Part shown: one piece after another, positions 1 through 64,000 of the stretch
Layout of the letters: every line of letters starts with the position of its first letter
How positions within the stretch are numbered: the first letter of the stretch is position 1
Position numbers and translations under genes: made by a program
NCBI RefSeq assembly: GCF_000238775.2
Contig: NZ_AFEJ02000001.1
Span: 3,348,001 to 3,412,000, forward strand
Source: Acaryochloris sp. CCMEE 5410
Lineage (GTDB): Bacteria > Cyanobacteriota > Cyanobacteriia > Thermosynechococcales > Thermosynechococcaceae
DNA: 64,000 nt
Direction: 5' to 3'
Notes under the pieces: generated by a model
Database searches by the model: none
What the model saw: only the letters and a program-made list of their open reading frames with translations
Told to the model about the DNA's origin: nothing

Positions 1-245
1 TCGGGAGCCGAGGCTTTAAAGGTAAAGCCTAAGCGTGACTCTTCTACCGGATTGTCAGGAGAATGCTTGGGAGCAGATGTGGCGGACAGATGGCGGCACC
101 CAGCAGGCACAACTTTGACAATGGACGCCGCACCATTGGGACCACAGGTCACTAAAGTCCCTGCATGAGCGGTTTGTGCTAAGGCCGATGCACTGGCTAA
201 AGAGCCAAAAATCAAAGCAGTATGAAGCAAGGCTTTTGTATTCAT
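1..245 (-). CDS. Partial secreted small protein (5' end only)
   Basis: An open frame starts at the ATG at 245 on the minus strand and runs off the left edge of the window with no stop, giving 81 residues. The N-terminus has a basic start (MNTK), a hydrophobic core and an alanine-rich cleavage region ending AQTAHA-G near residue 28, which is a classical Sec signal peptide. The mature part begins GTLVTCGPNG and contains two cysteines (VTC and AGCRH). It is therefore probably exported to the periplasm or outside. I do not recognise the family, and the C-terminus is missing, so no function is proposed. Confidence 0.6.
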   Translation of the reverse strand, partial: MNTKALLHTALIFGSLASASALAQTAHAGTLVTCGPNGAASIVKVVPAGCRHLSATSAPKHSPDNPVEESRLGFTFKASAP

Positions 246-651
246 CTTACTGACCTACTTATTGTCTCATTTGCTATGAGAGTAGTATGCACGTCCTAAC
301 TGAGGTCAGCCTGAAAAATGTATTAGATTATACTGATTTACTTTATCTAAGTTAACGATTGTCCCCCATATCCAGCCCTTGAAGCGCACGTTCAGATGAC
401 ATTTTGTGTGGGTAAAATTTTGAATCTTACCTATCCTCTTCAAGATTCAGCATACTGCCCCAGCAGCTCATTGTCTGACCTTCAAACTCAGCTCTGAAGC
501 GTCGAAAGCTCGCTTCAGAGTGGGAATCCTAACTAGTAGCAGGCTAGATCACCGCCGACCCATAGCTGGGGACCACACTTCTCTTCAAACCATCCACCAG
601 TTGGGAGGACGAAGGATCAGCCTATCCATCCTCTATCTTGTCTAGACCTTA
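246..651. promoter_or_regulatory. Divergent intergenic region with a 10-bp hairpin
   Basis: This 406-bp gap separates the leftward secreted gene from the rightward TPR gene, so it must hold both promoters. A perfect inverted repeat, ctctgaagcg at 492-501 and cgcttcagag at 511-520 with a 9-nt loop, is the only clear structure. No T-run follows it, so a protein-binding site or leader hairpin for the TPR gene is as likely as a terminator. No small ORF is convincing. Confidence 0.35.
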
Positions 652-3600
652 ATGAAAACATCGGTAGAACTCTCCCAGTCTGTCTCAGATCGTCTATCTG
701 CCTTAATGGACCAAGGGTTCTATCTCCAGGCCTATGACTTATGCCAGTCCGTTGATCTGCGGTCGACGGGGCCAGACACTACCACCCAACTGTTGGTAGG
801 TCGCCTCACAGGGGCTCTAGGCGCGCCCCGACAACGAGCAGCGATATTACTTCGAGCTTGGCGGCGGAATCCAGCGGATCCAGATGCATTGTATTACTAC
901 ATCAGTACGATGCTTTGGCGGCAGGGTCCCTTAGCAGCCTATCGTCTGATTCAAAAGCATCAATCGCAATTTGATCACTTCACTCCATATCAACAAGCCC
1001 AGTGGCTGGGGTTACAAGCCCAGGTGGTTTTAGAATTCCGAGACTTTGATCGAACGGACGCCTACCTCCAAGAAGCAGAGACCCTAGCCCCAGAGGATCC
1101 TTGGATCACCCTTTTACAGTCCCGTTTATGGGAGCAAGAAGATCGATATCCAGACGCCTTAGCCATGGCCCAAAAAGCCTTAGCACAGCATCTATGGTAT
1201 CGTCCTGCCGTATTGGCAACAGCCCATTTATATACCCTCTTAAACCAAGATGACCAAGCGCTGGAACTCCTCCAGCAGGCCACCACGCAGCTAGAGAGTG
1301 GTGATATCTGGGCCCAACTCGCTGCGCTCCAACTGGAGCTGGGGCAGTATACACAAGCTCAGCACAGTTATCAGCAATACGAACAAGCCTGTCCTCTCCT
1401 GGACAAGGCCGGGCAATCTCGACTATGGTCTGCCCAAGCTGACATTGCCTACCAGAGGGGGGATTTTAATCAAGCCCATCACTTGGCTCAGAAATTAACG
1501 GAGTACCCCTACTATCAGTCTTTAGCCCAACGCCTGCTGGAGCTACCCGAGGGAGAACGGGTGATTTTACCCGTCGGTTTTGTCCGTCAGCACCACATGA
1601 CTTGTGCCCCCGCCACTTTGACCACCCTTTGTGCCTATTGGGGCACCACGGTGGATCACCAGCAACTCGCGGACAGCATCTGCTACAACGGCACATCTAG
1701 CTACAGTGAGCGGGATTGGGCCAGTCAGCAAGGATGGGCGGTTTGCGAATTTACGGTGACCTGGGACAGCATTATCCAGCTGATTGATGCTGGTATCCCG
1801 TTTACCCTCAGTACCGTTGAAGCCACGTCAGCCCACTTACAAGCCGTGATTGGCTATGACAGTCGCTTGCAGACCCTGATTATTCGTGACCCTTACCATC
1901 GGGGTATCGTTGAACCCTGGGCCAAGGAATTTCTGGAACGATATCAGGCGTCTGGTCCCCGAGGTATGGTGCTCTTGCCACCAGAGAAAGCGGGCTTGTT
2001 AGAAACCCTAGACCTTCCCGATAGCCGCCTTTACGATCAGCTCCATGCACTACAAGCAGCCCTAACCCACCATGATCGCGCCACCGCCGGTGACTGGAGC
2101 CAACGGCTGAATGGAGCCGCCCCTCACCATCGCCTTGCCCTCCAGGCTCAGTTCGAGCTGGCTTATTATGATGCTGACCACACCAGTGCCTTGGCCGTGA
2201 TCGAACAAATGCTGGAGCAGTTTCCCGCTGCACCCCATCTGATGTTGCAGAAACTCCAATACTTACAGGAATTGGCCAGCCGCCAGGATTGTGTTGATTG
2301 GCTCATGTATGTGATCGAGCAAGAACAGTTCCATCCCATTTTTTGGACTCGACTCGCCAAGCTCTTAAGTGACGATGCTAGGGCTGATGAATCCGCCATT
2401 CACTTACTGCGACGATCTATCCGGGCAATGCCGACGGAAGCCTATAACTACTTTTTACTGGCGAATCTGTATTGGTCACAACGCCAGTTTGACGTTGCAC
2501 TGGACCTATATCGATTTGCAGCCTGCCTCGAAGATAAGGAGCAAACCTATGCCCATAGCTATTTCCTAGCGGCTCGGGGGTGTCGACAAACCTCTGTCGC
2601 CTTACAGCTCTTGAAACAACGGTGGAACCGGGACCAAAAGCAGTCGGCCCATCCTGTTTATGCGTTGGCGACTGCCTATGACCATTTAGACCGCCCTTCC
2701 GAGGCCATTGAGGTATTGGCGCAAACCCAATCCTGGCATCCAGGCGATGGAGAGTTGCTGTTATATCGGGCCAAGTACCTGGGAGAGCATGGCCAGTTTG
2801 ATCAAGCCCATGCCCTACTGAAGGAGGCCAAAGCCAAGACGGCCCATAGCCGTTGGTTAAGTACGGCGGCCACCCTGGCACAGTATGAATACAAACCTGA
2901 CAAAGCCCTCGACCTATGGCAACAGCTCGTCACCGCTGACCCCTTAGATATCAAGGCAAATCGCGCCATTAGTCAACTGTTAGCGGAACAGGAAGGCGTC
3001 ACTGCCGCCCGTGAGTTTATAGCCGCTACCTGCAGCACCTTCCCGGACCATGCAGGGTTACATCACCTCTGGTATCAACAGGTGCAAGAGGGGGATCCGG
3101 TCGTCGCAGAACAGGTACTACGGCGACTGGTAGACATTAACCCTAAAGACGCTTGGTCTTGGCGACAAATTGCCTGGCAACTCGGTCGACAACAGCAGCT
3201 AGAGGCAGGGTTTGACGCCTGCGAAACAGCTCAGCACTTAGATCCGCACAACCCAGCCTATTTCACCATCTATGGGTATCTCTGCGTTTTAAACAAAGAC
3301 ATTCCCATGGCTAAGGCCGCGTTCAAATCGGCCCTTCAGCGATCTGTCGATTCTAACCGAGCTATTTCCGAACTGATCGATATTTGCCAGTCCACAGAAG
3401 AACAAAAAGACGTTATCGACTTTATCTTTCATGAGTTTCAGAAACAGGTGATTACGGGGGATGGACTGTTCACCTTTTACCAATATGCTCGCACTGTCTT
3501 GACGCCTGAAGACTTTGATCAACGCATCCAGGAAGTGCATGCCGCTCGGCCCGATTTATGGCAGGTCTGGACCGTCAGAAGTCGGCAGCTCCTCAGTAGG

Positions 3601-5709
3601 GACAGAACAACGGAAGCCTTGGCGATTGCAGTGGAAGCATCGGAGCGCTTTCCCCTTTTACCCCGAGTTTGGGTGGATTTAGCGATCGTGCATCGCACCC
3701 TCAAGGATGATGAAGCCGAAGAACAAGCCCTGCAAACCGCTTTGCGAATTAATCCAGGGTGGGATAGTGCTATTCAACAGTTGGCGGATCTCTATGACCG
3801 CACTCATGCGCTAGACCAATGCAAAGCTCTGCTAGAAACGGCTCTGATGCATTCACCCCTGGAGGCCTATCTTCACGGCTATCTTGCAGATGTACGGTGG
3901 AAACTGGATAACCGTGAGACCGCTCTACAACAGTTGCAGAAAGCCCTTCGTCTTGATCCTAACTATGACTGGGGATGGAACCGGCTCCAAGAATGGGCTC
4001 AGGCCTTGGAACGTCCCCACCTTACTGCAGACATCGCTCGGGAGCTAACGGTCACTCGATCAGGAGAGACTCAGTCCTGGTTACGGCTAGCTGAATATCT
4101 GACTGGAGACGACACGCTAGATGAACGGCTGGCTGCTGTAGACCAGGCTATTGCACTCAATCCTCGCTGTTGGGATGCCTATGATTTAAAGGCTAAGGTA
4201 TTGGCAGCAGCGGAGCGATACGAAGATGCGATCGCAACCTGCTCCCCCACTCAAGGGGAGGAAGACGTCCCCTCATTTTTGGCCGCTCGGGCCGCTTGGA
4301 TCCAATACCAGCAAGGCCAATTTGACGAGGCCATCCAAGCCATGAAGGCTATTCTGTCCCAAGATCCTGACTATTTCGCAGGATGGCGTATTCTGGCAGA
4401 TTGGTATCGACAACTCGACAACCTAGACGCATATCTACCAACCGCACAACAGCTGGTGCGACTGGCTCCAACAGAGTGTATTGCTTGGGGCTATCAGGGA
4501 GAAGCCAAACAAAAAACAGGAGACCGATTAGGCGCAAAAGCAGATTTTCGCAAGGCTTTTGAGCTAGATCCTGAATACAGTTTTGCAGGGTTGAGTCTCT
4601 TTGATCTCGAATTAGAGGGGCTTGAGACTGAGGCAGCCGCCAACACCTTAGCTCGATTAAAAGAGCATTGTAATGATGAATTTGTTTTGGCTCGTGCCGT
4701 TCAGCTTGCAGTCAGACAGAATGACCTGAATACGGCGGCTCAAACCTTAGCACAACTCTGTATCTATCCCAGTGACCAGGAATGGCCCTTGCAGGCTGCG
4801 GTGGAGTCCATGATTGCCGCCAATTGGACCACTGAAGCTCAAACCATTCTCTTTGACGCTTTTCCCCAACCCGATGCCCATCCGAAGGTGGGATATCACT
4901 GGGTCTACTGTTGTGAGAAGCTGAAACAACGGAAATTTTGTCAGAAACAATTACAGAAGTTTCATCCTGACCATCCAGTCCAAAGACAGGCCCTGATTAC
5001 TTATATCCGTCTTTTGTCTTATCGCGATTCGTCCGTTTATCTGATGCAATTTATCAGGATGAATCGCAAAGTTTTGCGAGCCAACTCAGAAACTTGGGGC
5101 ATTGTGGGCTACGCTTTGTCCCGACAGAAAGAGCATAAACAGAACTTAAAATGGCTATCCGACTGGCAACGACGCAATGATGCGAAGCCTTGGATGCTTC
5201 TCAATCTCGTGACATCTCTACAAGCTTTAAAGAAAGGCTCCCAAGCGGTGGTTGTGAGTCAACATGCGTTGACTCTCGCCAGCACCAATGGTGCTTCAAT
5301 ACATCAACTTTGGCTCGCTTATGCCGCTAGCAAAGACGAGAATGCTACGCAAGCCAGAAGCTTTTTAGAAAAGATTGATTCAACTAGATTAGAGCAAGAA
5401 TACCAATTCCTCTATTTTATTACTGAAGCGAATCTGGATATAGCCCTCAAGAAACTTCCCAGCTATCAGTGTTTTAAGCAAGCACAATTGCATATTCAGC
5501 AAGCTATCACAGCTTATCCACAATTTCGATCATGCGTGAGTTGGCAGCATATATTGTCGAGTAGTGTGTGGCGTATCGCCAAGAAGCGCCGAAATATTAG
5601 TAGCTATATTTGGGCCATTCGTCTATTAGTCATGAAGGACTTGTTGTGGTCAATCTTTTATGTTGCAAGTACGATTATTCTCATCATCTTCAAAAGCATG
5701 CAGCCATAA
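652..5709 (+). CDS. Giant TPR protein with embedded C39-like peptidase domain
   Basis: The predicted protein is 1685 residues. Most of it is tetratricopeptide-type helical repeats, with recurring A/W-x2-LG/A-x3-A spacing and L-P at repeat ends. Inserted at about residues 300-440 is a papain-like C39 peptidase fold: Cys318 in the motif MTCAPATL, His395 in SAHLQAVIGYD and Asp413 in IRDPY lie in the order and spacing of the C39 catalytic triad. A C-terminal hydrophobic segment (about 1662-1680) could anchor it in a membrane. C39 domains cut double-glycine leader peptides in bacteriocin exporters; here there is no ABC transporter next to it, so substrate and role are unknown. TPR arrays normally form protein scaffolds. 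The start ATG follows a weak ribosome-binding site. The gene is monocistronic and converges on the DUF58 gene. Confidence 0.85.
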   Translation: MKTSVELSQSVSDRLSALMDQGFYLQAYDLCQSVDLRSTGPDTTTQLLVGRLTGALGAPRQRAAILLRAWRRNPADPDALYYYISTMLWRQGPLAAYRLIQKHQSQFDHFTPYQQAQWLGLQAQVVLEFRDFDRTDAYLQEAETLAPEDPWITLLQSRLWEQEDRYPDALAMAQKALAQHLWYRPAVLATAHLYTLLNQDDQALELLQQATTQLESGDIWAQLAALQLELGQYTQAQHSYQQYEQACPLLDKAGQSRLWSAQADIAYQRGDFNQAHHLAQKLTEYPYYQSLAQRLLELPEGERVILPVGFVRQHHMTCAPATLTTLCAYWGTTVDHQQLADSICYNGTSSYSERDWASQQGWAVCEFTVTWDSIIQLIDAGIPFTLSTVEATSAHLQAVIGYDSRLQTLIIRDPYHRGIVEPWAKEFLERYQASGPRGMVLLPPEKAGLLETLDLPDSRLYDQLHALQAALTHHDRATAGDWSQRLNGAAPHHRLALQAQFELAYYDADHTSALAVIEQMLEQFPAAPHLMLQKLQYLQELASRQDCVDWLMYVIEQEQFHPIFWTRLAKLLSDDARADESAIHLLRRSIRAMPTEAYNYFLLANLYWSQRQFDVALDLYRFAACLEDKEQTYAHSYFLAARGCRQTSVALQLLKQRWNRDQKQSAHPVYALATAYDHLDRPSEAIEVLAQTQSWHPGDGELLLYRAKYLGEHGQFDQAHALLKEAKAKTAHSRWLSTAATLAQYEYKPDKALDLWQQLVTADPLDIKANRAISQLLAEQEGVTAAREFIAATCSTFPDHAGLHHLWYQQVQEGDPVVAEQVLRRLVDINPKDAWSWRQIAWQLGRQQQLEAGFDACETAQHLDPHNPAYFTIYGYLCVLNKDIPMAKAAFKSALQRSVDSNRAISELIDICQSTEEQKDVIDFIFHEFQKQVITGDGLFTFYQYARTVLTPEDFDQRIQEVHAARPDLWQVWTVRSRQLLSRDRTTEALAIAVEASERFPLLPRVWVDLAIVHRTLKDDEAEEQALQTALRINPGWDSAIQQLADLYDRTHALDQCKALLETALMHSPLEAYLHGYLADVRWKLDNRETALQQLQKALRLDPNYDWGWNRLQEWAQALERPHLTADIARELTVTRSGETQSWLRLAEYLTGDDTLDERLAAVDQAIALNPRCWDAYDLKAKVLAAAERYEDAIATCSPTQGEEDVPSFLAARAAWIQYQQGQFDEAIQAMKAILSQDPDYFAGWRILADWYRQLDNLDAYLPTAQQLVRLAPTECIAWGYQGEAKQKTGDRLGAKADFRKAFELDPEYSFAGLSLFDLELEGLETEAAANTLARLKEHCNDEFVLARAVQLAVRQNDLNTAAQTLAQLCIYPSDQEWPLQAAVESMIAANWTTEAQTILFDAFPQPDAHPKVGYHWVYCCEKLKQRKFCQKQLQKFHPDHPVQRQALITYIRLLSYRDSSVYLMQFIRMNRKVLRANSETWGIVGYALSRQKEHKQNLKWLSDWQRRNDAKPWMLLNLVTSLQALKKGSQAVVVSQHALTLASTNGASIHQLWLAYAASKDENATQARSFLEKIDSTRLEQEYQFLYFITEANLDIALKKLPSYQCFKQAQLHIQQAITAYPQFRSCVSWQHILSSSVWRIAKKRRNISSYIWAIRLLVMKDLLWSIFYVASTIILIIFKSMQP

Positions 5710-5769
5710 TCATCTCCGACCCTTGTATCCGTATGGACTAGAGCCAAACACTGCAATCCCTGCGTTATT

Positions 5770-6939
5770 TCAAGACAGGCTAGTCACATTAATTGGAATT
5801 TGAAGCTGAGATTGTAAAGGTTGATCGGATTCGATCACTAACCCTTGGCCTCGATGTTGAGAAGCATCATCACGACGAGATGTATCAAGATTCGGCCAAA
5901 ATAGCCAACAGCTCCCCCGTGGCAAAGTCGATATACCACTCGGATCAGACGTCAGCCATATCACGGATTGCTGGGGAAACGGCGCTACGGTCACTTCTCC
6001 AGCCTGCACTTGAGCTAGCGTTTCCAGGATAGCTTGCCGCCCCGTCTGTAGCCCTATCTGGGCAGTCCAGAGTTCCACCTGATCTTGATACTTTTGACCG
6101 TAAGCATACAGCGACGCCGCCGCAATCACCGCTTGCTCAAACTGATCAGGCTGCCAATCCCCAGAACTATCCAAAGCAATAACCAGGGTTTGGCCCCCTG
6201 CAAACATTTCCAGTTCGCGAATGCGAAGTTCGTTGTGACGGGCACTCGTTCGCCAATGGACGAGTCGTAACGGGTCACCCCAACGATAGGGGCGCACTGA
6301 CCGAGTTACTCCTTCATTATTATTTTGGGGGCCAATTTGTTGCGCTTGCCGCTGTCGATCCTGTTCATGGCCCGAATGATCCAACAGAGGGCATTGCTGT
6401 AAGGGCAAGATTTGGGGATAGACAATTGCTTTAGCCTTGACCGGACGACTCCGACGACACCAAAACAGTCCTAAAGGGGCCGCGCTCCGTAATTGCACGT
6501 TTTGCCAACGGTAGACTCCCCGTTGCTGAGGTTGCAGCGTATAGGTCCAGGTATGGGTTGCCTGAGCAGGAATCTCATCAATGCTATGAGCAGTAGCCAC
6601 GCCTAGATGTTTAGGGGGATGGTCATAGACTTGCAACAGGGACTTTGCCATCTTCGTTGAGTTCGACAGCTTTAAGCCTAAATTCAAAGATTCGCCCACA
6701 CTAACGGGCAATAAGGGTAGCCGCTCCACCTGTATCCCTTGCAAAGACTTTATCGGCAAGACAGCCGAGACCAGCAGCAGTCCCAACCCCAGTCCCCCTA
6801 AAACGTATAACCAGCCTGCGAGGGTGTTCGCAGCAGCCAGCAGAAAAAAGGTGGTGAGGCCCAGAATCACCCAGCCCGCATAGGCTGGCACAGCCCAATG
6901 GGTTTCTAACCAAGATGCGAGTTTGTGGATGAGATGCAT
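5770..6939 (-). CDS. DUF58 domain protein
   Basis: About 389 residues. Two hydrophobic helices near the N-terminus (roughly residues 18-60, containing WVILGLTTFFLLAAANTLAG) are followed by a beta-rich region and then the DUF58 signature GDPLRLVHWRTSARHNELR with the downstream DSSGDW motif of a vWA-like fold. DUF58 proteins usually sit beside MoxR AAA ATPases; none is present here. The longer GTG start at 6960 has no good ribosome-binding site, and the ATG at 6939 gives an N-terminus resembling other cyanobacterial members, so that start is preferred. It lies just downstream of glcF and is probably cotranscribed with glcE-glcF. The biochemical role is unknown. Confidence 0.8.
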   Translation of the reverse strand: MHLIHKLASWLETHWAVPAYAGWVILGLTTFFLLAAANTLAGWLYVLGGLGLGLLLVSAVLPIKSLQGIQVERLPLLPVSVGESLNLGLKLSNSTKMAKSLLQVYDHPPKHLGVATAHSIDEIPAQATHTWTYTLQPQQRGVYRWQNVQLRSAAPLGLFWCRRSRPVKAKAIVYPQILPLQQCPLLDHSGHEQDRQRQAQQIGPQNNNEGVTRSVRPYRWGDPLRLVHWRTSARHNELRIRELEMFAGGQTLVIALDSSGDWQPDQFEQAVIAAASLYAYGQKYQDQVELWTAQIGLQTGRQAILETLAQVQAGEVTVAPFPQQSVIWLTSDPSGISTLPRGSCWLFWPNLDTSRRDDASQHRGQGLVIESDQPLQSQLQIPINVTSLS

Positions 6940-6963
6940 AGAAAAGAGGCCAGCCACCACAGC

Positions 6964-8373
6964 TTATAGGGGTCTGTCTTGAGCATTCCCTACAGCCGTT
7001 GACCAAGAAACACCCCGAATAGAGCAATCTAACAGCTGCATGGGATGGAGCACAGGAGTTGTATGGTCTTGTTCCTCTAAATGTTTGCGAATTTGCATGG
7101 TACAGCCCACATTTGCCGAGGCAATTAAGGTCGCCCCTGTCTGGGTGAGATTCTGCACTTTTTGCTGTCCCAACTCTTCCGCAATGTCGGGTTGGAGAAT
7201 GTTGTATACCCCAACACTACCACAACAAAGAAAGGCATCACGGGGTTCGCGTAGTTCTAAACCCGGAATTTGCTGCAAGAGGCGACGGGGTTGAGCCTGG
7301 ATTTTTTGGCCATGGAGCATATGGCAGGCATCTTGATAGACGACGGCCAATGGCTCTGGCTGTAGAGGAGCCAAGGGAGTCGTTAAGCCCACTTCGTCCA
7401 GAAATTCTTGGACGTCTTTGACCTGGTGAGCAAAGGTTTGGGCACGATCTCTGTAGGATGGATCATCCTGCAAGATGTGGCCATATTCCTTGAGGGTATG
7501 ACCACAGCCGGAAGCATTGACGATCACAGCATCTAAGTCCTGATCGGCAAAACTATCCATCATCTGCCGAGCTAAATCTTGGGCTTGATCGACTTGGCCT
7601 TGGTGATGGGGCAAGGCAGCGCAGCACCCCTGACTTTTGGGAATCACCACTTCACAGCCATTGGCCGTCAACACCCGAATGGTGGCTTGATTGACTTCAG
7701 ACAAAAAGAGACGCTGGATACAACCCAAAATCAAGCCCACCCGATAGCGGCGTTTTCCCTGAGCGGGAAAGATCTCCGATGCTGGATCAACAAACGCTTG
7801 GGATTCAATGGGGGGCAGCAGCGACTCCATAGCGACGAGGGATTTGGGCAAGACGCGTGCCAACAGCCCCGACTGGCGCACCATCGTTTGCAACCCTAGT
7901 TTTTGGTAGAGCTGTAGGGGGCCAAGCAATCGTCGCAACCGCTGAGGATAGGGCAGTAACGAAAACAGCATTTTCCGCAGGAGTCGCTGCGGCAAGCTGC
8001 GTTGATAATTCTGTTCAATCTGGGCTCGGGTTGAGGTAATCAACTGGTCATACTCGACCCCAGACGGACACGTACTGACACAGGCCAAACAGCCTAAGCA
8101 GGTATCAAAATGGCCCACAGCAGCATCTGTCAGGGTAAAGTCGCCCTGGTTGAGGCCATTCATTAAATAGACCCGGCCCCGAGGAGAATCGGTTTCTTTG
8201 CCAATCACACGGTAGCTAGGACAGGTGGATAGACAAAATCCACAATGGACACAGCTATCAATCAAGGACTGTTCAGGGGATGCTGAGGGCTTCGCTGGCA
8301 GCTCAGGCGGCTCAGTCCAATCCACTGTCGCAGCCGTCACCTGCAGAGAACGGGGTGATTCAGAAGTAGTCAT
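6964..8373 (-). CDS. glcF: Glycolate oxidase/dehydrogenase iron-sulfur subunit GlcF
   Basis: The 469-residue protein carries two [4Fe-4S] ferredoxin motifs, C41-x2-C44-x2-C47-x3-C51-P and C92-x2-C95-x2-C98-x3-C102-P, followed by two CCG-type domains (GCIQRLF...CCAALPHH and DACHMLHG...CCGSVG). This is the layout of GlcF, the electron-transfer subunit of glycolate oxidase/dehydrogenase, which oxidises photorespiratory glycolate to glyoxylate. The start codon overlaps the stop of glcE by one base (TAATG), indicating translational coupling. The flavoprotein GlcD is not in the window, so it must be encoded elsewhere or be replaced. Related CCG-domain oxidoreductases (lactate oxidation) are alternatives, but the GlcE neighbour favours GlcF. 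Confidence 0.88.
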   Translation of the reverse strand: MTTSESPRSLQVTAATVDWTEPPELPAKPSASPEQSLIDSCVHCGFCLSTCPSYRVIGKETDSPRGRVYLMNGLNQGDFTLTDAAVGHFDTCLGCLACVSTCPSGVEYDQLITSTRAQIEQNYQRSLPQRLLRKMLFSLLPYPQRLRRLLGPLQLYQKLGLQTMVRQSGLLARVLPKSLVAMESLLPPIESQAFVDPASEIFPAQGKRRYRVGLILGCIQRLFLSEVNQATIRVLTANGCEVVIPKSQGCCAALPHHQGQVDQAQDLARQMMDSFADQDLDAVIVNASGCGHTLKEYGHILQDDPSYRDRAQTFAHQVKDVQEFLDEVGLTTPLAPLQPEPLAVVYQDACHMLHGQKIQAQPRRLLQQIPGLELREPRDAFLCCGSVGVYNILQPDIAEELGQQKVQNLTQTGATLIASANVGCTMQIRKHLEEQDHTTPVLHPMQLLDCSIRGVSWSTAVGNAQDRPL

Positions 8374-9716
8374 TAAATTCCACCAACGAAACGATCAGGA
8401 TTCAAAATATTGTGAGGGTCAAATTGCTGTTTGAGCTGTTTCATACTGGCGAGGGCGTTGCCAGGATATCCCCACACATCCAGGCTGCGCTTCAGCACTG
8501 GCGGAGCATCTAAAACGGTTAAAAATCCGTGGGCGTTTTGACAGTGGGCTCGCAACTCCCGTATCCATTCAACCCCAGGAGAGGGGTTCTTGCCTATCCC
8601 TTCCTGCTCTAATCGCAAGACACCCGTGCCGCTACCGGCGTAGATCCGTCCCCAACCAGCAATTTGCTGTTGTTGGCAGTAGCGATCAAATTGAGCCAAA
8701 AACGGAGTCGATTGGGCAGGCAGCACCCCAAATTTACAGACCAGAGCCGAGGGCTGAGGCGCTTGCCAGAACTGCTGGGTGAGCTGCTGCCAAAACTCCG
8801 TATCTGCATCGCCGGAGAGAGTGCAACTCGAACAACCTTGGGATAGTTGAAACATGCGATCGCACTGGGCAACCACACTCTCTTCTACGCTCTGAAAGCG
8901 CACGGCCAAGGCCAACTCTCCCTCTACCGTGCCAGAGGGGATGGCTGCAGCCGAGAGCAAATCCACCGCCATCGGGGTCAAGGTACTTTTGAGCAATGTA
9001 CGGGTTAAGGCTGTGATATCGGCTTCCGTTCCACCTATCACCACCGTGGTTGATACTTCAGGTAGGGGATAGAGACGCAGGGTCACTTCAGCAATGACTC
9101 CCAAGGTGCCGAAGGCCCCCGTCATTAACTTCATTAAGTCGTAACCCGCCACATTTTTAACGACTCTGCCCCCAGCTTTAGCAGATTGCCCGTCTGCCCG
9201 AATAAAGGTGATACCAATGCACATATCCCTTAAGCTGCCATAGCGATGTCGCAAGCTCCCGCCATCACGGGTGGCAATCAGACCGCCCAAAGTGGCCGTT
9301 TCGGCATAGGCTGGATCTAGGGCAACCGATTGGCGGAAGGGCGCTAGTTTAGCTTGCAGGGCAGCCAGAGACAGTCCAGCTTCTACGGTGACGGTTAAGT
9401 CCCCCGTCGCATGGGCTACCACACGCTGAAGGCCCTGGGTACAAACCACCAAATCAATCTGCTGCGTCAGGCCGCCCCAGTGGAGTTTACTGGCGTGACC
9501 ACATACCAAGAGTCGCCAGCGCTGTTGATGGGCAACCGCCATCACCGCCGCTAATTCAGCTTGGGTCCGCGGATAAACAATATAAGTCGGCAGGGGCGCT
9601 TGATCGAAAATCTGCTCTGGAGCGGAAAGCAGGGAGGTCTCAGATAACAGCAAGACCTGCTCAGGACCAACAATAGGGATCAGTTGTTGGGAAATCGCAG
9701 CAGTTGATAGAACCAC
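8373..9716 (-). CDS. glcE: Glycolate oxidase FAD-binding subunit GlcE
   Basis: This 447-residue protein is an FAD-binding PCMH/VAO-type oxidoreductase. The FAD-binding half has PRTQAELAAVMAVA near residue 50, the GGLIATRDGGSLRHRYGSLRD motif region, and AGGRVVKNVAGYDLMKLMTG, which is characteristic of GlcE. The C-terminal half ends FDPHNILNPDRF, the usual end of GlcD/GlcE proteins. It pairs with GlcF to form the glycolate-oxidising complex in the photorespiratory salvage of 2-phosphoglycolate. It is the first gene of the leftward glcE-glcF-DUF58 operon. The 220 bp upstream contains a HIP1 site but no recognisable operator. Confidence 0.88.
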   Translation of the reverse strand: MVLSTAAISQQLIPIVGPEQVLLLSETSLLSAPEQIFDQAPLPTYIVYPRTQAELAAVMAVAHQQRWRLLVCGHASKLHWGGLTQQIDLVVCTQGLQRVVAHATGDLTVTVEAGLSLAALQAKLAPFRQSVALDPAYAETATLGGLIATRDGGSLRHRYGSLRDMCIGITFIRADGQSAKAGGRVVKNVAGYDLMKLMTGAFGTLGVIAEVTLRLYPLPEVSTTVVIGGTEADITALTRTLLKSTLTPMAVDLLSAAAIPSGTVEGELALAVRFQSVEESVVAQCDRMFQLSQGCSSCTLSGDADTEFWQQLTQQFWQAPQPSALVCKFGVLPAQSTPFLAQFDRYCQQQQIAGWGRIYAGSGTGVLRLEQEGIGKNPSPGVEWIRELRAHCQNAHGFLTVLDAPPVLKRSLDVWGYPGNALASMKQLKQQFDPHNILNPDRFVGGI

Positions 9717-9939
9717 AATAAACCGGCGGGATAAGTCAGGGAGAGTCGAGCAGTTTAATCAAACTGTTTATCCACCATAAACGGTATCCCAGACTGCAGA
9801 CAAATTCATTCACCAGCCCTCTGCGATCAGCCCCGATCTCTAGAGACTCGCGATCGCCCAGACCTTTCCGATTGAGAGAGCCTGATCGGCCACCCCAACG
9901 TCATTCCCTTAGGCTAGAGAGCTTTAATTCCCAGGTCCT

Positions 9940-10224
9940 TTATTCATATTGGAAGTTGCCCACGATGGGGAATTCATACTGCAGATCGCCACTTAACGTA
10001 TATTCATAGTTCGGGTTATAGGATTCATCGCTCAGCAGTAAGTAGTGGTGATAAAAGCCTGGGTAGGGATAGCTATTGTTAAAGAAACCCGCCGACGGAA
10101 TAAAGAAAGGAACTGGTGCGACTGGATTAGCAGGGAAACCAAAAACGACCTGGGTTTGAGCCGCTGCCGCAGTGGGTAAGAACACGAGGGCTAGACTAGC
10201 CAGGGCAAGCATCGTGAATTTCAT
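9940..10224 (-). CDS. Small secreted aromatic-rich protein
   Basis: The preferred ATG at 10224 is preceded by a strong ribosome-binding site (GAAGGGA), giving 94 residues; a longer start at 10254 is less likely. The first 22 residues form a clear signal peptide ending TAAAAQ. The mature part is rich in Phe, Tyr, Asn and Pro, with the related phrases YPYPGFYHHY, YNPNYEY, LQYEF and NFQYE. Such composition suggests a cell-surface or periplasmic structural peptide. No known family was recognised. The upstream 288 bp contains several scattered tgtaac elements between 10430 and 10495 of unknown meaning. Confidence 0.55.
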   Translation of the reverse strand: MKFTMLALASLALVFLPTAAAAQTQVVFGFPANPVAPVPFFIPSAGFFNNSYPYPGFYHHYLLLSDESYNPNYEYTLSGDLQYEFPIVGNFQYE

Positions 10225-10542
10225 GACAGGTCCCTTCTCAGTAGGAAGTAACAATAAGCAATGAGGCCCAACACCTCAACTGAGATAATAAGGACTCATA
10301 AACCTTAATTTCTTTCTCTGATCAAAAATCTTAAGGATCTAGCCATTTCATACATTCAAGTTGATAAGAAATAGCACAGGATACTTCAGTCTTGATCGCC
10401 CCTAAAGCTTATCGTTAACTGAGTTAGCCGTGTAACCTAGGTAACAAATATCAGCATGGATGTAACGGGACGTAAACCTAGCACAAGACATGTAACGCTA
10501 GCGGGTAGCGCCGACAACGCTTATTCCATAAAGCCCTAGGAT

Positions 10543-11241
10543 TTAGAACTCAGCATTGGGCTGGGCTACCGTCTCTTCAGGCAGGGCTTGAGACAAGGCT
10601 GCAATGTCATCGTCTTCGGCAGGCAGGCAAACCTTGGTTGCCCAAGTCCCCTCGTACTGGGTGACCCGCAAGGTGCGGCCCGGTTCAATTTTCATGCGGT
10701 TGATCTTGTCTTTGGATAAGCTAGTCACCAATTGTTCGCCTGTGGGAGATACCAGGCCCAGCTTATTCTCTTCCACCACAATCACTGTTCCTTCAAAGAC
10801 CCGACGGACACGGGCTGAGTTTAATTTAACGATCTGATTATTGCCATTGACATCAAACCCGACTAAGCTGCCTCGACGAAAGGTTTGCGTCGCGTTGTTG
10901 GCAGCCACTTTATAGGTTCGAGCGGTGCCATCAATTAATCGCACCGACAGCTGATCGCCTTTTAAGGAACGGACTAATCCGTATTGGCTCAAAATCTCGG
11001 TTGGTCGAACGGAAGGCGTTGTTAACGCAGTTTGAGACGTGTCGGGAGCTGGGGCGGGTGGATTGACGGGTATCGTCACGGACTCAAACGGCCCCAAAAC
11101 CTCGGCATCGCGAGTGAAATGATTGGCCATAGATGCTGAGTCTTCTGTCACCAGATCGCTGGCTTGGGCATGGCTGGCAACGGTTGCACTGATCAGTGCC
11201 AGACCAATAATGGATGATGAAGCGATAAATTTTACCAGCAT
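10543..11241 (-). CDS. Secreted hypothetical protein with SH3-like beta repeats
   Basis: A 232-residue protein with an N-terminal signal sequence (MLVKFIASSSIIGLALISAT, cleavage near ASHAQA) and a purine-rich ribosome-binding site just upstream (GGAAAAGAA). A low-complexity Pro/Thr linker (about 60-75) precedes a beta-rich region. That region contains two similar units, YGLVRSLKGDQLSVRLIDG and RVFEGTVIVVEENKLGLV, suggesting small barrels. The single Cys near the end (KVCLPAED) is followed by an acidic tail. I do not recognise the family. It is probably periplasmic. Confidence 0.6.
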   Translation of the reverse strand: MLVKFIASSSIIGLALISATVASHAQASDLVTEDSASMANHFTRDAEVLGPFESVTIPVNPPAPAPDTSQTALTTPSVRPTEILSQYGLVRSLKGDQLSVRLIDGTARTYKVAANNATQTFRRGSLVGFDVNGNNQIVKLNSARVRRVFEGTVIVVEENKLGLVSPTGEQLVTSLSKDKINRMKIEPGRTLRVTQYEGTWATKVCLPAEDDDIAALSQALPEETVAQPNAEF

Positions 11242-11616
11242 TTCTTTTCCGCCGTGACCAATTTAAAGGTTTACTTAAAAATTGCGATAAAACTGAATTT
11301 TGGGAGGGAGAAATTGTTAATAATTCCTCAATTTTTCGAATTTGAAGCAATTTTTTATAACCAAAGAATACCCTATTCAACATCGGAGCAGCAAGGGATT
11401 AATGGGGGCTTCAGGATACAGAATTGGGGGCGAAATTCATTTTTTACAGGTATATCCCGAAATTTCGGGGTTCCTTAGGTGTTTGACTCTTGTACAAACT
11501 GATCACAAAAGCTTAAAGAATTGCGATCGCATTTTATGGGACCTTAATTAGCAACACGGCAGATCGAGTTTGTCTCACCTCTGCTAGATTGCTCTAGACA
11601 CTGGTTAACAAGGGCT
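11242..11616. promoter_or_regulatory. Divergent promoter region upstream of acs
   Basis: This 375-bp region separates the leftward secreted-protein gene from acs and carries promoters for both. It is AT-rich and contains a perfect 14-bp palindrome, cccgaaatttcggg, at 11456-11469. That palindrome is a possible regulator-binding site about 150 bp before acs. A HIP1 site lies at 11523. Short ORFs here overlap each other and have no coding character, so none is called. Confidence 0.35.
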
Positions 11617-13587
11617 ATGTCACAACCCACGATTGAATCCATCCTCCAAGAACAACGCCTGTTTCCACCGCCTGCAGACCTGGCGGCCCAGGCCGAGATC
11701 AAAAGTGCCGAGGAATACGAGCAGCTGTATGCCAAAGCAGAAGCCGATCCTCAAGCCTTTTGGGCTGAACTGGCAGAAAAGGAACTGGACTGGTTTGAGA
11801 AATGGGATACGGTGCTGGACTGGCAGCCCCCCTTTGCCAAGTGGTTTGTCGGCGGCAAGCTCAACATCACCTATAACTGTCTAGATCGTCACCTGAAAAC
11901 CTGGCGACGCAACAAAGCCGCTCTGATTTGGGAAGGGGAACCAGGCGACTCGCGCACCCTCACCTATGCCCAACTCCATCGAGAAGTCTGTCAAACCGCC
12001 AACGTGCTCAAGCAATTGGGCGTGGGCAAAGGCGACCGGGTGGGCATTTATATGCCGATGGTACCGGAAGCTGCGATCGCAATGTTAGCCTGCGCCCGCA
12101 TTGGTGCCCCCCATACCGTTGTCTTTGGCGGGTTTAGTGCCGAAGCCCTCAAGGATCGCCTCAACGATGCCGAAGCCAAATTAGTGATTACCGCTGATGG
12201 CGGCTTCCGCAAAGATAAAGCCGTTCCTCTCAAAACCGCCGTTGACAAAGCCTTAGCCGATAATGGTGTCCCTAGCGTTAACAACGTTTTAGTGGTGCAG
12301 CGCACTAAAGCCGATGTCACCATGGCCTCCAATCGCGACCATTGGTGGCATGAGTTAGTCCCAGCCGCTTCCGCTGACTGTCCGCCTGAACCCATGGACA
12401 GCGAAGATATGCTGTTTATTCTCTATACCAGCGGCACCACCGGACGGCCCAAAGGGGTAGTCCATACCACCGGAGGCTACAACCTCTACACCCATATGAC
12501 CTGCAAGTGGGCCTTTGACCTTAAAGATAATGATGTCTACTGGTGTACCGCAGACGTGGGTTGGATTACAGGCCATAGCTATATTGTCTACGGTCCTTTA
12601 TCTAATGGGGCCACCTCCCTAATGTATGAAGGCGCACCCCGCGCTTCCAATCCCGGCTGTTTTTGGGACGTTGTGGAAAAATATGGCGTCAATATCTTCT
12701 ATACGGCTCCCACTGCCATTCGGGCCTTTATTAAACTGGGCGATCAACATCCCCAAGCCCGCGACTTATCTTCGCTGCGGATTTTAGGCACCGTCGGTGA
12801 ACCCATTAACCCAGAAGCCTGGATCTGGTATCAGCAGGTGATTGGCGGCGGCAAATGCCCGATTATCGATACTTGGTGGCAAACGGAAACGGGAGGCTTT
12901 ATGATTACGCCCCTGCCGGGTGCCACATCCACTAAGCCTGGATCTGCCACTCGACCCTTCCCAGGGATTTTGGCGGATGTGGTCGATTTAGACGGCAACC
13001 CCGTCGCAGACAATGAAGGGGGCTATCTGGTCATCCGTCACCCCTGGCCCAGCATGATGCGTACAGTGTATGGCGATGATGATCGGTTCCGCCGGACTTA
13101 CTGGGAGCATATCCCTCCCAAAGATGGTAAATATGTGTACTTCGCTGGGGATGGCGTCCGCCGAGATGAAGATGGTTATTTCTGGATTATGGGCCGCGTC
13201 GATGACGTGATTAATGTATCCGGGCACCGCCTGGGGACGATGGAGATTGAGTCTGCACTGGTGTCCCATCCCGCCGTGGCGGAAGCTGCCGTGGTTGGTC
13301 GTCCTGATGATCTCAAGGGTGAAGATGTGTTTGCCTTTGTCACCTTGGAAAATACCCATCCTCCGAGTGATGAACTGAATGCTGAGCTGAAGCAGCATGT
13401 GGTCAATGAGATTGGGGTGATTGCTCGGCCGGGCGAGATTCGCTTTGCCGATGCGTTACCTAAAACCCGCTCTGGCAAGATTATTCGGCGATTCTTGCGC
13501 AACCTAGCCAGTGGCGAAGAGATCGCTGGGGATGCGTCCACCATGGAAGACCAAAGTGTTCTAGATAAACTGCGTCAAGGTTCTTAA
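11617..13587 (+). CDS. acs: Acetyl-CoA synthetase
   Basis: The 656-residue protein matches the normal length of AMP-forming acetyl-CoA synthetase, which activates acetate with ATP and CoA to acetyl-CoA via acetyl-AMP. The AMP-binding P-loop [11 protein letters not shown] is at residues 270-280, the [10 protein letters not shown] motif lies near residue 420, and the catalytic lysine is K621 in [11 protein letters not shown], the site regulated by acetylation in other bacteria. The N-terminal ACAS domain ([20 protein letters not shown]) is complete. It is monocistronic, with a divergent promoter region upstream and a strong hairpin after the stop. Confidence 0.96.
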
Positions 13588-13605
13588 ACACTCACGATAG
13601 CTGAT

Positions 13606-13641
13606 GAGGTTGAGTTTATAAGGTCCAATAGACTCAACCTC
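13606..13641 (+). terminator. Hairpin terminator after acs
   Basis: A perfect 10-bp inverted repeat, gaggttgagt at 13606-13615 and actcaacctc at 13632-13641, lies 18 bases after the acs stop. The following sequence is only moderately T-rich, so it may stop transcription weakly or protect the 3' end. Confidence 0.5.
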
Positions 13642-13849
13642 AAACTTCTCTTGCTTACAGGCCAAAATATTGAACATTTCAAATACCTTGCCCTATTTGC
13701 AGGGCCTCTAGATTCTCAGTGCAGATCGGCTGCAATTGTCCCTCACTGAATGGCGAAGCACAGAGTCAACCCATCACCCAAACCTCGTAGGAAAACCTGA
13801 GAGTAGGTATTACTGAGCACACATTAAGAACCAAACTTTATCACCGAAA

Positions 13850-16800
13850 TCAACGATATCGTTCCTTCTCTACCCACTGTTCAGCTTCTTTCAAAGTCAC
13901 AAAACTATTGGGGAAGCGATTATGAAAAATCGTTGCCAGCCCATCCCAATCTCGATTGGCATCAATATCGATACCTGGGGGCATAAATGTACCGCAAATG
14001 AGTGGTGGATCCACACCTTCCAGTTGATCACTTGTGAGATTGTGAGCATCACTCAAAACCGTTCGTATTAAAAGAGTTTTGCGGAGATCGGCGTTGATGA
14101 GGTCGGCTCCGCGGAGATCGGTGCTTCGGAGATCGGCGCTGCGGAGATCGGTACTGCTAAGGTTAGCTCCGCGGAGATCGGCGCTACGCAGGTAGGCGCT
14201 GCGGAGGCAGGATCTACTGAGGTTGGCGCTGCTGAGGTCGGCGCTGCTGAGGTTGGTGTCGATGAGGTTGGCGCTGCTGAGATCGACGTTGATGAGGTAG
14301 GCGCTGATAAGGTTGGCGCTACTGAGATCGGCGCTGCGGAGATCGGCGTTGATGAGGTCGGCTTTGCGGAGGTTGGCGCTGATGAGGTTGGCGCTGCTGA
14401 GGTCGGTGCTGCGGAGGTTGGTGCTGATGAGGTTGGCGCTGATGAGGTTGGCATTGCTGAGGTTGGCATTGCTGAGGTTGGCATTGCTGAGGTTGGCGCT
14501 GATGAGGTTGCATTGATGAGGTTGGCATTGATGAGGTTAGCGCTACGGAGGTCGGTGCTGCTGAGGTTGGCGTTGATGAGGTTGGCGCTGCGAAGATCGG
14601 CACTGCGGAGATCGGCGTTGCTGAGGTTGGCGTTGCTGAGGTTGGCGCTGCGAAGATCGGCACTGCGGAGATCGGCATTGCTGAGGTTGGCACTGCTGAG
14701 GTCAGCGCTGCTGAGGTTGGCTCTACGGAGATTGGCGTTGATGAGGTTGGCGCTGAAGAAATAAGGCCCTAGTGTAGTGGTAAAAGTCCCTGTTTCCAGG
14801 GTATCTGCGTAATGAATAATATCGAGGAGACGTTCGGCTTGCGCACCTTCTGTATCAGGTTCACCACAGGGATAAAAATAGATATCGGGTTGAGTGGTAT
14901 CGCCTCTACAATAAGGATAGTCCTCTGGTTGCGCAGATGCATGTAGCCTAAACAGAAAAATCATCACGTTTAGCCCCGTAAATACATCTACTTGCTTTAA
15001 TCCGGTAGGGATCTCTTGGTCTAGCAACTGTATCAGTTTCTTCTGGGGAAGATTCTCATTGGGGGGAGCATCCAAAAATTCGTTTTGGCACCAGCGATCA
15101 TAGAAATTATTGAGGCGATTAAACAGCCGTACACGGTCAATATCGCTCTCATCCAGTAGCTCCCACAAATAGGCGACAATTTCTTGACTCAGGCCGCCAT
15201 AACCCAATACGTCATAAATTTGTTCATTCAGTGCTCGTTCATCCAACCGGTACCGTTCACGTTTATCTAACTCCGTCCACGTTTCAAAGGCGATTAGTAA
15301 TCGCTCTGCAAATAAATACTCACCAAAGCTCTTGTGGGCAAATTCCACTGAACCCCGTTTATCGATTTCTCCAGGTTTTAGATAAAAGGTGGTCAGTAAA
15401 TTATTTAGCGCTTTGTCCTCGGATTGCCCAGTGGTTTCCTGGGCTTGCTTCAGCAATTCAGCGATGGGATTGCTGCTGTCCTTAAACCGCTGCTTTACCA
15501 TTTCTAGTCGGGCTGTTTCATTCCCCGATTGCACCACACACAACGCTGCTTCTTGCAGTATCTCCCGTAAATCTTCTATGGTGTCTAACCCTGATAGCCG
15601 CAAGTTCTCATCCTGCCGCTGTTTTTCCAATACCCAATTCACCGCTTCTCGATAAATTCGCAGCTTGGCCTGAGTATCCTGATGGCGACCCGTTTGAGTA
15701 TCGGCAAACATCCCTTGAGTGAGATGTCCCTCTCGATTGAGCCTCGCCAGCAAATACAGTAGCAAAGGCTCACGGGCTAGAGTATCTGTAATATCTTGAG
15801 GACAGGCCGCCAAAAACTCCTTGAACTGATTGACCGTATCTTCTCCAAATAGGGCTTGCCATTTGATCAGCCAGCGTTCTCTCAACTGATCTCCCATGGG
15901 TTCTAGCCGCACCCGCTCCAAGTCTTTAATTTGAGTGATCAGCCGATCAATGCCCTGCAGTGCTAACGGTCGTCCAGTGACCAATAGCTGATGATGGCTA
16001 CGCCGCTGAAAATCCGTTACTTGCTGCAAAAACTCCTTTAAACCACCCGTAGCCCGCCCTTCTAACAAGAGTTCATCAAAGCCATCCAAAATAATCAAAA
16101 ATCGAGTGTTTTTATCGGCTAGCCAGTTCGATTCCCCACGCACGAAATTCTCCTGCTCTAAATCGGGGCAGTCTTCTAGAGTTTCTGTTAGATTGTTTGC
16201 CAGTTTCCGTAGGTCTCGTAACCGAATCCGCAAGGGAATAAAAGCATCTCCAAATTCCGAGCACACCCAATTTGCAATCATGCGACAAAATACAGATTTC
16301 CCTCGGCCTGCCTCGCCTTCCATAAACATCACCCTGCGGGTCTGGTTGGCTGGCTGGTCTAAAATTTGCCTTGTCCATTCATGGCTACAGATGGGACTAA
16401 CATCACGTTTTACCTCTCCTTCTTGGGTTAAGGGCTGCACCTCTAGCCGTACATAGATGTCTTGAAAGCTTACTCTGGGGCTACTTTCATCAAAGACCTG
16501 CTCCTGGGGAGTGGGTTTTATCCGCGTTTCTAAATACTCGTCAATAGCCGTATAACGTTCTAGCTCTTGCTGTCCACCAGTACGGTAAAACTCAGCCAAG
16601 GGTTCCACGCTTTCCCCAGCCGCTGCAATGGCCTCATGGAAATACCGATGACTTCCCCACAAGACTTGATCTGCCAATCGTTGAGCTTGGCTGTTGTCCA
16701 GTCCACACTGTTTCAACTGTTCTATCAAAGCTGTTCCAAACTTCTCAGCGAATACAGACTCTCGAAATTGGGTAGTAGCTGTCTTTGCTTCATTGAGGGT

Positions 16801-17256
16801 CAGTTCAGTTCTATAAAATTTGGAAAGCTGTTTCTCGACAACATCCTTAAGCGATAGCTGCACTAGCTGCGCTTTAATCGTCTCATCCTGTTTTTCCAAC
16901 ACTATTTCTAAACTCTGGAGATAGGCGAGTTGGGCGACAATTGTGACTGAACTCTCGAAAGTTGGCTCCACTTTTGCCAGTTCAATCCCAATTTTCAGCA
17001 AGTTAATGCCAACAGATACAAATGGCAACCCAGAAATAGCCAACTTTGTCACTGGCGTATCCAGGGCTTTAATCAGTGGTTCTGCCTTTTGCAAATAGGG
17101 GGCAAGCTGTTGAATCTGATCGGCATTGTCCTGCCAAGCTTTTGAAGCATCCGGCAACGCCTTCATGGCTTCAATGCCTTGTTGGGCCACATCTCCCCAA
17201 GGAATATCTCGTACATCCGTATTGAGAAAATCCCAAAATCCTCTGAGAGCTTTCAT
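13850..17256 (-). pseudogene. NACHT NTPase with pentapeptide-repeat tail, single-base frameshift
   Basis: A STAND-type NTPase. Residues 1-290 are mainly helical with a hydrophobic stretch at about 71-92. The NACHT ATPase has Walker A GEAGRGKS at 314-321 and Walker B ILDGFDEL around D391-D394. A helical region follows, then pentapeptide repeats (A[ND]LxxA) from about residue 832. After LINANLINA the original frame turns into a nonsense SAPTS pattern and stops at 14068. One missing base near 14511 explains this: restoring it keeps perfect ANLSN-type repeats and reads without a stop through 14056 into a non-repeat tail (SDAHNLTSDQLEGVDPP) ending at 13850, for about 1135 residues in all. Bacterial NACHT proteins include antiphage sensors. 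The lesion could be a real mutation, a phase-variation state or a sequence error; without it the gene looks functional. Confidence 0.8.
14062..14755 (-). repeat. 15-bp periodic repeat array encoding pentapeptides
   Basis: About 45 tandem degenerate 15-base units of the form (g/a)ctgaggttggcg encode A(N/D)LxN/S pentapeptides on the minus strand. This folds as a right-handed quadrilateral beta-helix in known pentapeptide proteins. The array is internally homogeneous, with near-identical neighbouring units, so it could expand, contract or lose bases by slippage. The frameshift near 14511 lies inside a local block of almost identical units. Confidence 0.85.
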
Positions 17257-17607
17257 TACTGACCTTTATGATCCTGAGTTCTTCAAGATAATAGCTGTAC
17301 TTCGCTGAAAAGTCCTAAATCTATTAGGTAGGGCATAGCCAACTTGACGACTGAGTACAAAAACTAAGCGCTCTTTATCAACATCCATCAATATCCCCTA
17401 GTTGACTGACCAAACTTCAATCGGTCCTATAGCCAATCGGTTTGTACCTTGAACTCAATCTGCTGTCTTCTTTGCTGCGCTTGTCCATCGCATCTCAACC
17501 GGTATCTTTTACCCCTAAAGCACAGATAAGCCTGCTCTCCATACGCCATTCATCACTAGCCCTATCAGATCTGCTAGACTTGACTTGTACGCAAATCTTG
17601 TACAACT
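17257..17607. promoter_or_regulatory. Divergent region between NACHT gene and Phd/YoeB operon
   Basis: This 351-bp gap holds the promoters of the leftward NACHT gene and the rightward toxin-antitoxin operon. Immediately before the antitoxin ATG a direct repeat, cttgtac at 17584-17590 and 17597-17603 with a 13-bp period, occurs. The second copy is part of the palindrome ttgtacaa. Position and repetition fit an autoregulatory operator for the Phd-type antitoxin; that role is inferred. Confidence 0.4.
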
Positions 17608-17910
17608 ATGCTGAGTAAATCTCATTCGGCCTCTCACGTGCGCCAAAATTTCTTCAAAGTTCTGGATGAGGTCACCCAAGATCGCAACGTTATCTTGATC
17701 GAAAGACGAGATGCCCCAGACGTCGCCATCATCTCCGCCGATGAGCTAACCAACATGATGGAAAGCCTCTACCTGCTGAGATCGCCCCAGAATGCCCAAA
17801 GACTGTTTGATGGACTGGCCTGGTCACAAACCCAAGATCAGAATCCACCTGGCGAAGAAGCTGCCGAACAAGCCATCGCCCAGTTGAGAGCAGAGATTGA
17901 GCAAGCGTAA
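17608..17910 (+). CDS. Phd/YefM-family antitoxin
   Basis: A 100-residue protein with the Phd/YefM N-terminal DNA-binding fold: SKSHSASHVRQNFFKVLDEV, then VILIERRDAPDVAIISADEL, then a helix MMESLYLLRSP. The C-terminal acidic and flexible part would wrap the toxin. It neutralises the YoeB-type toxin encoded next and normally represses its own operon. The toxin gene begins inside its last codons (14-nt overlap), so the pair is translationally coupled. It is divergent from the NACHT gene, forming a small defence-like neighbourhood. Confidence 0.88.
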   Translation: MLSKSHSASHVRQNFFKVLDEVTQDRNVILIERRDAPDVAIISADELTNMMESLYLLRSPQNAQRLFDGLAWSQTQDQNPPGEEAAEQAIAQLRAEIEQA

Positions 17911-18202
17911 ATCCAAAATATCGGATCAGCCCCTCACCGTCTTTCGACGATACGCCAATCTATCGCCTCAATTTCGAGAAGATCTCAAAGCTCTCGCTCA
18001 AACCGACCCCAAACTCTACGATCGCACCTGGGTGATCATTGATAATACCCTCGAAGATCCGTTTAAGGGCATTGGCAAGCCTGAACCCTTGAAACATATC
18101 GGGAGTGATATTTGGTCTCGCCGCTTATCCCATGAGCATCGCATCGTCTATGTGGTCAGGGATGAGCGTATTGACTTTATCCAAGCCAAATATCATTACT
18201 GA
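17897..18202 (+). CDS. YoeB/Txe-family mRNA interferase toxin
   Basis: This protein of about 100 residues ends with the typical YoeB/Txe block: PFKGIGKPEPLKHIGSDIW, SRRLSHEHRIVYVV and the C-terminal AKYHY. YoeB-type toxins are ribosome-dependent endoribonucleases of the RelE fold; the conserved Glu, Arg and His and the terminal Tyr-His-Tyr are all present, so it looks active. The TTG start at 17897 overlaps the antitoxin stop. The N-terminus is a little longer than classical YoeB, so a start further in is possible. Confidence 0.88.
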   Translation: MSKRKSKISDQPLTVFRRYANLSPQFREDLKALAQTDPKLYDRTWVIIDNTLEDPFKGIGKPEPLKHIGSDIWSRRLSHEHRIVYVVRDERIDFIQAKYHY

Positions 18203-18269
18203 TGAATAGGGTCATATTGATGTGAGCACGATTTGAACATTCAGCCAATGCTAATGGATGGTGATGGAC

Positions 18270-19124
18270 TCAACCGCAATGCGGCTCTGGCTTATCGGCC
18301 AAAATATATACCGTCGTTAGATCATTCCAGAGGCCCTGCTCCGTTTGCAGGGCTTCCAGTTCTGCATATAGTTCAGCTTTAATTTTCGCTAGCTCTATTG
18401 CGGAAAACCGGGATAGGCCATCACCAACAACCTTTGGAGCAGTAATAGAAGGATTCACCGCAACGCTCTCCCAAATGGCTTTGGCTTGATCTAGCGTTTT
18501 ATAACTGCCATGTTGTTCGGTATGAATCTCAACCGTTTCAAAACCAGCCTTTTCAAACAACTGCCGACATTGCTCAATCGAACCCAACCGATTGCTAGGC
18601 TCTAATTCAAGACCATACTCAGCCAGTACTCTGCGTAACACCACAGCCCCAATATAGGCGGTATCAGCAGGGGTATGGACGGCGATGCGCCCCTTGGGCT
18701 TGAGCAACTGATACCACAAACGCAATGTCGAGGCTTTATCCGTCATCCAAGGAAACGTATGGGCACAGAGGATAGCGTCAAAATGATGACTGGGATAGTC
18801 AAGGGCTTCAGCATCAGCCCGTTGAACCACGACGTTGCTCAGTCCTAACCGCTGAATTTTGCGCTGTGCTTGCTTCAACATACCTGAAGAAATGTCTACG
18901 CCAGTCACATGACCTTGCTCGCCTACAAGTCGGGCAGATGCGATCGCAAGATAGCCTGTTCCCGTACCAATATCTAAAACCGTCTGACCAGCACCAATCC
19001 GCGCATATTCCAGCAGGCGGTCACAAATTTGAGGGTGCCACTGCCCCTGGTCATAGCTTCGACTCCTACAATTATAAAAGTCTGCAACCCCTTGTTTAAA
19101 TTCATCTAATGCAAGTGGTTTCAC
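18270..19124 (-). CDS. Class I SAM-dependent methyltransferase
   Basis: A 284-residue protein with the complete SAM-binding core: motif I VLDIGTGTGYLAIASARLVG (about residues 50-69), then GVDISSGMLKQAQRK, ADAEALDYPSHHFDAILCAH and LLKPKGRIAVHTP. The N-terminal SRSYDQGQWHPQICDRLLEYA is the usual cap of UbiE/Coq5-like and arsenite-methyltransferase-like groups. The substrate cannot be told from sequence. A C-terminal helical domain (about 200-284) may bind it. The gene is monocistronic, and its upstream region is shared with the DUF1232 gene. Confidence 0.8.
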   Translation of the reverse strand: MKPLALDEFKQGVADFYNCRSRSYDQGQWHPQICDRLLEYARIGAGQTVLDIGTGTGYLAIASARLVGEQGHVTGVDISSGMLKQAQRKIQRLGLSNVVVQRADAEALDYPSHHFDAILCAHTFPWMTDKASTLRLWYQLLKPKGRIAVHTPADTAYIGAVVLRRVLAEYGLELEPSNRLGSIEQCRQLFEKAGFETVEIHTEQHGSYKTLDQAKAIWESVAVNPSITAPKVVGDGLSRFSAIELAKIKAELYAELEALQTEQGLWNDLTTVYILADKPEPHCG

Positions 19125-19463
19125 GTTCAGTCATGATCTACAACTGCTTTCTAGCCTAACGGGAAGTCGAATCCTCAGCACCGCTTTTGATGCGAAAAGC
19201 TCTGCGCTGCAACATCTCACTTTGAAACATGAGAAGCCAATCAAATCACAAAGAGGCATACCCGCATCTTTCTAGTTGCTAGTCCATCGTCAGAGAATCA
19301 TTTCGAGGTATCGTCCAATCATCATCACGTGCAATACATCCTACTTGCGGTAAACCGTATACGGTCTATTCGGTGTAGTTTTACCCCATCTCTGCGGGTA
19401 ATCTGCACCAGATTTTTTGAGGCAGGTCTGTGAGAATGAAATCACTGAAGTACAGGACCTTCG
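19125..19463. promoter_or_regulatory. Divergent intergenic region with 12-bp palindrome
   Basis: This 339-bp gap lies between the leftward methyltransferase and the rightward DUF1232 gene. It contains the perfect palindrome accgtatacggt at 19354-19365, about 100 bp before the DUF1232 start, which could be a regulator site. No tRNA-like sequence or convincing small ORF was found. Confidence 0.3.
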
Positions 19464-19748
19464 ATGAAACAACCCTCCTTGTTTAAGCTGTTTCAAGACG
19501 CCTTTCGCCAAGGCCTTCGTCATCCAAAATATCGTTGGGCTCTGATCGCTGGCACCTTGTTTTATCTGGTCAGCCCGCTAGATCTTGCCCCTGATGTATT
19601 GCCTATCGCAGGCTGGATTGATGACGGTGTACTCGTAACCTTCCTGATTTCTGAAGTCTGTCAGCTGATGTTGGAAAACAAGAAAAACAGCACCTCAGAA
19701 GAAACTGTTGCAGCCACGATTGATATTGAAGCCAACCCCGTTGTTTAG
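19464..19748 (+). CDS. YkvA-family (DUF1232) small membrane protein
   Basis: A 94-residue protein. The DUF1232 signature is complete: RHPKYRWALIAGTLFYLVSPLDLAPDVLPIAGWIDD, where the SP-x-D-x-x-P-D core and the following D-D are diagnostic. One or two hydrophobic helices suggest membrane association. Function in the family is not established. The next gene starts 43 bases downstream in the same direction and may be cotranscribed. Confidence 0.85.
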   Translation: MKQPSLFKLFQDAFRQGLRHPKYRWALIAGTLFYLVSPLDLAPDVLPIAGWIDDGVLVTFLISEVCQLMLENKKNSTSEETVAATIDIEANPVV

Positions 19749-19791
19749 TCGCCCCACCCTTCCCAACTTGCAGCACCGGAGATTTTTACAG

Positions 19792-20334
19792 ATGGAAATG
19801 AACAACAAAACCCCCATGAATGCTACATTCTCTCAAATTAAAACTGAAAGCGGAACCCGCAGCCAGCGGATTGCCAAGATTCTCAAAGAGGCCTTTACGC
19901 AAACGTCAGCAGAATTGAAAGAAGGGTACACCATTGTTCGTCCTCTCGCTGCTGAAATGTCGGCCACGGTCGCTGCAGACTTGAAAGAGAAACGCCATCA
20001 AGCCTCTAGTAATTTCCAAGAGGCTTGGGGTAAAGAAACGGACTCAAAATCAACCTGGGAACGTCTGCAAAGCGTCTTCCAAATGATGGCCAAGGCGATT
20101 CAAAAGACCCTCACCCCTCCCCTACAAAAACAGGCCACTCGCGTCGACACCAAATTCACTGACCAGTATGGTGACTCCTACACATCCATGAAGCGCGGAC
20201 TCCAGTCTCTTAAAAACTGGTACGTCAATGCCACGGATGCTGCCGACCCTGCTGATTCATCCACCCAGCCCGTTCCTCATGACACCGTGACGGTGGATGT
20301 GGTCGCCTCCCCTGTAGAGGCTCCAGTTCAGTAA
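19792..20334 (+). CDS. Hypothetical helical protein
   Basis: The ATG at 19792 gives 180 residues (an ATG six bases later is also possible); the longer frame would overlap the DUF1232 gene and lacks a ribosome-binding site. The sequence is largely amphipathic helix with many Lys, Gln and Ala (TRSQRIAKILKEAFTQTSAE, then SATVAADLKEKRHQASSNFQ). A Pro/Thr/Val-rich tail follows (VPHDTVTVDVVASPVEAPV). There is no signal peptide and no recognised domain. It is probably in one transcription unit with the DUF1232 protein. Confidence 0.6.
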   Translation: MEMNNKTPMNATFSQIKTESGTRSQRIAKILKEAFTQTSAELKEGYTIVRPLAAEMSATVAADLKEKRHQASSNFQEAWGKETDSKSTWERLQSVFQMMAKAIQKTLTPPLQKQATRVDTKFTDQYGDSYTSMKRGLQSLKNWYVNATDAADPADSSTQPVPHDTVTVDVVASPVEAPVQ

Positions 20335-20474
20335 AGCTGTGGGCATGGATTCAGCCCCAAGTCGCTCACTACACTTCCCCCTCCAGATCTTGAACGACCT
20401 AACTCTGCCGCTAGGATAGAGTTAAGACTCCCCTCAAGTCTGGAGGGATTTTCTTTGGTTTACCGCTGCAAGTT

Positions 20475-20978
20475 ATGACTTCCCAGACGCAAGCCCATTC
20501 TTTAGAAGAGTTATTGGATATGGCGATTGCGATGGTTTCCAACCGGCCTGTGGCCATCGCAACCCAATCCCACACTGACCAAGTCGATAAAGCAGGCCAG
20601 CCCTACATTGATCATCCCCTGCGCGTGATGGAAGCGGGCAATACTCTACCTGAGAAAATCGTGGGCGTTCTCCATGATGCTGTGGAAGACTCGGACTTAA
20701 CCCTAGAAGACCTGGCTGAGGCTGGATTCCCTGAGGAGATTTTGGCCGCCATTGATGCGATGACCAAGCGGGAGCATGAATCTTATGACACCTATTTAGA
20801 ACGCGTGATGGGGAATGCGATCGCATTGCGAGTCAAAATCGCCGATATGACGGACAACATGGATATTAGCCGCATTTCCCATCCCACGGAGAAAGACTGG
20901 ACTCGACTGGAAAAGTATCAAGCCATCCTGCCGCGCTTACAGCAGCGATTAAAAGAAAGCACTCATCCCAGGGATTAA
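20475..20978 (+). CDS. HD-domain (p)ppGpp hydrolase-like protein
   Basis: A 167-residue single-domain protein with the metal-binding pattern of the RelA/SpoT hydrolase domain. QSHTDQVDKAGQPYIDHPLR supplies the first His residues, VLHDAVEDSDLT carries the HD and ED motifs, and VKIADMTDNMDI holds the last Asp. No synthetase or regulatory domain follows, so it resembles small alarmone hydrolases (MESH1-like) that split ppGpp or related nucleotides. It is annotated in many genomes simply as a GTP pyrophosphokinase, which the missing synthetase domain contradicts. The true substrate is uncertain. Confidence 0.8.
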   Translation: MTSQTQAHSLEELLDMAIAMVSNRPVAIATQSHTDQVDKAGQPYIDHPLRVMEAGNTLPEKIVGVLHDAVEDSDLTLEDLAEAGFPEEILAAIDAMTKREHESYDTYLERVMGNAIALRVKIADMTDNMDISRISHPTEKDWTRLEKYQAILPRLQQRLKESTHPRD

Positions 20979-21031
20979 AACGGCGTAAAGATTGGCAAAG
21001 CCAGTTGCTTCCCCTTCCATCGCGCCCAACA

Positions 21032-21427
21032 ATGGAGTGGAACCTTGCAGAGAGCTGTGTCTTGTTAAAGTTACTCCGTACCTCGATAGCGTTTAGTCGA
21101 AAAGCTGGCTTATGGGTCGGCCTTATAGTGGTGTGGTTGGGGGTGAATCTTGCCCCGGCCTGGGCTGCCTCGTCTGGGGACGGTGCTGTGCTGTTTGAAA
21201 CTTACTGTGCAGGCTGTCACCCTAAAGGCGGCAATATCATTCGGCGGCGCAAAACTTTAAAACTGAAATCTTTACAGCGAGACAGCTACGATACTCTAGC
21301 TCCCGTTATCAATCTAATTACCCAGGGACAAAACAATATGCCGGGGTTTGCAGACCAGCTCAATGATACGCAAATCGAAACGGTAGCCCAGTTCGTTCTA
21401 GAACAAGCGAGCAACAATTGGAAATAA
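21032..21427 (+). CDS. c6-like c-type cytochrome
   Basis: About 131 residues from the ATG at 21032; the TTG at 21005 is a poorer start. A hydrophobic export segment (GLWVGLIVVWLGVNLAPAWA) is cut after AWA and sends the protein to the thylakoid lumen or periplasm. The mature part has the haem-attachment motif CAGCH and the distal methionine in NNMPGF, the pattern of cytochrome c6 and its variants. The basic stretch NIIRRRKTLKLKSL differs from plastocyanin-replacing c6 and suits the variant c6 groups of unclear function. It would carry single electrons between membrane complexes. Confidence 0.82.
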   Translation: MEWNLAESCVLLKLLRTSIAFSRKAGLWVGLIVVWLGVNLAPAWAASSGDGAVLFETYCAGCHPKGGNIIRRRKTLKLKSLQRDSYDTLAPVINLITQGQNNMPGFADQLNDTQIETVAQFVLEQASNNWK

Positions 21428-21451
21428 CCCCCTAGAATCAGGAGCAGACGC

Positions 21452-22030
21452 TTGGACACCATCAAAATAGCCACTCCAGCAGATGCCGAAAATTGTCTGG
21501 CGACCCTTACCTTGGCATTCTGCAATGATCCAGCGATTCGGTGGATGTTTCTACAGCCCTCGCAATATGCGCAAGGCTTACCCTTATTTGCTCAAGCCTT
21601 TGGCGGTGCGGCCTTTCAGCAGGCCACCGCGTTTTATACAGACAGGTTTGAGGCAATTGCCCTGTGGCTACCCCCCAACACTCAGCCCGATGAAGCAGCC
21701 CTGATGGCATTAATTCAGCAAGGCGTTGAGGAAAGCAAACAGCCCGCCCTTGCGTCTATTCTGGAGCAGCTCAGCGGGCACCATCCTCAAGAGCCTCATT
21801 GGCATTTAGCGATGATCGGCACCGATCCGATATATCAGGGACATGGCTATGGTTCTGCATTGCTGGCTCACACTCTCGCGACCTGCGATCAGCAACGAAA
21901 TTCAGTGTATCTAGAAGCCACCAATGCCCGTAATGTCGCTCTTTATCAAAACCATGGCTTTGAAGTTTTGGGTACTGTTCAGGCTGAGAACTCACCCACG
22001 CTTTATCCCATGCTTCGGCACCCACAATAA
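21452..22030 (+). CDS. GNAT-family N-acetyltransferase
   Basis: A 192-residue protein starting at a TTG with AGGAG eight bases upstream. The acetyl-CoA-binding motif A is visible as LAMIGTDPIYQGHGYGSALL (Q-x-x-G-x-G/A type). Motif B follows as VYLEATNARNVALYQNHGFEV. The acceptor substrate is not predictable. It starts 24 bases after the cytochrome stop and ends 39 bases before pdxJ, so these genes may share a transcript. Confidence 0.82.
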   Translation: MDTIKIATPADAENCLATLTLAFCNDPAIRWMFLQPSQYAQGLPLFAQAFGGAAFQQATAFYTDRFEAIALWLPPNTQPDEAALMALIQQGVEESKQPALASILEQLSGHHPQEPHWHLAMIGTDPIYQGHGYGSALLAHTLATCDQQRNSVYLEATNARNVALYQNHGFEVLGTVQAENSPTLYPMLRHPQ

Positions 22031-22069
22031 CCTCTATAATTAATCTTCCCCCTAGCCAGGAGTGTTATT

Positions 22070-22792
22070 ATGCCTACCCTTGGTGTCAATATCGATCATG
22101 TGGCGACGATTCGCCAAGCCCGTCGCACCGTCGAACCAGATCCAGTTGCGGCAGCCGTTTTAGCTGAATTAGCGGGAGCGGATGGTATAACTGTACATCT
22201 ACGAGAAGATCGGCGGCATATTCAGGATCGAGATGTCGAGGTATTACGCAAAACCGTTCGTACCCACTTGAACTTAGAAATGGCGGCGACGGCAGAAATG
22301 GTTGAAATCGCACTTCGTATCCAACCGGATTATGTCACCCTAGTGCCGGAAAAGCGGGAGGAGGTGACCACAGAAGGGGGACTGGATGTCATCGGTCAGC
22401 AAACCCATATGGCGGATGTCGTCCAGACCTTACAATCGGCTCATATTCCCGTCAGCTTGTTTATCGATGCCGATGCGGCCCAAATTGAAGCAGCAGCTCA
22501 GGTGCAGGCCAAGTTTATTGAACTGCACACGGGGACTTACGCCGAAGCCAAAGGTGAGACCCAGCAGGCCCAAGAGTTAGACGTGTTGAAACAGGGTTGC
22601 GATCGCGCTCTTGCTTTAGGACTGCGAGTCAATGCAGGGCATGGTTTGACCTATTGGAATACCTATCCCGTGGCCCGTCTACCGGGGATGGAAGAGCTGA
22701 ATATTGGCCATACAATCATCAGTCGGTCAGTGTTGGTGGGTTTGGACCGAGCCGTGAGGGAAATGAAGGACGTCATTGCAGGTCGAGGCTAG
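22070..22792 (+). CDS. pdxJ: Pyridoxine 5'-phosphate synthase
   Basis: The 240-residue TIM-barrel enzyme starts at an ATG preceded by AGGAGTG. It begins [17 protein letters not shown], the PdxJ signature, and keeps [17 protein letters not shown], the catalytic Glu in [14 protein letters not shown] and the closing INAGHGL-like [12 protein letters not shown]. PdxJ condenses 3-amino-1-hydroxyacetone phosphate with deoxyxylulose 5-phosphate to pyridoxine 5'-phosphate in the DXP-dependent vitamin B6 pathway. Length is normal. Confidence 0.96.
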
Positions 22793-23090
22793 GTTTATAG
22801 GGCCTACCCAGCGTTGGGGCATAAATGACATCGTCAAAAATGAAATACTGAGCTTAACAGGCTTGGTAGAATGACTGGCAAATGACACCTGTCCCTTTCC
22901 CCAAGCACCAGAAATTGGTTCATTGCCATAGAGCGATTCTCGATCACGGTGTTTGTCCTGAACCAAACCGCTAACCCCACTCATGAGACATTAGCACTGT
23001 GCAAAATACATCCATGCAACAGCATTATTATCATCTCAGGCAACCTGGAACTTTTATGGTGATAGCATCTCAGCAGAAACCCCATAGATT

Positions 23091-23495
23091 ATGCCCCATA
23101 TCCCTTCCCTAACCCAGGTGCAATTAGAAATTCTCCGTCTTGCGAAAGAGAATAATGGTGAAATGCTTCAACTAGCCTTTGAGTCCCCCGTCATGGGTCA
23201 AGGGGAACCCCCCAGCCATCACCCTCCATTAATGCAGGAGATGATTGATCTAGGTCTGCTCGAAGTGCAATCCAGTCGGGTCTATTGCGATACGTCTCGC
23301 TTTCAAAGAGATTGCTGGTTTGAATACTGCGCCAATTTAGAGCTGCCATCCATCTATGCTTGGGAATTATGGCGAAAAGAATTTATTGAGAACCAGGAAG
23401 GTTCAACCACACGGATCACACCTGGAGAAGAATTTGAAGATTTCAGCTATGTATGGGTACAAGAAATGATATTTCGGGCCATTCAACCCAGCTAA
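23091..23495 (+). CDS. Hypothetical cytosolic protein
   Basis: A 134-residue soluble protein with no signal peptide or membrane helix. The N-terminal half reads like a small winged-helix-type segment (TQVQLEILRLAKENNGEMLQ, then MQEMIDLGLLEVQSSRVYC). The C-terminal part is acidic and aromatic (CWFEYCANLELPSIYAWELW). I do not recognise the family; a DNA-binding role is only a possibility. It stands alone, with the gap after pdxJ (22793-23090) showing no structure. Confidence 0.6.
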   Translation: MPHIPSLTQVQLEILRLAKENNGEMLQLAFESPVMGQGEPPSHHPPLMQEMIDLGLLEVQSSRVYCDTSRFQRDCWFEYCANLELPSIYAWELWRKEFIENQEGSTTRITPGEEFEDFSYVWVQEMIFRAIQPS

Positions 23496-23631
23496 CACTG
23501 GGATGAAAATGTAGTGTTCGATAGTACGCTAAGTAAAGAGTGAGCATCTGCCACTAAATATTGGAATTGCAGGCTAGAGGCTGTCACTCACCCTTAACGA
23601 TTCTTGAATGACCTGTAGTGAGATTAATGTG

Positions 23632-24144
23632 ATGGGCAAAAAGCTCTTTAGTCCTGGTGAGATTGTTGAAGAAAGCGGCCAATATCCTGTGGTTGGTCCT
23701 AGAGGTGGAGACAAAGGCTACGAAGTAGCGGCTGTCAAAGGCGAACCCTTTCCATCTCTGCCTGAGAAGGGATGGGGATTTGATGCACCTCGTTTAACCC
23801 AACCCAGCGAGAGCACTTCCAGCACAGCGATTGTTGAATATACCCCCCCCGAACTCCCGAATCATCGTCCTATTGTTGCCGGGAATCTGGCTTTAGTCCC
23901 CTCCGAGACCTTGCCAGGTGGTCGTCCTATTTTGGTCGGTACCCGTCAGGTGAGTAGCTTCGAACATCTACCACATCATCGTCCTGTTTTTCAAAGCGAG
24001 TTGAACATAGTAGCGATGTATGGCAACCGTCCTGTGATTAGCTTAGACTCATCCCTCACCCCGTCAGCTTCTTTACCCGGCAATCGCCCCATTGCCGAAA
24101 ACAACTCTTCTCCCAGCGGGAAGTTGATGGGTTACTTAGATTGA
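23632..24144 (+). CDS. YjzC-like protein with LPxxRP repeats
   Basis: About 170 residues from the second ATG (23632); the first ATG at 23608 adds eight residues. The N-terminus, MGKKLFSPGEIVEESGQYPV then GPRGGDKGYEVAAVKGEPFP, is the short YjzC-like module. Five copies of an 18-19-residue unit follow, each centred on LPNHRPI, LPGGRPI, LPHHRPV, YGNRPVI or LPGNRPI, and the protein ends GKLMGYLD. The repeats are too regular to be chance. The family is conserved in cyanobacteria to my knowledge, but its function is unknown. It is soluble and has no cysteines outside the amino-terminal extension. Confidence 0.65.
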   Translation: MGKKLFSPGEIVEESGQYPVVGPRGGDKGYEVAAVKGEPFPSLPEKGWGFDAPRLTQPSESTSSTAIVEYTPPELPNHRPIVAGNLALVPSETLPGGRPILVGTRQVSSFEHLPHHRPVFQSELNIVAMYGNRPVISLDSSLTPSASLPGNRPIAENNSSPSGKLMGYLD

Positions 24145-24481
24145 TGGTGGATCTGATTGAAAGTTCGCAGTCACGCTAGCAGACTCGACTCAATCATAAG
24201 GCCACTTCAGTCTGGCTACAGCAGATCCTCGCCAGCCTGCAGGCCTTTACTATCGCAATTCTCTCAGCGTGGTATAAGCCAGCTTCGGTGGGGTGCCTGG
24301 TCGTCTTGTCTGAACACATCACCCATGCTAACGAGAGAGGCCGTCTTAACATCTGGCATCGCTCTGAAATTAAGTCACACTCTATAAAAAGGCATTTGAA
24401 ATCAGTTATTAATTGTCGCCTTCCCTTTCAGATACCCTGCAGATCAGTAAGATAGATAGGATCTGAGTTAGCCGTTCCTGT
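24145..24481. other. Intergenic region upstream of recN
   Basis: 337 bp with no convincing gene, tRNA or repeat. It must contain the recN promoter. Short ORFs here have no coding character. Confidence 0.3.
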
Positions 24482-26266
24482 ATGTTGCTGTCCCTGCGCA
24501 TCGAAAATTTTGCCCTGATCGACACCTTAGATCTGGCCTTTACGGATGGATTGAACGTGCTGACGGGAGAAACCGGAGCCGGAAAGTCGATCTTGCTGGA
24601 TGCCATCGACTTGATCTTAGGGGGCAAAGCCCTCAACTCCATGCTCCGCACAGGGGAATCTCGCACCTTACTAGAAGCCAGCTTTAGCCTAACCCCCAGC
24701 CTCAATACTTGGCTTGCAGACACCGATATCGATCCCTTAGATGACTTGCTGGTGTGCAGTCGCGAAATTTCGACTCAAACGACCTTACGCAGCCGCTTTC
24801 GGGTGAACGGCGTTGTCGTTAACAAACAGCAAATTGCTCAACTCCGCGAGCAACTGATCGAAGTTACCGCCCAAGGGCAAGCTGTGCAGCTAGGCCGGGC
24901 CGATCGCCAGCGACAGTGCTTAGATGGCTTTGGGGGAGAGCCGCTTCTCAAACAGCGACAGCAAGTAACGAAGGCTTTTACCCGCTGGCAAAAAATCACT
25001 ACAGAACTCAATACCTTCCGCCAAAACGAGCAGCAGCGCCTTCAGAATATTGATCTGCTCCGGTATCAGCTGCAAGAGCTAGATGCAGCCAATCTGTCTG
25101 ACCCCAACGAGCAAACGAATCTAGAACAAGAACTGCAACGCCTAAGCCATAGCGTTGAACTCGAACAACAAAGCTATCAGGTCTACCAGCTCCTCTACGA
25201 AAAGGACCAAGGAGATGCTTGTGGCGATCTGTTAGGTCAGGCCGAAGCCATCTTGGTGGATATGAGTCAGTATGATTCGCAATTGCAGCCTATCCTAGAA
25301 CTGGTACAGCAGGCCCTGACCCAGGTGCAAGAAGCTGGCTCACTCATCAATGCCTACGGTAATACGGTTGAAACGGATCCTGAACAGCTGCAATCCGTCG
25401 AAACTCGGCTGATGGAGCTAAAGCAGATTTGTCGCAAGTATGGACCGAGTTTAGAAGATGCGATCGCACATCACCAAACCATTCAATCCCAATATGCAGA
25501 CCTGACAGGCGAAGGCCAATCCTTAGAAGCGCTAGAGCAGACAGCAGCCGAGTATAAAGCTAAGCTCCAGCAAGCCTGTGCCAAGTTAACCGCCCTGCGC
25601 CAGAAAGCAGCCCAACAGTTAGAAGCCCGCATCTTGCAAGAACTCAAGCCCCTCGCCTTAGATAAGGTGCAATTTCAGGTGGGATTACAGCCCATCGATC
25701 CCACCCAACATGGCGCGGACCAAATCCAGTTTCTCTTTAGCGCCAACCCCGGTGAAGCCCTACAGCCCCTATCTGAATCCGCCTCAGGGGGTGAAATGAG
25801 TCGATTCTTATTGGCCCTCAAAGCCTGCTTCTCCCAAGGAGAGGGCGTGGGCACCCTAATTTTTGATGAAATTGACGCTGGGGTCTCAGGGCATGTGGCC
25901 CAAGCCATTGCCACCAAGCTATACCACCTCAGCCAGAACCATCAGGTGCTCTGCGTTACTCACCAACCCATGATTGCTGCCATAGCCGATGCCCATTTTC
26001 AGGTGCAAAAACAGGTGGTCACTCAGGGTGCAACATCAGCCCGCACCAAAACTGCTGAGCGGACAGTCGTACAGGTCACTTCCTTAGATGACCAACAGCG
26101 ACGACAAGAATTAGCAGAAATAGCTGGGGGCCAAACTACTCAGCAGGCCCTTACTTTCGTGGATTCACTCTTGCAGCAGGCGGGACAAGTACGCCAAAGC
26201 TATGCCAACGGCAAAACCGCAACCCAGTCGAAAAAAGCCAAAAAACGGGCTGTTAACTCTGCTTAG
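24482..26266 (+). CDS. recN: DNA repair protein RecN
   Basis: The 594-residue SMC-like ATPase has a head-coil-head layout. The N-terminal head begins MLLSLRIENFALIDTLDLAF with Walker A GETGAGKS at 29-36. A long Gln/Leu-rich coiled coil occupies about 150-400. The C-terminal head has the ABC signature SGGEMSRFLLALK and Walker B TLIFDEIDAGVSG, followed by LCVTHQPMIAAIAD. RecN helps gather and process DNA double-strand breaks for recombination. The short Lys-rich tail (KKAKKR) is unremarkable. Confidence 0.96.
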   Translation: MLLSLRIENFALIDTLDLAFTDGLNVLTGETGAGKSILLDAIDLILGGKALNSMLRTGESRTLLEASFSLTPSLNTWLADTDIDPLDDLLVCSREISTQTTLRSRFRVNGVVVNKQQIAQLREQLIEVTAQGQAVQLGRADRQRQCLDGFGGEPLLKQRQQVTKAFTRWQKITTELNTFRQNEQQRLQNIDLLRYQLQELDAANLSDPNEQTNLEQELQRLSHSVELEQQSYQVYQLLYEKDQGDACGDLLGQAEAILVDMSQYDSQLQPILELVQQALTQVQEAGSLINAYGNTVETDPEQLQSVETRLMELKQICRKYGPSLEDAIAHHQTIQSQYADLTGEGQSLEALEQTAAEYKAKLQQACAKLTALRQKAAQQLEARILQELKPLALDKVQFQVGLQPIDPTQHGADQIQFLFSANPGEALQPLSESASGGEMSRFLLALKACFSQGEGVGTLIFDEIDAGVSGHVAQAIATKLYHLSQNHQVLCVTHQPMIAAIADAHFQVQKQVVTQGATSARTKTAERTVVQVTSLDDQQRRQELAEIAGGQTTQQALTFVDSLLQQAGQVRQSYANGKTATQSKKAKKRAVNSA

Positions 26267-26402
26267 TTCTGTATCAGGGGCCTAGACGCACGTAACGAAA
26301 GTGCACCATCTGTAACGGCTATGCGTCCTTATGCTTGCATTCAGGGCACTTTAAAGATACGAACCCGCTGCCAATTTTTACGTGTAACTTTCCCCCGCTA
26401 AG

Positions 26403-26425
26403 CCCAAAGAAAACACTCTTTTGGG
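26403..26425 (+). terminator. Possible terminator after recN
   Basis: An imperfect stem, cccaaag and cttttggg separated by about eight bases and followed by ttt, lies about 140 bp after recN and before the next gene. The stem is short, so this is a weak call. Confidence 0.3.
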
Positions 26426-26472
26426 TTTACAAATCGACCGATGTTTTCACTATCTTCTGTCGCTGAATCTTC

Positions 26473-27225
26473 ATGGTCTCTGAACGATTGTCACAAGCCA
26501 TACAGGCTTTGGAGCATCATCCTCAACACCTTCGTATTCGCAAGTTACTGTATTTTGTTGGTCATCAGCATTGGCCTAGCGATCGCATCTCGCAAGACCT
26601 GATGCAGCTCGATGTCTTAGTCCCTATCTTGCTAGATCAGGTAACCACCGCTCAAGATTTAGGCCATTTGTTATCTGAGAGAGCCGCCAAGCTCAATAAA
26701 TCCAAAACCTATCTACCCATTGCTGACACAATTAGCCAAATTTTGGCTCCCCTCTGTCAGTCCACTCCCGTCCTGCCAGACTATGGGGTACCCGACGCAC
26801 TCAACCCATCTCCCATCGGGGCAGGAGCCATCTACAGCCTCTTTGACCTAAAAGCAGCCTTAATGCAGTCCACCAACCCGCTGAAAGCAAAAATTCTGAT
26901 CTTTTCGGCCCTCTACCATCCCTTTAGTTTCAAGCGTCAAGATTGGTTGAACTTAAAGCAGCGCTCTTTAGATAAATTACTGCAAACCCTATTCACCACC
27001 TATCCCAGCTTTGCGGCCCTTGAACAGAAGTTGATGCAAACCGCCGATCAGCTAGAAGCCCTCGATCAGAGTCAACAAGTGGTTCATGCCTTACTGCGGG
27101 CAGTCCTCCCCCAATACCGGGGTCAATCCCTAGCCACGTTGGAGAAACCAGAGCCAAACGTCATCGACGACTTAGAGATAGAAGATGATATGCTCACTTG
27201 CCAATTAGTGCCCCAGGTCTCCTAA
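26473..27225 (+). CDS. Hypothetical helical protein, operon with pentapeptide gene
   Basis: A 250-residue, mostly helical soluble protein. Recognisable phrases are VSERLSQAIQALEHHPQHLR, TISQILAPLCQSTPVLPDYG and VVHALLRAVLPQYRGQSLA; no catalytic motif is evident. The acidic tail (VIDDLEIEDDML) ends five bases before the start of the pentapeptide-repeat gene, so the two are almost certainly cotranscribed and perhaps functionally linked. Family unknown. Confidence 0.65.
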   Translation: MVSERLSQAIQALEHHPQHLRIRKLLYFVGHQHWPSDRISQDLMQLDVLVPILLDQVTTAQDLGHLLSERAAKLNKSKTYLPIADTISQILAPLCQSTPVLPDYGVPDALNPSPIGAGAIYSLFDLKAALMQSTNPLKAKILIFSALYHPFSFKRQDWLNLKQRSLDKLLQTLFTTYPSFAALEQKLMQTADQLEALDQSQQVVHALLRAVLPQYRGQSLATLEKPEPNVIDDLEIEDDMLTCQLVPQVS

Positions 27226-27230
27226 GGGAT

Positions 27231-28229
27231 ATGAAAGCGAAAGCACTACTTCAACAATATGCCAACAATGTCTTTGACTTTAGTGGTCAAACTCTAGCAG
27301 GGTTAGATCTAGCTGGGGCCGACTTAATTGGCATTAATCTGTCGGCAGCAGACCTACGCAATACAAATTTGAGTTTGGCCTACTTGAATCGCGTGGATCT
27401 GCAAACAAGCAATCTAACTCAGAGCAATTTAAGCGGGGCTACCTTAACTCAAGCAAACTTAAGCCAAGCGAACCTCACGGATGCAGCCTTGCATGGGGCG
27501 AATCTACAACGAGCGGTTCTTTTCAAAGCAGATCTGACCTTGGCGGATCTAACGGATGCCAATCTGATGGAAGCCGATCTGCGGGAAGTAACCCTCCGCA
27601 GTACCAACCTGACAGGGGCTTGTCTGCGCAGTGCCAACCTGCGAGAAGAGAATCGCAACTGTGCGGACCTGAGAGGAGCCATACTCGATGGGGTCGATCT
27701 GCAAGGGGCTAATTTGCGTGGCGCCGATCTAAGCAAAGTCAGCTTGCAAGGGGCGAATCTCCGCAATGCAAATTTACGAGCAGCGAATTTAGCCGGGGCC
27801 GATCTACAGGGCGCAAATCTGGAGCAAGCCTTACTGATTGAGGCCAATCTCCAACAAGCTAATCTCAGTCACGCCACCTTAGCCGATGCCAAGCTGGAAC
27901 GAGTCAATCTGCAAATGGCTCAGCTCGTCAATAGTGATTTAAGCGATTGCACGTTGGTAGAAAGTGAACTGAGTCAAGCCAATTTGCAGGGCGCAACCCT
28001 TTATCGCAGTCGGCTGAATCGGGCCAATCTCAGTCGGGCAAACTTGACAGCAGCCAACCTACAAGAAGCATTTCTGATTCAAGCCTTTCTAGCCAGAACC
28101 GATCTAACGGATGCCCATCTCCAAGGGGCGAATCTAACCCGTTCAGATTGGAGTAGTGCAATTTTAACCAGAACAGTTTTAACGGGAGCGACACTACCGG
28201 ACGGAACAGTTTGCATGAGTCAAACTTGA
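27231..28229 (+). CDS. Pentapeptide-repeat protein
   Basis: The ATG at 27231 follows AAGGGAT and gives 332 residues; an upstream alternative start would overlap the preceding gene. After a short N-terminal helix (KALLQQYANNVFDFSGQTL) the whole protein is about 55 pentapeptides of the A(N/D)LxxA type, which fold as a quadrilateral beta-helix. Near the middle is a short break (CLRSANLREENRNCADLRG). No enzymatic or membrane domain is present. Cyanobacteria carry many such proteins; known roles range from DNA mimicry to scaffolding, and none can be chosen here. This repeat has much less uniform codons than the NACHT tail. Confidence 0.85.
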   Translation: MKAKALLQQYANNVFDFSGQTLAGLDLAGADLIGINLSAADLRNTNLSLAYLNRVDLQTSNLTQSNLSGATLTQANLSQANLTDAALHGANLQRAVLFKADLTLADLTDANLMEADLREVTLRSTNLTGACLRSANLREENRNCADLRGAILDGVDLQGANLRGADLSKVSLQGANLRNANLRAANLAGADLQGANLEQALLIEANLQQANLSHATLADAKLERVNLQMAQLVNSDLSDCTLVESELSQANLQGATLYRSRLNRANLSRANLTAANLQEAFLIQAFLARTDLTDAHLQGANLTRSDWSSAILTRTVLTGATLPDGTVCMSQT

Positions 28230-28352
28230 CCCTCATCTCATCTCAATTGCTAGCCCATGCTATGCCACTTCCAAGCTTGCGTTCTTAACATCGGCAGGGG
28301 AAAACTGTCTTTGGGATGATAGTCTGCTCACACAGTATTCCATTCATCAACC

Positions 28353-28745
28353 ATGTCCCCCGAAAAACAAGACAAAGTACGAGAGCAGCGGATCACCACG
28401 GAGATTGTGGTCGATGCCTATACTGCTGAAGAACAGGCCCTAGGCTGGTACTACTACCTGGAGAGAACCTTACAATTTCCGTTTATGGCAACCTACATGA
28501 TGCAGCGACGTGGCGCGGCGGAAAAAGAAGCGAAGCCTGTGAAGGTTATTGGTATGGCTGATGAAGAAGAGTGTGAGAATGAGATGTTTGTGGAGGTGGA
28601 GTGGGACGGTGATGTCTTGCCTATCCTGCTCGAAGAACTGACTTTCAAAAGTGGAGACGGTGAGCAAAGTGAAAAGATGGCTGCCAAAACTCAAGAAGCG
28701 ATTGACGATTGGCATTATTGGGTAAACCGAGGTTATGAGTTGTGA
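28353..28745 (+). CDS. ccbP: CcbP-like calcium-binding protein
   Basis: A 130-residue acidic protein matching the cyanobacterial calcium-binding protein CcbP: EIVVDAYTAEEQALGWYYYL followed by LQFPFMATYMMQRR and the acidic core GMADEEECENEMFVEVEWDG. CcbP binds Ca2+ in the cytosol and in Anabaena is lowered during heterocyst differentiation; in a non-heterocystous host it would act as a calcium buffer or sensor. The C-terminus (AIDDWHYWVNRGYEL) is typical. The assignment is from memory of the family sequence. Confidence 0.75.
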   Translation: MSPEKQDKVREQRITTEIVVDAYTAEEQALGWYYYLERTLQFPFMATYMMQRRGAAEKEAKPVKVIGMADEEECENEMFVEVEWDGDVLPILLEELTFKSGDGEQSEKMAAKTQEAIDDWHYWVNRGYEL

Positions 28746-28785
28746 TCAGAGCTGGTCTGAGTCAAGTTTCAATAGGCTTTATCCA

Positions 28786-29178
28786 TTATGACCAAGATAT
28801 ACGTAAATCCGTTTCAGGCTTAGGAAAGTTGGTCTTAAAGAAATACAGCAAGCAGAGTGTCGTCACAACTGCGACGCCCACTCGCAAGCCAAACCAAGGT
28901 TGTACTAGATCTCGATACTCGCTCGCTGTAATTTGTACATTCTTGGCGACAAAATCTTTGGCAACGAAATCAACCATCCATATGATTAAAACACAGAAGT
29001 TATTGAGGGAATGGCATACAACTGGGACTAGAATATTTTGAAATTTGTAATATATGAATGAATAAATCATCCCCGCGATAAACAATGTCACTAAGTCATA
29101 ACGCATGTGATAAACGCTAAATAGCAGAGAAGAAGTCCATAAACCAGATATCATTCCCCATTTGCTTGACCATTTACA
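28786..29178 (-). pseudogene. CPBP intramembrane protease, 3' fragment (IS-interrupted)
   Basis: This is the downstream half of a CPBP/CAAX-protease-like gene whose upstream half lies at 30355-31176. The fragment encodes the second conserved box as LFSVYHMRYDL and the third as ILVPVVCHSLNN, plus hydrophobic helices and a tail ending DLRISWS. The ISAs1-family element at 29189-30354 split the gene. Removing it and one 10-bp target duplication joins the codon ending at 30355 directly to the one starting at 29178, giving an intact 404-residue frame. The fragment has no start of its own that would make a functional protease. Confidence 0.85.
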
Positions 29179-29188
29179 CAAGACAAAT

Positions 29189-30354
29189 CAGGGTTGTTTT
29201 ACGTTCCTCCTAGAAAAAATAGGATGGTTCTACTGACCAACAGTAGAGAGACCGATGAGCCATCTAATCGATACTTTGAAGCAAGTCCCGGATTTCCGCA
29301 GTGCCCATGGCCGTATTCATCCGTTATGGCTGCTGTTGCTATTGATGGTGATGGGCATGCTTGCTGGATATCAAGGGTACCGTCCGTTAGAAACCTTTGT
29401 GAGCGATTATCGCCAGCCTTTAAGTGAGCTATTGGGGCTTGAGAGCCTCGAAGTTCCGTCTCACTGTACCTTTCGTCGAGTGATGAAGGGGCTTGACTTC
29501 CAAGCGTTGAGCCACCAATTTGAAGCATGGATGCTCTCGAAAGCCCAGACTCACTCTCCCGATAATTATGCAGCCTCCATTGATGGCAAACGGATTCGTC
29601 AGGGGCTTACAGATGCCAAGGGGAAGCAGCGTTTTGTGGGCTTGGTGAGTTTATTTGCGGTGGAAGCAGGCATCACCCTCAAGCTCGAAGCCCTCACTCA
29701 GGAGGATAATAGCGAAATCAAAGTCGTGCAGGCACTGTTGGAAACCCTTCAACTCGATGGCTTGCTGATTACCATGGATGCCTTACACGCCCAAAAAAAC
29801 ACTTGAGAAGATTGTGGCCTCGGGTAACGACTATCTTGTGGCGGTCAAATCCAATCAGGGAAGACTTTACGACCACCTCCAGACTTACTTTGAGTGTCTT
29901 AAACCCATGGCTGAGCACATCCACTCCGCCCAAAGTAGAGGACGAGATGAACATCGGTGTATACAGGTTTATGAGCCTGTCGGCATAGCCTTACAGGAAT
30001 GGGAGGCAATTCGCTCTGTGCTTTGTGTCCAACGATGGGGCACTCGCAAAGGAAAGGAGTATCACAATACGGCCTATTACATCAGTTCAGCTGCCACCTC
30101 ACCCCAGCATTGGCAATCTCTGGTCCGAGAACATTGGGGCATTGAAAATCGGTTGCATTGGCCGAAGGATGTTGTTTTTGGCGAAGATGATTATCGACTC
30201 GAAGATGAACAAGCACTGCTCAATTGGTCAGTGCTTAGAACTATTGGGATTAATATCCTGCGGCTAAACGACTATCAATCCCTCAAAACCGCGATGACTA
30301 AGCTGGCTAATCGGGTCGATATTATTTTTTCGCTGCTAACTTAAAACAGCCCTG
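29189..30354 (+). mobile_element. ISAs1-family insertion sequence, copy 1
   Basis: A 1166-bp element bounded by imperfect inverted repeats: cagggttgttttacg at the left end and its counterpart ending aaaacagccctg at the right. It is flanked by a perfect 10-bp target duplication, caagacaaat at 29179-29188 and 30355-30364. The size, 10-bp duplication and transposase type fit the ISAs1 family. It interrupts a CPBP protease gene on the opposite strand. A second copy of identical length lies at 32924-34089. Confidence 0.95.
29255..30344 (+). pseudogene. ISAs1-family transposase (frameshifted, copy 1)
   Basis: Starts MSHLIDTLKQVPDFRSAHGR and carries the DDE-type core (ASIDGKRIRQGL, LLITMDALHAQK, then EHWGIENRLHWPKDVVFGED), which is the ISAs1/H-repeat transposase. 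The frame breaks at 29806 because the run after DALHAQ has seven A where the second copy has six; the remainder continues in another frame to the stop at 30344. An intact protein would be about 363 residues. An A7 run can allow transcriptional slippage, so limited expression of the full protein is possible. Confidence 0.88.
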
Positions 30355-31176
30355 CAAGACAAATGCTCGAAAAAATAATTCTTCAACTATAGGTGCAAGA
30401 ATAACAGCTAAGACAAAGAATAACGGCATTTCCCAAAAACCATTAAATCCACTACTGTCAACATAATTTTCTACATAGTTGGGAAAGATAAATGAAAGAT
30501 AGTATAGCGTTATTGAATTAAAGCTCCAGGCAAAAGCCAACTTAACACCTAGTACCCATAATAAATATTTCCAAATACGCTTCCAATTTGTTTTTTTGCT
30601 GTTCTGAATCAACCTCATAGGATTTAATCCAGATCTAGTAAATCGCCTAAGAAGCATCACAGTCCAACTAGTCAACCAGATAATATTGATGGCTTCTGAA
30701 ACCACTAAATTATCCATAGTTTCCTTAGGGTTTAAGCCCATAGCCAGACAGAGCCACCAAAAACTTACATACATTAGACCTGAAAGTGCTAACCATTGGA
30801 TCAATAGCTGTTCTGGTATATCTATTGTCTTAAGTGCTTGAGAGATGCTACTTTTATCTTCAATCTCATAGTTCACAGACGCTTGAGATTTACTGGGCAT
30901 CAATAGAAGAATCGAGACACCAAAAATGCTGGCTATCACTAACATTCTCCAATGAAGAGAATAGCCTTTATCTCTTATATAGCTACCACAGCCAATAAAT
31001 AATATTAGATAACCAATCAATACTAATATTGCAAAAGTCCAATTTAGTGCAGAGGATATCGTATTAGCAGCCTGGCTATCATTGGAAGTCATTGCTCCTA
31101 ATATTGCTAGGGGAGGGATTTGTATAATCAACCCTAGAATAATCAGTAGAATAGATTTTTCTTTTTTTGTTCTCAT
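30355..31176 (-). pseudogene. CPBP intramembrane protease, 5' fragment (IS-interrupted)
   Basis: Begins MRTKKEKSILLIILGLIIQI and encodes several transmembrane helices (about residues 8-28, 45-65, 78-95, 128-150, 165-185, 208-230, 250-268). It reaches the diagnostic first catalytic box EELFFRAFVL, in which EE-x3-R belongs to CPBP/Abi family glutamic intramembrane proteases, then runs into the ISAs1 element. In the interrupted state the reading frame ends in IS sequence at 30322. The gene probably became inactive recently, because both halves are otherwise stop-free. CPBP proteins process prenylated proteins in eukaryotes and act in bacteriocin self-immunity or stress signalling in bacteria. 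Confidence 0.85.
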
Positions 31177-31302
31177 ACTCTATCTATAAACTCTTTGACT
31201 ACAACGAGATCATTTCATGCTATTACTAATAACTATTTGTTTCATCAAAGATCACATAATCTATTAACTATCACTAGAAATAGTTCAGTTTACATGCAAC
31301 AC

Positions 31303-31887
31303 TTATTGATTAATCTCTCGATTAATCTGATCATATAAGTCGGTAAGATTTCCATCATTATTTATGACCAAATTGGCTTGGTTAGCTTTTTCAATTAAAG
31401 GCATTTGGCTAGCAATTCTAGCTTCCGCTTGAGATCTAGATATAGAGTCTCGCCGCATTAACCGCTGACACTGCTGCTCGTCGTCACAAACCACCACCCA
31501 AATTTCTGAGGCTAAATCCGTCATCTTCGCTTCAAACAGCAATGGCACCACCGCCACCACAATCGGATCCGTGAGTTGTCGTTGAGCAGACAAGATTCGC
31601 TTTCGCACATAAGGATGAATTTGGCCTTCCAGCCAAGCACGTTCAGACTCATCATTAAAGACAATATTGCCCAGTTGCTTTCGATCTAGAGTGCCATCTG
31701 CCAGCAGCATCTCTGGTCCATAACGTTGGGTAATATTGGCTAACGCCACCGAACCTGGCTGCACAGCATCGCGGGCATAGATGTCGGCATCCAAAATGGG
31801 TAGCTTGTATTTCGACTCTAGATAAGCAGCCACGCTGGACTTGCCCGTCGCAATGCCTCCCGTCAACCCAATAATTCGTCGAGCCAT
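31303..31887 (-). CDS. coaE: Dephospho-CoA kinase
   Basis: A 194-residue P-loop kinase with Walker A GLTGGIATGKS near the N-terminus. The family pattern DADIYARDAVQPG, the lid region RLMRRDSISRSQAEARI and the C-terminal NDGNLTDLYDQI are all present. It catalyses the last step of coenzyme A synthesis, phosphorylating the 3'-hydroxyl of dephospho-CoA. It is an essential housekeeping gene sitting between two mobile elements, and it looks intact. Confidence 0.95.
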   Translation of the reverse strand: MARRIIGLTGGIATGKSSVAAYLESKYKLPILDADIYARDAVQPGSVALANITQRYGPEMLLADGTLDRKQLGNIVFNDESERAWLEGQIHPYVRKRILSAQRQLTDPIVVAVVPLLFEAKMTDLASEIWVVVCDDEQQCQRLMRRDSISRSQAEARIASQMPLIEKANQANLVINNDGNLTDLYDQINREINQ

Positions 31888-31946
31888 TTCCTGTGCTTTG
31901 TCAACAGACTGCTTGCTAGATTTTAGCCCTTCCCTTCAGGCATTGA

Positions 31947-32323
31947 TTGGGTCCTGGTACAAACCCAGATCTCATTGAAAAATTTATCACTCGGTTTGCT
32001 CACTACAACACATTGAGGGTGGAGATAATTGCAGGTGCGATCGCACGTACCGATGCCAGTATTTTTATGGGTGGAATGGATTCAGGTGCAGCCATTGAAA
32101 CCGTCGATGTGGTGACTACGGCAAATACACCGACTAAAGTGGCAGAAGCTATCCAAATTGCCCATAGAGCCCGCTGCATTTAGAGTTGCCTTATGGGTCA
32201 AGGGTAAAAGGTCTATTTCTTCTCCTAGGGACAATGGGTATCGCGACGCTATGGGAAGCTATATTTGCCGATGTCGGCGTTGCTTTATTGATAATTCTCG
32301 ATGCAGGTCGAGCCTTGAAGTAG
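31947..32323 (+). pseudogene. P1B-type cation ATPase remnant with internal deletion
   Basis: The first segment, EKFITRFAHYNT, resembles the stalk just before the metal-channel helices of Zn/Cd/Co-transporting ATPases. It is joined directly to a late P-domain segment, DASIFMGGMDSGAAIETVDVV then KVAEAIQIAHRAR, so the channel CPC motif, phosphorylation site and nucleotide domain are deleted. After frameshifts and a stop, a third frame reads GTMGIATLWEAIFADVGVAL and ends ILDAGRALK-stop at 32321-32323, which matches the C-terminal membrane segment of the same family. The pieces are in order on one strand, so this is one decayed metal efflux gene, not a real protein. Confidence 0.75.
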
Positions 32324-32455
32324 CTATAGATATATTTGGCCATAGATAAGAGTTGAATAGAAAGCCATTTAACCATCGAGCACATAGATCATAGTTCTGC
32401 AGTTCACCCCCAATCAGTCGCTGCTTACCTACTCACTTCACCATATCGATAGACA

Positions 32456-32782
32456 ATGGACATCAGAAAATACACACCAATGACACCAACGAGGCCTTGC
32501 CAATATTGCCTAAGTCTCCAACAGGGCAGCGTATTTGCCGACTTCGATATTGATGATAACGGGTATGTATTTCTTGTTCGAATATCTTTTGATGGTTACG
32601 GTTGCTGCGGCATTGAAGACGAGACGCGAAAAATGGATGCAGAATCTTCCCAAAAAATGATCGAATGGGTTGAGTCAAACAATGTCAGCCAAGATGCCAT
32701 GCGTGCAGTGCTCAAAAAATACTTCAATGAGAACAAAGACGTAATTTGGGAGGATGCTTTAGCAGATTATGCATTGTTGTAA
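32456..32782 (+). CDS. Hypothetical small protein
   Basis: A 108-residue soluble protein starting at an ATG. It has three closely spaced aromatic/Cys phrases (PCQYCLSLQQ, RISFDGYGCCGIED) and an acidic helical C-terminus (DAMRAVLKKYFNENKDVIWE). The CxxC and CC pairs might bind a metal, but I do not recognise the family. It lies between the ATPase remnant and an ISAs1 copy. Confidence 0.5.
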   Translation: MDIRKYTPMTPTRPCQYCLSLQQGSVFADFDIDDNGYVFLVRISFDGYGCCGIEDETRKMDAESSQKMIEWVESNNVSQDAMRAVLKKYFNENKDVIWEDALADYALL

Positions 32783-32923
32783 GCTTGTTCATCACTGAAT
32801 AGAATGATTGTTGAAAAGCTAGCCAATTTCTGTTCGGCTACCCCCAATATCGAGAACACTACTTAAGAAACTGATGAATCCAAACCAAGAGATGGGCTAG
32901 ATCGATTGCCTCATCTAACCTGG

Positions 32924-34089
32924 CAGGGTTGTTTTACGTTCCTCCTAGAAAAAATAGGATGGTTCTACTGACCAACAGTAGAGAGACCGATGAGCCATCT
33001 AATTGATACTTTGAAGCAAGTCCCGGATTTCCGCAGTGCCCATGGCCGTACTCATCCGTTATGGCTTCTGTTGCTGTTGATGGTGATGGGTATGCTTGCT
33101 GGATACCAGGGATATCGCCCCTTAGAAACCTTTACGAGCGATTATCGCCAGCCTTTAAGTGAGCTATTGGGACTTGAGAGCCTTGAAGTTCCGTCTCACT
33201 GTACCTTTCGTCGAGTGATGATGGGGCTTGACTTCCAAGCGTTGAGCCACCAATTTGAAGCATGGATGCTCTCGAAAGCCCAGACTCACTCTCCCGATAA
33301 TTATGCAGCCTCCATTGATGGCAAACGGATTCGTCAGGGGCTGACAGATGCCAAGGGGAAGCAGCGTTTTGTGGGCTTGGTGAGTTTATTTGCGGTGGAA
33401 GCAGGCATCACCCTCAAGCTCGAAGCCCTCACTCAGGAGGATAATAGCGAAATCAAAGTCGTGCAGGCACTGTTGGAAACCCTTCAACTCGATGGCTTGC
33501 TGATTACCATGGATGCCTTACACGCCCAAAAAACACTTGAGAAGATTGTGGCCTCGGGTAACGACTATCTTGTGGCGGTCAAATCCAATCAGGGAAGACT
33601 TTACGACCACCTCCAGACTTACTTTGAGTGTCTTAAACCCATGGCTGAGCACATCCACTCCGCCCAAAGTAGAGGACGAGATGAACATCGGTGTATACAG
33701 GTTTATGAGCCTGTCGGCATAGCCTTACAGGAATGGGAGGCAATTCGCTCTGTGCTTTGTGTCCAACGATGGGGCACAAAGCAAAGGAAAGGAGTATCAC
33801 AATACGGCCTATTACATCAGTTCAGCTGCCACCTCACCCCAGCATTGGCAATCTCTGGTCCGAGAACATTGGGGCATTGAAAATCGGTTGCATTGGCCGA
33901 AGGATGTTGTTTTTGGCGAAGATGATTATCGACTCGAAGATGAACAAGCACTGCTCAATTGGTCAGTGCTTAGAACTATTGGGATTAATATCCTGCGGCT
34001 AAACGACTATCAATCCCTCAAAACCGCGATGACTAAGCTTGCTAATCGGGTCGATATTATTTTTTCGCTGCTAACTTAAAACAGCCCTG
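32924..34089 (+). mobile_element. ISAs1-family insertion sequence, copy 2
   Basis: A second 1166-bp copy of the element at 29189-30354, in the same orientation, with the same inverted repeats. It has its own perfect 10-bp target duplication, tctaacctgg at 32914-32923 and 34090-34099. The two copies differ at only a few bases. The insertion lies between genes. Confidence 0.95.
32990..34079 (+). pseudogene. ISAs1-family transposase (frameshifted, copy 2)
   Basis: Same transposase as copy 1, but reading frame is intact through DALHAQKTLEK (six A). It then breaks near 33778, where the sequence is ggggcacaaagcaaagg instead of ggggcactcgcaaagg in copy 1, a net one-base gain. The frame then ends early at 33880; the rest continues in another frame to 34079. 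Neither copy therefore encodes a full transposase, though each is correct where the other is broken. Confidence 0.88.
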
Positions 34090-34236
34090 TCTAACCTGGT
34101 AGAAGGATACAGACTATACAAAACATACTCTCTCTATGTTGCAACGGATCTCTCCATTTCTAAACTGGAGCATAGAAAGTGACCTTACCCTACTTGATAG
34201 AGATGCAGTTCCACTCGCCCTATGAACTGGTGAATC

Positions 34237-34638
34237 ATGACCACTTTGACGCCGAAAACCCACCTAGCCCTACTCCTTATGAGCTTTCTTACATGGGGAT
34301 TTTTCGTTCTCTTAGGCTTACCTGACTATTACCAAAGCTGGCCTTTCTCCGCCAAAGTTGCCGCCTGTATCGCAGTCACACTTCTCTACATTCCATTGGC
34401 CCCCTTCATCTTGAAGCGAATGGACAACAAGCAGTATGTCAAGAACTCCCTCTGGCTAGCCCTCTATTTAACCGTGCCACTGTTTATCTATGACTATTTG
34501 TTTATCGTCTTACTTGGCGGCGACAATATGACTTTTGTCTTTCGGTATTGGTATCTCTCTTTCTTTTACTTCTCTTTCTGGGTTCAGTTTCCATTGACAG
34601 CTCGGTTCCTCATGAATGAGTCAACAGAAAGCCCTTGA
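34237..34638 (+). CDS. Hypothetical four-helix membrane protein
   Basis: A 133-residue protein with four predicted transmembrane helices (about 10-28, 37-57, 70-92 and 102-122) and very high Phe, Tyr and Leu content. Basic residues sit on the first loop side (KRMDNKQYVKN). The tail ends RFLMNESTESP. No family was recognised. It follows the second ISAs1 copy by 147 bp. Confidence 0.6.
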   Translation: MTTLTPKTHLALLLMSFLTWGFFVLLGLPDYYQSWPFSAKVAACIAVTLLYIPLAPFILKRMDNKQYVKNSLWLALYLTVPLFIYDYLFIVLLGGDNMTFVFRYWYLSFFYFSFWVQFPLTARFLMNESTESP

Positions 34639-34744
34639 AAGAAATGGGGAAATATCGGTGTCATTCTGTAGAACAAACTGGTGAAGTGTTTCACTTCAGT
34701 CCTATGAATTGCATAGACCTACGTACACCTGACAGAACATCTTT

Positions 34745-35197
34745 ATGACTCACGACTTAAGTAAGATCACTCGTCATGGGGAGGATGGCATCATCACCAT
34801 CGAATATGAAGGACATGCCATTGACATCAGACTCATATCCGATGGTCAACCTTTCGGCATGGCTTTGCAACTGGCTACCGAGATTATCGAACAACTGCCT
34901 GAATATGATGTTGTCGCCAAGAACATTATCGTCAACGACCTTTGTGACATCTACAACAACGGTTGGAATGAATACGACGAAGTACAAGCAGATGGCTCTC
35001 TGAAGCTAGTGACTCATCCACCATTAACTACAACCGAGTTTGAGCAGAAATTCTTTTTGACGGGAGTCAATATTACTGGCAATACTGTAGTCGAACTGTT
35101 TTATGACAATTCGGGGCTATTCTGGGGGCATGCTGTATTGGTGAAGTCTTTGAACGGTAGTGACTTCAACACGGCACGCGCCGAATTACTCGGATAA
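34745..35197 (+). CDS. DUF2262-like protein
   Basis: A 150-residue acidic, soluble protein. The C-terminal half, KFFLTGVNITGNTVVELFYD then SGLFWGHAVLVKSLNG, has the F-x-L-x-G-V and LFxGH phrases typical of DUF2262. Function is unknown for the family, though such small proteins often occur as immunity-like genes beside polymorphic toxins; no toxin gene is adjacent here. Confidence 0.6.
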   Translation: MTHDLSKITRHGEDGIITIEYEGHAIDIRLISDGQPFGMALQLATEIIEQLPEYDVVAKNIIVNDLCDIYNNGWNEYDEVQADGSLKLVTHPPLTTTEFEQKFFLTGVNITGNTVVELFYDNSGLFWGHAVLVKSLNGSDFNTARAELLG

Positions 35198-35248
35198 CAG
35201 GGACATTTCAGTATTGTGAAGTGCTGCAACCCTAAACACTACAGCGAG

Positions 35249-35575
35249 TTACTTGTGGTGTAAGTGAGTTGAGATAGCAGTCTCAACCCACGTATTCAAA
35301 CTCACACCATCCACCTGAGCTCGAATGACAGCTTGACGATGGAGTTCAGGGGAAATTCTTAAATTGAAGCGGCCAGAGCAAGGTTTATCTGGATCTTTGC
35401 CCATCAGTTGGCAATCCGCCAAATAATCTTCAATGACATTGTGGAACGAGGCTTCTAGTTCATCCACTGTTTGTCCATCAAAAGCGATCACATCCTGAGT
35501 CCCAACCACGCGGCCAAAGAAGATTCGATCTTCAGGATCAAACTGAATAACAGCTTCATATCCTTTATATTTCAT
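35249..35575 (-). CDS. hicB: HicB-family antitoxin
   Basis: A 108-residue protein with the partially degraded RNase H-like HicB fold (YKGYEAVIQFDPEDRIFFGR then GQTVDELEASFHNVIEDYLA). The ribbon-helix-helix DNA-binding end is GRFNLRISPELHRQAVIRAQ then LNTWVETAI. It is the antitoxin and autorepressor for the HicA toxin encoded just upstream; the two genes overlap by 11 nt. Confidence 0.88.
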   Translation of the reverse strand: MKYKGYEAVIQFDPEDRIFFGRVVGTQDVIAFDGQTVDELEASFHNVIEDYLADCQLMGKDPDKPCSGRFNLRISPELHRQAVIRAQVDGVSLNTWVETAISTHLHHK

Positions 35576-35831
35576 CAGTTATTCCCGCTTTGAGTAGAAA
35601 ATCACGCACCGCCTGAACCTGGTAGCGCTTTAACTCATTCCCTGGATGTGGGGAATGAATATTTAAGGACATTTGGTTGAGTTCAAAGCGAACCCGAGAA
35701 CCACTTCCACTAGTAACCTTTCCCTCCAATCCTCGAATTAGACTAACTACATCAGCCCACAATATATTTTTACGAATAGGTGTAGAGAATAAGGCGCTTA
35801 GAATTTTTTTCTGTTTATTGTTCATATCCAT
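35565..35831 (-). CDS. hicA: HicA-family mRNA interferase toxin
   Basis: The preferred ATG at 35831 gives 88 residues; upstream TTG starts and the ATG at 35825 are alternatives. The double-stranded RNA-binding-type core reads GSGSRVRFELNQMSLNIHSP then HPGNELKRYQVQAVRDFLLK, which is HicA-like. The catalytic His of the usual G-S-H is replaced by Arg or Ser here (GSGSRVRF), so activity may be altered. It is the first gene of the leftward operon, with a striking hairpin upstream. Confidence 0.8.
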   Translation of the reverse strand: MDMNNKQKKILSALFSTPIRKNILWADVVSLIRGLEGKVTSGSGSRVRFELNQMSLNIHSPHPGNELKRYQVQAVRDFLLKAGITDEI

Positions 35832-35910
35832 ACAAAACCATTGAAATTTCGGATCCACCAACTTCGATAGACCAGTAATTTGTGGGGCTATGTACAGACC
35901 AGCAGTCGAT

Positions 35911-35941
35911 ACTTATAGTACTTTTTTTTAGTACTATAAGT
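35911..35941. promoter_or_regulatory. Perfect 12-bp hairpin with oligo-T loop
   Basis: acttatagtact at 35911-35922 and its exact complement agtactataagt at 35930-35941 flank a seven-T loop. It lies about 80 bp upstream of hicA and about 20 bp from the IS630 end. It could be a HicB operator/promoter, or a relic of an element end. No such palindrome is repeated elsewhere in the window. Confidence 0.45.
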
Positions 35942-35959
35942 CAAGTTAAGCAGATGGAC

Positions 35960-37017
35960 AAAATTAATTACATAGAATTTCCAGGTTGTAAACTACCTGA
36001 GTCCTCTTTTTTACATCCATTGATTTGATGTCATTAGTCCGTCCTATCTCCACCGAAAGCTTACGCTTATTGCATCGGATTTATCACTGTAGTCGCCATC
36101 ATCAGGTCAGACAACGCGCCCATTGCCTCATTTTGTCTGCCCAGGGTTGGAGTCCCTACACCTTAGCCTCCCTTTTTAGTGTGAGTCCTAAACCGTGTAC
36201 AACTGGCTTAAGGCTTGGAATAACCGTGGTTTTGCAGGACTCTATAATCGCCCAGGCCGAGGTCGAAAACCGATGTTTAATCCCGACCAACAACAGCAGA
36301 TTTATGAGTGGACTCAGGCATCTCCCATCCAACTCAATCGGGTGCTAGCTCAGATTGAACAGCAGTGGTCAGTACGCGTGTCAAAGGCCACCGTTAAACG
36401 CGTCTTGAAGCAGATGGACATGAGCTGGCATCGCTTTCGCCAAGGGACATCAGGCCAGCCTTTATATGCCGACTACCTCGAAAAAACAGCAGTTAGAACA
36501 TCTCAAGAAACAAGAAGAGAAGGGAGACATCCACCTATTCTTTATGGATGAGAGTGGTTTTTCGTTAGTCCCCTGTATTCCCTATGGATGGCAACCCATA
36601 GGGACTTATCTGGAAATCCCGACTCGTTCAAGTAAACGCTTGAATGTTCTGGGGTTTTTGAGTCGACGACAAGGGCTATATGCTTATACATCAGAACAGA
36701 CCATCACCAGTGAGGTTGTCAGTCATTGCATTGATACCTTCTTTGCTGACGTGGAGGTGCCCACCGTCATTGTGATGGATCAAGCCCCTATCCATACGAG
36801 CCAAGCAATCTATGAGATGAAGGCAGAGTGGGCCGAACGGGGAATTACCTTGTTTGAGTTGCCAAGCTATTCTCCCCATCTAAATTTGATTGAGCGTCTG
36901 TGGCAATTCATGAAATATCAGTGGATTGAAATGAGTGCCTACTGGGGGTGGTCATCTTTGGTCGAATATGTGGAAAGAGTTTTGAAAACCTACAGCGATG
37001 ATTATGTAATTAATTTT
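35960..37017 (+). mobile_element. IS630-family insertion sequence
   Basis: About 1.06 kb bounded by a perfect 14-bp inverted repeat, aaaattaattacat at 35960-35973 and its complement at 37004-37017. The true tips may extend a few bases, toward the TA dinucleotides that IS630 elements target. The transposase is a DDE enzyme of the IS630 type. The reading frame is interrupted, so the element is probably immobile. Confidence 0.85.
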
Positions 37018-37023
37018 AGCTAA
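36028..37023 (+). pseudogene. IS630-family transposase (frameshifted)
   Basis: Three overlapping frames together encode the enzyme. The N-terminal HTH part is HRIYHCSRHHQVRQRAHCL, then TVYNWLKAWNNRGFAGLYNR. The catalytic part has the motifs LFFMDESGFSL, VIVMDQAPIH and FELPSYSPHLNLIERLWQ (DDE). The first break near 36190 is a missing base in cctaaaccgtg (SPK-TVYNW). The second, at gaaaaaacag near 36480, sits in an A6 run that might allow programmed frameshifting. Its stop falls at 37023, in or just past the right terminal repeat. Confidence 0.85.
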
Positions 37024-37186
37024 GTGCTTAATAACCTAACGATCTATCGACTGAGTGGTAGTCCAAGCAGCAAATAAGCAGGCAGCCTGTAACCCACTTC
37101 ACCATTCTTTTACGAGTAAAGGAGTATTCTAAGTGTAGGTGAGGCCGTTTGCTGGAAAAATCGACTGATGAGAAAGCAATATCGCC

Positions 37187-37813
37187 ATGAACCCTTTTTA
37201 TTCAGGCTATTACACCGAAAATGAGCTGAGAGGCTTTGGTTTCAAATCCGTTGGCCAGAACGTCAAAATAGCCAAAAACTGTACTATCGTTGGCATTGAA
37301 AATATCGCGATCGGTGACAATGTCCGCATTGATGCCTATTGTTCCATCTTTGCCCATCAGGAAGGCTGGGTTACCTTAGGCTCCTTTATTCATATTGGCG
37401 GCTATTGTCTACTATCTGCTGGAGACGGTATTCGCATGGATGACTTTAGCGGACTCTCTCAAGGGGTTCATCTTTATAGCAGAACCGATGACTATACAGG
37501 CAAATTCTTAACCAATCCCACCGTCCCCAAGAAATACACCGGCATTATAGGAGGAACCGTCGCCCTGGGCCGACATGCCATTATTGGTTCCAGTTCCGTT
37601 ATTCTGCCCAATGTTCAGATTGGCGATGGCACCGCCGTGGGAGCCCTGTCTTTAGTCACCAAAAGCTTAGATCCTTGGGGCGTGTATTTTGGTAGCCCTG
37701 CCAAAAAACTGAAAAACAGATCGAAACGGCTACTGACCTTAGAAACAAAGTTAACGGCAGAACTGGCAAAGCCCACCAATAGCTTACCCATCTCCCTCTC
37801 GGCCATTGGCTAA
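37187..37813 (+). CDS. Left-handed beta-helix O-acetyltransferase
   Basis: A 208-residue protein of hexapeptide repeats ([LIV]-G-x4). These include NVKIAKNCTIVGIENIAIGD and GRHAIIGSSSVILPNVQIGD, and FGSPAKKLKNR is the usual end of acetyl-CoA-dependent sugar or serine acetyltransferases. The extra loop around VHLYSRTDDYTGKFL resembles surface-polysaccharide acetyltransferases. Substrate unknown. Its last 30 bases overlap the convergent alpha/beta hydrolase gene. Confidence 0.82.
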   Translation: MNPFYSGYYTENELRGFGFKSVGQNVKIAKNCTIVGIENIAIGDNVRIDAYCSIFAHQEGWVTLGSFIHIGGYCLLSAGDGIRMDDFSGLSQGVHLYSRTDDYTGKFLTNPTVPKKYTGIIGGTVALGRHAIIGSSSVILPNVQIGDGTAVGALSLVTKSLDPWGVYFGSPAKKLKNRSKRLLTLETKLTAELAKPTNSLPISLSAIG

Positions 37814-38650
37814 AGGATGCAGCCGCAGAAACTCAATAACAGCGGGGTTAAAAAGCTCCGCCTCGACCAAGAACGGCCAATGGTTTCCGGGTAGCCGTTC
37901 GACTTGAAGCTGGTTGAGATAGGTCTGATAGGTTTTTAAGTTGCTGGCTCGGCGATTAATCCCTTGCTCTGGTTGTACCAACAGAGTGGGAATATCGATA
38001 GGCGCGGTTAAACCAGAGACAGCAACGGATTCCTGAAAGATCTCATTCCGGGCAGGCACCGTAAACTTACTGCCCCAACTGCCATCGGCTTTTTGTTCAA
38101 TTCCCTCAGCAAACACTTGTTGCTGCAAAGGACTCCAGCCTTGAAACTGGTTGAGGGTTTGCGCTTTTGCTTCCGCCACTGCGTAGCTCGGGAACGGCCC
38201 CATGCCTTGTAAAAAGGGCAACACCTTATAGAGCAACGGAAATGTAAAATTCACGAATCCCGGCATTTTGTTGATGTAAAACGGATCCACCAACACCATG
38301 CTGGCTAACCGTTGCGGTGCAGCAGTGGCCCAAATCGGTAGGAGTTTAGCGGTCCAGGAATGAGCAATTCCGTGAACCTGAGACCAGCCCAAGTGATCTA
38401 ACAGCGCTTCCAGGTCACCGATTAAGTCGGTAAACGTATATCCTTGCGTCGGTTTGTCACTCTCTCCATGGCCCCGCATATCTAAGGCCACCAGATGATA
38501 GCGATGGCCTAATGCGATCGCAAGATCAGACCACACCCGGGCATGATCTCCCAAACCATGGAGCAGCAGCACAGGCTCAGGGCCTGTAAACCATTCCAAG
38601 TAGGAGAGTTGAATATGGGGGAGGGTTAAAGTCTTCCGAATGGGTTCCAT
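37784..38650 (-). CDS. Alpha/beta-fold hydrolase
   Basis: About 288 residues from the ATG at 38650 (38662 or a TTG at 38695 are alternatives). It has the oxyanion strand VLLLHGLGDHARVWSDLA, the family phrase LDMRGHGESDKPTQGYTF, and a nucleophile region GIAHSWTAK whose serine lies in AHSW rather than the canonical GxSxG. The late His is in LPGNHWPFLV. Substrate unknown. The gene is convergent with, and overlaps by 30 nt, the O-acetyltransferase. Confidence 0.8.
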   Translation of the reverse strand: MEPIRKTLTLPHIQLSYLEWFTGPEPVLLLHGLGDHARVWSDLAIALGHRYHLVALDMRGHGESDKPTQGYTFTDLIGDLEALLDHLGWSQVHGIAHSWTAKLLPIWATAAPQRLASMVLVDPFYINKMPGFVNFTFPLLYKVLPFLQGMGPFPSYAVAEAKAQTLNQFQGWSPLQQQVFAEGIEQKADGSWGSKFTVPARNEIFQESVAVSGLTAPIDIPTLLVQPEQGINRRASNLKTYQTYLNQLQVERLPGNHWPFLVEAELFNPAVIEFLRLHPLANGREGDG

Positions 38651-38751
38651 AGCCTCAATCATCCCTAAGAATGGGGGGCTTTGTCTATCGGTCAAAGAGG
38701 ACGAACCTCCTACGCTACACTAAAAAGCGTAAGCGGAATATTGAGGAGCCA

Positions 38752-39669
38752 ATGGCTGACGCTGCCAAGATTATGCGCCATAGCCAATTGTTAAATCGAT
38801 TGGTGATTGACCGCGACACGACGGAAGAATTGGGCCGGATCGATGTGGTCTGGATGCATCCCCCAGCCCATCGGGTCATGGGGTTTATCTGCAAACCTGG
38901 TTTTATGACCAAGCAGCGCTATGCCTTTAACCTCAAGCAGCTCTATCGGATTGGCCCGGAAAGTATTTTGGTCTCTTCTGGTGCTGCCGAAACCAATGTC
39001 AAAGAAGTGGCCTTGCTAGAAACCCTGATTGGCCTGGAGCTATGGACCGATGCCGGGGAACGGTTAGGCCGGATTATTGATTGTCTTTTTGATCGGCAAA
39101 CGGGCAATATCACCCACTATTTATTTAAATCTGGGGGTTGGCGAGGCTTCACCAGCGGGGTGTATCAACTCCCCCCTCGGGCGGTGATGAGCTTTGGCCG
39201 CAAAAAAGTTCTGGTTACGGCTAAGGTCAGTGCAAACTTGAAGGTATTCCAAGAAGGATTAGAAGATCGACTGGTACAGGTCAGCGATCTCATTAAGTCG
39301 GGCTACACCCAAGAACTTGATTCCCTCACCTCCCGCGCCCAAAAGCTGACCCAACAGGCAGAAGAACGACTCCAGAAACTAGCTGAACAAGCCAATGAAC
39401 AGGTGGAAGCCTTTGGCCAAGCCGAGGAGGAAGAAGACTTCGGCCAACAGCTCCAGGAAAAATCCCAGAAGCTGATGCAGCAGGCTAAACAAAAAGGTCG
39501 AGCCCTATGGGAGCGAGTTGAAGATGGTGCTTTTAACCTGACGGAAGAGCTGGCTAACCCGGAAGAATCCCGTCCTGCATCCCGTCCAAATGTGGAAGCG
39601 ATTACCCAGGAAGATGTCATTAAAAATATTCCCATCGAGGACTTAGAAGATGACGAACCCTGGATCTGA
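38752..39669 (+). CDS. PRC-barrel domain protein
   Basis: About 305 residues from the ATG at 38752, which follows GAGGAG; a longer frame from 38671 lacks one. Two PRC-barrel domains occupy about 1-90 (LLNRLVIDRDTTEELGRIDV) and 90-165 (LETLIGLELWTDAGERLGRI, then TGNITHYLF). A long Glu/Gln/Lys-rich coiled coil follows to about 270 and the end is acidic (EDLEDDEPWI). PRC-barrels in photosynthetic organisms often bind membrane or RNA partners; the role here is unknown. It overlaps the methyltransferase downstream by 20 nt. Confidence 0.85.
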   Translation: MADAAKIMRHSQLLNRLVIDRDTTEELGRIDVVWMHPPAHRVMGFICKPGFMTKQRYAFNLKQLYRIGPESILVSSGAAETNVKEVALLETLIGLELWTDAGERLGRIIDCLFDRQTGNITHYLFKSGGWRGFTSGVYQLPPRAVMSFGRKKVLVTAKVSANLKVFQEGLEDRLVQVSDLIKSGYTQELDSLTSRAQKLTQQAEERLQKLAEQANEQVEAFGQAEEEEDFGQQLQEKSQKLMQQAKQKGRALWERVEDGAFNLTEELANPEESRPASRPNVEAITQEDVIKNIPIEDLEDDEPWI

Positions 39670-40369
39670 GGCCAGTGCCCTGCTCACCCGGATACCCGAA
39701 CCGGAGTTAATGGATGATGATGACCAGGCTCGGGCCTATGCAGAAGCAGACTTCGCAGAGCCGCACAATCATTTTGTTCAGCTCCTGCAAGAGACCTTGC
39801 CTGAATTACCAGAGACGGGCACGGCTCTAGACTTAGGCTGCGGTCCTGGGGATATTACCCTACGCTTTGCCCGCGCTTTTCCAGCCTGGTTGGTGGAGGG
39901 ATGGGATGCGTCAGAGGCGATGCTGAACTATGGTTATCAGGCCATAGCCGCCGCCAAACTCCAAGACCGCATCACCCTGAAAAAAGTATACGTACCTCAA
40001 AGCGATACGGCTAGCGATACCAAAAGTGATACGGTATCGTTCCCCCTGATTTTTTCCAATAGTTTGCTCCACCATTTAGCTGATCCAATGGCCCTTTGGA
40101 CGGAGGTCAAACAGCAATCTGGGCCGGGAACTGCGGTCTTTATTATGGATTTAATGCGCCCCGTAAAGCGAGAAACCGCAAGGGATTTCGTCGATCTCTA
40201 TGCCCAGGGCGAACCCGAGGTGCTACGACGAGATTTCTTTAATTCACTGTTAGCAGCCTATCGGGTGGATGAGGTACAAGATCAGCTGGCTCAAGCCGGG
40301 TTAGAACAATTACAGGTGCGTTCGGTTAGCGATCGCCATCTTATTATTTGGGGACACATTGCCGAGTAA
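39650..40369 (+). CDS. Class I SAM-dependent methyltransferase
   Basis: A 239-residue protein with motif I ALDLGCGPGDITLRFARAFP (about residues 63-82), then GWDASEAMLNYGYQAI, and VSFPLIFSNSLLHHLADPMA. The acceptor is unknown. The start lies inside the PRC-barrel gene, so the two are translationally coupled. A 20-residue repetitive insert (PQSDTASDTKSDTVS) follows strand 4. Confidence 0.8.
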   Translation: MTNPGSEASALLTRIPEPELMDDDDQARAYAEADFAEPHNHFVQLLQETLPELPETGTALDLGCGPGDITLRFARAFPAWLVEGWDASEAMLNYGYQAIAAAKLQDRITLKKVYVPQSDTASDTKSDTVSFPLIFSNSLLHHLADPMALWTEVKQQSGPGTAVFIMDLMRPVKRETARDFVDLYAQGEPEVLRRDFFNSLLAAYRVDEVQDQLAQAGLEQLQVRSVSDRHLIIWGHIAE

Positions 40370-40476
40370 ACGTGAGATGCTTGGCATTGATTACCTCCCA
40401 GCCCCCTCAACTCAAACCTCGATGTGACCTACATTCTGCATCTTGAGAGGAACACTAGGCCCAGCATAATCAAGAC

Positions 40477-41138
40477 TTATTTCAAAGCGTAAATACAGTG
40501 AATATTGGTACCGATTAACTCCACCTCTTGCTCCACATGGACTTGCTTAAAGCCATGGCTGTAGAGAATTTGAGTCAATACAGAGATGCGATCGCTAATA
40601 TCGTGCACCTCAATAATGATCTGCTTAATTTTTTCCCAATCCCTATCTTCAATGCCATGAATAACATCAAGCTCCGATTTCTCTACATCAATTTTCAATA
40701 AATCAATGGCAGATATATTTAACTCAGCCATGAGTTCAGAGACCGTCTTCAACTGACAAGTCACCTGCTTAAAATCGAATGCTTTTTTAGCCATGTGAGA
40801 CAAGACAAAATTCAAGACTTGGCCTGGCATTTTGTTCAGAAGTTTCAAGAACAATGGAGCATTCTTAGGTAAATAATTGAGGGTACGGATAAAAGCACGC
40901 TTAATCATCCTCTGTTCTGCACCATCATAAGGATAGATAGAAGAGAGAGCAGAGCCACCAGAAGAGTAAGAAAATTCCGCTACTTTATTGGCATCCGATA
41001 AGCCGAATGGCAGAGTATAGATCTTCTGAGTACTCAAACTTTGAACATTGAGGTCTAAAATTTCATAGGTCTCTGGAATAGGTTCAAAAGCATAAACACT
41101 AATATCTTCCCCCAATAAATCATGAAGCATGATCGTAA
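40477..41138 (-). pseudogene. FkbM-family methyltransferase, 3' fragment (IS-interrupted)
   Basis: Encodes the body and C-terminus of an FkbM methyltransferase: VYAFEPIPETYEILDLNVQS, then SAIDLLKIDVEKSELDVIHG, then IIIEVHDISDRI. The apparent upstream start (MGYQDCAQLMGTLF at 41193) lies inside the ISAzo13 element and is an artefact. Joined to the 5' fragment at 42440-42599 it gives a continuous frame GANIGLFTIMLHDLLGEDI. FkbM enzymes methylate sugar or polyketide hydroxyls; here a surface-polysaccharide role is plausible but unproven. Confidence 0.85.
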
Positions 41139-42439
41139 GGGATCTACAAATAAATAAGGTACCCATCAATTGGGCACAATCTTGATATCCCATTTGGGTA
41201 ACGCTTCAGAACATAGCCATTGTTGTTTGTAGGCTTCTAGCTCATCTGAGGGCACAGTAATGTTCTTTTCATAGGTGCCCTCAATCAAATGAACCAAAGG
41301 CTTCAATCCATTCCAGGTCATATTCGATGCCCACTGGACAGCCGTATCAATGGAGTTGAGGATAGTGCCATTCCAATATTGTTCCAAGGCTGCCCAACAT
41401 CGCTCAATCGGATTGTATTTGCTGTGATAGGGCGGATAGTAAATCAGATGAACCGATAATCGTGTCATTTGGACAAACTCAACCATACGCTTGATAAATT
41501 GTGTGCGGTTACTGCGCACTGCAGAGCCGCCATCAAGGTTAATTTCTAATCCCTCTATCTGAGGATAGTTATCGTGATGTTCGCGCCACCAAGCCTCTAA
41601 ACAATCAACAATAAAATCAGTAGTTTCAGCAGACTGACCAAAGTAAATTGACAGTTGCCCTGCGAGCACATCGAGAATCCCGAAGGGTACCAAAATAGCG
41701 TCCCAATGGTCATCATGGTCATTGGCTTTTGTCGCGTCTAGGGTACGAGCTTTGCCGCCACGAGAGAGGTTGCCAATTTTAACTTTGGCTTTGCTATCAA
41801 TCGAGATGCGCAATAGGTTGGGGGCCGCATCGGCAGCATAATTGGCTTGAGCGATATTTGCGAAAATCGCATCGGTTTGCGGCAGTTTTTCAGGGGTTTA
41901 ACTTTTTGGGTTTTTAAGCGATAACCCATTCGATTCAATAGATTGCCGATGGTTTGACGGGTTGGTAATGCCTCATCGCTGTAGCCTTTCTCCTCAATCA
42001 ATGCCTCACGCACGGCCCTGGCACTGATACGGGTGTAGTACAACGTTGATTTGAACTTCGGATCAGCTTGGGCTTCACCATCAACTAAATCCCGAATGTC
42101 AGTTGCTAAATGGGGTAGTTTCGTTTCGCTAAGCTGACGACCTCGGGCTTGATAGTTGTCAACGCATCTAATGCCAGTCCGTCGTTCATCAAGGCCCAGT
42201 TGAACACTGGTACGTCTCCAACCTAAATGACGCTCAGCTTTGCGGGCAGAGCCGTCCAGGTAGTCTTCAGCCACTTTTGCCATGAATGCTCGCTTGTGTG
42301 GGCCTGTCAGTTTCTTGGCGGCATCTCGAAACGTCTCTTTTATAGGGGCATCTAGCATCAGATATCCTCAAAACAATCGGTCAATCATGTATTGACTTGT
42401 TTCTTAGATTCGCAGGTACTTTATTTCTTGGCAAGTCCC
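41139..42439 (-). mobile_element. ISAzo13-family insertion sequence
   Basis: A 1301-bp element. Its 25-base terminal inverted repeats are imperfect (19 of 25 match), beginning gggatctac at the left and gggacttgcc at the right. The 3-bp target duplication is taa, at 41136-41138 and 42440-42442. Removing the element plus one taa restores the FkbM reading frame exactly, which fixes the boundaries. The transposase reads on the minus strand. Confidence 0.9.
41166..42358 (-). pseudogene. ISAzo13-family transposase (frameshifted)
   Basis: The N-terminal part (ETFRDAAKKLTGPHKRAFMA, then YLDGSARKAERHLGWRRTSV) and C-terminal part (LNLDGGSAVRSNRTQF, then IYYPPYHSKYNPIERCWAAL) together form the ISAzo13 transposase. 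They lie in different frames. The break is in KVKPLKN: the A-run at about 41886-41890 has five bases where six would read KVKPLKKLPQTDAIFANI. One missing A therefore disables the enzyme. The last codons lie next to the left terminal repeat. Confidence 0.88.
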
Positions 42440-42599
42440 TAAATAGGCCAATATTTGCACCCACATCAAATATCAGATCACCTTCCTTCACGGTAATACC
42501 ATGCTTTAAATACTCAGAAACATGAAGGTATAGGATATAGGCTTCATTTTTATCAAAACAATAGACCTGGCGATTGTTGGGAAGTGTTGTAGATTTCAT
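42440..42599 (-). pseudogene. FkbM-family methyltransferase, 5' fragment (IS-interrupted)
   Basis: The likely ATG at 42599 (MKSTTLPNNRQVYCFDKNEA) leads to EYLKHGITVKEGDLIFDVGA-NIGLF, the SAM-binding motif I of FkbM enzymes. There it enters the ISAzo13 element at 42439. An upstream GTG at 42650 would add 17 residues without support. See the 3' fragment for the rejoined sequence. Confidence 0.82.
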
Positions 42600-42654
42600 T
42601 TTGCTGAATCTTTGAGTCAGGGCACAAATATGCGGGTGCCCCCTTCGCACTTTA

Positions 42655-42882
42655 TTAGTTTACGAAGACAAGGGCATATAGCGAGAAGATAGCTGAACCA
42701 CCATAAAATGCCATAGCAATCCAGTAACAGGTTGGCTCTTGATGACGGTGTTTTTTATGAGCCCACTTACCAAACTCGAACGTCCGCCGTCCACCGCGCA
42801 CCCAAACAGAACCCGAAGTAAATCCATCCCACAGTAAATAGCTTGTCGAAAGCAGCAACACGGCAAATAGAATTTTCTCCAC
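42655..42882 (-). CDS. Small two-helix membrane protein
   Basis: About 75 residues from a GTG at 42882, preceded by AAGAAG; the longer frame from 42951 would run through a perfect terminator-like hairpin and is disfavoured. Two hydrophobic segments flank a basic loop: ILFAVLLLSTSYLLWDGFTS and WIAMAFYGGSAIFSLYALVF, with WAHKKHRHQE between. No family recognised. It lies between hupE and the FkbM remnant. Confidence 0.5.
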   Translation of the reverse strand: MEKILFAVLLLSTSYLLWDGFTSGSVWVRGGRRTFEFGKWAHKKHRHQEPTCYWIAMAFYGGSAIFSLYALVFVN

Positions 42883-42910
42883 TATGACTTCTTGCTCCTC
42901 AACAACCAAG

Positions 42911-42937
42911 AATGCCGTTGCATAGTGCAACGGCATT
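42911..42937 (-). terminator. Hairpin terminator after hupE
   Basis: aatgccgttgca at 42911-42922 and its exact complement at 42926-42937 form a 12-bp stem with a 3-nt loop, about 60 bp past the hupE stop. On the minus strand it is followed by a moderately T-rich stretch. It also shields the small membrane gene from hupE transcripts. Confidence 0.6.
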
Positions 42938-42996
42938 CCTATATTGCCCAATCAACCTGGGCACTGATTTAGTTTTCAGGCATCAAACATCTGCTG

Positions 42997-43626
42997 TTAA
43001 GCAACACACAGATAAACACCCAAGCTGGTAACAAATCCGCCCATAAACAATTGCGCAAGACGAGCATGGCGCTGAAACATTTGCTGGCAAAACAGACCTA
43101 GCCCAATACCGCTCAAATGGAGCAGGGCAGTAGCCACCACAAACCCCAACCCATAGGACAGACCTGACGCCGAGGCTGGCATCTCTGCACCGTGAGCATA
43201 ACCATGGAGCAGTGCAAATAACGCCACAATGGCAGCACTCTGGCCTATGGGTAGACGAATGGCAGCTGTAATCAATACCCCTAGCATCAGCACAGAAGAA
43301 GCAATGCCTTGTTCAGCAAAGGGAATGGCTAATCCGGTGGTGCCAATAAAGCCACCCACAATCATGACCGACACAAACGTTAACGGAACAGCCCATAAAG
43401 CTCGGCGCTCCATCTGAGTCGCCCATAGCCCCACGGCGACCATCGCCGCAAAGTGATCTAACCCCCCAATGGGATGGGTAAAACCATGTACAAATCCCGC
43501 ACCATGACTGCCATCAAAATGGGCTTGGGCGCTGACAGGCACCAGCACAATTGCTAGTAACAGCGCTGGCAGCAGGAGTTGCGATAATCGAATGCTTTTA
43601 CTCGTCCATCGCAGCGAACGAACCAT
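42997..43626 (-). CDS. hupE: HupE/UreJ-family metal transporter, candidate cobalt uptake
   Basis: About 209 residues from the ATG at 43626; the upstream frame start at 43674 abuts the riboswitch B12 box and has no ribosome-binding site. A signal peptide (LLLPALLLAIVLVPVSAQAH) is followed by the family signature THPIGGLDHFAAMVAVGLWA (HPxxGxDH), then five or six membrane helices, with the conserved LHGYAHG. HupE/UreJ proteins move nickel or cobalt. The cobalamin riboswitch directly upstream links this copy to cobalt for vitamin B12, as predicted for HupE in other cyanobacteria. Metal choice is inferred from that regulation. Confidence 0.85.
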   Translation of the reverse strand: MVRSLRWTSKSIRLSQLLLPALLLAIVLVPVSAQAHFDGSHGAGFVHGFTHPIGGLDHFAAMVAVGLWATQMERRALWAVPLTFVSVMIVGGFIGTTGLAIPFAEQGIASSVLMLGVLITAAIRLPIGQSAAIVALFALLHGYAHGAEMPASASGLSYGLGFVVATALLHLSGIGLGLFCQQMFQRHARLAQLFMGGFVTSLGVYLCVA

Positions 43627-43671
43627 CTTATTCACAATCTGTACCTCGCAGATATGTTGTAGAAAAGAATG

Positions 43672-43875
43672 CAATCAAGGGTATTCTGGCTTGTGGTTGA
43701 GCAGTATCCTTGGCCAGGGCATTTGGCACTTTTATATGGCTAAACACCTTGCAACAGACCTGCACAAACAACTTACAGTTGCGGGACAGCGTCGGGATTA
43801 CACCGAACTTTCCCCAGTTGTTTGTCAGCCTGCAATGACAGATTTATGCCAGGCTTGACAACAACCTGATGGGTT
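43672..43875 (-). promoter_or_regulatory. Cobalamin riboswitch controlling hupE
   Basis: Reading the minus strand, 43773-43814 contains the riboswitch core, including GTCCCGCAACTGTAA and GGTGTAATCCCGACGC. Downstream, at 43679-43692, lies AAGCCAGAATACCC, matching the B12 box (consensus AGCCAGGAGACC). The hupE ATG follows about 50 bases later. Adenosylcobalamin binding would lower expression. The 5' limit is approximate, and the expression platform was not resolved. Confidence 0.88.
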
Positions 43876-44002
43876 GCAAATAGCCCTCCAATTCATTGAT
43901 TGTGAGGTGAGTATATCACTATTACAAAACCCTGTAGCTAAGGATTCATAAAGAATATGTGCGATAGATTTGGAACGTATTCGAAGCTGTAAAGAAACTG
44001 CC

Positions 44003-45730
44003 ATGTTAGAGCATGATGTTGTAATCGTTGGGGGTGGTTTAGCAGGGTGCCGTGCTGCCCTAGAAATTGCTCGAAAAGCCCCCGAACTCAATGTGGCAAT
44101 GATTGCCAAAACCCATCCGATCCGCTCCCACTCCGTTGCGGCCCAAGGGGGCATTGCCGCCACCCTCAAAAATGTGGATGACCAAGATAGTTGGGAAGCC
44201 CATGCCTTCGATACCGTCAAAGGCTCCGATTACCTAGCCGATCAAGACGCCGTCGCTCTCCTCACCCAAGAAGCCCCAGATGTTGTGATTGATCTAGAAC
44301 ATCTAGGGGTTTTGTTTTCTCGCCTAGACGATGGCCGCATCGCCCAGCGGGCCTTTGGCGGTCACAGCCACAATCGCACCTGTTACGCCGCTGACAAAAC
44401 CGGCCATGCCATTCTGCACGAGCTGTACAACAATATTCGTCGCTACGGCATCACCATTTACGACGAATGGTACGTGATGCGGCTGATCCTCGAAGACAAC
44501 CGGGCTAAAGGCGTGGTGATGTATCACCTCCTAGACGGCGAGCTACAGGTTCTACGGGCCAAGGCTGTCATGTTTGCCACGGGCGGCTATGGTCGGGTCT
44601 TTAACACCACTTCCAATGACTTTGCGTCTACGGGGGATGGGTTATCGATGACCGCCCTGGCGGGGTTGCCCCTGGAGGATATGGAGTTTGTTCAGTTCCA
44701 TCCCACCGGCTTATACCCCGCAGGCGTTTTAATTTCCGAAGCCGTGCGAGGAGAAGGCGCTTATCTGATCAATAGTGAAGGGGATCGGTTTATGGCCACT
44801 TATGCCCCTAACAAAATGGAGCTGGCCCCCCGCGATATTACCTCTAGGGCCATCACCACAGAAATCCGTCAGGGGCGGGGTCTCAATCTCGATGGCAGTG
44901 CAGGTGGCCCCTTTGTCTACTTAGATTTGCGACATATGGGACGGGAGAAAATTATGAGCCGCGTCCCTTTTTGTTGGGAAGAATCTCACCGTCTAGCAGG
45001 GGTTGATGCGGTTACTGAGCCGATCCCCGTACGGCCAACTGCCCACTATTCCATGGGGGGGATTCCCGTGAATACGGATGGGCGGGTTCGCAATAGTGCC
45101 GATGGCTTGGTGGATAACTTTTTTGCAGCCGGGGAATGTGCCTGTGTGTCGGTGCATGGTGCGAATCGGTTAGGCAGCAATTCTTTATTGGAATGCGTGG
45201 TGTATGGTCGACGCACTGGGAGTGCGATCGCAACCTATGTCCAAGATCAATCTCTACCTAGGGTGGATGAAAAGCAGTATCTTCAAGAAGCCCAACAGCA
45301 GATCAAAGCATTGTTAGCTCAATCTGGAGATATCCGCATTCACGATATTCGCCAGCAGGTCCAAGATTGCTTAAGTCAACATTGTGGTGTTTTTCGCACC
45401 GCCGATATCATCCAAGCAGGCTTAGAACAGCTCCAAACCTATAAACAGCAGTATCCAAACATTCGCCTCGATGACAAAGACACCCTTTGGAATACTGAAA
45501 TTATCGAGGCCCTGGAATTACGCAACTTAATGGTCGTCGGGGAAGTGATTATGACCGGTGCCCTACAACGTAAAGAAAGCCGGGGTGCCCATTCTCGTGA
45601 AGATTTCCCTACCCGCAACGATGATCAATTTTTGCAACATACCCTAGCCTATTTTTCTACAGCCGGGATTGAGCTAAAATACATGCCCGTCAATTTAAAC
45701 CAATTTGAGCCTCAAGAGAGAAAATACTGA
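44003..45730 (+). CDS. sdhA: Succinate dehydrogenase/fumarate reductase flavoprotein subunit
   Basis: 575 residues from the ATG at 44003; an upstream TTG at 43970 adds eleven residues. The FAD-binding start is HDVVIVGGGLAGCRAALEIA. The flavin-linking His lies in THPIRSHSVAAQGGIAA, and the substrate region has MEFVQFHPTGLYPAG, then ARPTAHYSMGGIPVNTDGR-like RPTAHYSMGGIPVNTDG. The C-terminal domain keeps HSREDFPTRND. It oxidises succinate to fumarate and passes electrons to plastoquinone through an iron-sulfur subunit encoded elsewhere. The upstream 340 bp is shared with the hupE riboswitch region. Confidence 0.92.
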   Translation: MLEHDVVIVGGGLAGCRAALEIARKAPELNVAMIAKTHPIRSHSVAAQGGIAATLKNVDDQDSWEAHAFDTVKGSDYLADQDAVALLTQEAPDVVIDLEHLGVLFSRLDDGRIAQRAFGGHSHNRTCYAADKTGHAILHELYNNIRRYGITIYDEWYVMRLILEDNRAKGVVMYHLLDGELQVLRAKAVMFATGGYGRVFNTTSNDFASTGDGLSMTALAGLPLEDMEFVQFHPTGLYPAGVLISEAVRGEGAYLINSEGDRFMATYAPNKMELAPRDITSRAITTEIRQGRGLNLDGSAGGPFVYLDLRHMGREKIMSRVPFCWEESHRLAGVDAVTEPIPVRPTAHYSMGGIPVNTDGRVRNSADGLVDNFFAAGECACVSVHGANRLGSNSLLECVVYGRRTGSAIATYVQDQSLPRVDEKQYLQEAQQQIKALLAQSGDIRIHDIRQQVQDCLSQHCGVFRTADIIQAGLEQLQTYKQQYPNIRLDDKDTLWNTEIIEALELRNLMVVGEVIMTGALQRKESRGAHSREDFPTRNDDQFLQHTLAYFSTAGIELKYMPVNLNQFEPQERKY

Positions 45731-46208
45731 TTTATATCCGCAAAAGTATCTTGTTATTCGCTTCGATATTACCCATCATCATTTTTACTTGCGAATTGTT
45801 CTTCTCAATAGCTTTATCTTTAATCTCTTTTAGCTGATCTTTGGCCACAGAAAAATGGGTCACAAATTGTTGTGTTCTTGTCCGTATATTTACGGACAGC
45901 TCGCCCGAATCTCAATGTTAGGTTGAGCACAGTAACACTGTTATTTAGAGGGTTTGAAGCTTGCGTTATCTCTTTTCTCGCCCGCCAACATAGTTGTATC
46001 GTTGTCCAGATTGTTAACAACTGATGGTGTATCCATGTTGTTGACAGTAGCTGCCAGCAGCCATTTTTTATCCCCATGAAGTTTGTGATTAGCAAACTAT
46101 ATGGGGCTTAGTTTTTATGCGACTTAACTCAAAGCGTTGCATGACCCATTTCTTGGACTATGTTGCCCCGCCTTGAGTTGCGTCTGATCATCCCTTTCTA
46201 CCAGCACC
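45731..46208. other. Intergenic region between sdhA and the pilin gene
   Basis: 478 bp without a convincing gene; a 91-codon minus-strand frame has no coding character. It contains a palindrome, tgtccgta-tatt-tacggaca at 45879-45898. The pilin promoter must lie in the right half. Confidence 0.3.
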
Positions 46209-46676
46209 ATGTTTTCGCTTATCCCTAGCTATTACAGACTCCGGCAATACCCCGAGAACGGTTTGACCCTTTTAGAGCTACTGGTCAGTGTTGTGATTGT
46301 GGGTATTCTGTCTGCTGTAGCTGTGCCATCCATGTTTCAGCAATCCCTGAAAGCACGACAAGCTGCTGCTAAAAGCTATATTGGCTCAGTCAATCGAGCC
46401 CAGCAAACCTACCGGTTAGAATTTCCAGTGTTTGCGAATAGTATGGCCAATCTCGAAATTGATTTGCCCCTTGCATCGGATCAATATACCTTTCAATTTG
46501 GCATTACAAACTCTACGCTGGGAGAATTTCAAGCCATCCCCAATAACAATGATTTAGATGCGATCACAGGCTGTGTATTTGCGACGATTGTTGTGGGATC
46601 TTCTGCAACCACTACTAGCTCGATGCTAGAACAGTCTGGGGTAGGGGGAGCACCTGCAGTCCCACCGTCCTGTTGA
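46209..46676 (+). CDS. Type IV pilin-like protein
   Basis: A 155-residue prepilin. The leader ends at G18, and the mature N-terminus LTLLELLVSVVIVGILSAVA has Glu at position 5, the classical class of prepilin cut by PilD. The helix is followed by ARQAAAKSYIGSVNRAQQTY and a beta-rich globular end with a Cys pair (ITGCVFA and PPSC), possibly a disulfide. It would be a minor or major pilin exported by the type IV pilus or a pseudopilin. Its last 62 bases overlap the convergent Coq4-like gene. Confidence 0.85.
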   Translation: MFSLIPSYYRLRQYPENGLTLLELLVSVVIVGILSAVAVPSMFQQSLKARQAAAKSYIGSVNRAQQTYRLEFPVFANSMANLEIDLPLASDQYTFQFGITNSTLGEFQAIPNNNDLDAITGCVFATIVVGSSATTTSSMLEQSGVGGAPAVPPSC

Positions 46677-47688
46677 GATCTAGCGTTTCAATATTGTAAT
46701 CATCTCGGATGGTCAGGATCGGTTGTTCAAGGAGTTCCGAGAAAGACCAATCGGGACTGAATAAGTCCTGACGAACAGCCGTTCCTTGTACAAATGCTTG
46801 GATGACTAAGCTAGGGATGAAATTGTTTTGGCTCGGGTCTAAAATGCCAAGGGTTGTGAATTCTAAACCCAGGTGGAAATCCAACACGACTTCTAGCAAC
46901 AGCTCAAACCCAAATTGACTACCACTCATACCCGCCTCAAAACCGGCCACCACAATTTCACCCACGGGGCTAGTATCAATACCGGATAACACATGAATCA
47001 GATCATGAGGCACCAAGATATCGCTAAAGCTTTTCTTTTCGCCAGGTAAGGGAAAGTTGAGATCGCGATAGTACTGATACAGAGCTTTTCCCAACGTGCC
47101 TGCGGGTAACTCCCCTAAAGCTTGATACTGCTGGGCCGTCTTCGGATCACCGATGTATTGATGCATGGCACTAACAATACATCCCAGTTTTTGCCACCAC
47201 CTGCCGGGTAAAAGTTTGACAAGCGATCGCACAGAGTAATCCCACAGCAACCCTCGCAACTGTCCTTTATGCACCTGTTTTAGACTTTTCAATGTGTGGG
47301 GCTGATGTGAACAAGCCTGGGCAAACTGCTGCACTAACTCCACTTCAGCCGTTTCCACCTGCATCGATAGGTAGGGCATCAGAATTAGAAATTGCAGAGC
47401 CAGTTCTTGATGTCTACCTATTAATTCACGGCCCATTACCTCTGGACTAATAATAGGTAGGTTCTCAATCGACCCTTGCCATTGGAGCAGATGATCTTGA
47501 ATTGCCTGCATCATGTCTTTAGCTAAAGGATGCATTGGCCGTTGACCCTGAAGCGTGGCAACGGTTTTTAGACTGGATAGCAGTGTGACGGACTGGTGCT
47601 CATTCCAAGCCATTCCCTGAAAGTAAGGTTGACTGGGCACTGGAGTAGTCTCAGTAATAGGGCTGACGGGCGTAGCGATGGTCGACAT
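46615..47688 (-). CDS. Coq4-like protein
   Basis: 357 residues from the ATG at 47688; the longer frame begins inside the divergent tetR gene. The region LGKALYQYYRDLNFPLPGEK then ILVPHDLIHVLSGIDTSPVG carries the HD-x2-H-(x)11-E zinc-binding pattern of Coq4, which in eukaryotes and proteobacteria handles ubiquinone precursors. Cyanobacteria make plastoquinone, so the substrate here must differ. A conserved N-terminal helical part (about 30-180) is present. It is divergent from, and probably repressed by, the TetR regulator. Confidence 0.75.
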   Translation of the reverse strand: MSTIATPVSPITETTPVPSQPYFQGMAWNEHQSVTLLSSLKTVATLQGQRPMHPLAKDMMQAIQDHLLQWQGSIENLPIISPEVMGRELIGRHQELALQFLILMPYLSMQVETAEVELVQQFAQACSHQPHTLKSLKQVHKGQLRGLLWDYSVRSLVKLLPGRWWQKLGCIVSAMHQYIGDPKTAQQYQALGELPAGTLGKALYQYYRDLNFPLPGEKKSFSDILVPHDLIHVLSGIDTSPVGEIVVAGFEAGMSGSQFGFELLLEVVLDFHLGLEFTTLGILDPSQNNFIPSLVIQAFVQGTAVRQDLFSPDWSFSELLEQPILTIRDDYNIETLDLNRTVGLQVLPLPQTVLASS

Positions 47689-47718
47689 AGTTGAAACCCT
47701 AGTGACGATATATTTATA

Positions 47719-47738
47719 TTGACCGACTGGTCGGTCAA
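47719..47738. promoter_or_regulatory. TetR operator palindrome
   Basis: ttgaccgactggtcggtcaa is a palindrome with 9-bp arms about the centre tg, between the divergent Coq4-like and tetR starts (31 bp and 62 bp away). Its position and GACCGAC..GTCGGTC shape are typical TetR-family operators. It likely lets the regulator control both directions. Confidence 0.8.
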
Positions 47739-47799
47739 ATGTCAAGTAGAAAGATGAAAGCCCTACAGTAAACGACGCAGGAACCGCTATGATGACGCC

Positions 47800-48441
47800 A
47801 TGAGCCCTAAAATTGTTGACCGAGAAGCTAAACGCCAAGCGATTCTGGCCGCTGCGATCGCAGTCTTCGCCGAGAAAGGGTATCACGCTACCAAAATGGC
47901 CGACATTGCCCACAAAGCTGAGATGGGCAAAGGCACCCTTTATGAGTATTTCCGCACCAAGGAAGAACTTCCCAAAAGCATTTTTGGCCTGATGCTCGAA
48001 GCATTCGATCAGGAAATTGCGCAACTAGAGCAAGCTCATACTGATCCTGTGGAAGCAATCATGGCCGGAATTCAACTCTGTTTTCAGGATCTAGATGAAT
48101 TTGCTTATGTCACTCCCTTAGTCTTCGAAATTCTAGGCAATAAAGATCTGGATCGGTCGATTGGGTTAAGTGAGGACTTTAAACAATGGCTGGAGAGCAT
48201 CAATCAGTTCTTTATTGCTCAGATTCAAGCCGGTCAAGCCCAAGGGCAAATCTCGTCAAAGCTCTCTGCCCCCATTTTTGCCCGCATGCTGGTCAGCATC
48301 TTAGATGGGATGGCAACCCATTATTGTATGTTTCACTTTCAACCCGACTTTTTTTCCGCTCAAGTCAACGTCCTAGAGGATATGGTTCGTTCTTACATTA
48401 AAAACTTGAGAACTGACACCAGCACAAAGGTGTCTACCTAG
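47800..48441 (+). CDS. TetR/AcrR-family transcriptional regulator
   Basis: A 213-residue regulator. The helix-turn-helix is AIAVFAEKGYHATKMADIAH then GKGTLYEYFRTKEEL, standard for TetR. The C-terminal ligand domain is hydrophobic and specific to no known inducer. It likely represses the divergent Coq4-like gene and itself through the operator at 47719-47738. Confidence 0.9.
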   Translation: MSPKIVDREAKRQAILAAAIAVFAEKGYHATKMADIAHKAEMGKGTLYEYFRTKEELPKSIFGLMLEAFDQEIAQLEQAHTDPVEAIMAGIQLCFQDLDEFAYVTPLVFEILGNKDLDRSIGLSEDFKQWLESINQFFIAQIQAGQAQGQISSKLSAPIFARMLVSILDGMATHYCMFHFQPDFFSAQVNVLEDMVRSYIKNLRTDTSTKVST

Positions 48442-48717
48442 CGTTTGTCCAAGCCCCAACTGAATACCTCTGTTCCGTTGACGCTATGGTCCCAATTCAA
48501 GTCTTCACACCGAGCTTATTCCCAATTGCAGCTAGAAGACTGGCTGAGAGAACCTTCTGTTGATTAGTACCTGGCTAGGCTATCGATTTGTTTACACGCC
48601 TAATTTTTATTGTGTCAGAGTCAAACCCCAGTCAACTTATCAATATGATAAGATAGTCTGTGACTGACCACAAAAAATAAATAGCCACCATGCACAACTA
48701 CAATCCCATCAACATTG
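48442..48717. promoter_or_regulatory. Upstream region of HigBA with palindrome
   Basis: A 276-bp gap with palindrome cttatcaatatgataag at 48636-48652, about 65 bp upstream of higB, which is a candidate HigA operator or -10-proximal site. Confidence 0.4.
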
Positions 48718-49020
48718 ATGCGTATAATTTCCGACTCTCGCCTCCGAGCAGCCTCTGCAAAATACCCTAATGCCCAGCCCAGTGTCAGAGCATGGATCAA
48801 GATTACAAAATTTGCTAATTGGCACAGCCTTGACGATACTCGTCAGACTTTTCCGAGTGCGGATCTAGTCGGTAACTTGACCGTCTTTAACATCGCCGGG
48901 AATAACTATCGACTCATCACTCTCATTGACTATCGACAACGCAAAGTATTTATCCGTCACTTTTTAACTCATGCCGAATACGACAAAGGCAGATGGCAAG
49001 ATGATTCTTGGAACCAATAA
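48718..49020 (+). CDS. higB: HigB-family toxin
   Basis: A 100-residue RelE-fold mRNA interferase with the HigB features SVRAWIKITKFANWHSLDDT, NIAGNNYRLITLIDY and VFIRHFLTHAEYDKGRW. It cuts mRNA at the ribosome. The start ATG (48718) is preceded by a TTG that would add one residue. The toxin precedes its antitoxin, as in hig operons; the two genes overlap by 20 nt if the second ATG of the antitoxin is used. Confidence 0.85.
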   Translation: MRIISDSRLRAASAKYPNAQPSVRAWIKITKFANWHSLDDTRQTFPSADLVGNLTVFNIAGNNYRLITLIDYRQRKVFIRHFLTHAEYDKGRWQDDSWNQ

Positions 49021-49417
49021 TGCCGCTACCTACGAAAGCTTGATACAAGAATTTATACCCCGACCTATTCACAACGACCAACAGCTTGAAGCTGTTCAAA
49101 TGAGAATTGACGCCCTAATAGATTTAGAACGTGAACTCACCCCCGATGAAACGGACTATCTAGATCTTTTAGGCACCCTCGTCTGGGAATATGAGCAATC
49201 TTTAGAAGCGCTTCCCGATATCTACGGGGTGGAGTTACTGAAAGTTCTAGTTGAGGACAGAGGACTCAGACAAAAAGATCTAGTGCCTATCTTTAAAGCT
49301 GAATCGATCATCTCAGATATTTTTAAGGGACGTAGACAGCTAACAACAAGACATATACAAGAATTAGCAGCCTATTTTTCCGTGTCTCCCGCAGTATTTT
49401 TCCCTCTAACTCCTTAA
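49001..49417 (+). CDS. higA: HigA-family antitoxin
   Basis: The ATG at 49001 is preferred (138 residues, MILGTNNAATYESLIQEFIP); the ATG at 48971 would add ten. It has the antitoxin N-terminus EFIPRPIHNDQQLEAVQMRI and a C-terminal HTH with GLRQKDLVPIFKAESIISDI then FKGRRQLTTRHIQELAAYFS. It neutralises HigB and represses the operon. The pattern is intact. Confidence 0.85.
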   Translation: MILGTNNAATYESLIQEFIPRPIHNDQQLEAVQMRIDALIDLERELTPDETDYLDLLGTLVWEYEQSLEALPDIYGVELLKVLVEDRGLRQKDLVPIFKAESIISDIFKGRRQLTTRHIQELAAYFSVSPAVFFPLTP

Positions 49418-49556
49418 AGCAAATGCTATGGCAGCTAGGGATGATCTGGAAAAAACGAAACCTTGAGTGGATGAATTCTATAAAACAAGAACACCACTGA
49501 CCAAAGAACAGCTTATTATGAAGGAACATTAAGACAACCGTTTTCATTAGTTTGCC

Positions 49557-50459
49557 ATGACCACTCAGGTACCCATCAGTCCACCCCTTGACATCAAAAC
49601 TTGGATTTGGCAAGGTCATCAGATCAAATACACCGTCAAAGGCACCGGACAGCCGATGGTTTTGATTCATGGCTTTGGTGCTTGTATTGGTCACTGGCGC
49701 AAAAATATTCCGGAGCTCGCCGAAGCCGGATATCAGGTCTGGAGCTTAGATCTACTGGGGTTTGGCGACTCTGATATGCCCGCCATCGATTACTCCCTAG
49801 AAGTCTGGCAAGACCTATTCAAAGACTTTTGGGAAGAATTTATCCAACAGCCCGCCGTTTGGGTGGGAAACTCCATTGGCGGGTTGTTGGTATTGATGAT
49901 GTTGGCCGACCATCCCCAAATGTGCACCAGTGGTGTATTGCTCAACTCCGCTGGCAGTATGAATATTCGGCGAGAAGAGGCGATTCTGCCCCTACGAGTT
50001 GTAATGGGGCCGATGCGGATGATGATGCGCTCCAAACTGTTCGGGCCATTCTTCTTCAATCAAGTCCGAGGTAAGCGAGCGATTCGCAACTCCCTGTCCC
50101 AGATCTATGGCAACAAAGAAGCCATTACGGATGAATTGGTAGAGATGCTGCATAATCCATCCTGTCGAGAAGAAGCCTGCCATGTCTTTCTGTCTGTTTT
50201 AACTGGGCCTCCCGGACCTCGTCCAACTGAGTTACTGCCTCGAATTAAGCAACCTCTCCTCTTGCTGTGGGGTGAAGATGATCCTTGGGCTGCCCTGCGC
50301 ACAGCGAAGGTCTATCGGGATTTGAGTGCCGATCCCAATGCCGAGCCTAAAGTCACCTTTGAAATTATTGCCAAAACTGGCCATTGCCCCCATGACGAGC
50401 GTCCAGAAATCATCAATCCGATGATTATTAAGTGGCTAAAGAATCTGCAGGCAACTTAG
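49557..50459 (+). CDS. Alpha/beta-fold hydrolase
   Basis: A 300-residue protein with the oxyanion strand PMVLIHGFGACIGHWRKNIP, the DLLGFGDSDMP loop, the nucleophile elbow VGNSIGG (Ser), and LLLWGEDDPWAA and KTGHCPHDERP supplying the Asp and His. It belongs to a cyanobacterial and plastid group that includes the chlorophyll-breakdown hydrolase PPH, but the substrate is not shown. The gene stands alone. Confidence 0.82.
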   Translation: MTTQVPISPPLDIKTWIWQGHQIKYTVKGTGQPMVLIHGFGACIGHWRKNIPELAEAGYQVWSLDLLGFGDSDMPAIDYSLEVWQDLFKDFWEEFIQQPAVWVGNSIGGLLVLMMLADHPQMCTSGVLLNSAGSMNIRREEAILPLRVVMGPMRMMMRSKLFGPFFFNQVRGKRAIRNSLSQIYGNKEAITDELVEMLHNPSCREEACHVFLSVLTGPPGPRPTELLPRIKQPLLLLWGEDDPWAALRTAKVYRDLSADPNAEPKVTFEIIAKTGHCPHDERPEIINPMIIKWLKNLQAT

Positions 50460-50521
50460 GACTGAAAAGTAATTAATACCGAGATTTCCGCCGTCTCTTT
50501 CAGCGATCTGCGTTTGCATCC

Positions 50522-50672
50522 GCCCCCTAAATCCCCCATTCTGGGGGACTTTGAGGCCATATCTAGGCTGAATATAGAAATTGGAATCTCTGGGGTTGTT
50601 GAGGTTCAACTCTGTTGCAGAACTTGTGGGGGATAATCAGGCAAGTCCCCCACTGGTGGGGGATTTAGGGGG
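50522..50672. repeat. GC-rich inverted repeat between convergent genes
   Basis: gccccctaaatccccca at 50522-50538 and its near-complement tgggggatttagggggc about 50656-50672 enclose about 115 bp, and each arm also carries a local tgggggact/agtccccca hairpin. Such ccccctaaatccccc blocks occur as dispersed repeats in cyanobacterial intergenic DNA. It sits between the hydrolase and GH1 stops and may act as a bidirectional terminator. Confidence 0.55.
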
Positions 50673-50755
50673 CCATCAGTGGCTTTAAGGCTATGGAAGA
50701 TAGGGGATGGAGCTGCATTCAGCAATAATTTCCGGTGTTCTTTAGTTCGTTACCC

Positions 50756-52108
50756 TTAGAGCATCTGGCCATTACTGGCAATCACATCTTTGTACCAATA
50801 CGCAGAGTCTTTGAGCGTTCGTTGTTGAGTCTCATAGTCCACGTAAATCAGGCCAAATCGCTTGTCATAGCCAAAGGCCCACTCGAAGTTATCCATAATC
50901 GACCAGAGGAAATAGCCTCGGGCTTCAATACCATCTTTGATGGCTCGACTATAGGCTTGCAGGTATCGAGCCAGGAAATCGATGCGTTGGGGATCATGGA
51001 CTTGGCCATCTTGATGAACCCAGTCGCAGTTCGCCATGCCATTTTCTGTAATCACAATAGGCAGTTGATACCGCTCATAGATAAACCGAGGTCCCCAATA
51101 GAGAGCCTCTGGAGTGACTGGCCAATCCATGGTGGTTCGGGGTCCGCCGGGTGGATGAGCGATAGTGGTTACACGGCCATCTGACTCCGCTCGAACCGTC
51201 TGACCTTGGTAAATATTCAGGCCATAGAAATCTAGAGGTTGGCAAATCGTCTCCAGATCACCGGGTTGAATGTTGGGCATAATCTGATGAAACCGAGCCA
51301 TGCCATCTTCGGGATAATGCCCCAGGATCAACGGATCGGCAAACCAAGTATTGTTCCAGCAGTGCTTACCGCTGACGGCCAAGGTGCTGGCTCGGGCCGC
51401 AGCAATATCGTCTGGATGGTCGGTGGCGGGTATGGAGACAATCCCTACTAACGCCGTGCCAATTTGGGGCGGACGTTTGGCCTGGGTTCGAATCACCTGA
51501 ACGGCTTTCCCATGGGCCAGCAAGGAATGATGAATGGCCGTCAAAACTTCCCTAAAACTGAGTTTGAGCCCAGGGGCATGCTCTCCCGTTTGATGCCCCA
51601 AGCCAATAAAACATTGGGGTTCATTGTGGGGCATCCAGTGAGTGACGCGGTCCGACAGCCGATCCACCACCACTTGGGTATATTCTGCAAACCAATCCGC
51701 ACTGTCCCGATTCAGCCAACCGCCCTGCTCGAACAAGGCTTGAGGATAGTCCCAGTGAAAGAGGGTCACCCAGGGTTCGATCTGGTGTTCGAGTAGGGTA
51801 TCAATGATGCGATCGCAATACTCCAATCCCTTCTCATTCACCTGCCCAATCCCATCAGGCAAAATGCGTGGCCATGGCAAAGACAGCCGATAAGCCTGCA
51901 GACCGATATCCGCCATCAACTGAATATCTTCTGCATAGCGATGGTAATGATCACAAGCAACCTCTCCCGTATGCCCCCCAGCCACTTTATGGGGTTGGCG
52001 ACACATCACATCCCAAACTGAAAGGCCCTTGCCATCGGCCTCAGCGCCTCCCTCAATTTGATAACTTGCAGCCGCAGCCCCCCAGACAAACCGATCAGGA
52101 AATGGCAT
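50756..52108 (-). CDS. GH1 beta-glucosidase
   Basis: A 450-residue glycoside hydrolase family 1 enzyme. It begins FPDRFVWGAAAASYQIEGGA. The acid/base catalyst is E163 in MPHNEPQCF, and the nucleophile is E355 in VITENGMAN; the late WSIMDNFEWAFGYDKRFGL is diagnostic. It hydrolyses beta-glucosides or cellobiose in the cytosol (no signal peptide). Length is normal. Confidence 0.92.
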   Translation of the reverse strand: MPFPDRFVWGAAAASYQIEGGAEADGKGLSVWDVMCRQPHKVAGGHTGEVACDHYHRYAEDIQLMADIGLQAYRLSLPWPRILPDGIGQVNEKGLEYCDRIIDTLLEHQIEPWVTLFHWDYPQALFEQGGWLNRDSADWFAEYTQVVVDRLSDRVTHWMPHNEPQCFIGLGHQTGEHAPGLKLSFREVLTAIHHSLLAHGKAVQVIRTQAKRPPQIGTALVGIVSIPATDHPDDIAAARASTLAVSGKHCWNNTWFADPLILGHYPEDGMARFHQIMPNIQPGDLETICQPLDFYGLNIYQGQTVRAESDGRVTTIAHPPGGPRTTMDWPVTPEALYWGPRFIYERYQLPIVITENGMANCDWVHQDGQVHDPQRIDFLARYLQAYSRAIKDGIEARGYFLWSIMDNFEWAFGYDKRFGLIYVDYETQQRTLKDSAYWYKDVIASNGQML

Positions 52109-52330
52109 CTTTATCGCTTCCTATTGCAACGGACCAGATTCAGCATAGACCACTCTTGTTTGCGGTATGTTGCAGCCCCACGGCCAGAGCGATCCCGTGA
52201 AACTCTTTATCCTGAAAGCATTAGAGGCATCTTTGTGATTAGATTCAGGTGATTTCTGTGAGATGTGTCACTGAGTAACCCCAATGGAACTGGCATTGTC
52301 TAGTCATAGATGTTCTGGGGAATACCCAAG

Positions 52331-53296
52331 ATGGTTAGCACTTGTATCGCACCAACACCAACTTTACTCAATAATCGCTACCAGATTGTTCGCATCCTTG
52401 AGGACGGGCCCTGGAGTATTGCCTGGTTGGCTGAGGATACACAGCTTCCTTCTCGTCGGCAATGCGTTATCCGCCAGGTCAAGCCCCTGACCGCAGATGC
52501 AGACATTCAAAAACAGCTTTGCGATCGCATTCAAGCAGAAATCGAAACCTGGCAAAAGCTAGGCGGCATCCATGACCAAATTCCTTGGTTATCCAGTTTT
52601 GCCGATAGCACTGGCCAAGTCTATCTCATGGAAGAATGGGTACCAGGCCTCACCCTCACCCAAACCGTGCAAGCACAAGGCGCATTAGACGAAGCGACTG
52701 TTCAACAGATCATGACCAAGCTTCTGTCTTTGGTCGATTATCTACACCAAAATCAAATCGTCCACTGTACCTTGGAACCCAACAATATTGTGTTGCGACA
52801 AGACGACAACAAGCCTGTCCTGCAGTATGGCGGCATGTTAAATCAGGTCATTGCCAACACATTTCTGGACAATAACATTCGGCCCACCCCTTGGATAGCC
52901 ACGTCTGGCTTCTTACCCCATGAGCAGGTCATCCTCGACCAGCACTACTACTCCAGCAACCTTTACAGTTTGGGTCTGATTGGCATTTATTTGTTGACCG
53001 GGCAAGATCCCTACGATCTGTTTAACCTCAACACCGGGTCCTGTGATTGGAATACCCAAACCTTAGACCCAGATTCAGCCTTTGCCGCCATTTTGAACAA
53101 GGCCATTGCTCGATTCCCAGGAGAGCGCTTCCTCACCGCTCGACAAATGATGCAGGCTTTGGCAGCACCCGGGCAATTCGTCCAACAATCTCTCTCGGTT
53201 CACTCCACGCTAGTGGAGCAAATGGGAGCCTATTTAGATTCATGCCTCCTGAGTCTAAATCCCTCTGAGCCACCCCTTAATTCCTATTCGGGATAG
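52331..53296 (+). CDS. Serine/threonine kinase-like protein, predicted pseudokinase
   Basis: 321 residues from the ATG at 52331 (an in-frame ATG at 52310 adds seven; residue numbers here use the longer form). The fold is cyanobacterial Ser/Thr kinase: RYQIVRILEDGPWSIAWLAE, LSLVDYLHQNQIVHCTLEPN-N, then NLYSLGLIGIYLLTGQDPYD. Key residues are missing: the ATP-anchoring Lys is R55 (VIRQV), the catalytic Asp of HRD is T154 (HCTLEPN), and the DFG Asp is Q172 (QYGG). The glycine loop is degenerate too. It therefore probably lacks phosphotransfer and acts by binding. No transmembrane segment is evident. Confidence 0.8.
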   Translation: MVSTCIAPTPTLLNNRYQIVRILEDGPWSIAWLAEDTQLPSRRQCVIRQVKPLTADADIQKQLCDRIQAEIETWQKLGGIHDQIPWLSSFADSTGQVYLMEEWVPGLTLTQTVQAQGALDEATVQQIMTKLLSLVDYLHQNQIVHCTLEPNNIVLRQDDNKPVLQYGGMLNQVIANTFLDNNIRPTPWIATSGFLPHEQVILDQHYYSSNLYSLGLIGIYLLTGQDPYDLFNLNTGSCDWNTQTLDPDSAFAAILNKAIARFPGERFLTARQMMQALAAPGQFVQQSLSVHSTLVEQMGAYLDSCLLSLNPSEPPLNSYSG

Positions 53297-53374
53297 TCAA
53301 GTCTCTCCTCCGAACATCTTAAGTTTGCTTTGGGTGATACCCATCACGTTAACAGCGTGATAGCTCTCAGTCGT

Positions 53375-53405
53375 GGTCAGTGATGATTCTCATCGCTGAC
53401 CTTTT
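53375..53405 (+). terminator. Rho-independent terminator after pseudokinase gene
   Basis: ggtcag-t-gatga and tcatc-g-ctgacc form a stem with one opposed t/g pair and a short loop, followed by tttt at 53402-53405. This is a good intrinsic terminator, about 80 bp past the stop. Confidence 0.75.
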
Positions 53406-53508
53406 GTATATCTGGGATTCTAAACATATCCCCCAAGAGGAAGAGCCAAGGGTTTGCGACTAGGGTTCACTTCCCAAATGAGGGTATTGATGACTGAGAG
53501 AAAATGAA

Positions 53509-54042
53509 ATGGTTAGCAATTTCCTAAACAAAAACACTCCCGCCGCTAAAATCGCTTGGCAACTCCAACAAAGCGGCGAAGCCCTGAGATCAACATGGGT
53601 AAACTCAACCCAAACAGTGCCAGCAGCCTCCCCCAATCGCAATCAGGCCAAAGTTGCACCAGATGTTCGTTCTTCACTCTTCCAAACCTTAAGCACCCCT
53701 GCCGATACGCCTTCTTTAGGAGAGCTGATCGCCCTTTCTTGCCACCGTCTAGTCTCCTATATTCAGCTGTCTCGCTTTCTGCCCATCTATGTTAAGCAAG
53801 CTTGGATTCGGCAAATTAGAGTGATTGATTTACACCGCTGGCAAGCCGGATTAGCCATTGTCGAAGAACTGTATTTCGATCACCGCTGTGCCCAGACCGA
53901 CTACCGTCCTGGCCATGACATCTTTGGTGACAACCTCAACCAAGACCAGGATTTCAATGCCGAGATGACTTGCATTGAGCACGAACTCAACACGATTGAA
54001 ATGATCCTTAAATATGCTGAAGCCTCGGCGGAGGATCTCTAA
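53509..54042 (+). CDS. Hypothetical protein
   Basis: A 177-residue soluble protein following a purine-rich ribosome-binding site (GAGAGAAAATGAA). The second half is helical and well ordered: LGELIALSCHRLVSYIQLSR, then WIRQIRVIDLHRWQAGLAIV and FNAEMTCIEHELNTIEMILK. No known domain. Directly after its stop, in the same frame, the coding-like remnant described next begins, so this may be the intact first part of a longer ancestral protein. Confidence 0.6.
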   Translation: MVSNFLNKNTPAAKIAWQLQQSGEALRSTWVNSTQTVPAASPNRNQAKVAPDVRSSLFQTLSTPADTPSLGELIALSCHRLVSYIQLSRFLPIYVKQAWIRQIRVIDLHRWQAGLAIVEELYFDHRCAQTDYRPGHDIFGDNLNQDQDFNAEMTCIEHELNTIEMILKYAEASAEDL

Positions 54043-54363
54043 TACTTCAATGACTACAAACGGAATCTACCACTCAAGATTGCTGTGAAAGAAAAGCCCA
54101 CAGATCGGTATGAATTCCTCTTTTTATTCAGTCTAGCGATCTTGTTCGGAGCGGTTGCCTTGCCGACCATGGGTGGGATCTGGACCTTGCCTGAGTGACT
54201 AACCCTGGCACTGGCTCCAGTGGGTTGAGTCCTCTACATTGCCATAGACGCAACATTGACCACCCTCTACCAAAAGAAAGGGACCGTCCTCCCTTTCCCC
54301 AGATTTGTTTTGGGTAGCATCGATGCTGAGATGGCTCCAGTTGCTATTGAGCTAGAAGATTGA
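54043..54363 (+). pseudogene. Coding remnant with two in-frame TGA codons
   Basis: In the frame immediately downstream of the 54042 stop the sequence reads like a real membrane protein: LPLKIAVKEKPTDRYEFLFL, LAILFGAVALPTMGGIWTLPE, then a TGA (54196-54198), LTLALAPVG, a second TGA (54226-54228), and VLYIAIDATLTTLYQKKGTV through APVAIELED to a stop at 54361-54363. Both TGAs fall at positions flanked by hydrophobic residues where Trp would fit. Other genes in this window use TGG and stop at TGA normally, so decay by TGG to TGA changes is more likely than recoding. Confidence 0.55.
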
Positions 54364-54824
54364 TTGGGTTGAAATTCTTGCTCAACAGTCGTCTCTGTCT
54401 TGTATGCACCACCATAACGAAAGAGTACAACCTTAGACTCCAACCATCTCCATAAACTGCACTAGCCCCCAGCCATCAACCACTTGCTGCAAGTTTGATC
54501 AGTTAATTATGCATCCAAGGTTCACACAACACCCAAATCACCCTTCTTCCTAGTCAAGAAACACTCCCATTAACAGCTCACAGCTCTACTGATATGGACT
54601 ATATATTAGCTTTAGATTTTACAGGAAAAAATATAAGCAAGATATAAGACACTAAGTTGTCTATTTTGATTATTCTTGGGGAATTATAGTCAAACATCCG
54701 AATTATTGTCTAAAATTGCGATTATTTTCTACACTAACGCCGACAATGATTCATTAACAACACCCGGCAATTATGGCTGTACCCCATGCAATATCCCTCT
54801 ATTAAAGGACTAGGGAGCTAGTGA
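54364..54824. promoter_or_regulatory. Upstream region of cellulose synthase-like gene
   Basis: 461 bp with no gene called, becoming strongly AT-rich after 54590. It holds the promoter for the 54825 gene. A ribosome-binding site GGGAG lies just before its ATG. Confidence 0.35.
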
Positions 54825-56954
54825 ATGCGAGCCGTAGCCAACTACCTACGATCGCGACCAACAGACTATAGAGTTACTTGTAGTAAATATTTTCTAGTAT
54901 TCCTTACGTTAGGGTTCATTGCCTACGATTTCACGCAAATTGTCCCCAAGATTGGATCCCTATCTCGCACAATTTTACCCGCTTTACCGATCTGTTCTTC
55001 ACTATTGATTTTAGGGGCCTTAAGAATTTTTCTACCCCAACGTCCACCCAAATGGATTCAAGGGTTATTAGTTGTTGTATTATTTTTTGTGCAAGCCAGG
55101 TACCTTCTATGGCGAGCAACTCATACTCTTGTTTTGAGGGGGCTAGAGGGTGTTTTGTGCATTGGCCTCTTTGCTTATGAGCTGCTCAGCATTCTGAATA
55201 GCTGGACGAATAATACTTTAATCTTGCGGTCACCCAACCGCAGTAGCGAAGCCGATCAATATAGTCAGTGGGTGCAAAAAACCTATAAGCCCAGCGTCGA
55301 TATTTTAATCCCCACTTATAACGAATCTTCCAAAATGTTGGAGCGCACGCTGATTGGTTGTAAATCTCTAAAATATCCTAAACAACAGAAACACATTTGG
55401 TTATTGGATGATGGCCAGCGGCCCGATATTCAAGCCCTCGCTCAAAAATGGGACTGCAATTACCTGACTCGGCCGATTAACGACCATGCTAAGGCAGGCA
55501 ACCTCAATCATGCGTTACAGCATGTCACTAGTGACATTGTGGTTGTTTTTGATGCTGACTTTGTCCCCCTCAATCACTTTTTAGAACGAACCATTGGTTT
55601 TTTCAAAGCAGACGATAATTTGTCCATGGTCGTCACCCCCCAAAAGTTCTACAATCCAGACCCACCTCAAAAGAATCTAGGCGGTCAGTTTATTACGGAT
55701 GAACAAACTGATTTTTACCAAGTGATTCAGCCTGCACGTGATTCTGTCAACGCCGTGGTGTGTTCAGGTAGCTCCGTGCTATATCGACGTCAACATTTAG
55801 ATGCCATTGGCGGTATTCCTCTGGATACCATTGTTGAGGACTATGCAACAGGCATTTTAATGCAGGCTCAGGGCTATAAAACCGTCTATTTAAACGAACT
55901 ACTGAGTGTCGGGTGTGCCGCCAACAATATTAATGAATATCTCAAACAACGGATGCGTTGGGCTGAAGGCACCTTAAGGATGGTGATTAGCCAACATAAT
56001 CCGCTGCGGTTGCCGGGTCTCACCTTTATGCAGCGGTTTACCTATGCTTTCGGCACATTGTATTGGCTAGAAGAGACGCTGAAAACTTTAAGCTTTTTGG
56101 CCCCTCTTTTCTACCTGTTCTTTGGGTTCAAAAGCATTGACATCACCTTAGGGGAAGCCAGTACCTATACCTTTTATAACTATTCCCTATCTATTATTGT
56201 GATGAGCTGGATGCGAAGCAGTGTCCTGTTATTGATTATCTATAACCTATTGCAAGGGTTCCATATTTTCAAAGTGGTATTGAAAATATTTTTATATTCT
56301 CAAATCTCCGATCCCTTCCACGTCACCAATAAACAATTAGATGGTTTTGGTATCAGGTTCAATTTTCATAGTTTGGCGCATCTTTTTGTCCTCTTCGGAC
56401 TAACGCTCTTAGCGATGATAACTGGCTTATTCCACCACACGAGCGATGACCTGTACATTATCAATCTTATTTGGGCCCAAGTGAATCTGATCTTTTTGGC
56501 AACAGCGCTGATTGCTGGCGTCAGTGCCGATCATGATCGGGGCCATCCTCGCGTCTTTTCGGATGAGGTTTGCCAGATCACTACTCCAACCGGACAGACC
56601 GTGATGGGACAATTTATAGATATTTCGGAAGCAGGATGTCGCTTTAAGACCAACCACCCGACGGCCCTAAGCCTCTTTGAAACAGTTGAATTAGCCGTTC
56701 CCCGGACAAGCTTACGCATGATGGCTGAGATCCGTAACCAACAGAAAAACGGCATGGTGTACGGCTGCATGTTTAAAGAGGTCGATGCAGTCACCCTCTG
56801 GAAAATTGTTAACTTTACCTATTGCAATCCCCAGAACTGGAAACTACCTCGACTTCCAACTGAGTGGGATACGATCCGTGCGATCTCATCGGGCTTATAT
56901 GGCCTTTATCCTTTTCGTAACCTTAAGCGATCCTGTAAAGTCAAGCCACGCTAA
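54825..56954 (+). CDS. Cellulose synthase-like GT2 with C-terminal PilZ domain
   Basis: A 709-residue inner-membrane glycosyltransferase. N-terminal helices precede the catalytic domain VDILIPTYNESSKMLERTLI, LLDDGQRPD, the D-x-D at D243-D245 (VFDADFVP), then TIVEDYATG, and QRMRW at Q375-W379, the processive beta-glycan synthase set (D, DxD, ED, QxxRW). Five or so C-terminal helices follow, then a PilZ domain with RGHPR (RxxxR) and DISEAGCRF (DxSxxG), implying activation by cyclic di-GMP. No BcsB or other bcs gene is adjacent. It would make cellulose or a related beta-glucan. Confidence 0.9.
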   Translation: MRAVANYLRSRPTDYRVTCSKYFLVFLTLGFIAYDFTQIVPKIGSLSRTILPALPICSSLLILGALRIFLPQRPPKWIQGLLVVVLFFVQARYLLWRATHTLVLRGLEGVLCIGLFAYELLSILNSWTNNTLILRSPNRSSEADQYSQWVQKTYKPSVDILIPTYNESSKMLERTLIGCKSLKYPKQQKHIWLLDDGQRPDIQALAQKWDCNYLTRPINDHAKAGNLNHALQHVTSDIVVVFDADFVPLNHFLERTIGFFKADDNLSMVVTPQKFYNPDPPQKNLGGQFITDEQTDFYQVIQPARDSVNAVVCSGSSVLYRRQHLDAIGGIPLDTIVEDYATGILMQAQGYKTVYLNELLSVGCAANNINEYLKQRMRWAEGTLRMVISQHNPLRLPGLTFMQRFTYAFGTLYWLEETLKTLSFLAPLFYLFFGFKSIDITLGEASTYTFYNYSLSIIVMSWMRSSVLLLIIYNLLQGFHIFKVVLKIFLYSQISDPFHVTNKQLDGFGIRFNFHSLAHLFVLFGLTLLAMITGLFHHTSDDLYIINLIWAQVNLIFLATALIAGVSADHDRGHPRVFSDEVCQITTPTGQTVMGQFIDISEAGCRFKTNHPTALSLFETVELAVPRTSLRMMAEIRNQQKNGMVYGCMFKEVDAVTLWKIVNFTYCNPQNWKLPRLPTEWDTIRAISSGLYGLYPFRNLKRSCKVKPR

Positions 56955-57436
56955 AAGCCATCACCACAGTTACCGAGTCAACAGTCCTGACCCATAAAAT
57001 TAAATGCACCTAAACCGTCATTCGGGAGCGACACCTGTGTACTATTGAGATCGGACGGATCAATTACGATCTAAGTGTTTCCCCTGATTTGCTTGAGACA
57101 CATCATGAATTATGCTTGTGCCTAGGTAAGCAGGAGTCTTGTTCTTACTTCGTTTAAGATAAAGATTGCACCTAAAAAAGGTGGATTTAGACTATTTGAA
57201 TAACTCACGTTGTCTATAGATCTAGTCCAATCAAGGTAAAGATACTCTTGATCAATTTCCTGGTACCCATTTTAGTTTTGGCCCGCTCAACTCAGAGCCC
57301 AAGATAATGGCACCTTGTTGATTTAAAGCGAAATTCTCGTAAAAATACGGAGTATTCAAAGTTAGCTAGAGCGTCTTAACAGGGAATCCTTGAATGAAGA
57401 GCTGTGGGTCTCATGGAGGTAAAAGGGAAGAGAGAC
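56955..57436. promoter_or_regulatory. Intergenic region upstream of response regulator
   Basis: 482 bp with no convincing gene or repeat. It must contain the promoter of the response regulator-CYTH unit. Nothing else is recognisable. Confidence 0.3.
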
Positions 57437-57817
57437 ATGACAACAGTAATGGTAGTTGATGACAGCCCCACCATGCGTGCCATGCTAACGGATATGTTAC
57501 AGCGCAATGGTTTAGAGGTCATTGAAGCTGAAGATGGTCTAGCAGCTAAAACAATGCTGCAAGACAGTAGCTATCCAGACTTGGTAATCACAGATATCGT
57601 GATGCCTCGCATGAACGGCTATGAATTGTGCCGCTGGGTCAAAAATGACCTGTCAGACCGAAACTTACCCGTCATTATGTGCTCTACCAAGGGTGAAGCA
57701 TTTGATCGACATTGGGGGATGAAGCAAGGGGGAGATGCTTACATCACCAAACCCTTTAACCCCTCAGAAATGCTCGATTTGATTCGTAAGCTGCTCAAGA
57801 CCCGGGCCGAGTCCTAG
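57437..57817 (+). CDS. CheY/PilH-like response regulator
   Basis: 126 residues from the ATG at 57437, preceded by GGGAAGAG; an earlier start adds eleven residues. It is a stand-alone receiver: acidic pair D8-D9 (VVDDSPTMR), phosphoacceptor D53 (VITDIVMP), Thr/Ser in MCSTKGEAFD and Lys in ITKPFNPSEM. It resembles PilH/CheY proteins of pilus and phototaxis systems. The cognate kinase is not next to it. The CYTH gene begins 17 bases downstream. Confidence 0.9.
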   Translation: MTTVMVVDDSPTMRAMLTDMLQRNGLEVIEAEDGLAAKTMLQDSSYPDLVITDIVMPRMNGYELCRWVKNDLSDRNLPVIMCSTKGEAFDRHWGMKQGGDAYITKPFNPSEMLDLIRKLLKTRAES

Positions 57818-57834
57818 GGGTTGAGTTAGCCACT

Positions 57835-58323
57835 ATGGGCATTGAGATCGAGCGTAAGTTTCTCGTTGCAGGAGAAGCATGGCGATTCATGGGACAGAGT
57901 ATCCCTCTTGTTCAAGGATATTTAGCCGGAAGTGATCAGGCCACCGTCAGGGTTCGTATTGCTGGAGACACCGCTTTTCTCACCGTTAAAGGAAGAGTCA
58001 AAAACCTAACGAGACAAGAGTTTGAATATGAGATCCCAGTGGCTGATGCTGAAGCCATGATGGATCTCTGCCAGCCAAGAGTTGTTGAAAAAACTCGCTA
58101 CAAGATTCCGATAGAAAACCTCATTTGGGAGGTTGATGAGTTTGCTGGCACTAATCAAGGATTAGTCCTGGCTGAAGTAGAGCTAACCTCTCCTGAACAG
58201 TTTGTGAACTTACCCAGTTGGATCGGCCTAGAAGTATCGGATGATCCACGATATTTCAATTCATACCTAGCTGCCCATCCCTATTCAACTTGGCCTCATG
58301 GATCAAGCGCTCATCCAGAATAA
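57835..58323 (+). CDS. CYTH-domain phosphatase-like protein
   Basis: A 162-residue triphosphate tunnel metalloenzyme. It begins MGIEIERKFLVAGEAWRF with the ExExK motif (E4-x-E6-x-K8), followed by QGYLAGSDQATVRVRI and AFLTVKGRVKNLTRQEFEYEIP. The family hydrolyses tripolyphosphate or thiamine triphosphate. The genes upstream and here are probably cotranscribed. Confidence 0.88.
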   Translation: MGIEIERKFLVAGEAWRFMGQSIPLVQGYLAGSDQATVRVRIAGDTAFLTVKGRVKNLTRQEFEYEIPVADAEAMMDLCQPRVVEKTRYKIPIENLIWEVDEFAGTNQGLVLAEVELTSPEQFVNLPSWIGLEVSDDPRYFNSYLAAHPYSTWPHGSSAHPE

Positions 58324-58345
58324 GACGACTGGCATTATTGATGAC

Positions 58346-58378
58346 ATCAGCCCTCATGTCTAAGGCATGAGGGCTGAT
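58346..58378. terminator. Bidirectional 13-bp hairpin terminator
   Basis: atcagccctcatg at 58346-58358 and the exact complement at 58366-58378 enclose a 7-nt loop, between the convergent CYTH and SPFH genes. The stem is strong in both directions. Confidence 0.75.
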
Positions 58379-58406
58379 TGCTGTACATGTGTCTAAAGGC
58401 TGGGTT

Positions 58407-59240
58407 TTATCCCTTACTATCCCCATTGAGGTTCAAGAGAAATGGCATCTGCCCACCATCTTTGCCACTGCCACTAATCAAAACACGAGGCATTTGGGAT
58501 CCGCCCTGTCTCCAGGCTTCAATCGCTTCTTTTTCTAGCACCAACTTACCCCCTTGATCTTTCAAGGTTTCAGCTAATAACCGTTGGGCTTCGGCCTTTC
58601 CCTTAGCACGGTTCACTTCAGCCAGGGCTTCTTGCTCAGCCTCCCGAGCTACATAAACCGCTCGCTGTGCGCGTTGCTCAGCAATTTGTTTCTCTTCAAC
58701 GGCCTGAGCAAATTCTGGGGAAAAGTCTAGATCTACAACGCTAGTATCCAAAACGATAATGCCGTATTTTTCCAGTCGCTTACTCAAAGCGTCATCAAAA
58801 TCAGATTTCAGGACTTCCCGTTGGGTAATCGCTTCTTCGACGGTGCGACGAGAGGCAGCAATCTTAAAAGACTCCTGAGTCTGGGGTGCAATGATTTTAG
58901 AAACAATATTTTGGAGCGACCCCTGCTTCCGTCTGACTTCTACCACTTCCGTTGCATCGAGTCGGAAGTTAATGGCAAAGCGGGCGGTAAGGTCTTGTAG
59001 GTCTTTAGTCGAACTCTGGGCGGGAACTTCAAATTTTTGAACCGTTAAATCATAAACATCAACTCTGGAAATAAAGGGAGCTTTGACATGGATCCCTTCC
59101 AAGAGCGCTCCATCCCGTGCTTTTCCCAAAATACTGAGCACGCCAGCTTGACCGGGATTGATAATCACAACAGAACTGAGGCCCAACAGAACCAACAACG
59201 CAATGATAATTCCGAGATTTGCTGGATTCCAATCCTTCAT
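58407..59240 (-). CDS. SPFH/prohibitin-like protein
   Basis: A 277-residue membrane-anchored protein. An N-terminal helix (ALLVLLGLSSVVIINPGQAG) precedes the band-7 domain (GVLSILGKARDGALLEGIHV through FAINFRLDATEVVEV), then the coiled-coil LAEVNRAKGKAEAQRLLAET. Such proteins form membrane rings (stomatin, prohibitin, HflK/C) around proteases. It is the last gene of the hemJ-kinase-SPFH operon, 30 bp after the kinase. Confidence 0.9.
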   Translation of the reverse strand: MKDWNPANLGIIIALLVLLGLSSVVIINPGQAGVLSILGKARDGALLEGIHVKAPFISRVDVYDLTVQKFEVPAQSSTKDLQDLTARFAINFRLDATEVVEVRRKQGSLQNIVSKIIAPQTQESFKIAASRRTVEEAITQREVLKSDFDDALSKRLEKYGIIVLDTSVVDLDFSPEFAQAVEEKQIAEQRAQRAVYVAREAEQEALAEVNRAKGKAEAQRLLAETLKDQGGKLVLEKEAIEAWRQGGSQMPRVLISGSGKDGGQMPFLLNLNGDSKG

Positions 59241-59270
59241 GCTTAAGCCTTTTTGGTAATCTTGCCTTTC

Positions 59271-60683
59271 TCAGGGTAGCTGATTTATCTCTTCCGAGGG
59301 CGCGGATTTAACGTCAATCTTTCTAGAGAGCTGCTGGGGTAGGGTCACTGTGAAGAGAGTCCCCTGCTGCAATCTACTGCTAACGCTCATTTGGCCTTGG
59401 TGATTGTGGCAAATCGCTTGTGCGATCGCAAGCCCCAATCCCGTCCCCATCACTTTGCCAGAAGAAACAGGTTGCTGAGTCGCCGATATTAACGACCGCT
59501 GTCGAGCCGGATCCGCTCGGTAAAACCGATCAAACACATGGGGAATTGCCTCCGCCGGGATGCCTAGCCCCTCATCTTCAACCATCGCTTTTAGGTAAGG
59601 TATGCCTTGTCGAAGAGACTGTTTGAGCGTCACCCTAACTCTGCCCTCTGCAGGGGTGTATTGAATTCCATTACTCACCAAATTGGTAAACAACCGGACC
59701 AACTGATCGTAATCTCCAATTACCGAAAAGGGCTCTTCACTAGGGACCATTTCTGCCCCTGTCTCTTCTAAATGCAAATGTAGATGAACCCCCTTACTCG
59801 TCGCTAAAGCCCGTTGGTCTTCTACCACTTCCATCAACACAGCATCTAACGGACAAGGTTGATAGTCAATCTCGAGCATGCCACTGTCTTGGCGGGCTAA
59901 AAACAACAAGTCATCCACCAAGCGCCCCAGGCGCTGAGTCAGCCGCTCAATCACTTCCAGCTGCTGCCGTTGCTCAGGCATCTCCAGTTCCGGATCCGCT
60001 AAAGCCACTTGCACATTCGTTTGGATCAATGCGATCGGATTTCGCAACTCATGGGAGGCATCCGCTGTAAACTGCTTCAGATGCTGGTAAGAGTCTTGAA
60101 TCGGTTCAATAGCTAACCCTGAGAGGAACCAACCTGTCGTCGCCACTAACCCGACTAACAAACTCGTCCCTAAGCTCAGGTCAATAAACAATTGACGAGC
60201 AGGTTTTGTCACTTCAAACCAGGGATGGCTCACCCTCAAATAGCCCAGCACATTACCATTCAACATGACCCGCTGGGTGAGCTGCCGCAACAAGTAATCG
60301 TCTGCGATTTCAACCGTTTCGCCACGGTAGCCCAAACGAATGGGAACCTCTAATACTTCAGATAGAGTTGACCATAGCAAATCACCCTCCGCACTAAACC
60401 ATTCCAAGTCAATTCGGTCATCATCCACCGCATCCGGTGGATCGCCAAAGCTCGCTTCTAAATTGACAATAAACGGAGAGTCTAGAGGGGAAAGATCAGC
60501 ATTACTCGCTTCAACGACGAGCGAACGCTGGACCACCTCAACCACATGGCTCAACGTATCATCCACCCGCTCAATCAGGGTGCCTCGCACATACAGATAA
60601 AAGCCGCTAGCAAAAACCAGCAGCAAAATTGCAGTGACTCCTGTATACCAGAGTGCTAATCGCCGTCGAGTTGTTTGGAACAT
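59271..60683 (-). CDS. Sensor histidine kinase
   Basis: A 470-residue kinase. Helix one (LWYTGVTAILLLVFASGFYL) and helix two (SLGTSLLVGLVATTGWFLSG, about 170-190) flank a periplasmic sensor of about 130 residues. The H-box is FTADASHELRNPIALI, the N-box NLVSNGIQYTP, then DEGLGIPAEAIPHVFDRFYR and GTGLGLAIAQAI. All catalytic residues are present. No response regulator is in the operon. It lies 10 bp after hemJ and 30 bp before the SPFH gene; the family resembles RppB. Confidence 0.9.
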   Translation of the reverse strand: MFQTTRRRLALWYTGVTAILLLVFASGFYLYVRGTLIERVDDTLSHVVEVVQRSLVVEASNADLSPLDSPFIVNLEASFGDPPDAVDDDRIDLEWFSAEGDLLWSTLSEVLEVPIRLGYRGETVEIADDYLLRQLTQRVMLNGNVLGYLRVSHPWFEVTKPARQLFIDLSLGTSLLVGLVATTGWFLSGLAIEPIQDSYQHLKQFTADASHELRNPIALIQTNVQVALADPELEMPEQRQQLEVIERLTQRLGRLVDDLLFLARQDSGMLEIDYQPCPLDAVLMEVVEDQRALATSKGVHLHLHLEETGAEMVPSEEPFSVIGDYDQLVRLFTNLVSNGIQYTPAEGRVRVTLKQSLRQGIPYLKAMVEDEGLGIPAEAIPHVFDRFYRADPARQRSLISATQQPVSSGKVMGTGLGLAIAQAICHNHQGQMSVSSRLQQGTLFTVTLPQQLSRKIDVKSAPSEEINQLP

Positions 60684-60693
60684 GCCGTCGAGA

Positions 60694-61263
60694 CTATTCT
60701 GATGCCGTTTCTAAAGCCAGCTTTTCCTTATCTCGTTTGCGTTTCTTGGCATAGAGCTGAATTGTCACCACCATGGCAATCACCATGGCAAAAATCACCC
60801 ATACTGTTGTATCCGTTGGCAGACTATTTTTGAAGACCGCCAACAGCACAATGGCGACTAGCATCAATGTTGGCGCTTCATTTAACGCCCTCAACTGCTG
60901 CCCTGACCAACCACAAGTCCCTTCTTCTAGCTTTTTCATCAACCGACGACAGTAGAAGTGGTACATCAGCAGCAAGGCGACAAATGCTAATTTAACCTGC
61001 AGCCATCCTTGCTTCAGCAAATCCGGTTGGGTGACAAGCATGCCAATCGCCATCGTCACCGTCACCATCATGCCAGGACTAGTAATGATGCTATAAAGAC
61101 GCTTTTCCATCAGCGTATACTGCTGCTTGAGAATAGCAGGAGCAGGCTCTGGCTCTTCGTTGGCTTCTACGTGATAGATAAATAAGCGAACTAAATAAAA
61201 AAGTCCTGCGAACCAAACAACAACGCCAATAATATGAAATGCTTTGAACCAAAAGTAAGCCAT
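60694..61263 (-). CDS. hemJ: Protoporphyrinogen oxidase HemJ
   Basis: A 189-residue four-to-five-helix membrane protein beginning MAYFWFKAFHIIGVVVWFAG, with the conserved H10, and carrying the NEAPTLMLVAIVLL helix. HemJ oxidises protoporphyrinogen IX to protoporphyrin IX for haem and chlorophyll in most cyanobacteria. Length is normal. It is the first gene of a leftward unit with a histidine kinase and an SPFH protein. Confidence 0.93.
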   Translation of the reverse strand: MAYFWFKAFHIIGVVVWFAGLFYLVRLFIYHVEANEEPEPAPAILKQQYTLMEKRLYSIITSPGMMVTVTMAIGMLVTQPDLLKQGWLQVKLAFVALLLMYHFYCRRLMKKLEEGTCGWSGQQLRALNEAPTLMLVAIVLLAVFKNSLPTDTTVWVIFAMVIAMVVTIQLYAKKRKRDKEKLALETASE

Positions 61264-61446
61264 AAACCTGCCAACACTTCAAAGAACCTAAAACCCATCC
61301 TAAACTAACCCTTGCCATAGCAAGAGCGTGACGAGGAGTTGCGTTATCTTCCTTAAAGATTGGAGGTCAAACGCAGATTCTCATAGAGTTGAGGCAGTCA
61401 TCAAAAACTACCTGTCCACATCAACGTCGATCTACCCTGAATAGCA

Positions 61447-61525
61447 AAATCTTCAGTGCAATCTCTTTATCAGGCCATCACTGCAAATAGTAGAAGTTAA
61501 TCACGAGAGATTGCACTGAAGATTT
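61447..61525. repeat. 20-bp perfect inverted repeat at the msrA stop
   Basis: aaatcttcagtgcaatctct at 61447-61466 is repeated as its exact complement at 61506-61525, reaching the msrA stop codon. The loop is 39 bp. The stem length exceeds that of a typical terminator, so a small non-autonomous element is also possible. Either way it will end msrA transcripts before hemJ. Confidence 0.6.
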
Positions 61526-62180
61526 ATACTTCTACTAAAGGAGGGCATGTCACGCTAGTCCCTCCTAATCCACAATAGCCACCCGGATTTTTTGCCAAGT
61601 ATTGCTGGTGATAATCTTCCGCATAGTAGAATTCGGGAGCATCCAACACTTCAGTCGTAATTTCGCTGAGGCCAGCTCTTTTTAAGGCGTCCTGATAAAT
61701 CTTCTTGGAAGATAACGCTAGCGCTTTTTGCTGATCAGAATAGGTGTAAACCCCAGAGCGATATTGCGTGCCCACATCATTCCCTTGCTGCATCCCTTGG
61801 GTTGGATTATGGCTTTCCCAAAACACCTGTAGCAAGCTTTTATAGCTAATTTTTGAGGGGTCAAAAATGACCATCACCACTTCGTTATGCCCAGTCATAC
61901 CTGAACAGACTTCTTGATATGTTGGGTTAGGCGTTACACCACTGGCATAGCCCACAGCAGTCACATACACCCCTTCTTGCTGCCAAAACCGTCGCTCAGC
62001 TCCCCAAAAGCAACCCAAACCAAACATGGCTTGTTCCATTCCTTCAGGAAAAGGAGGTTTGAGAGCATGACCGTTGACAAAGTGCTTGTCAGCAACAGGC
62101 ATTGGCGTTGTTCGACCTGCTAATGCCTCCTCTGCAGTAGGTAACGTGAGCTTTTTCCCAAATAATCCAAAAAGAGCCAT
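61524..62180 (-). CDS. msrA: Peptide methionine sulfoxide reductase MsrA
   Basis: 218 residues with the catalytic Cys57 in [15 protein letters not shown] and the following [20 protein letters not shown]. It ends [18 protein letters not shown] with recycling cysteines. MsrA reduces methionine-S-sulfoxide. An N-terminal extension of about 45 residues ([20 protein letters not shown]) is common in cyanobacterial copies. Normal otherwise. Confidence 0.94.
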
Positions 62181-63092
62181 AGTGCCAAAAATTAATTGAT
62201 GAAGAACAGAGAGATATTATCTTCAGGGTAACGAATTCATGGATAGGCACGTTTCCCCTGACATGTCATAGATCGACATCTCCAATAGCCACAAGCGTGA
62301 AAGATTAGAAGGCAAATCTATCGCTATTGCATCGTTCAATCTCTCAACGCTGAATCTACAACGCTATTTTACAGACCATTATATAGATAAAAACACTGAG
62401 GATAACTTTAGAAGTTAGTTTGAGCAGAAAATACAGATATTAAAATTTTTCCGATTCCATAGATACAATACTTTATTTGATCGGAAAACACCGAGGAAAT
62501 CTAGCATTATTTTATTTTCAGAGTATAAATATCAGAGTATTTACTGAGGTAGCCATATTTCTGAAGTAGCTACGCTAGTTATAGAATTCCCTGCAAAATA
62601 AATATTCCGTATTTTCTCGCAATAAAAATCTAAACACTCAATGATAAATCAATAAATCAGATATCAATCGATGGACTAAGCTAACCGTCAAAGCTTTTCC
62701 ATAGCCAGAGCTCACTTTTATCACTATTTTATTTTTAATCAGACTAAAAACAAAAGCAAAAGAAATTAAATCAGAACAAATCAAGCTTCATTATCTCTCT
62801 TCTAATCAAGTTATACATTAGACGAAGTTTAATGACGTTAATTCATACACGGCAATGCCAGTATTGATATATGGCCTTCTATATCAATAGAAATTCGTAT
62901 GTCAACACCACTCATATTTATGGGAGTCTCATCATCAAATACACAACATCTGGAAGAGATTTATTAATTCATTTATTCATAAACCAATCCATCAATACGA
63001 CATATTTAACTTAAAAAAATCCAATTATTGCAAGCAGCAAACCCATAAGATATCTTCACTAGTTTTTAATATCTCATACAACATCCAGTGCA
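62181..63092. promoter_or_regulatory. Long AT-rich region upstream of surface protein
   Basis: 912 bp of strongly AT-rich sequence with no gene in either direction. A small hairpin, attgatat at 62863-62870 and atatcaat at 62881-62888, is the only structure noted. The low GC and length suggest complex control or acquired DNA. Confidence 0.4.
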
Positions 63093-64000
63093 ATGACCAA
63101 TCCAGCCAACCTCCAACAATCTAGTGATGTTATAAGTCCAGATCTGGATCACAATAAAAACTCTGAGATTAAATTTTCATCTAGCAATACAGCGGTTGTT
63201 TCAAACAACAGAAAAGAAGATGAGCATCTCTCTAAAGATGGCATAAAACCATCACAATTTTCTATTGAAGCATTAGAATCTTTATCAACTGAAGGAGTCA
63301 GCTTTCAGCAAGACGATAGCGTTGAACAATATCGTTTTGAACAGTATTTGAGCAGTAAGACATTTTCTCTATCTTCAAATCTGACCTCTCTCCTGACCCC
63401 TGCCAAGCAACAAGCAAGCTGTTCCAAATGTGGTCAAGTCGGATGCGCATGTTCTTCAAACCAGGCCCAGCCAAACCAGCAAGACAACAATCCTGTATTC
63501 AGTGGACACAACCACTATCATGGCAGTACTTCACATACCCATGGATTAGAGGGAGATTTCCCTGTATGGAATACGGCTGGCACTTCAGCTAGTATCGCTC
63601 CATCTTCTTCTTTAGCTGTTGGCAACACGTTTCGGCTTCACAGCAATCCTAATGCACAACACACCATTTATTTAGACTTTGACGGACATACGACATCCGG
63701 TACATGGTGGAATAATGGAGGTACCATCCGATCCTCAGCGTATGATCGAGATGGAAATAGTTCGTCCTTTAGTACGAGTGAATTATTAGAAATTCAGTCT
63801 ATTTGGCAGCAAGTTGCTGAAGATTTTGCCCCTTTCAATGTCAACGTCACGACCCAAGATCCAGGTGCTGCAGCCTTAAGCAAAACCAGTAGCAGCGACC
63901 GTCAATGGGGCGTTCGCGTTCTATTCACTAACAATCGTAACGATCTAGATGGCAGTGCCATAGCCGCCGGAGCCGGAGGAGTAGCCTATATCGGAAGTTT
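63093..64000 (+). CDS. Metalloprotease-like surface protein, partial (5' end)
   Basis: An open frame starts at the ATG at 63093 and runs past the window end (302 codons, no stop). The first 100 residues are low-complexity and polar. A Cys cluster follows (SCSKCGQVGCACSSN), then a His-rich stretch (FSGHNHYHGSTSHTHG). From about residue 190 there is a metalloprotease-like start, HTIYLDFDGHTTSGTWWN, then IWQQVAEDFAPFNVNVTTQD, and GAGGVAYIGS at the edge, resembling the N-terminal part of secreted zinc metalloproteases of the reprolysin/matrixin clan. The zinc motif HExxH would lie beyond the window. No classical signal peptide, so type I export is likely. Confidence 0.75.
   Translation, partial: MTNPANLQQSSDVISPDLDHNKNSEIKFSSSNTAVVSNNRKEDEHLSKDGIKPSQFSIEALESLSTEGVSFQQDDSVEQYRFEQYLSSKTFSLSSNLTSLLTPAKQQASCSKCGQVGCACSSNQAQPNQQDNNPVFSGHNHYHGSTSHTHGLEGDFPVWNTAGTSASIAPSSSLAVGNTFRLHSNPNAQHTIYLDFDGHTTSGTWWNNGGTIRSSAYDRDGNSSSFSTSELLEIQSIWQQVAEDFAPFNVNVTTQDPGAAALSKTSSSDRQWGVRVLFTNNRNDLDGSAIAAGAGGVAYIGS

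Follow-up and report, generated by a model that had tools for sequence, protein, structure and literature searches.

A NACHT gene with an interrupted pentapeptide array

The window, a stretch of 64,000 nucleotides, lies on contig C1 of the 8.09-Mb, 23-contig genome of Acaryochloris sp. CCMEE 5410 and contains a 5.76-kb accessory block (13587..19348) with a NACHT-PRR gene, a YefM/YoeB pair and a methyltransferase. The block is absent from the same site in the relative G003, where the acs gene (positions 1-1970 of locus L098) is followed by 12 bp and then by the counterpart of window 19349-22804. G003 is the only relative with this empty site: G004 and G005 have other genes after acs, and the stretch available from G002 ends soon past acs. 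An Rfam search of window 13000-20000 returned no match.

The NACHT-PRR gene is read on the reverse strand, and its frame-0 ORF (14068..17256) encodes 1062 aa from an ATG at 17256. The product starts with the NACHT N-terminal helical domain 3, NNH3 (residues 48-258, 16483..17115; Pfam PF22735, 8.3e-52, 176.7 bits against a cut-off of 27), followed by a NACHT NTPase domain (residues 308-466, 15859..16335; Pfam PF05729, 8.1e-10, 39.2 bits against a cut-off of 26.7). Within the NACHT domain are GEAGRGKS and a second stretch of ten residues, which we take to be the P-loop and the acidic Walker B motif, respectively. G319, K320, D391, G392 and D394, in the numbering of the intact homologue L023, are invariant among 32 aligned sequences; alignment A1 leaves out L003, L030, L045 and L049 and includes the window only as 14515-17256. 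A helical region (14791..15858) links the NACHT domain to a pentapeptide array. The fusion of a NACHT ATPase to a pentapeptide beta-helix proposed in the first-pass annotation is thus supported by matches above the Pfam cut-offs.

Cut into 15-mers, the array shows 16 units that share the frame of the NACHT domain (14515..14754), a single unit of 14 bp (14501..14514) and 28 further units that share the frame of the tail (14081..14500); apart from the short one, all 44 parsed units measure 15 bp. The neighbour immediately upstream of the short unit (14529-14515) has the same letters and is 15 bp long. This parse bears out the earlier proposal that one base is missing at about 14511 in a block of near-identical 15-bp units, and the coordinates and the length of about 1135 residues estimated for the repaired protein also proved correct. 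With one unit a base short, the pentapeptide frame holds for the first 16 units only, and the NACHT-frame translation past the short unit gives an off-frame, S/A/P/T-rich reading of 146 aa (14071..14508). The tail frame is open from 14536 to a stop at 13850-13852. Pentapeptide HMM matches are found in both frames: in frame 0 the best stretch (residues 866-904, 1.6e-23) lies upstream of the short unit, and in the tail frame the match (1.1e-47) lies downstream of it. Beyond the array the tail frame encodes a conserved C-terminal cap (LLIRTV...EKERYR; 74 aa plus stop, 13850..14074), which the break severs from the NACHT frame. In the window gene the C-terminal repeat sensor and the NTPase are therefore not in one reading frame, whereas the arrays of 31 complete homologues are in frame.

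In-frame relatives and the C-terminal cap

Our search for relatives at E<=1e-60 found them in 28 of the 386 genomes of a phylum sample that includes the genome studied here, and the NNH3 domain (PF22735) occurs in 47 of the same 386. The intact homologue L023, from a Leptolyngbyaceae MAG, is 67% identical and consists of a single ORF of 987 aa in which the array runs directly into a homologous cap; the window cap matches its C-terminus at 28 of 63 positions (2e-20). The closest relative found is carried by plasmid pMB02 of Acaryochloris 'Moss Beach' (NZ_CP071719.1) and is 89.4% identical over 820 codons. Here too the array is in frame with the cap, which is identical to that of the window at 58 of 74 positions. 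The tail ending at 13850, predicted earlier from the repaired frame, is thus real and conserved. None of the homologue C-termini examined, the window's own excepted, ends in the S/A/P/T-rich frame, and homology for 13850-14056 is present in both L023 and Moss Beach.

The Moss Beach gene resembles that of the window in its body (89%), its cap and its homogenised array. It differs in that the array is in frame and has 28 full periods between anchors against 46 in the window (426 nt, or 28x15+6, against 695 nt, or 46x15+5), and in that the gene is split by two insertion sequences. One of these, an IS4-family element, lies near codon 52; the other, near codon 332, is a 1.15-kb insertion containing a 290-aa ORF with HTH and DDE_3 transposase domains. 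It is these insertions, and not an array break, that make the Moss Beach copy a dead gene. Taken in the same phase, the units of the two arrays have a between-array identity of 0.70 and three letter strings in common, one of which is in the cap. For the two genes as a whole the dN/dS ratio is 0.14, with values of 0.42 for codons 1 to 52 and 0.33 for the 74 codons of the cap; the changes are too few for dating the break. In comparisons with L021-L023, dS is at or close to saturation, and the ratio says nothing about timing. Both of the plasmid records that match the accessory block at the DNA level come from Acaryochloris 'Moss Beach', and genes for NB-ARC, kinase and CHAT-domain proteins lie near the Moss Beach copy.

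Predicted fold and possible mechanism

The structural model was made for the intact homologue L023 in place of the window protein (AlphaFold2, with 31 relatives). Its pLDDT is 76.9; residues 801-920, most of which belong to the array, reach 81-96, the cap has 36-72, and residues 1-77 stay below 50. The model aligns with NOD2 (5irn; Z 18.9, 381 aligned, rmsd 8.8), NLRC4 (4kxf_B; Z 18.1, 371 aligned, rmsd 7.2) and NLRP3 (7vtp_A; Z 17.4, 344 aligned, rmsd 6.8) over approximately residues 230-790. Best PDB matches to the array were designed or cyanobacterial PRR solenoids, while NLRP3, NOD2 and NLRC4 were matched over the ATPase module. These alignments suggest that the helical region 14791..15858 may correspond to NLR sub-domains. 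Judged from its NACHT domain match and the NLR-like ATPase fold predicted for L023, the window protein can be classed as a NACHT-type STAND, NLR-like receptor.

When NNH3 was folded alone, the pLDDT was 80.5. A Foldseek comparison of this domain with the PDB gave no confident match (best E 1.3), and the best VIA-align score (Z 7.9, phenylalanine ammonia-lyase, 112 aligned, rmsd 3.4) is under the level that the tool considers meaningful for helical models. The idea of NNH3 as a pore-former found no support in these comparisons; neither HeLo nor MLKL was among the matches listed, which is no proof against such a relationship. PADLOC had no match for the receptor pieces of the window or for the homologues L023, L029 and L039. 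None of the NCBIfam matches (HetL, Alr5209, Qnr, PipB, DotG and others) reached its cut-off, and they seem to reflect the general resemblance among pentapeptide proteins; DS8_antiphage matched residues 258-477 only, with 31.5 bits against 790. A putative antiphage function of the NACHT-PRR receptor is plausible.

By analogy with other NACHT receptors, the NNH3 helical domain would be the effector or adaptor, the NACHT ATPase the switch, and the beta-helix, with its roughly 45 pentapeptide units and conserved cap, the sensor. Binding of a ligand to the beta-helix might then release the NACHT module for ATP binding and oligomerisation, upon which the NNH3 end would trigger cell shutdown or death. 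Ligand, oligomerisation and killing are all modelled on those receptors, and the effector step is a guess because NNH3 is without a confident PDB match. In the window copy the low-complexity tail of 146 aa would take the place of the remaining array and cap after 16 units, and a 16-unit receptor could still have some activity.

Cause of the frame break

We consider it probable that the window gene is an accessory NLR-like receptor inactivated by the loss of one base in its array, and that it belongs to a family whose arrays homogenise and gain or lose whole 15-bp units. The homologue set comprises 35 loci; three of the 33 places given by the relative search of the phylum sample have no locus and were left out. 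Array-internal frame breaks were found in none of the 32 other complete arrays, that is, 31 of these 35 loci and the Moss Beach copy. The count excludes L003 because its break precedes the array, L021 and L022 because their contigs end inside it, and L043 because it lacks an array; L008, which stops soon after the array, was counted as complete from its C-terminus although the run finder gave no run. When 36 loci were scanned for repeats that continue off frame past an in-frame array, only the window and L003 were flagged, and in L003 the frameshift is located before the array. Elsewhere in the family, L030 has stops in its N-terminal part, L045 has a single stop, and L002, L008 and L039 end early in the tail. 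A second NACHT gene of the CCMEE 5410 genome is also split by an insertion sequence.

The first-pass annotation had seen in the homogeneous array a natural site for on/off switching. Reversible slippage that turns the receptor on and off would draw on an array that is tandem and fairly homogeneous and on the differences in array length between relatives, but we regard such phase variation as very improbable. Since the unit is 15 bp, unit slippage keeps the frame; it should alter array length in frame, and relatives show just that. What separates the window array from that of Moss Beach is 18 units minus one base, and the change itself is a single base outside any homopolymer run of 4 or more, such runs being absent from the window array except near its 3' end. 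The feature of contingency genes, a homopolymer or an out-of-frame repeat unit at the switch point, is thus not found in this 15-bp array, and against switching also stand the 32 unbroken arrays and the position of the family's other breaks outside the array. The proposed switch is unsupported.

Recoding is an even fainter prospect. A ribosomal frameshift in the array could give the full-length protein, or the S/A/P/T tail could be a functional alternative end, and the two frames do overlap as ORFs from 14536 to 14071, so a shift anywhere in this stretch would rejoin the cap frame. However, we found no in-frame X XXY YYZ slippery heptamer in 14545..14070, the S/A/P/T end recurs in no other C-terminus examined, and just one of 31 homologues has an alternative frame that reaches the end without a stop. 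A frame-keeping unit together with the lack of a homopolymer and of a -1 slippery heptamer makes both switching and recoding unlikely, and with intact arrays elsewhere we rejected slippage switching and programmed frameshifting as explanations of the break.

An assembly or consensus error, in which the cell does have the base and one unit was left wrong because the neighbouring units are so alike, is somewhat unlikely but the main alternative. The short unit adjoins a full unit that is otherwise identical, the contigs of two relatives (L021 and L022) end within the array, and the downstream frame and cap are undamaged. No stop interrupts the frame for 228 codons past the break and the cap is intact, which would also agree with a faulty assembly or with a break of very recent date. 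Arrays of near-identical units are known to be difficult for assembly, and fungal NLR repeats offer a precedent for both outcomes, since the portion of a study available to us describes one single-base deletion that was a misassembly and another disrupted allele that was real (PMC12222747). On the other side, the site is without a homopolymer, and a 1.15-kb insertion sequence compared across 31 of its copies in this assembly (30 of 40 scored matches and the second copy in the window) varies by 220 substitutions and only 31 indel letters at 10 columns, 25 of the 31 letters being in columns common to at least two copies. With so few indels among these copies, the general indel rate of the assembly appears low. 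None of 19 other PRR loci in the same genome shows a frame change, though these are a weak control because they are far less homogeneous. The window copy is most likely a recently inactivated accessory receptor and not the off state of a switch. Counts of broken receptors in draft genomes may be unreliable, because sensors of this type are open to mis-assembly and may stop where a contig does, as those of L021 and L022 do.

Homogenisation and resizing of the arrays

Taken alone, the frame break would be an ordinary inactivation or an assembly artefact, and the arrays matter more. The mean unit identity of the window array is 0.70, against 0.43-0.55 in the 19 other PRR loci of its genome. Among the homologues, the identity of 15-bp DNA units reaches 0.86-0.90 in L021, L022, L029, L039 and L052 and goes down to 0.46 in others; the fungal criterion for highly conserved repeats is more than 85% identity over at least 100 aa, a measure obtained by another method than our DNA units. 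Homogenisation extends to silent sites. In the window, third-base identity at Ala/Leu codons is 0.80 in the array and 0.28 in the gene body, and in 28 of 33 NACHT-PRR genes it is the array that has the higher value (median 0.75 against 0.30). Eighteen of the 33 arrays have a third-base identity of at least 0.7, with gene bodies at no more than 0.36; strong homogenisation is missing from the remaining 15, among them L023. The Moss Beach array is of the homogenised kind (0.95).

We also compared nine NACHT-PRR arrays from seven other genomes with 40 controls from the same seven genomes. Median unit identity was 0.82 (0.56-0.90) in the NACHT-PRR arrays and 0.50 (0.44-0.74) in the controls, and Ala/Leu third-base identity was 0.97 (0.42-1.0) and 0.33 (0.20-0.78), respectively, with overlapping ranges. 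The controls were hand-picked from the top Pfam matches listed, not drawn at random, and 39 of them are true controls: L120 in fact belongs to a NACHT-PRR gene, of which it is the C-terminal part, and, against the pattern, is only moderately homogeneous (0.57).

Array length varies by whole units. Within one genus, four genes with 82-88% identity have 24, 26, 32 and 34 units, whereas L046-L049, which are not homogenised, have 22 units in all four (78-97% identical). Sequence comparison thus indicates that in many of the family's arrays the units become homogenised and are gained or lost whole, 15 bp at a time, a process that would alter the length of the sensor in frame. In all 18 homogenised arrays the non-synonymous difference at the two outward codons is greater than the synonymous difference at the core Ala/Leu codons, and pN exceeds pS at the outward codons in 12 of these 18 and in 2 of the 15 others; both comparisons are exploratory and ignore the relatedness of units. 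The outward codons of the window array have a pS of 0.62 and a pN of 0.36.

The cap is not restricted to NACHT proteins. It also ends a caspase-nSTAND1-PRR protein on Moss Beach plasmid pMB04 (30 of 72 identical, 4e-17) and a PRR protein in G191, and a remnant of it lies on contig C6 of the CCMEE 5410 genome. The arrays of the pMB04 and G191 proteins are homogenised as well, with third-base identities of 0.79 and 0.91, respectively. We tentatively hypothesize, at somewhat less than even confidence, that in NACHT-PRR proteins and in the caspase-nSTAND1-PRR protein with the same cap the beta-helix is a sensor diversifying by concerted evolution of 15-bp units, as silent-site homogenisation, length change by whole units between close relatives and differences mainly at outward-facing residues might indicate, and that it is a bacterial counterpart of the fungal NLRs with highly conserved repeats. 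Under concerted evolution the broken window copy would be a discarded specificity. If bacterial NLR-like receptors do homogenise and resize a pentapeptide beta-helix, bacterial immunity would have a simple route to new specificities comparable to that of fungal allorecognition genes, with a much shorter repeat unit than in fungal NLRs and a sensor module common to different effectors.

Relation to known systems

The fungal NLRs with highly conserved repeats (het-d/het-e), as far as the sources available in part describe them, likewise combine a NACHT domain with homogenised C-terminal repeats of variable number and include broken alleles, but their repeats are WD40, ANK or TPR, whereas here the host is bacterial and the units are beta-helix units of five residues (PMC4986451, PMC1805685, PMC12222747). 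Bacterial bNACHT antiphage receptors such as bNACHT25 also place a central NACHT ATPase between N- and C-terminal modules; in the text at hand these are a nuclease effector and NCH1 or SNaCT domains, in contrast to the NNH3 and pentapeptide repeats of the present family (PMC12169576). Highly repetitive, young WD40 repeat domains have already been described in cyanobacteria (PMC5587647). That repeat type differs from ours, and the words 'NACHT' and 'pentapeptide' are absent from that text. Putative NACHT-associated antigen sensors that diversify have been described in multicellular bacteria, where, according to the sections available, a diversity-generating retroelement acts on a C-type lectin fold, unlike the repeat homogenisation considered here (PMC10907252). 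Our search of the literature on NACHT with pentapeptide repeats, NLR repeat conservation and concerted evolution brought up studies of fungi and general papers on conflict systems; none of the entries listed concerned homogenised pentapeptide arrays in bacterial NLR-like proteins, and subscription journals were mostly outside its coverage.

Pentapeptide repeats are likewise a variable module in the cyanobacterial conflict proteins with TRADD-N and STAND domains, which, from what the available text gives, have other effector and NTPase modules than the NACHT-PRR proteins; homogenisation of the repeats is not mentioned in the same text (PMC7159879, PMC8195603). TRADD-N proteins are a class that one of these partly available sources assigns to conflict systems (PMC8195603). 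A search for TRADD-N in 12 genomes gave two matches, too few for testing the class: L207, which is without an array, and the already known L131, a TRADD-N protein that is one of the two most homogeneous of our controls.

Cap and homogenised arrays outside NACHT genes

The conserved C-terminal tail (the cap) that follows the pentapeptide array of the window NACHT gene was also found in a caspase-nSTAND1-pentapeptide protein encoded on plasmid pMB04 of Acaryochloris 'Moss Beach' (NZ_CP071721.1; L209 2767-5829), and the array of this protein is likewise homogenised. Among the non-NACHT controls, which were pentapeptide repeat loci from seven other genomes compared with the NACHT-associated arrays for unit and third-base identity, the two most homogeneous arrays belong to a protein combining a TRADD-like_N domain with pentapeptide repeats (L131 822-1910) and to a pentapeptide protein whose contig, in genome G173, is 37 kb long (L116 561-1748). 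A Pfam search of the latter identified no conflict-type domain, and its array does not fit a link of homogenised arrays to immune-type proteins.

NACHT and NNH3 genes

Across the whole genome of CCMEE 5410, NACHT domains were found at 33 places, 27 of them above the Pfam cut-off and two of them representing the halves of one split gene, and NNH3 was present at only one place. Many other NNH3 genes (L176-L201) start with a MEVKSL...ICTLVEVLELPL-like motif directly at the NNH3 domain, and these genes seem to be without the N-terminal extension found in the group of the window gene. The methyltransferase adjoining the receptor gene (window 18270-19124) has a match, at residues 28-209, to one part of the PADLOC mad2 model (4.3e-32), which probably reflects only the common methyltransferase fold.

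Copies of one insertion sequence in the genome

The genome contains at least 40 complete or partial copies of one DDE-type insertion sequence; of 74 candidates, 40 were scored, and of these 39 are 97-100% identical to the window copy and one is 92% identical. Two copies lie in the window, at 29200-30380 and at 32935-34089. In a second NACHT gene of the genome (L101, G000:C1:2326500-2331500), a copy of the insertion sequence seen at 29200-30380 interrupts the NACHT domain; this copy (L101 1842-2996) is 99.5% identical. Separately, an Rce1-like (CPBP) protease gene (window 28786-31176) is apparently in two parts with an insertion sequence copy between them (about 29200-30355).
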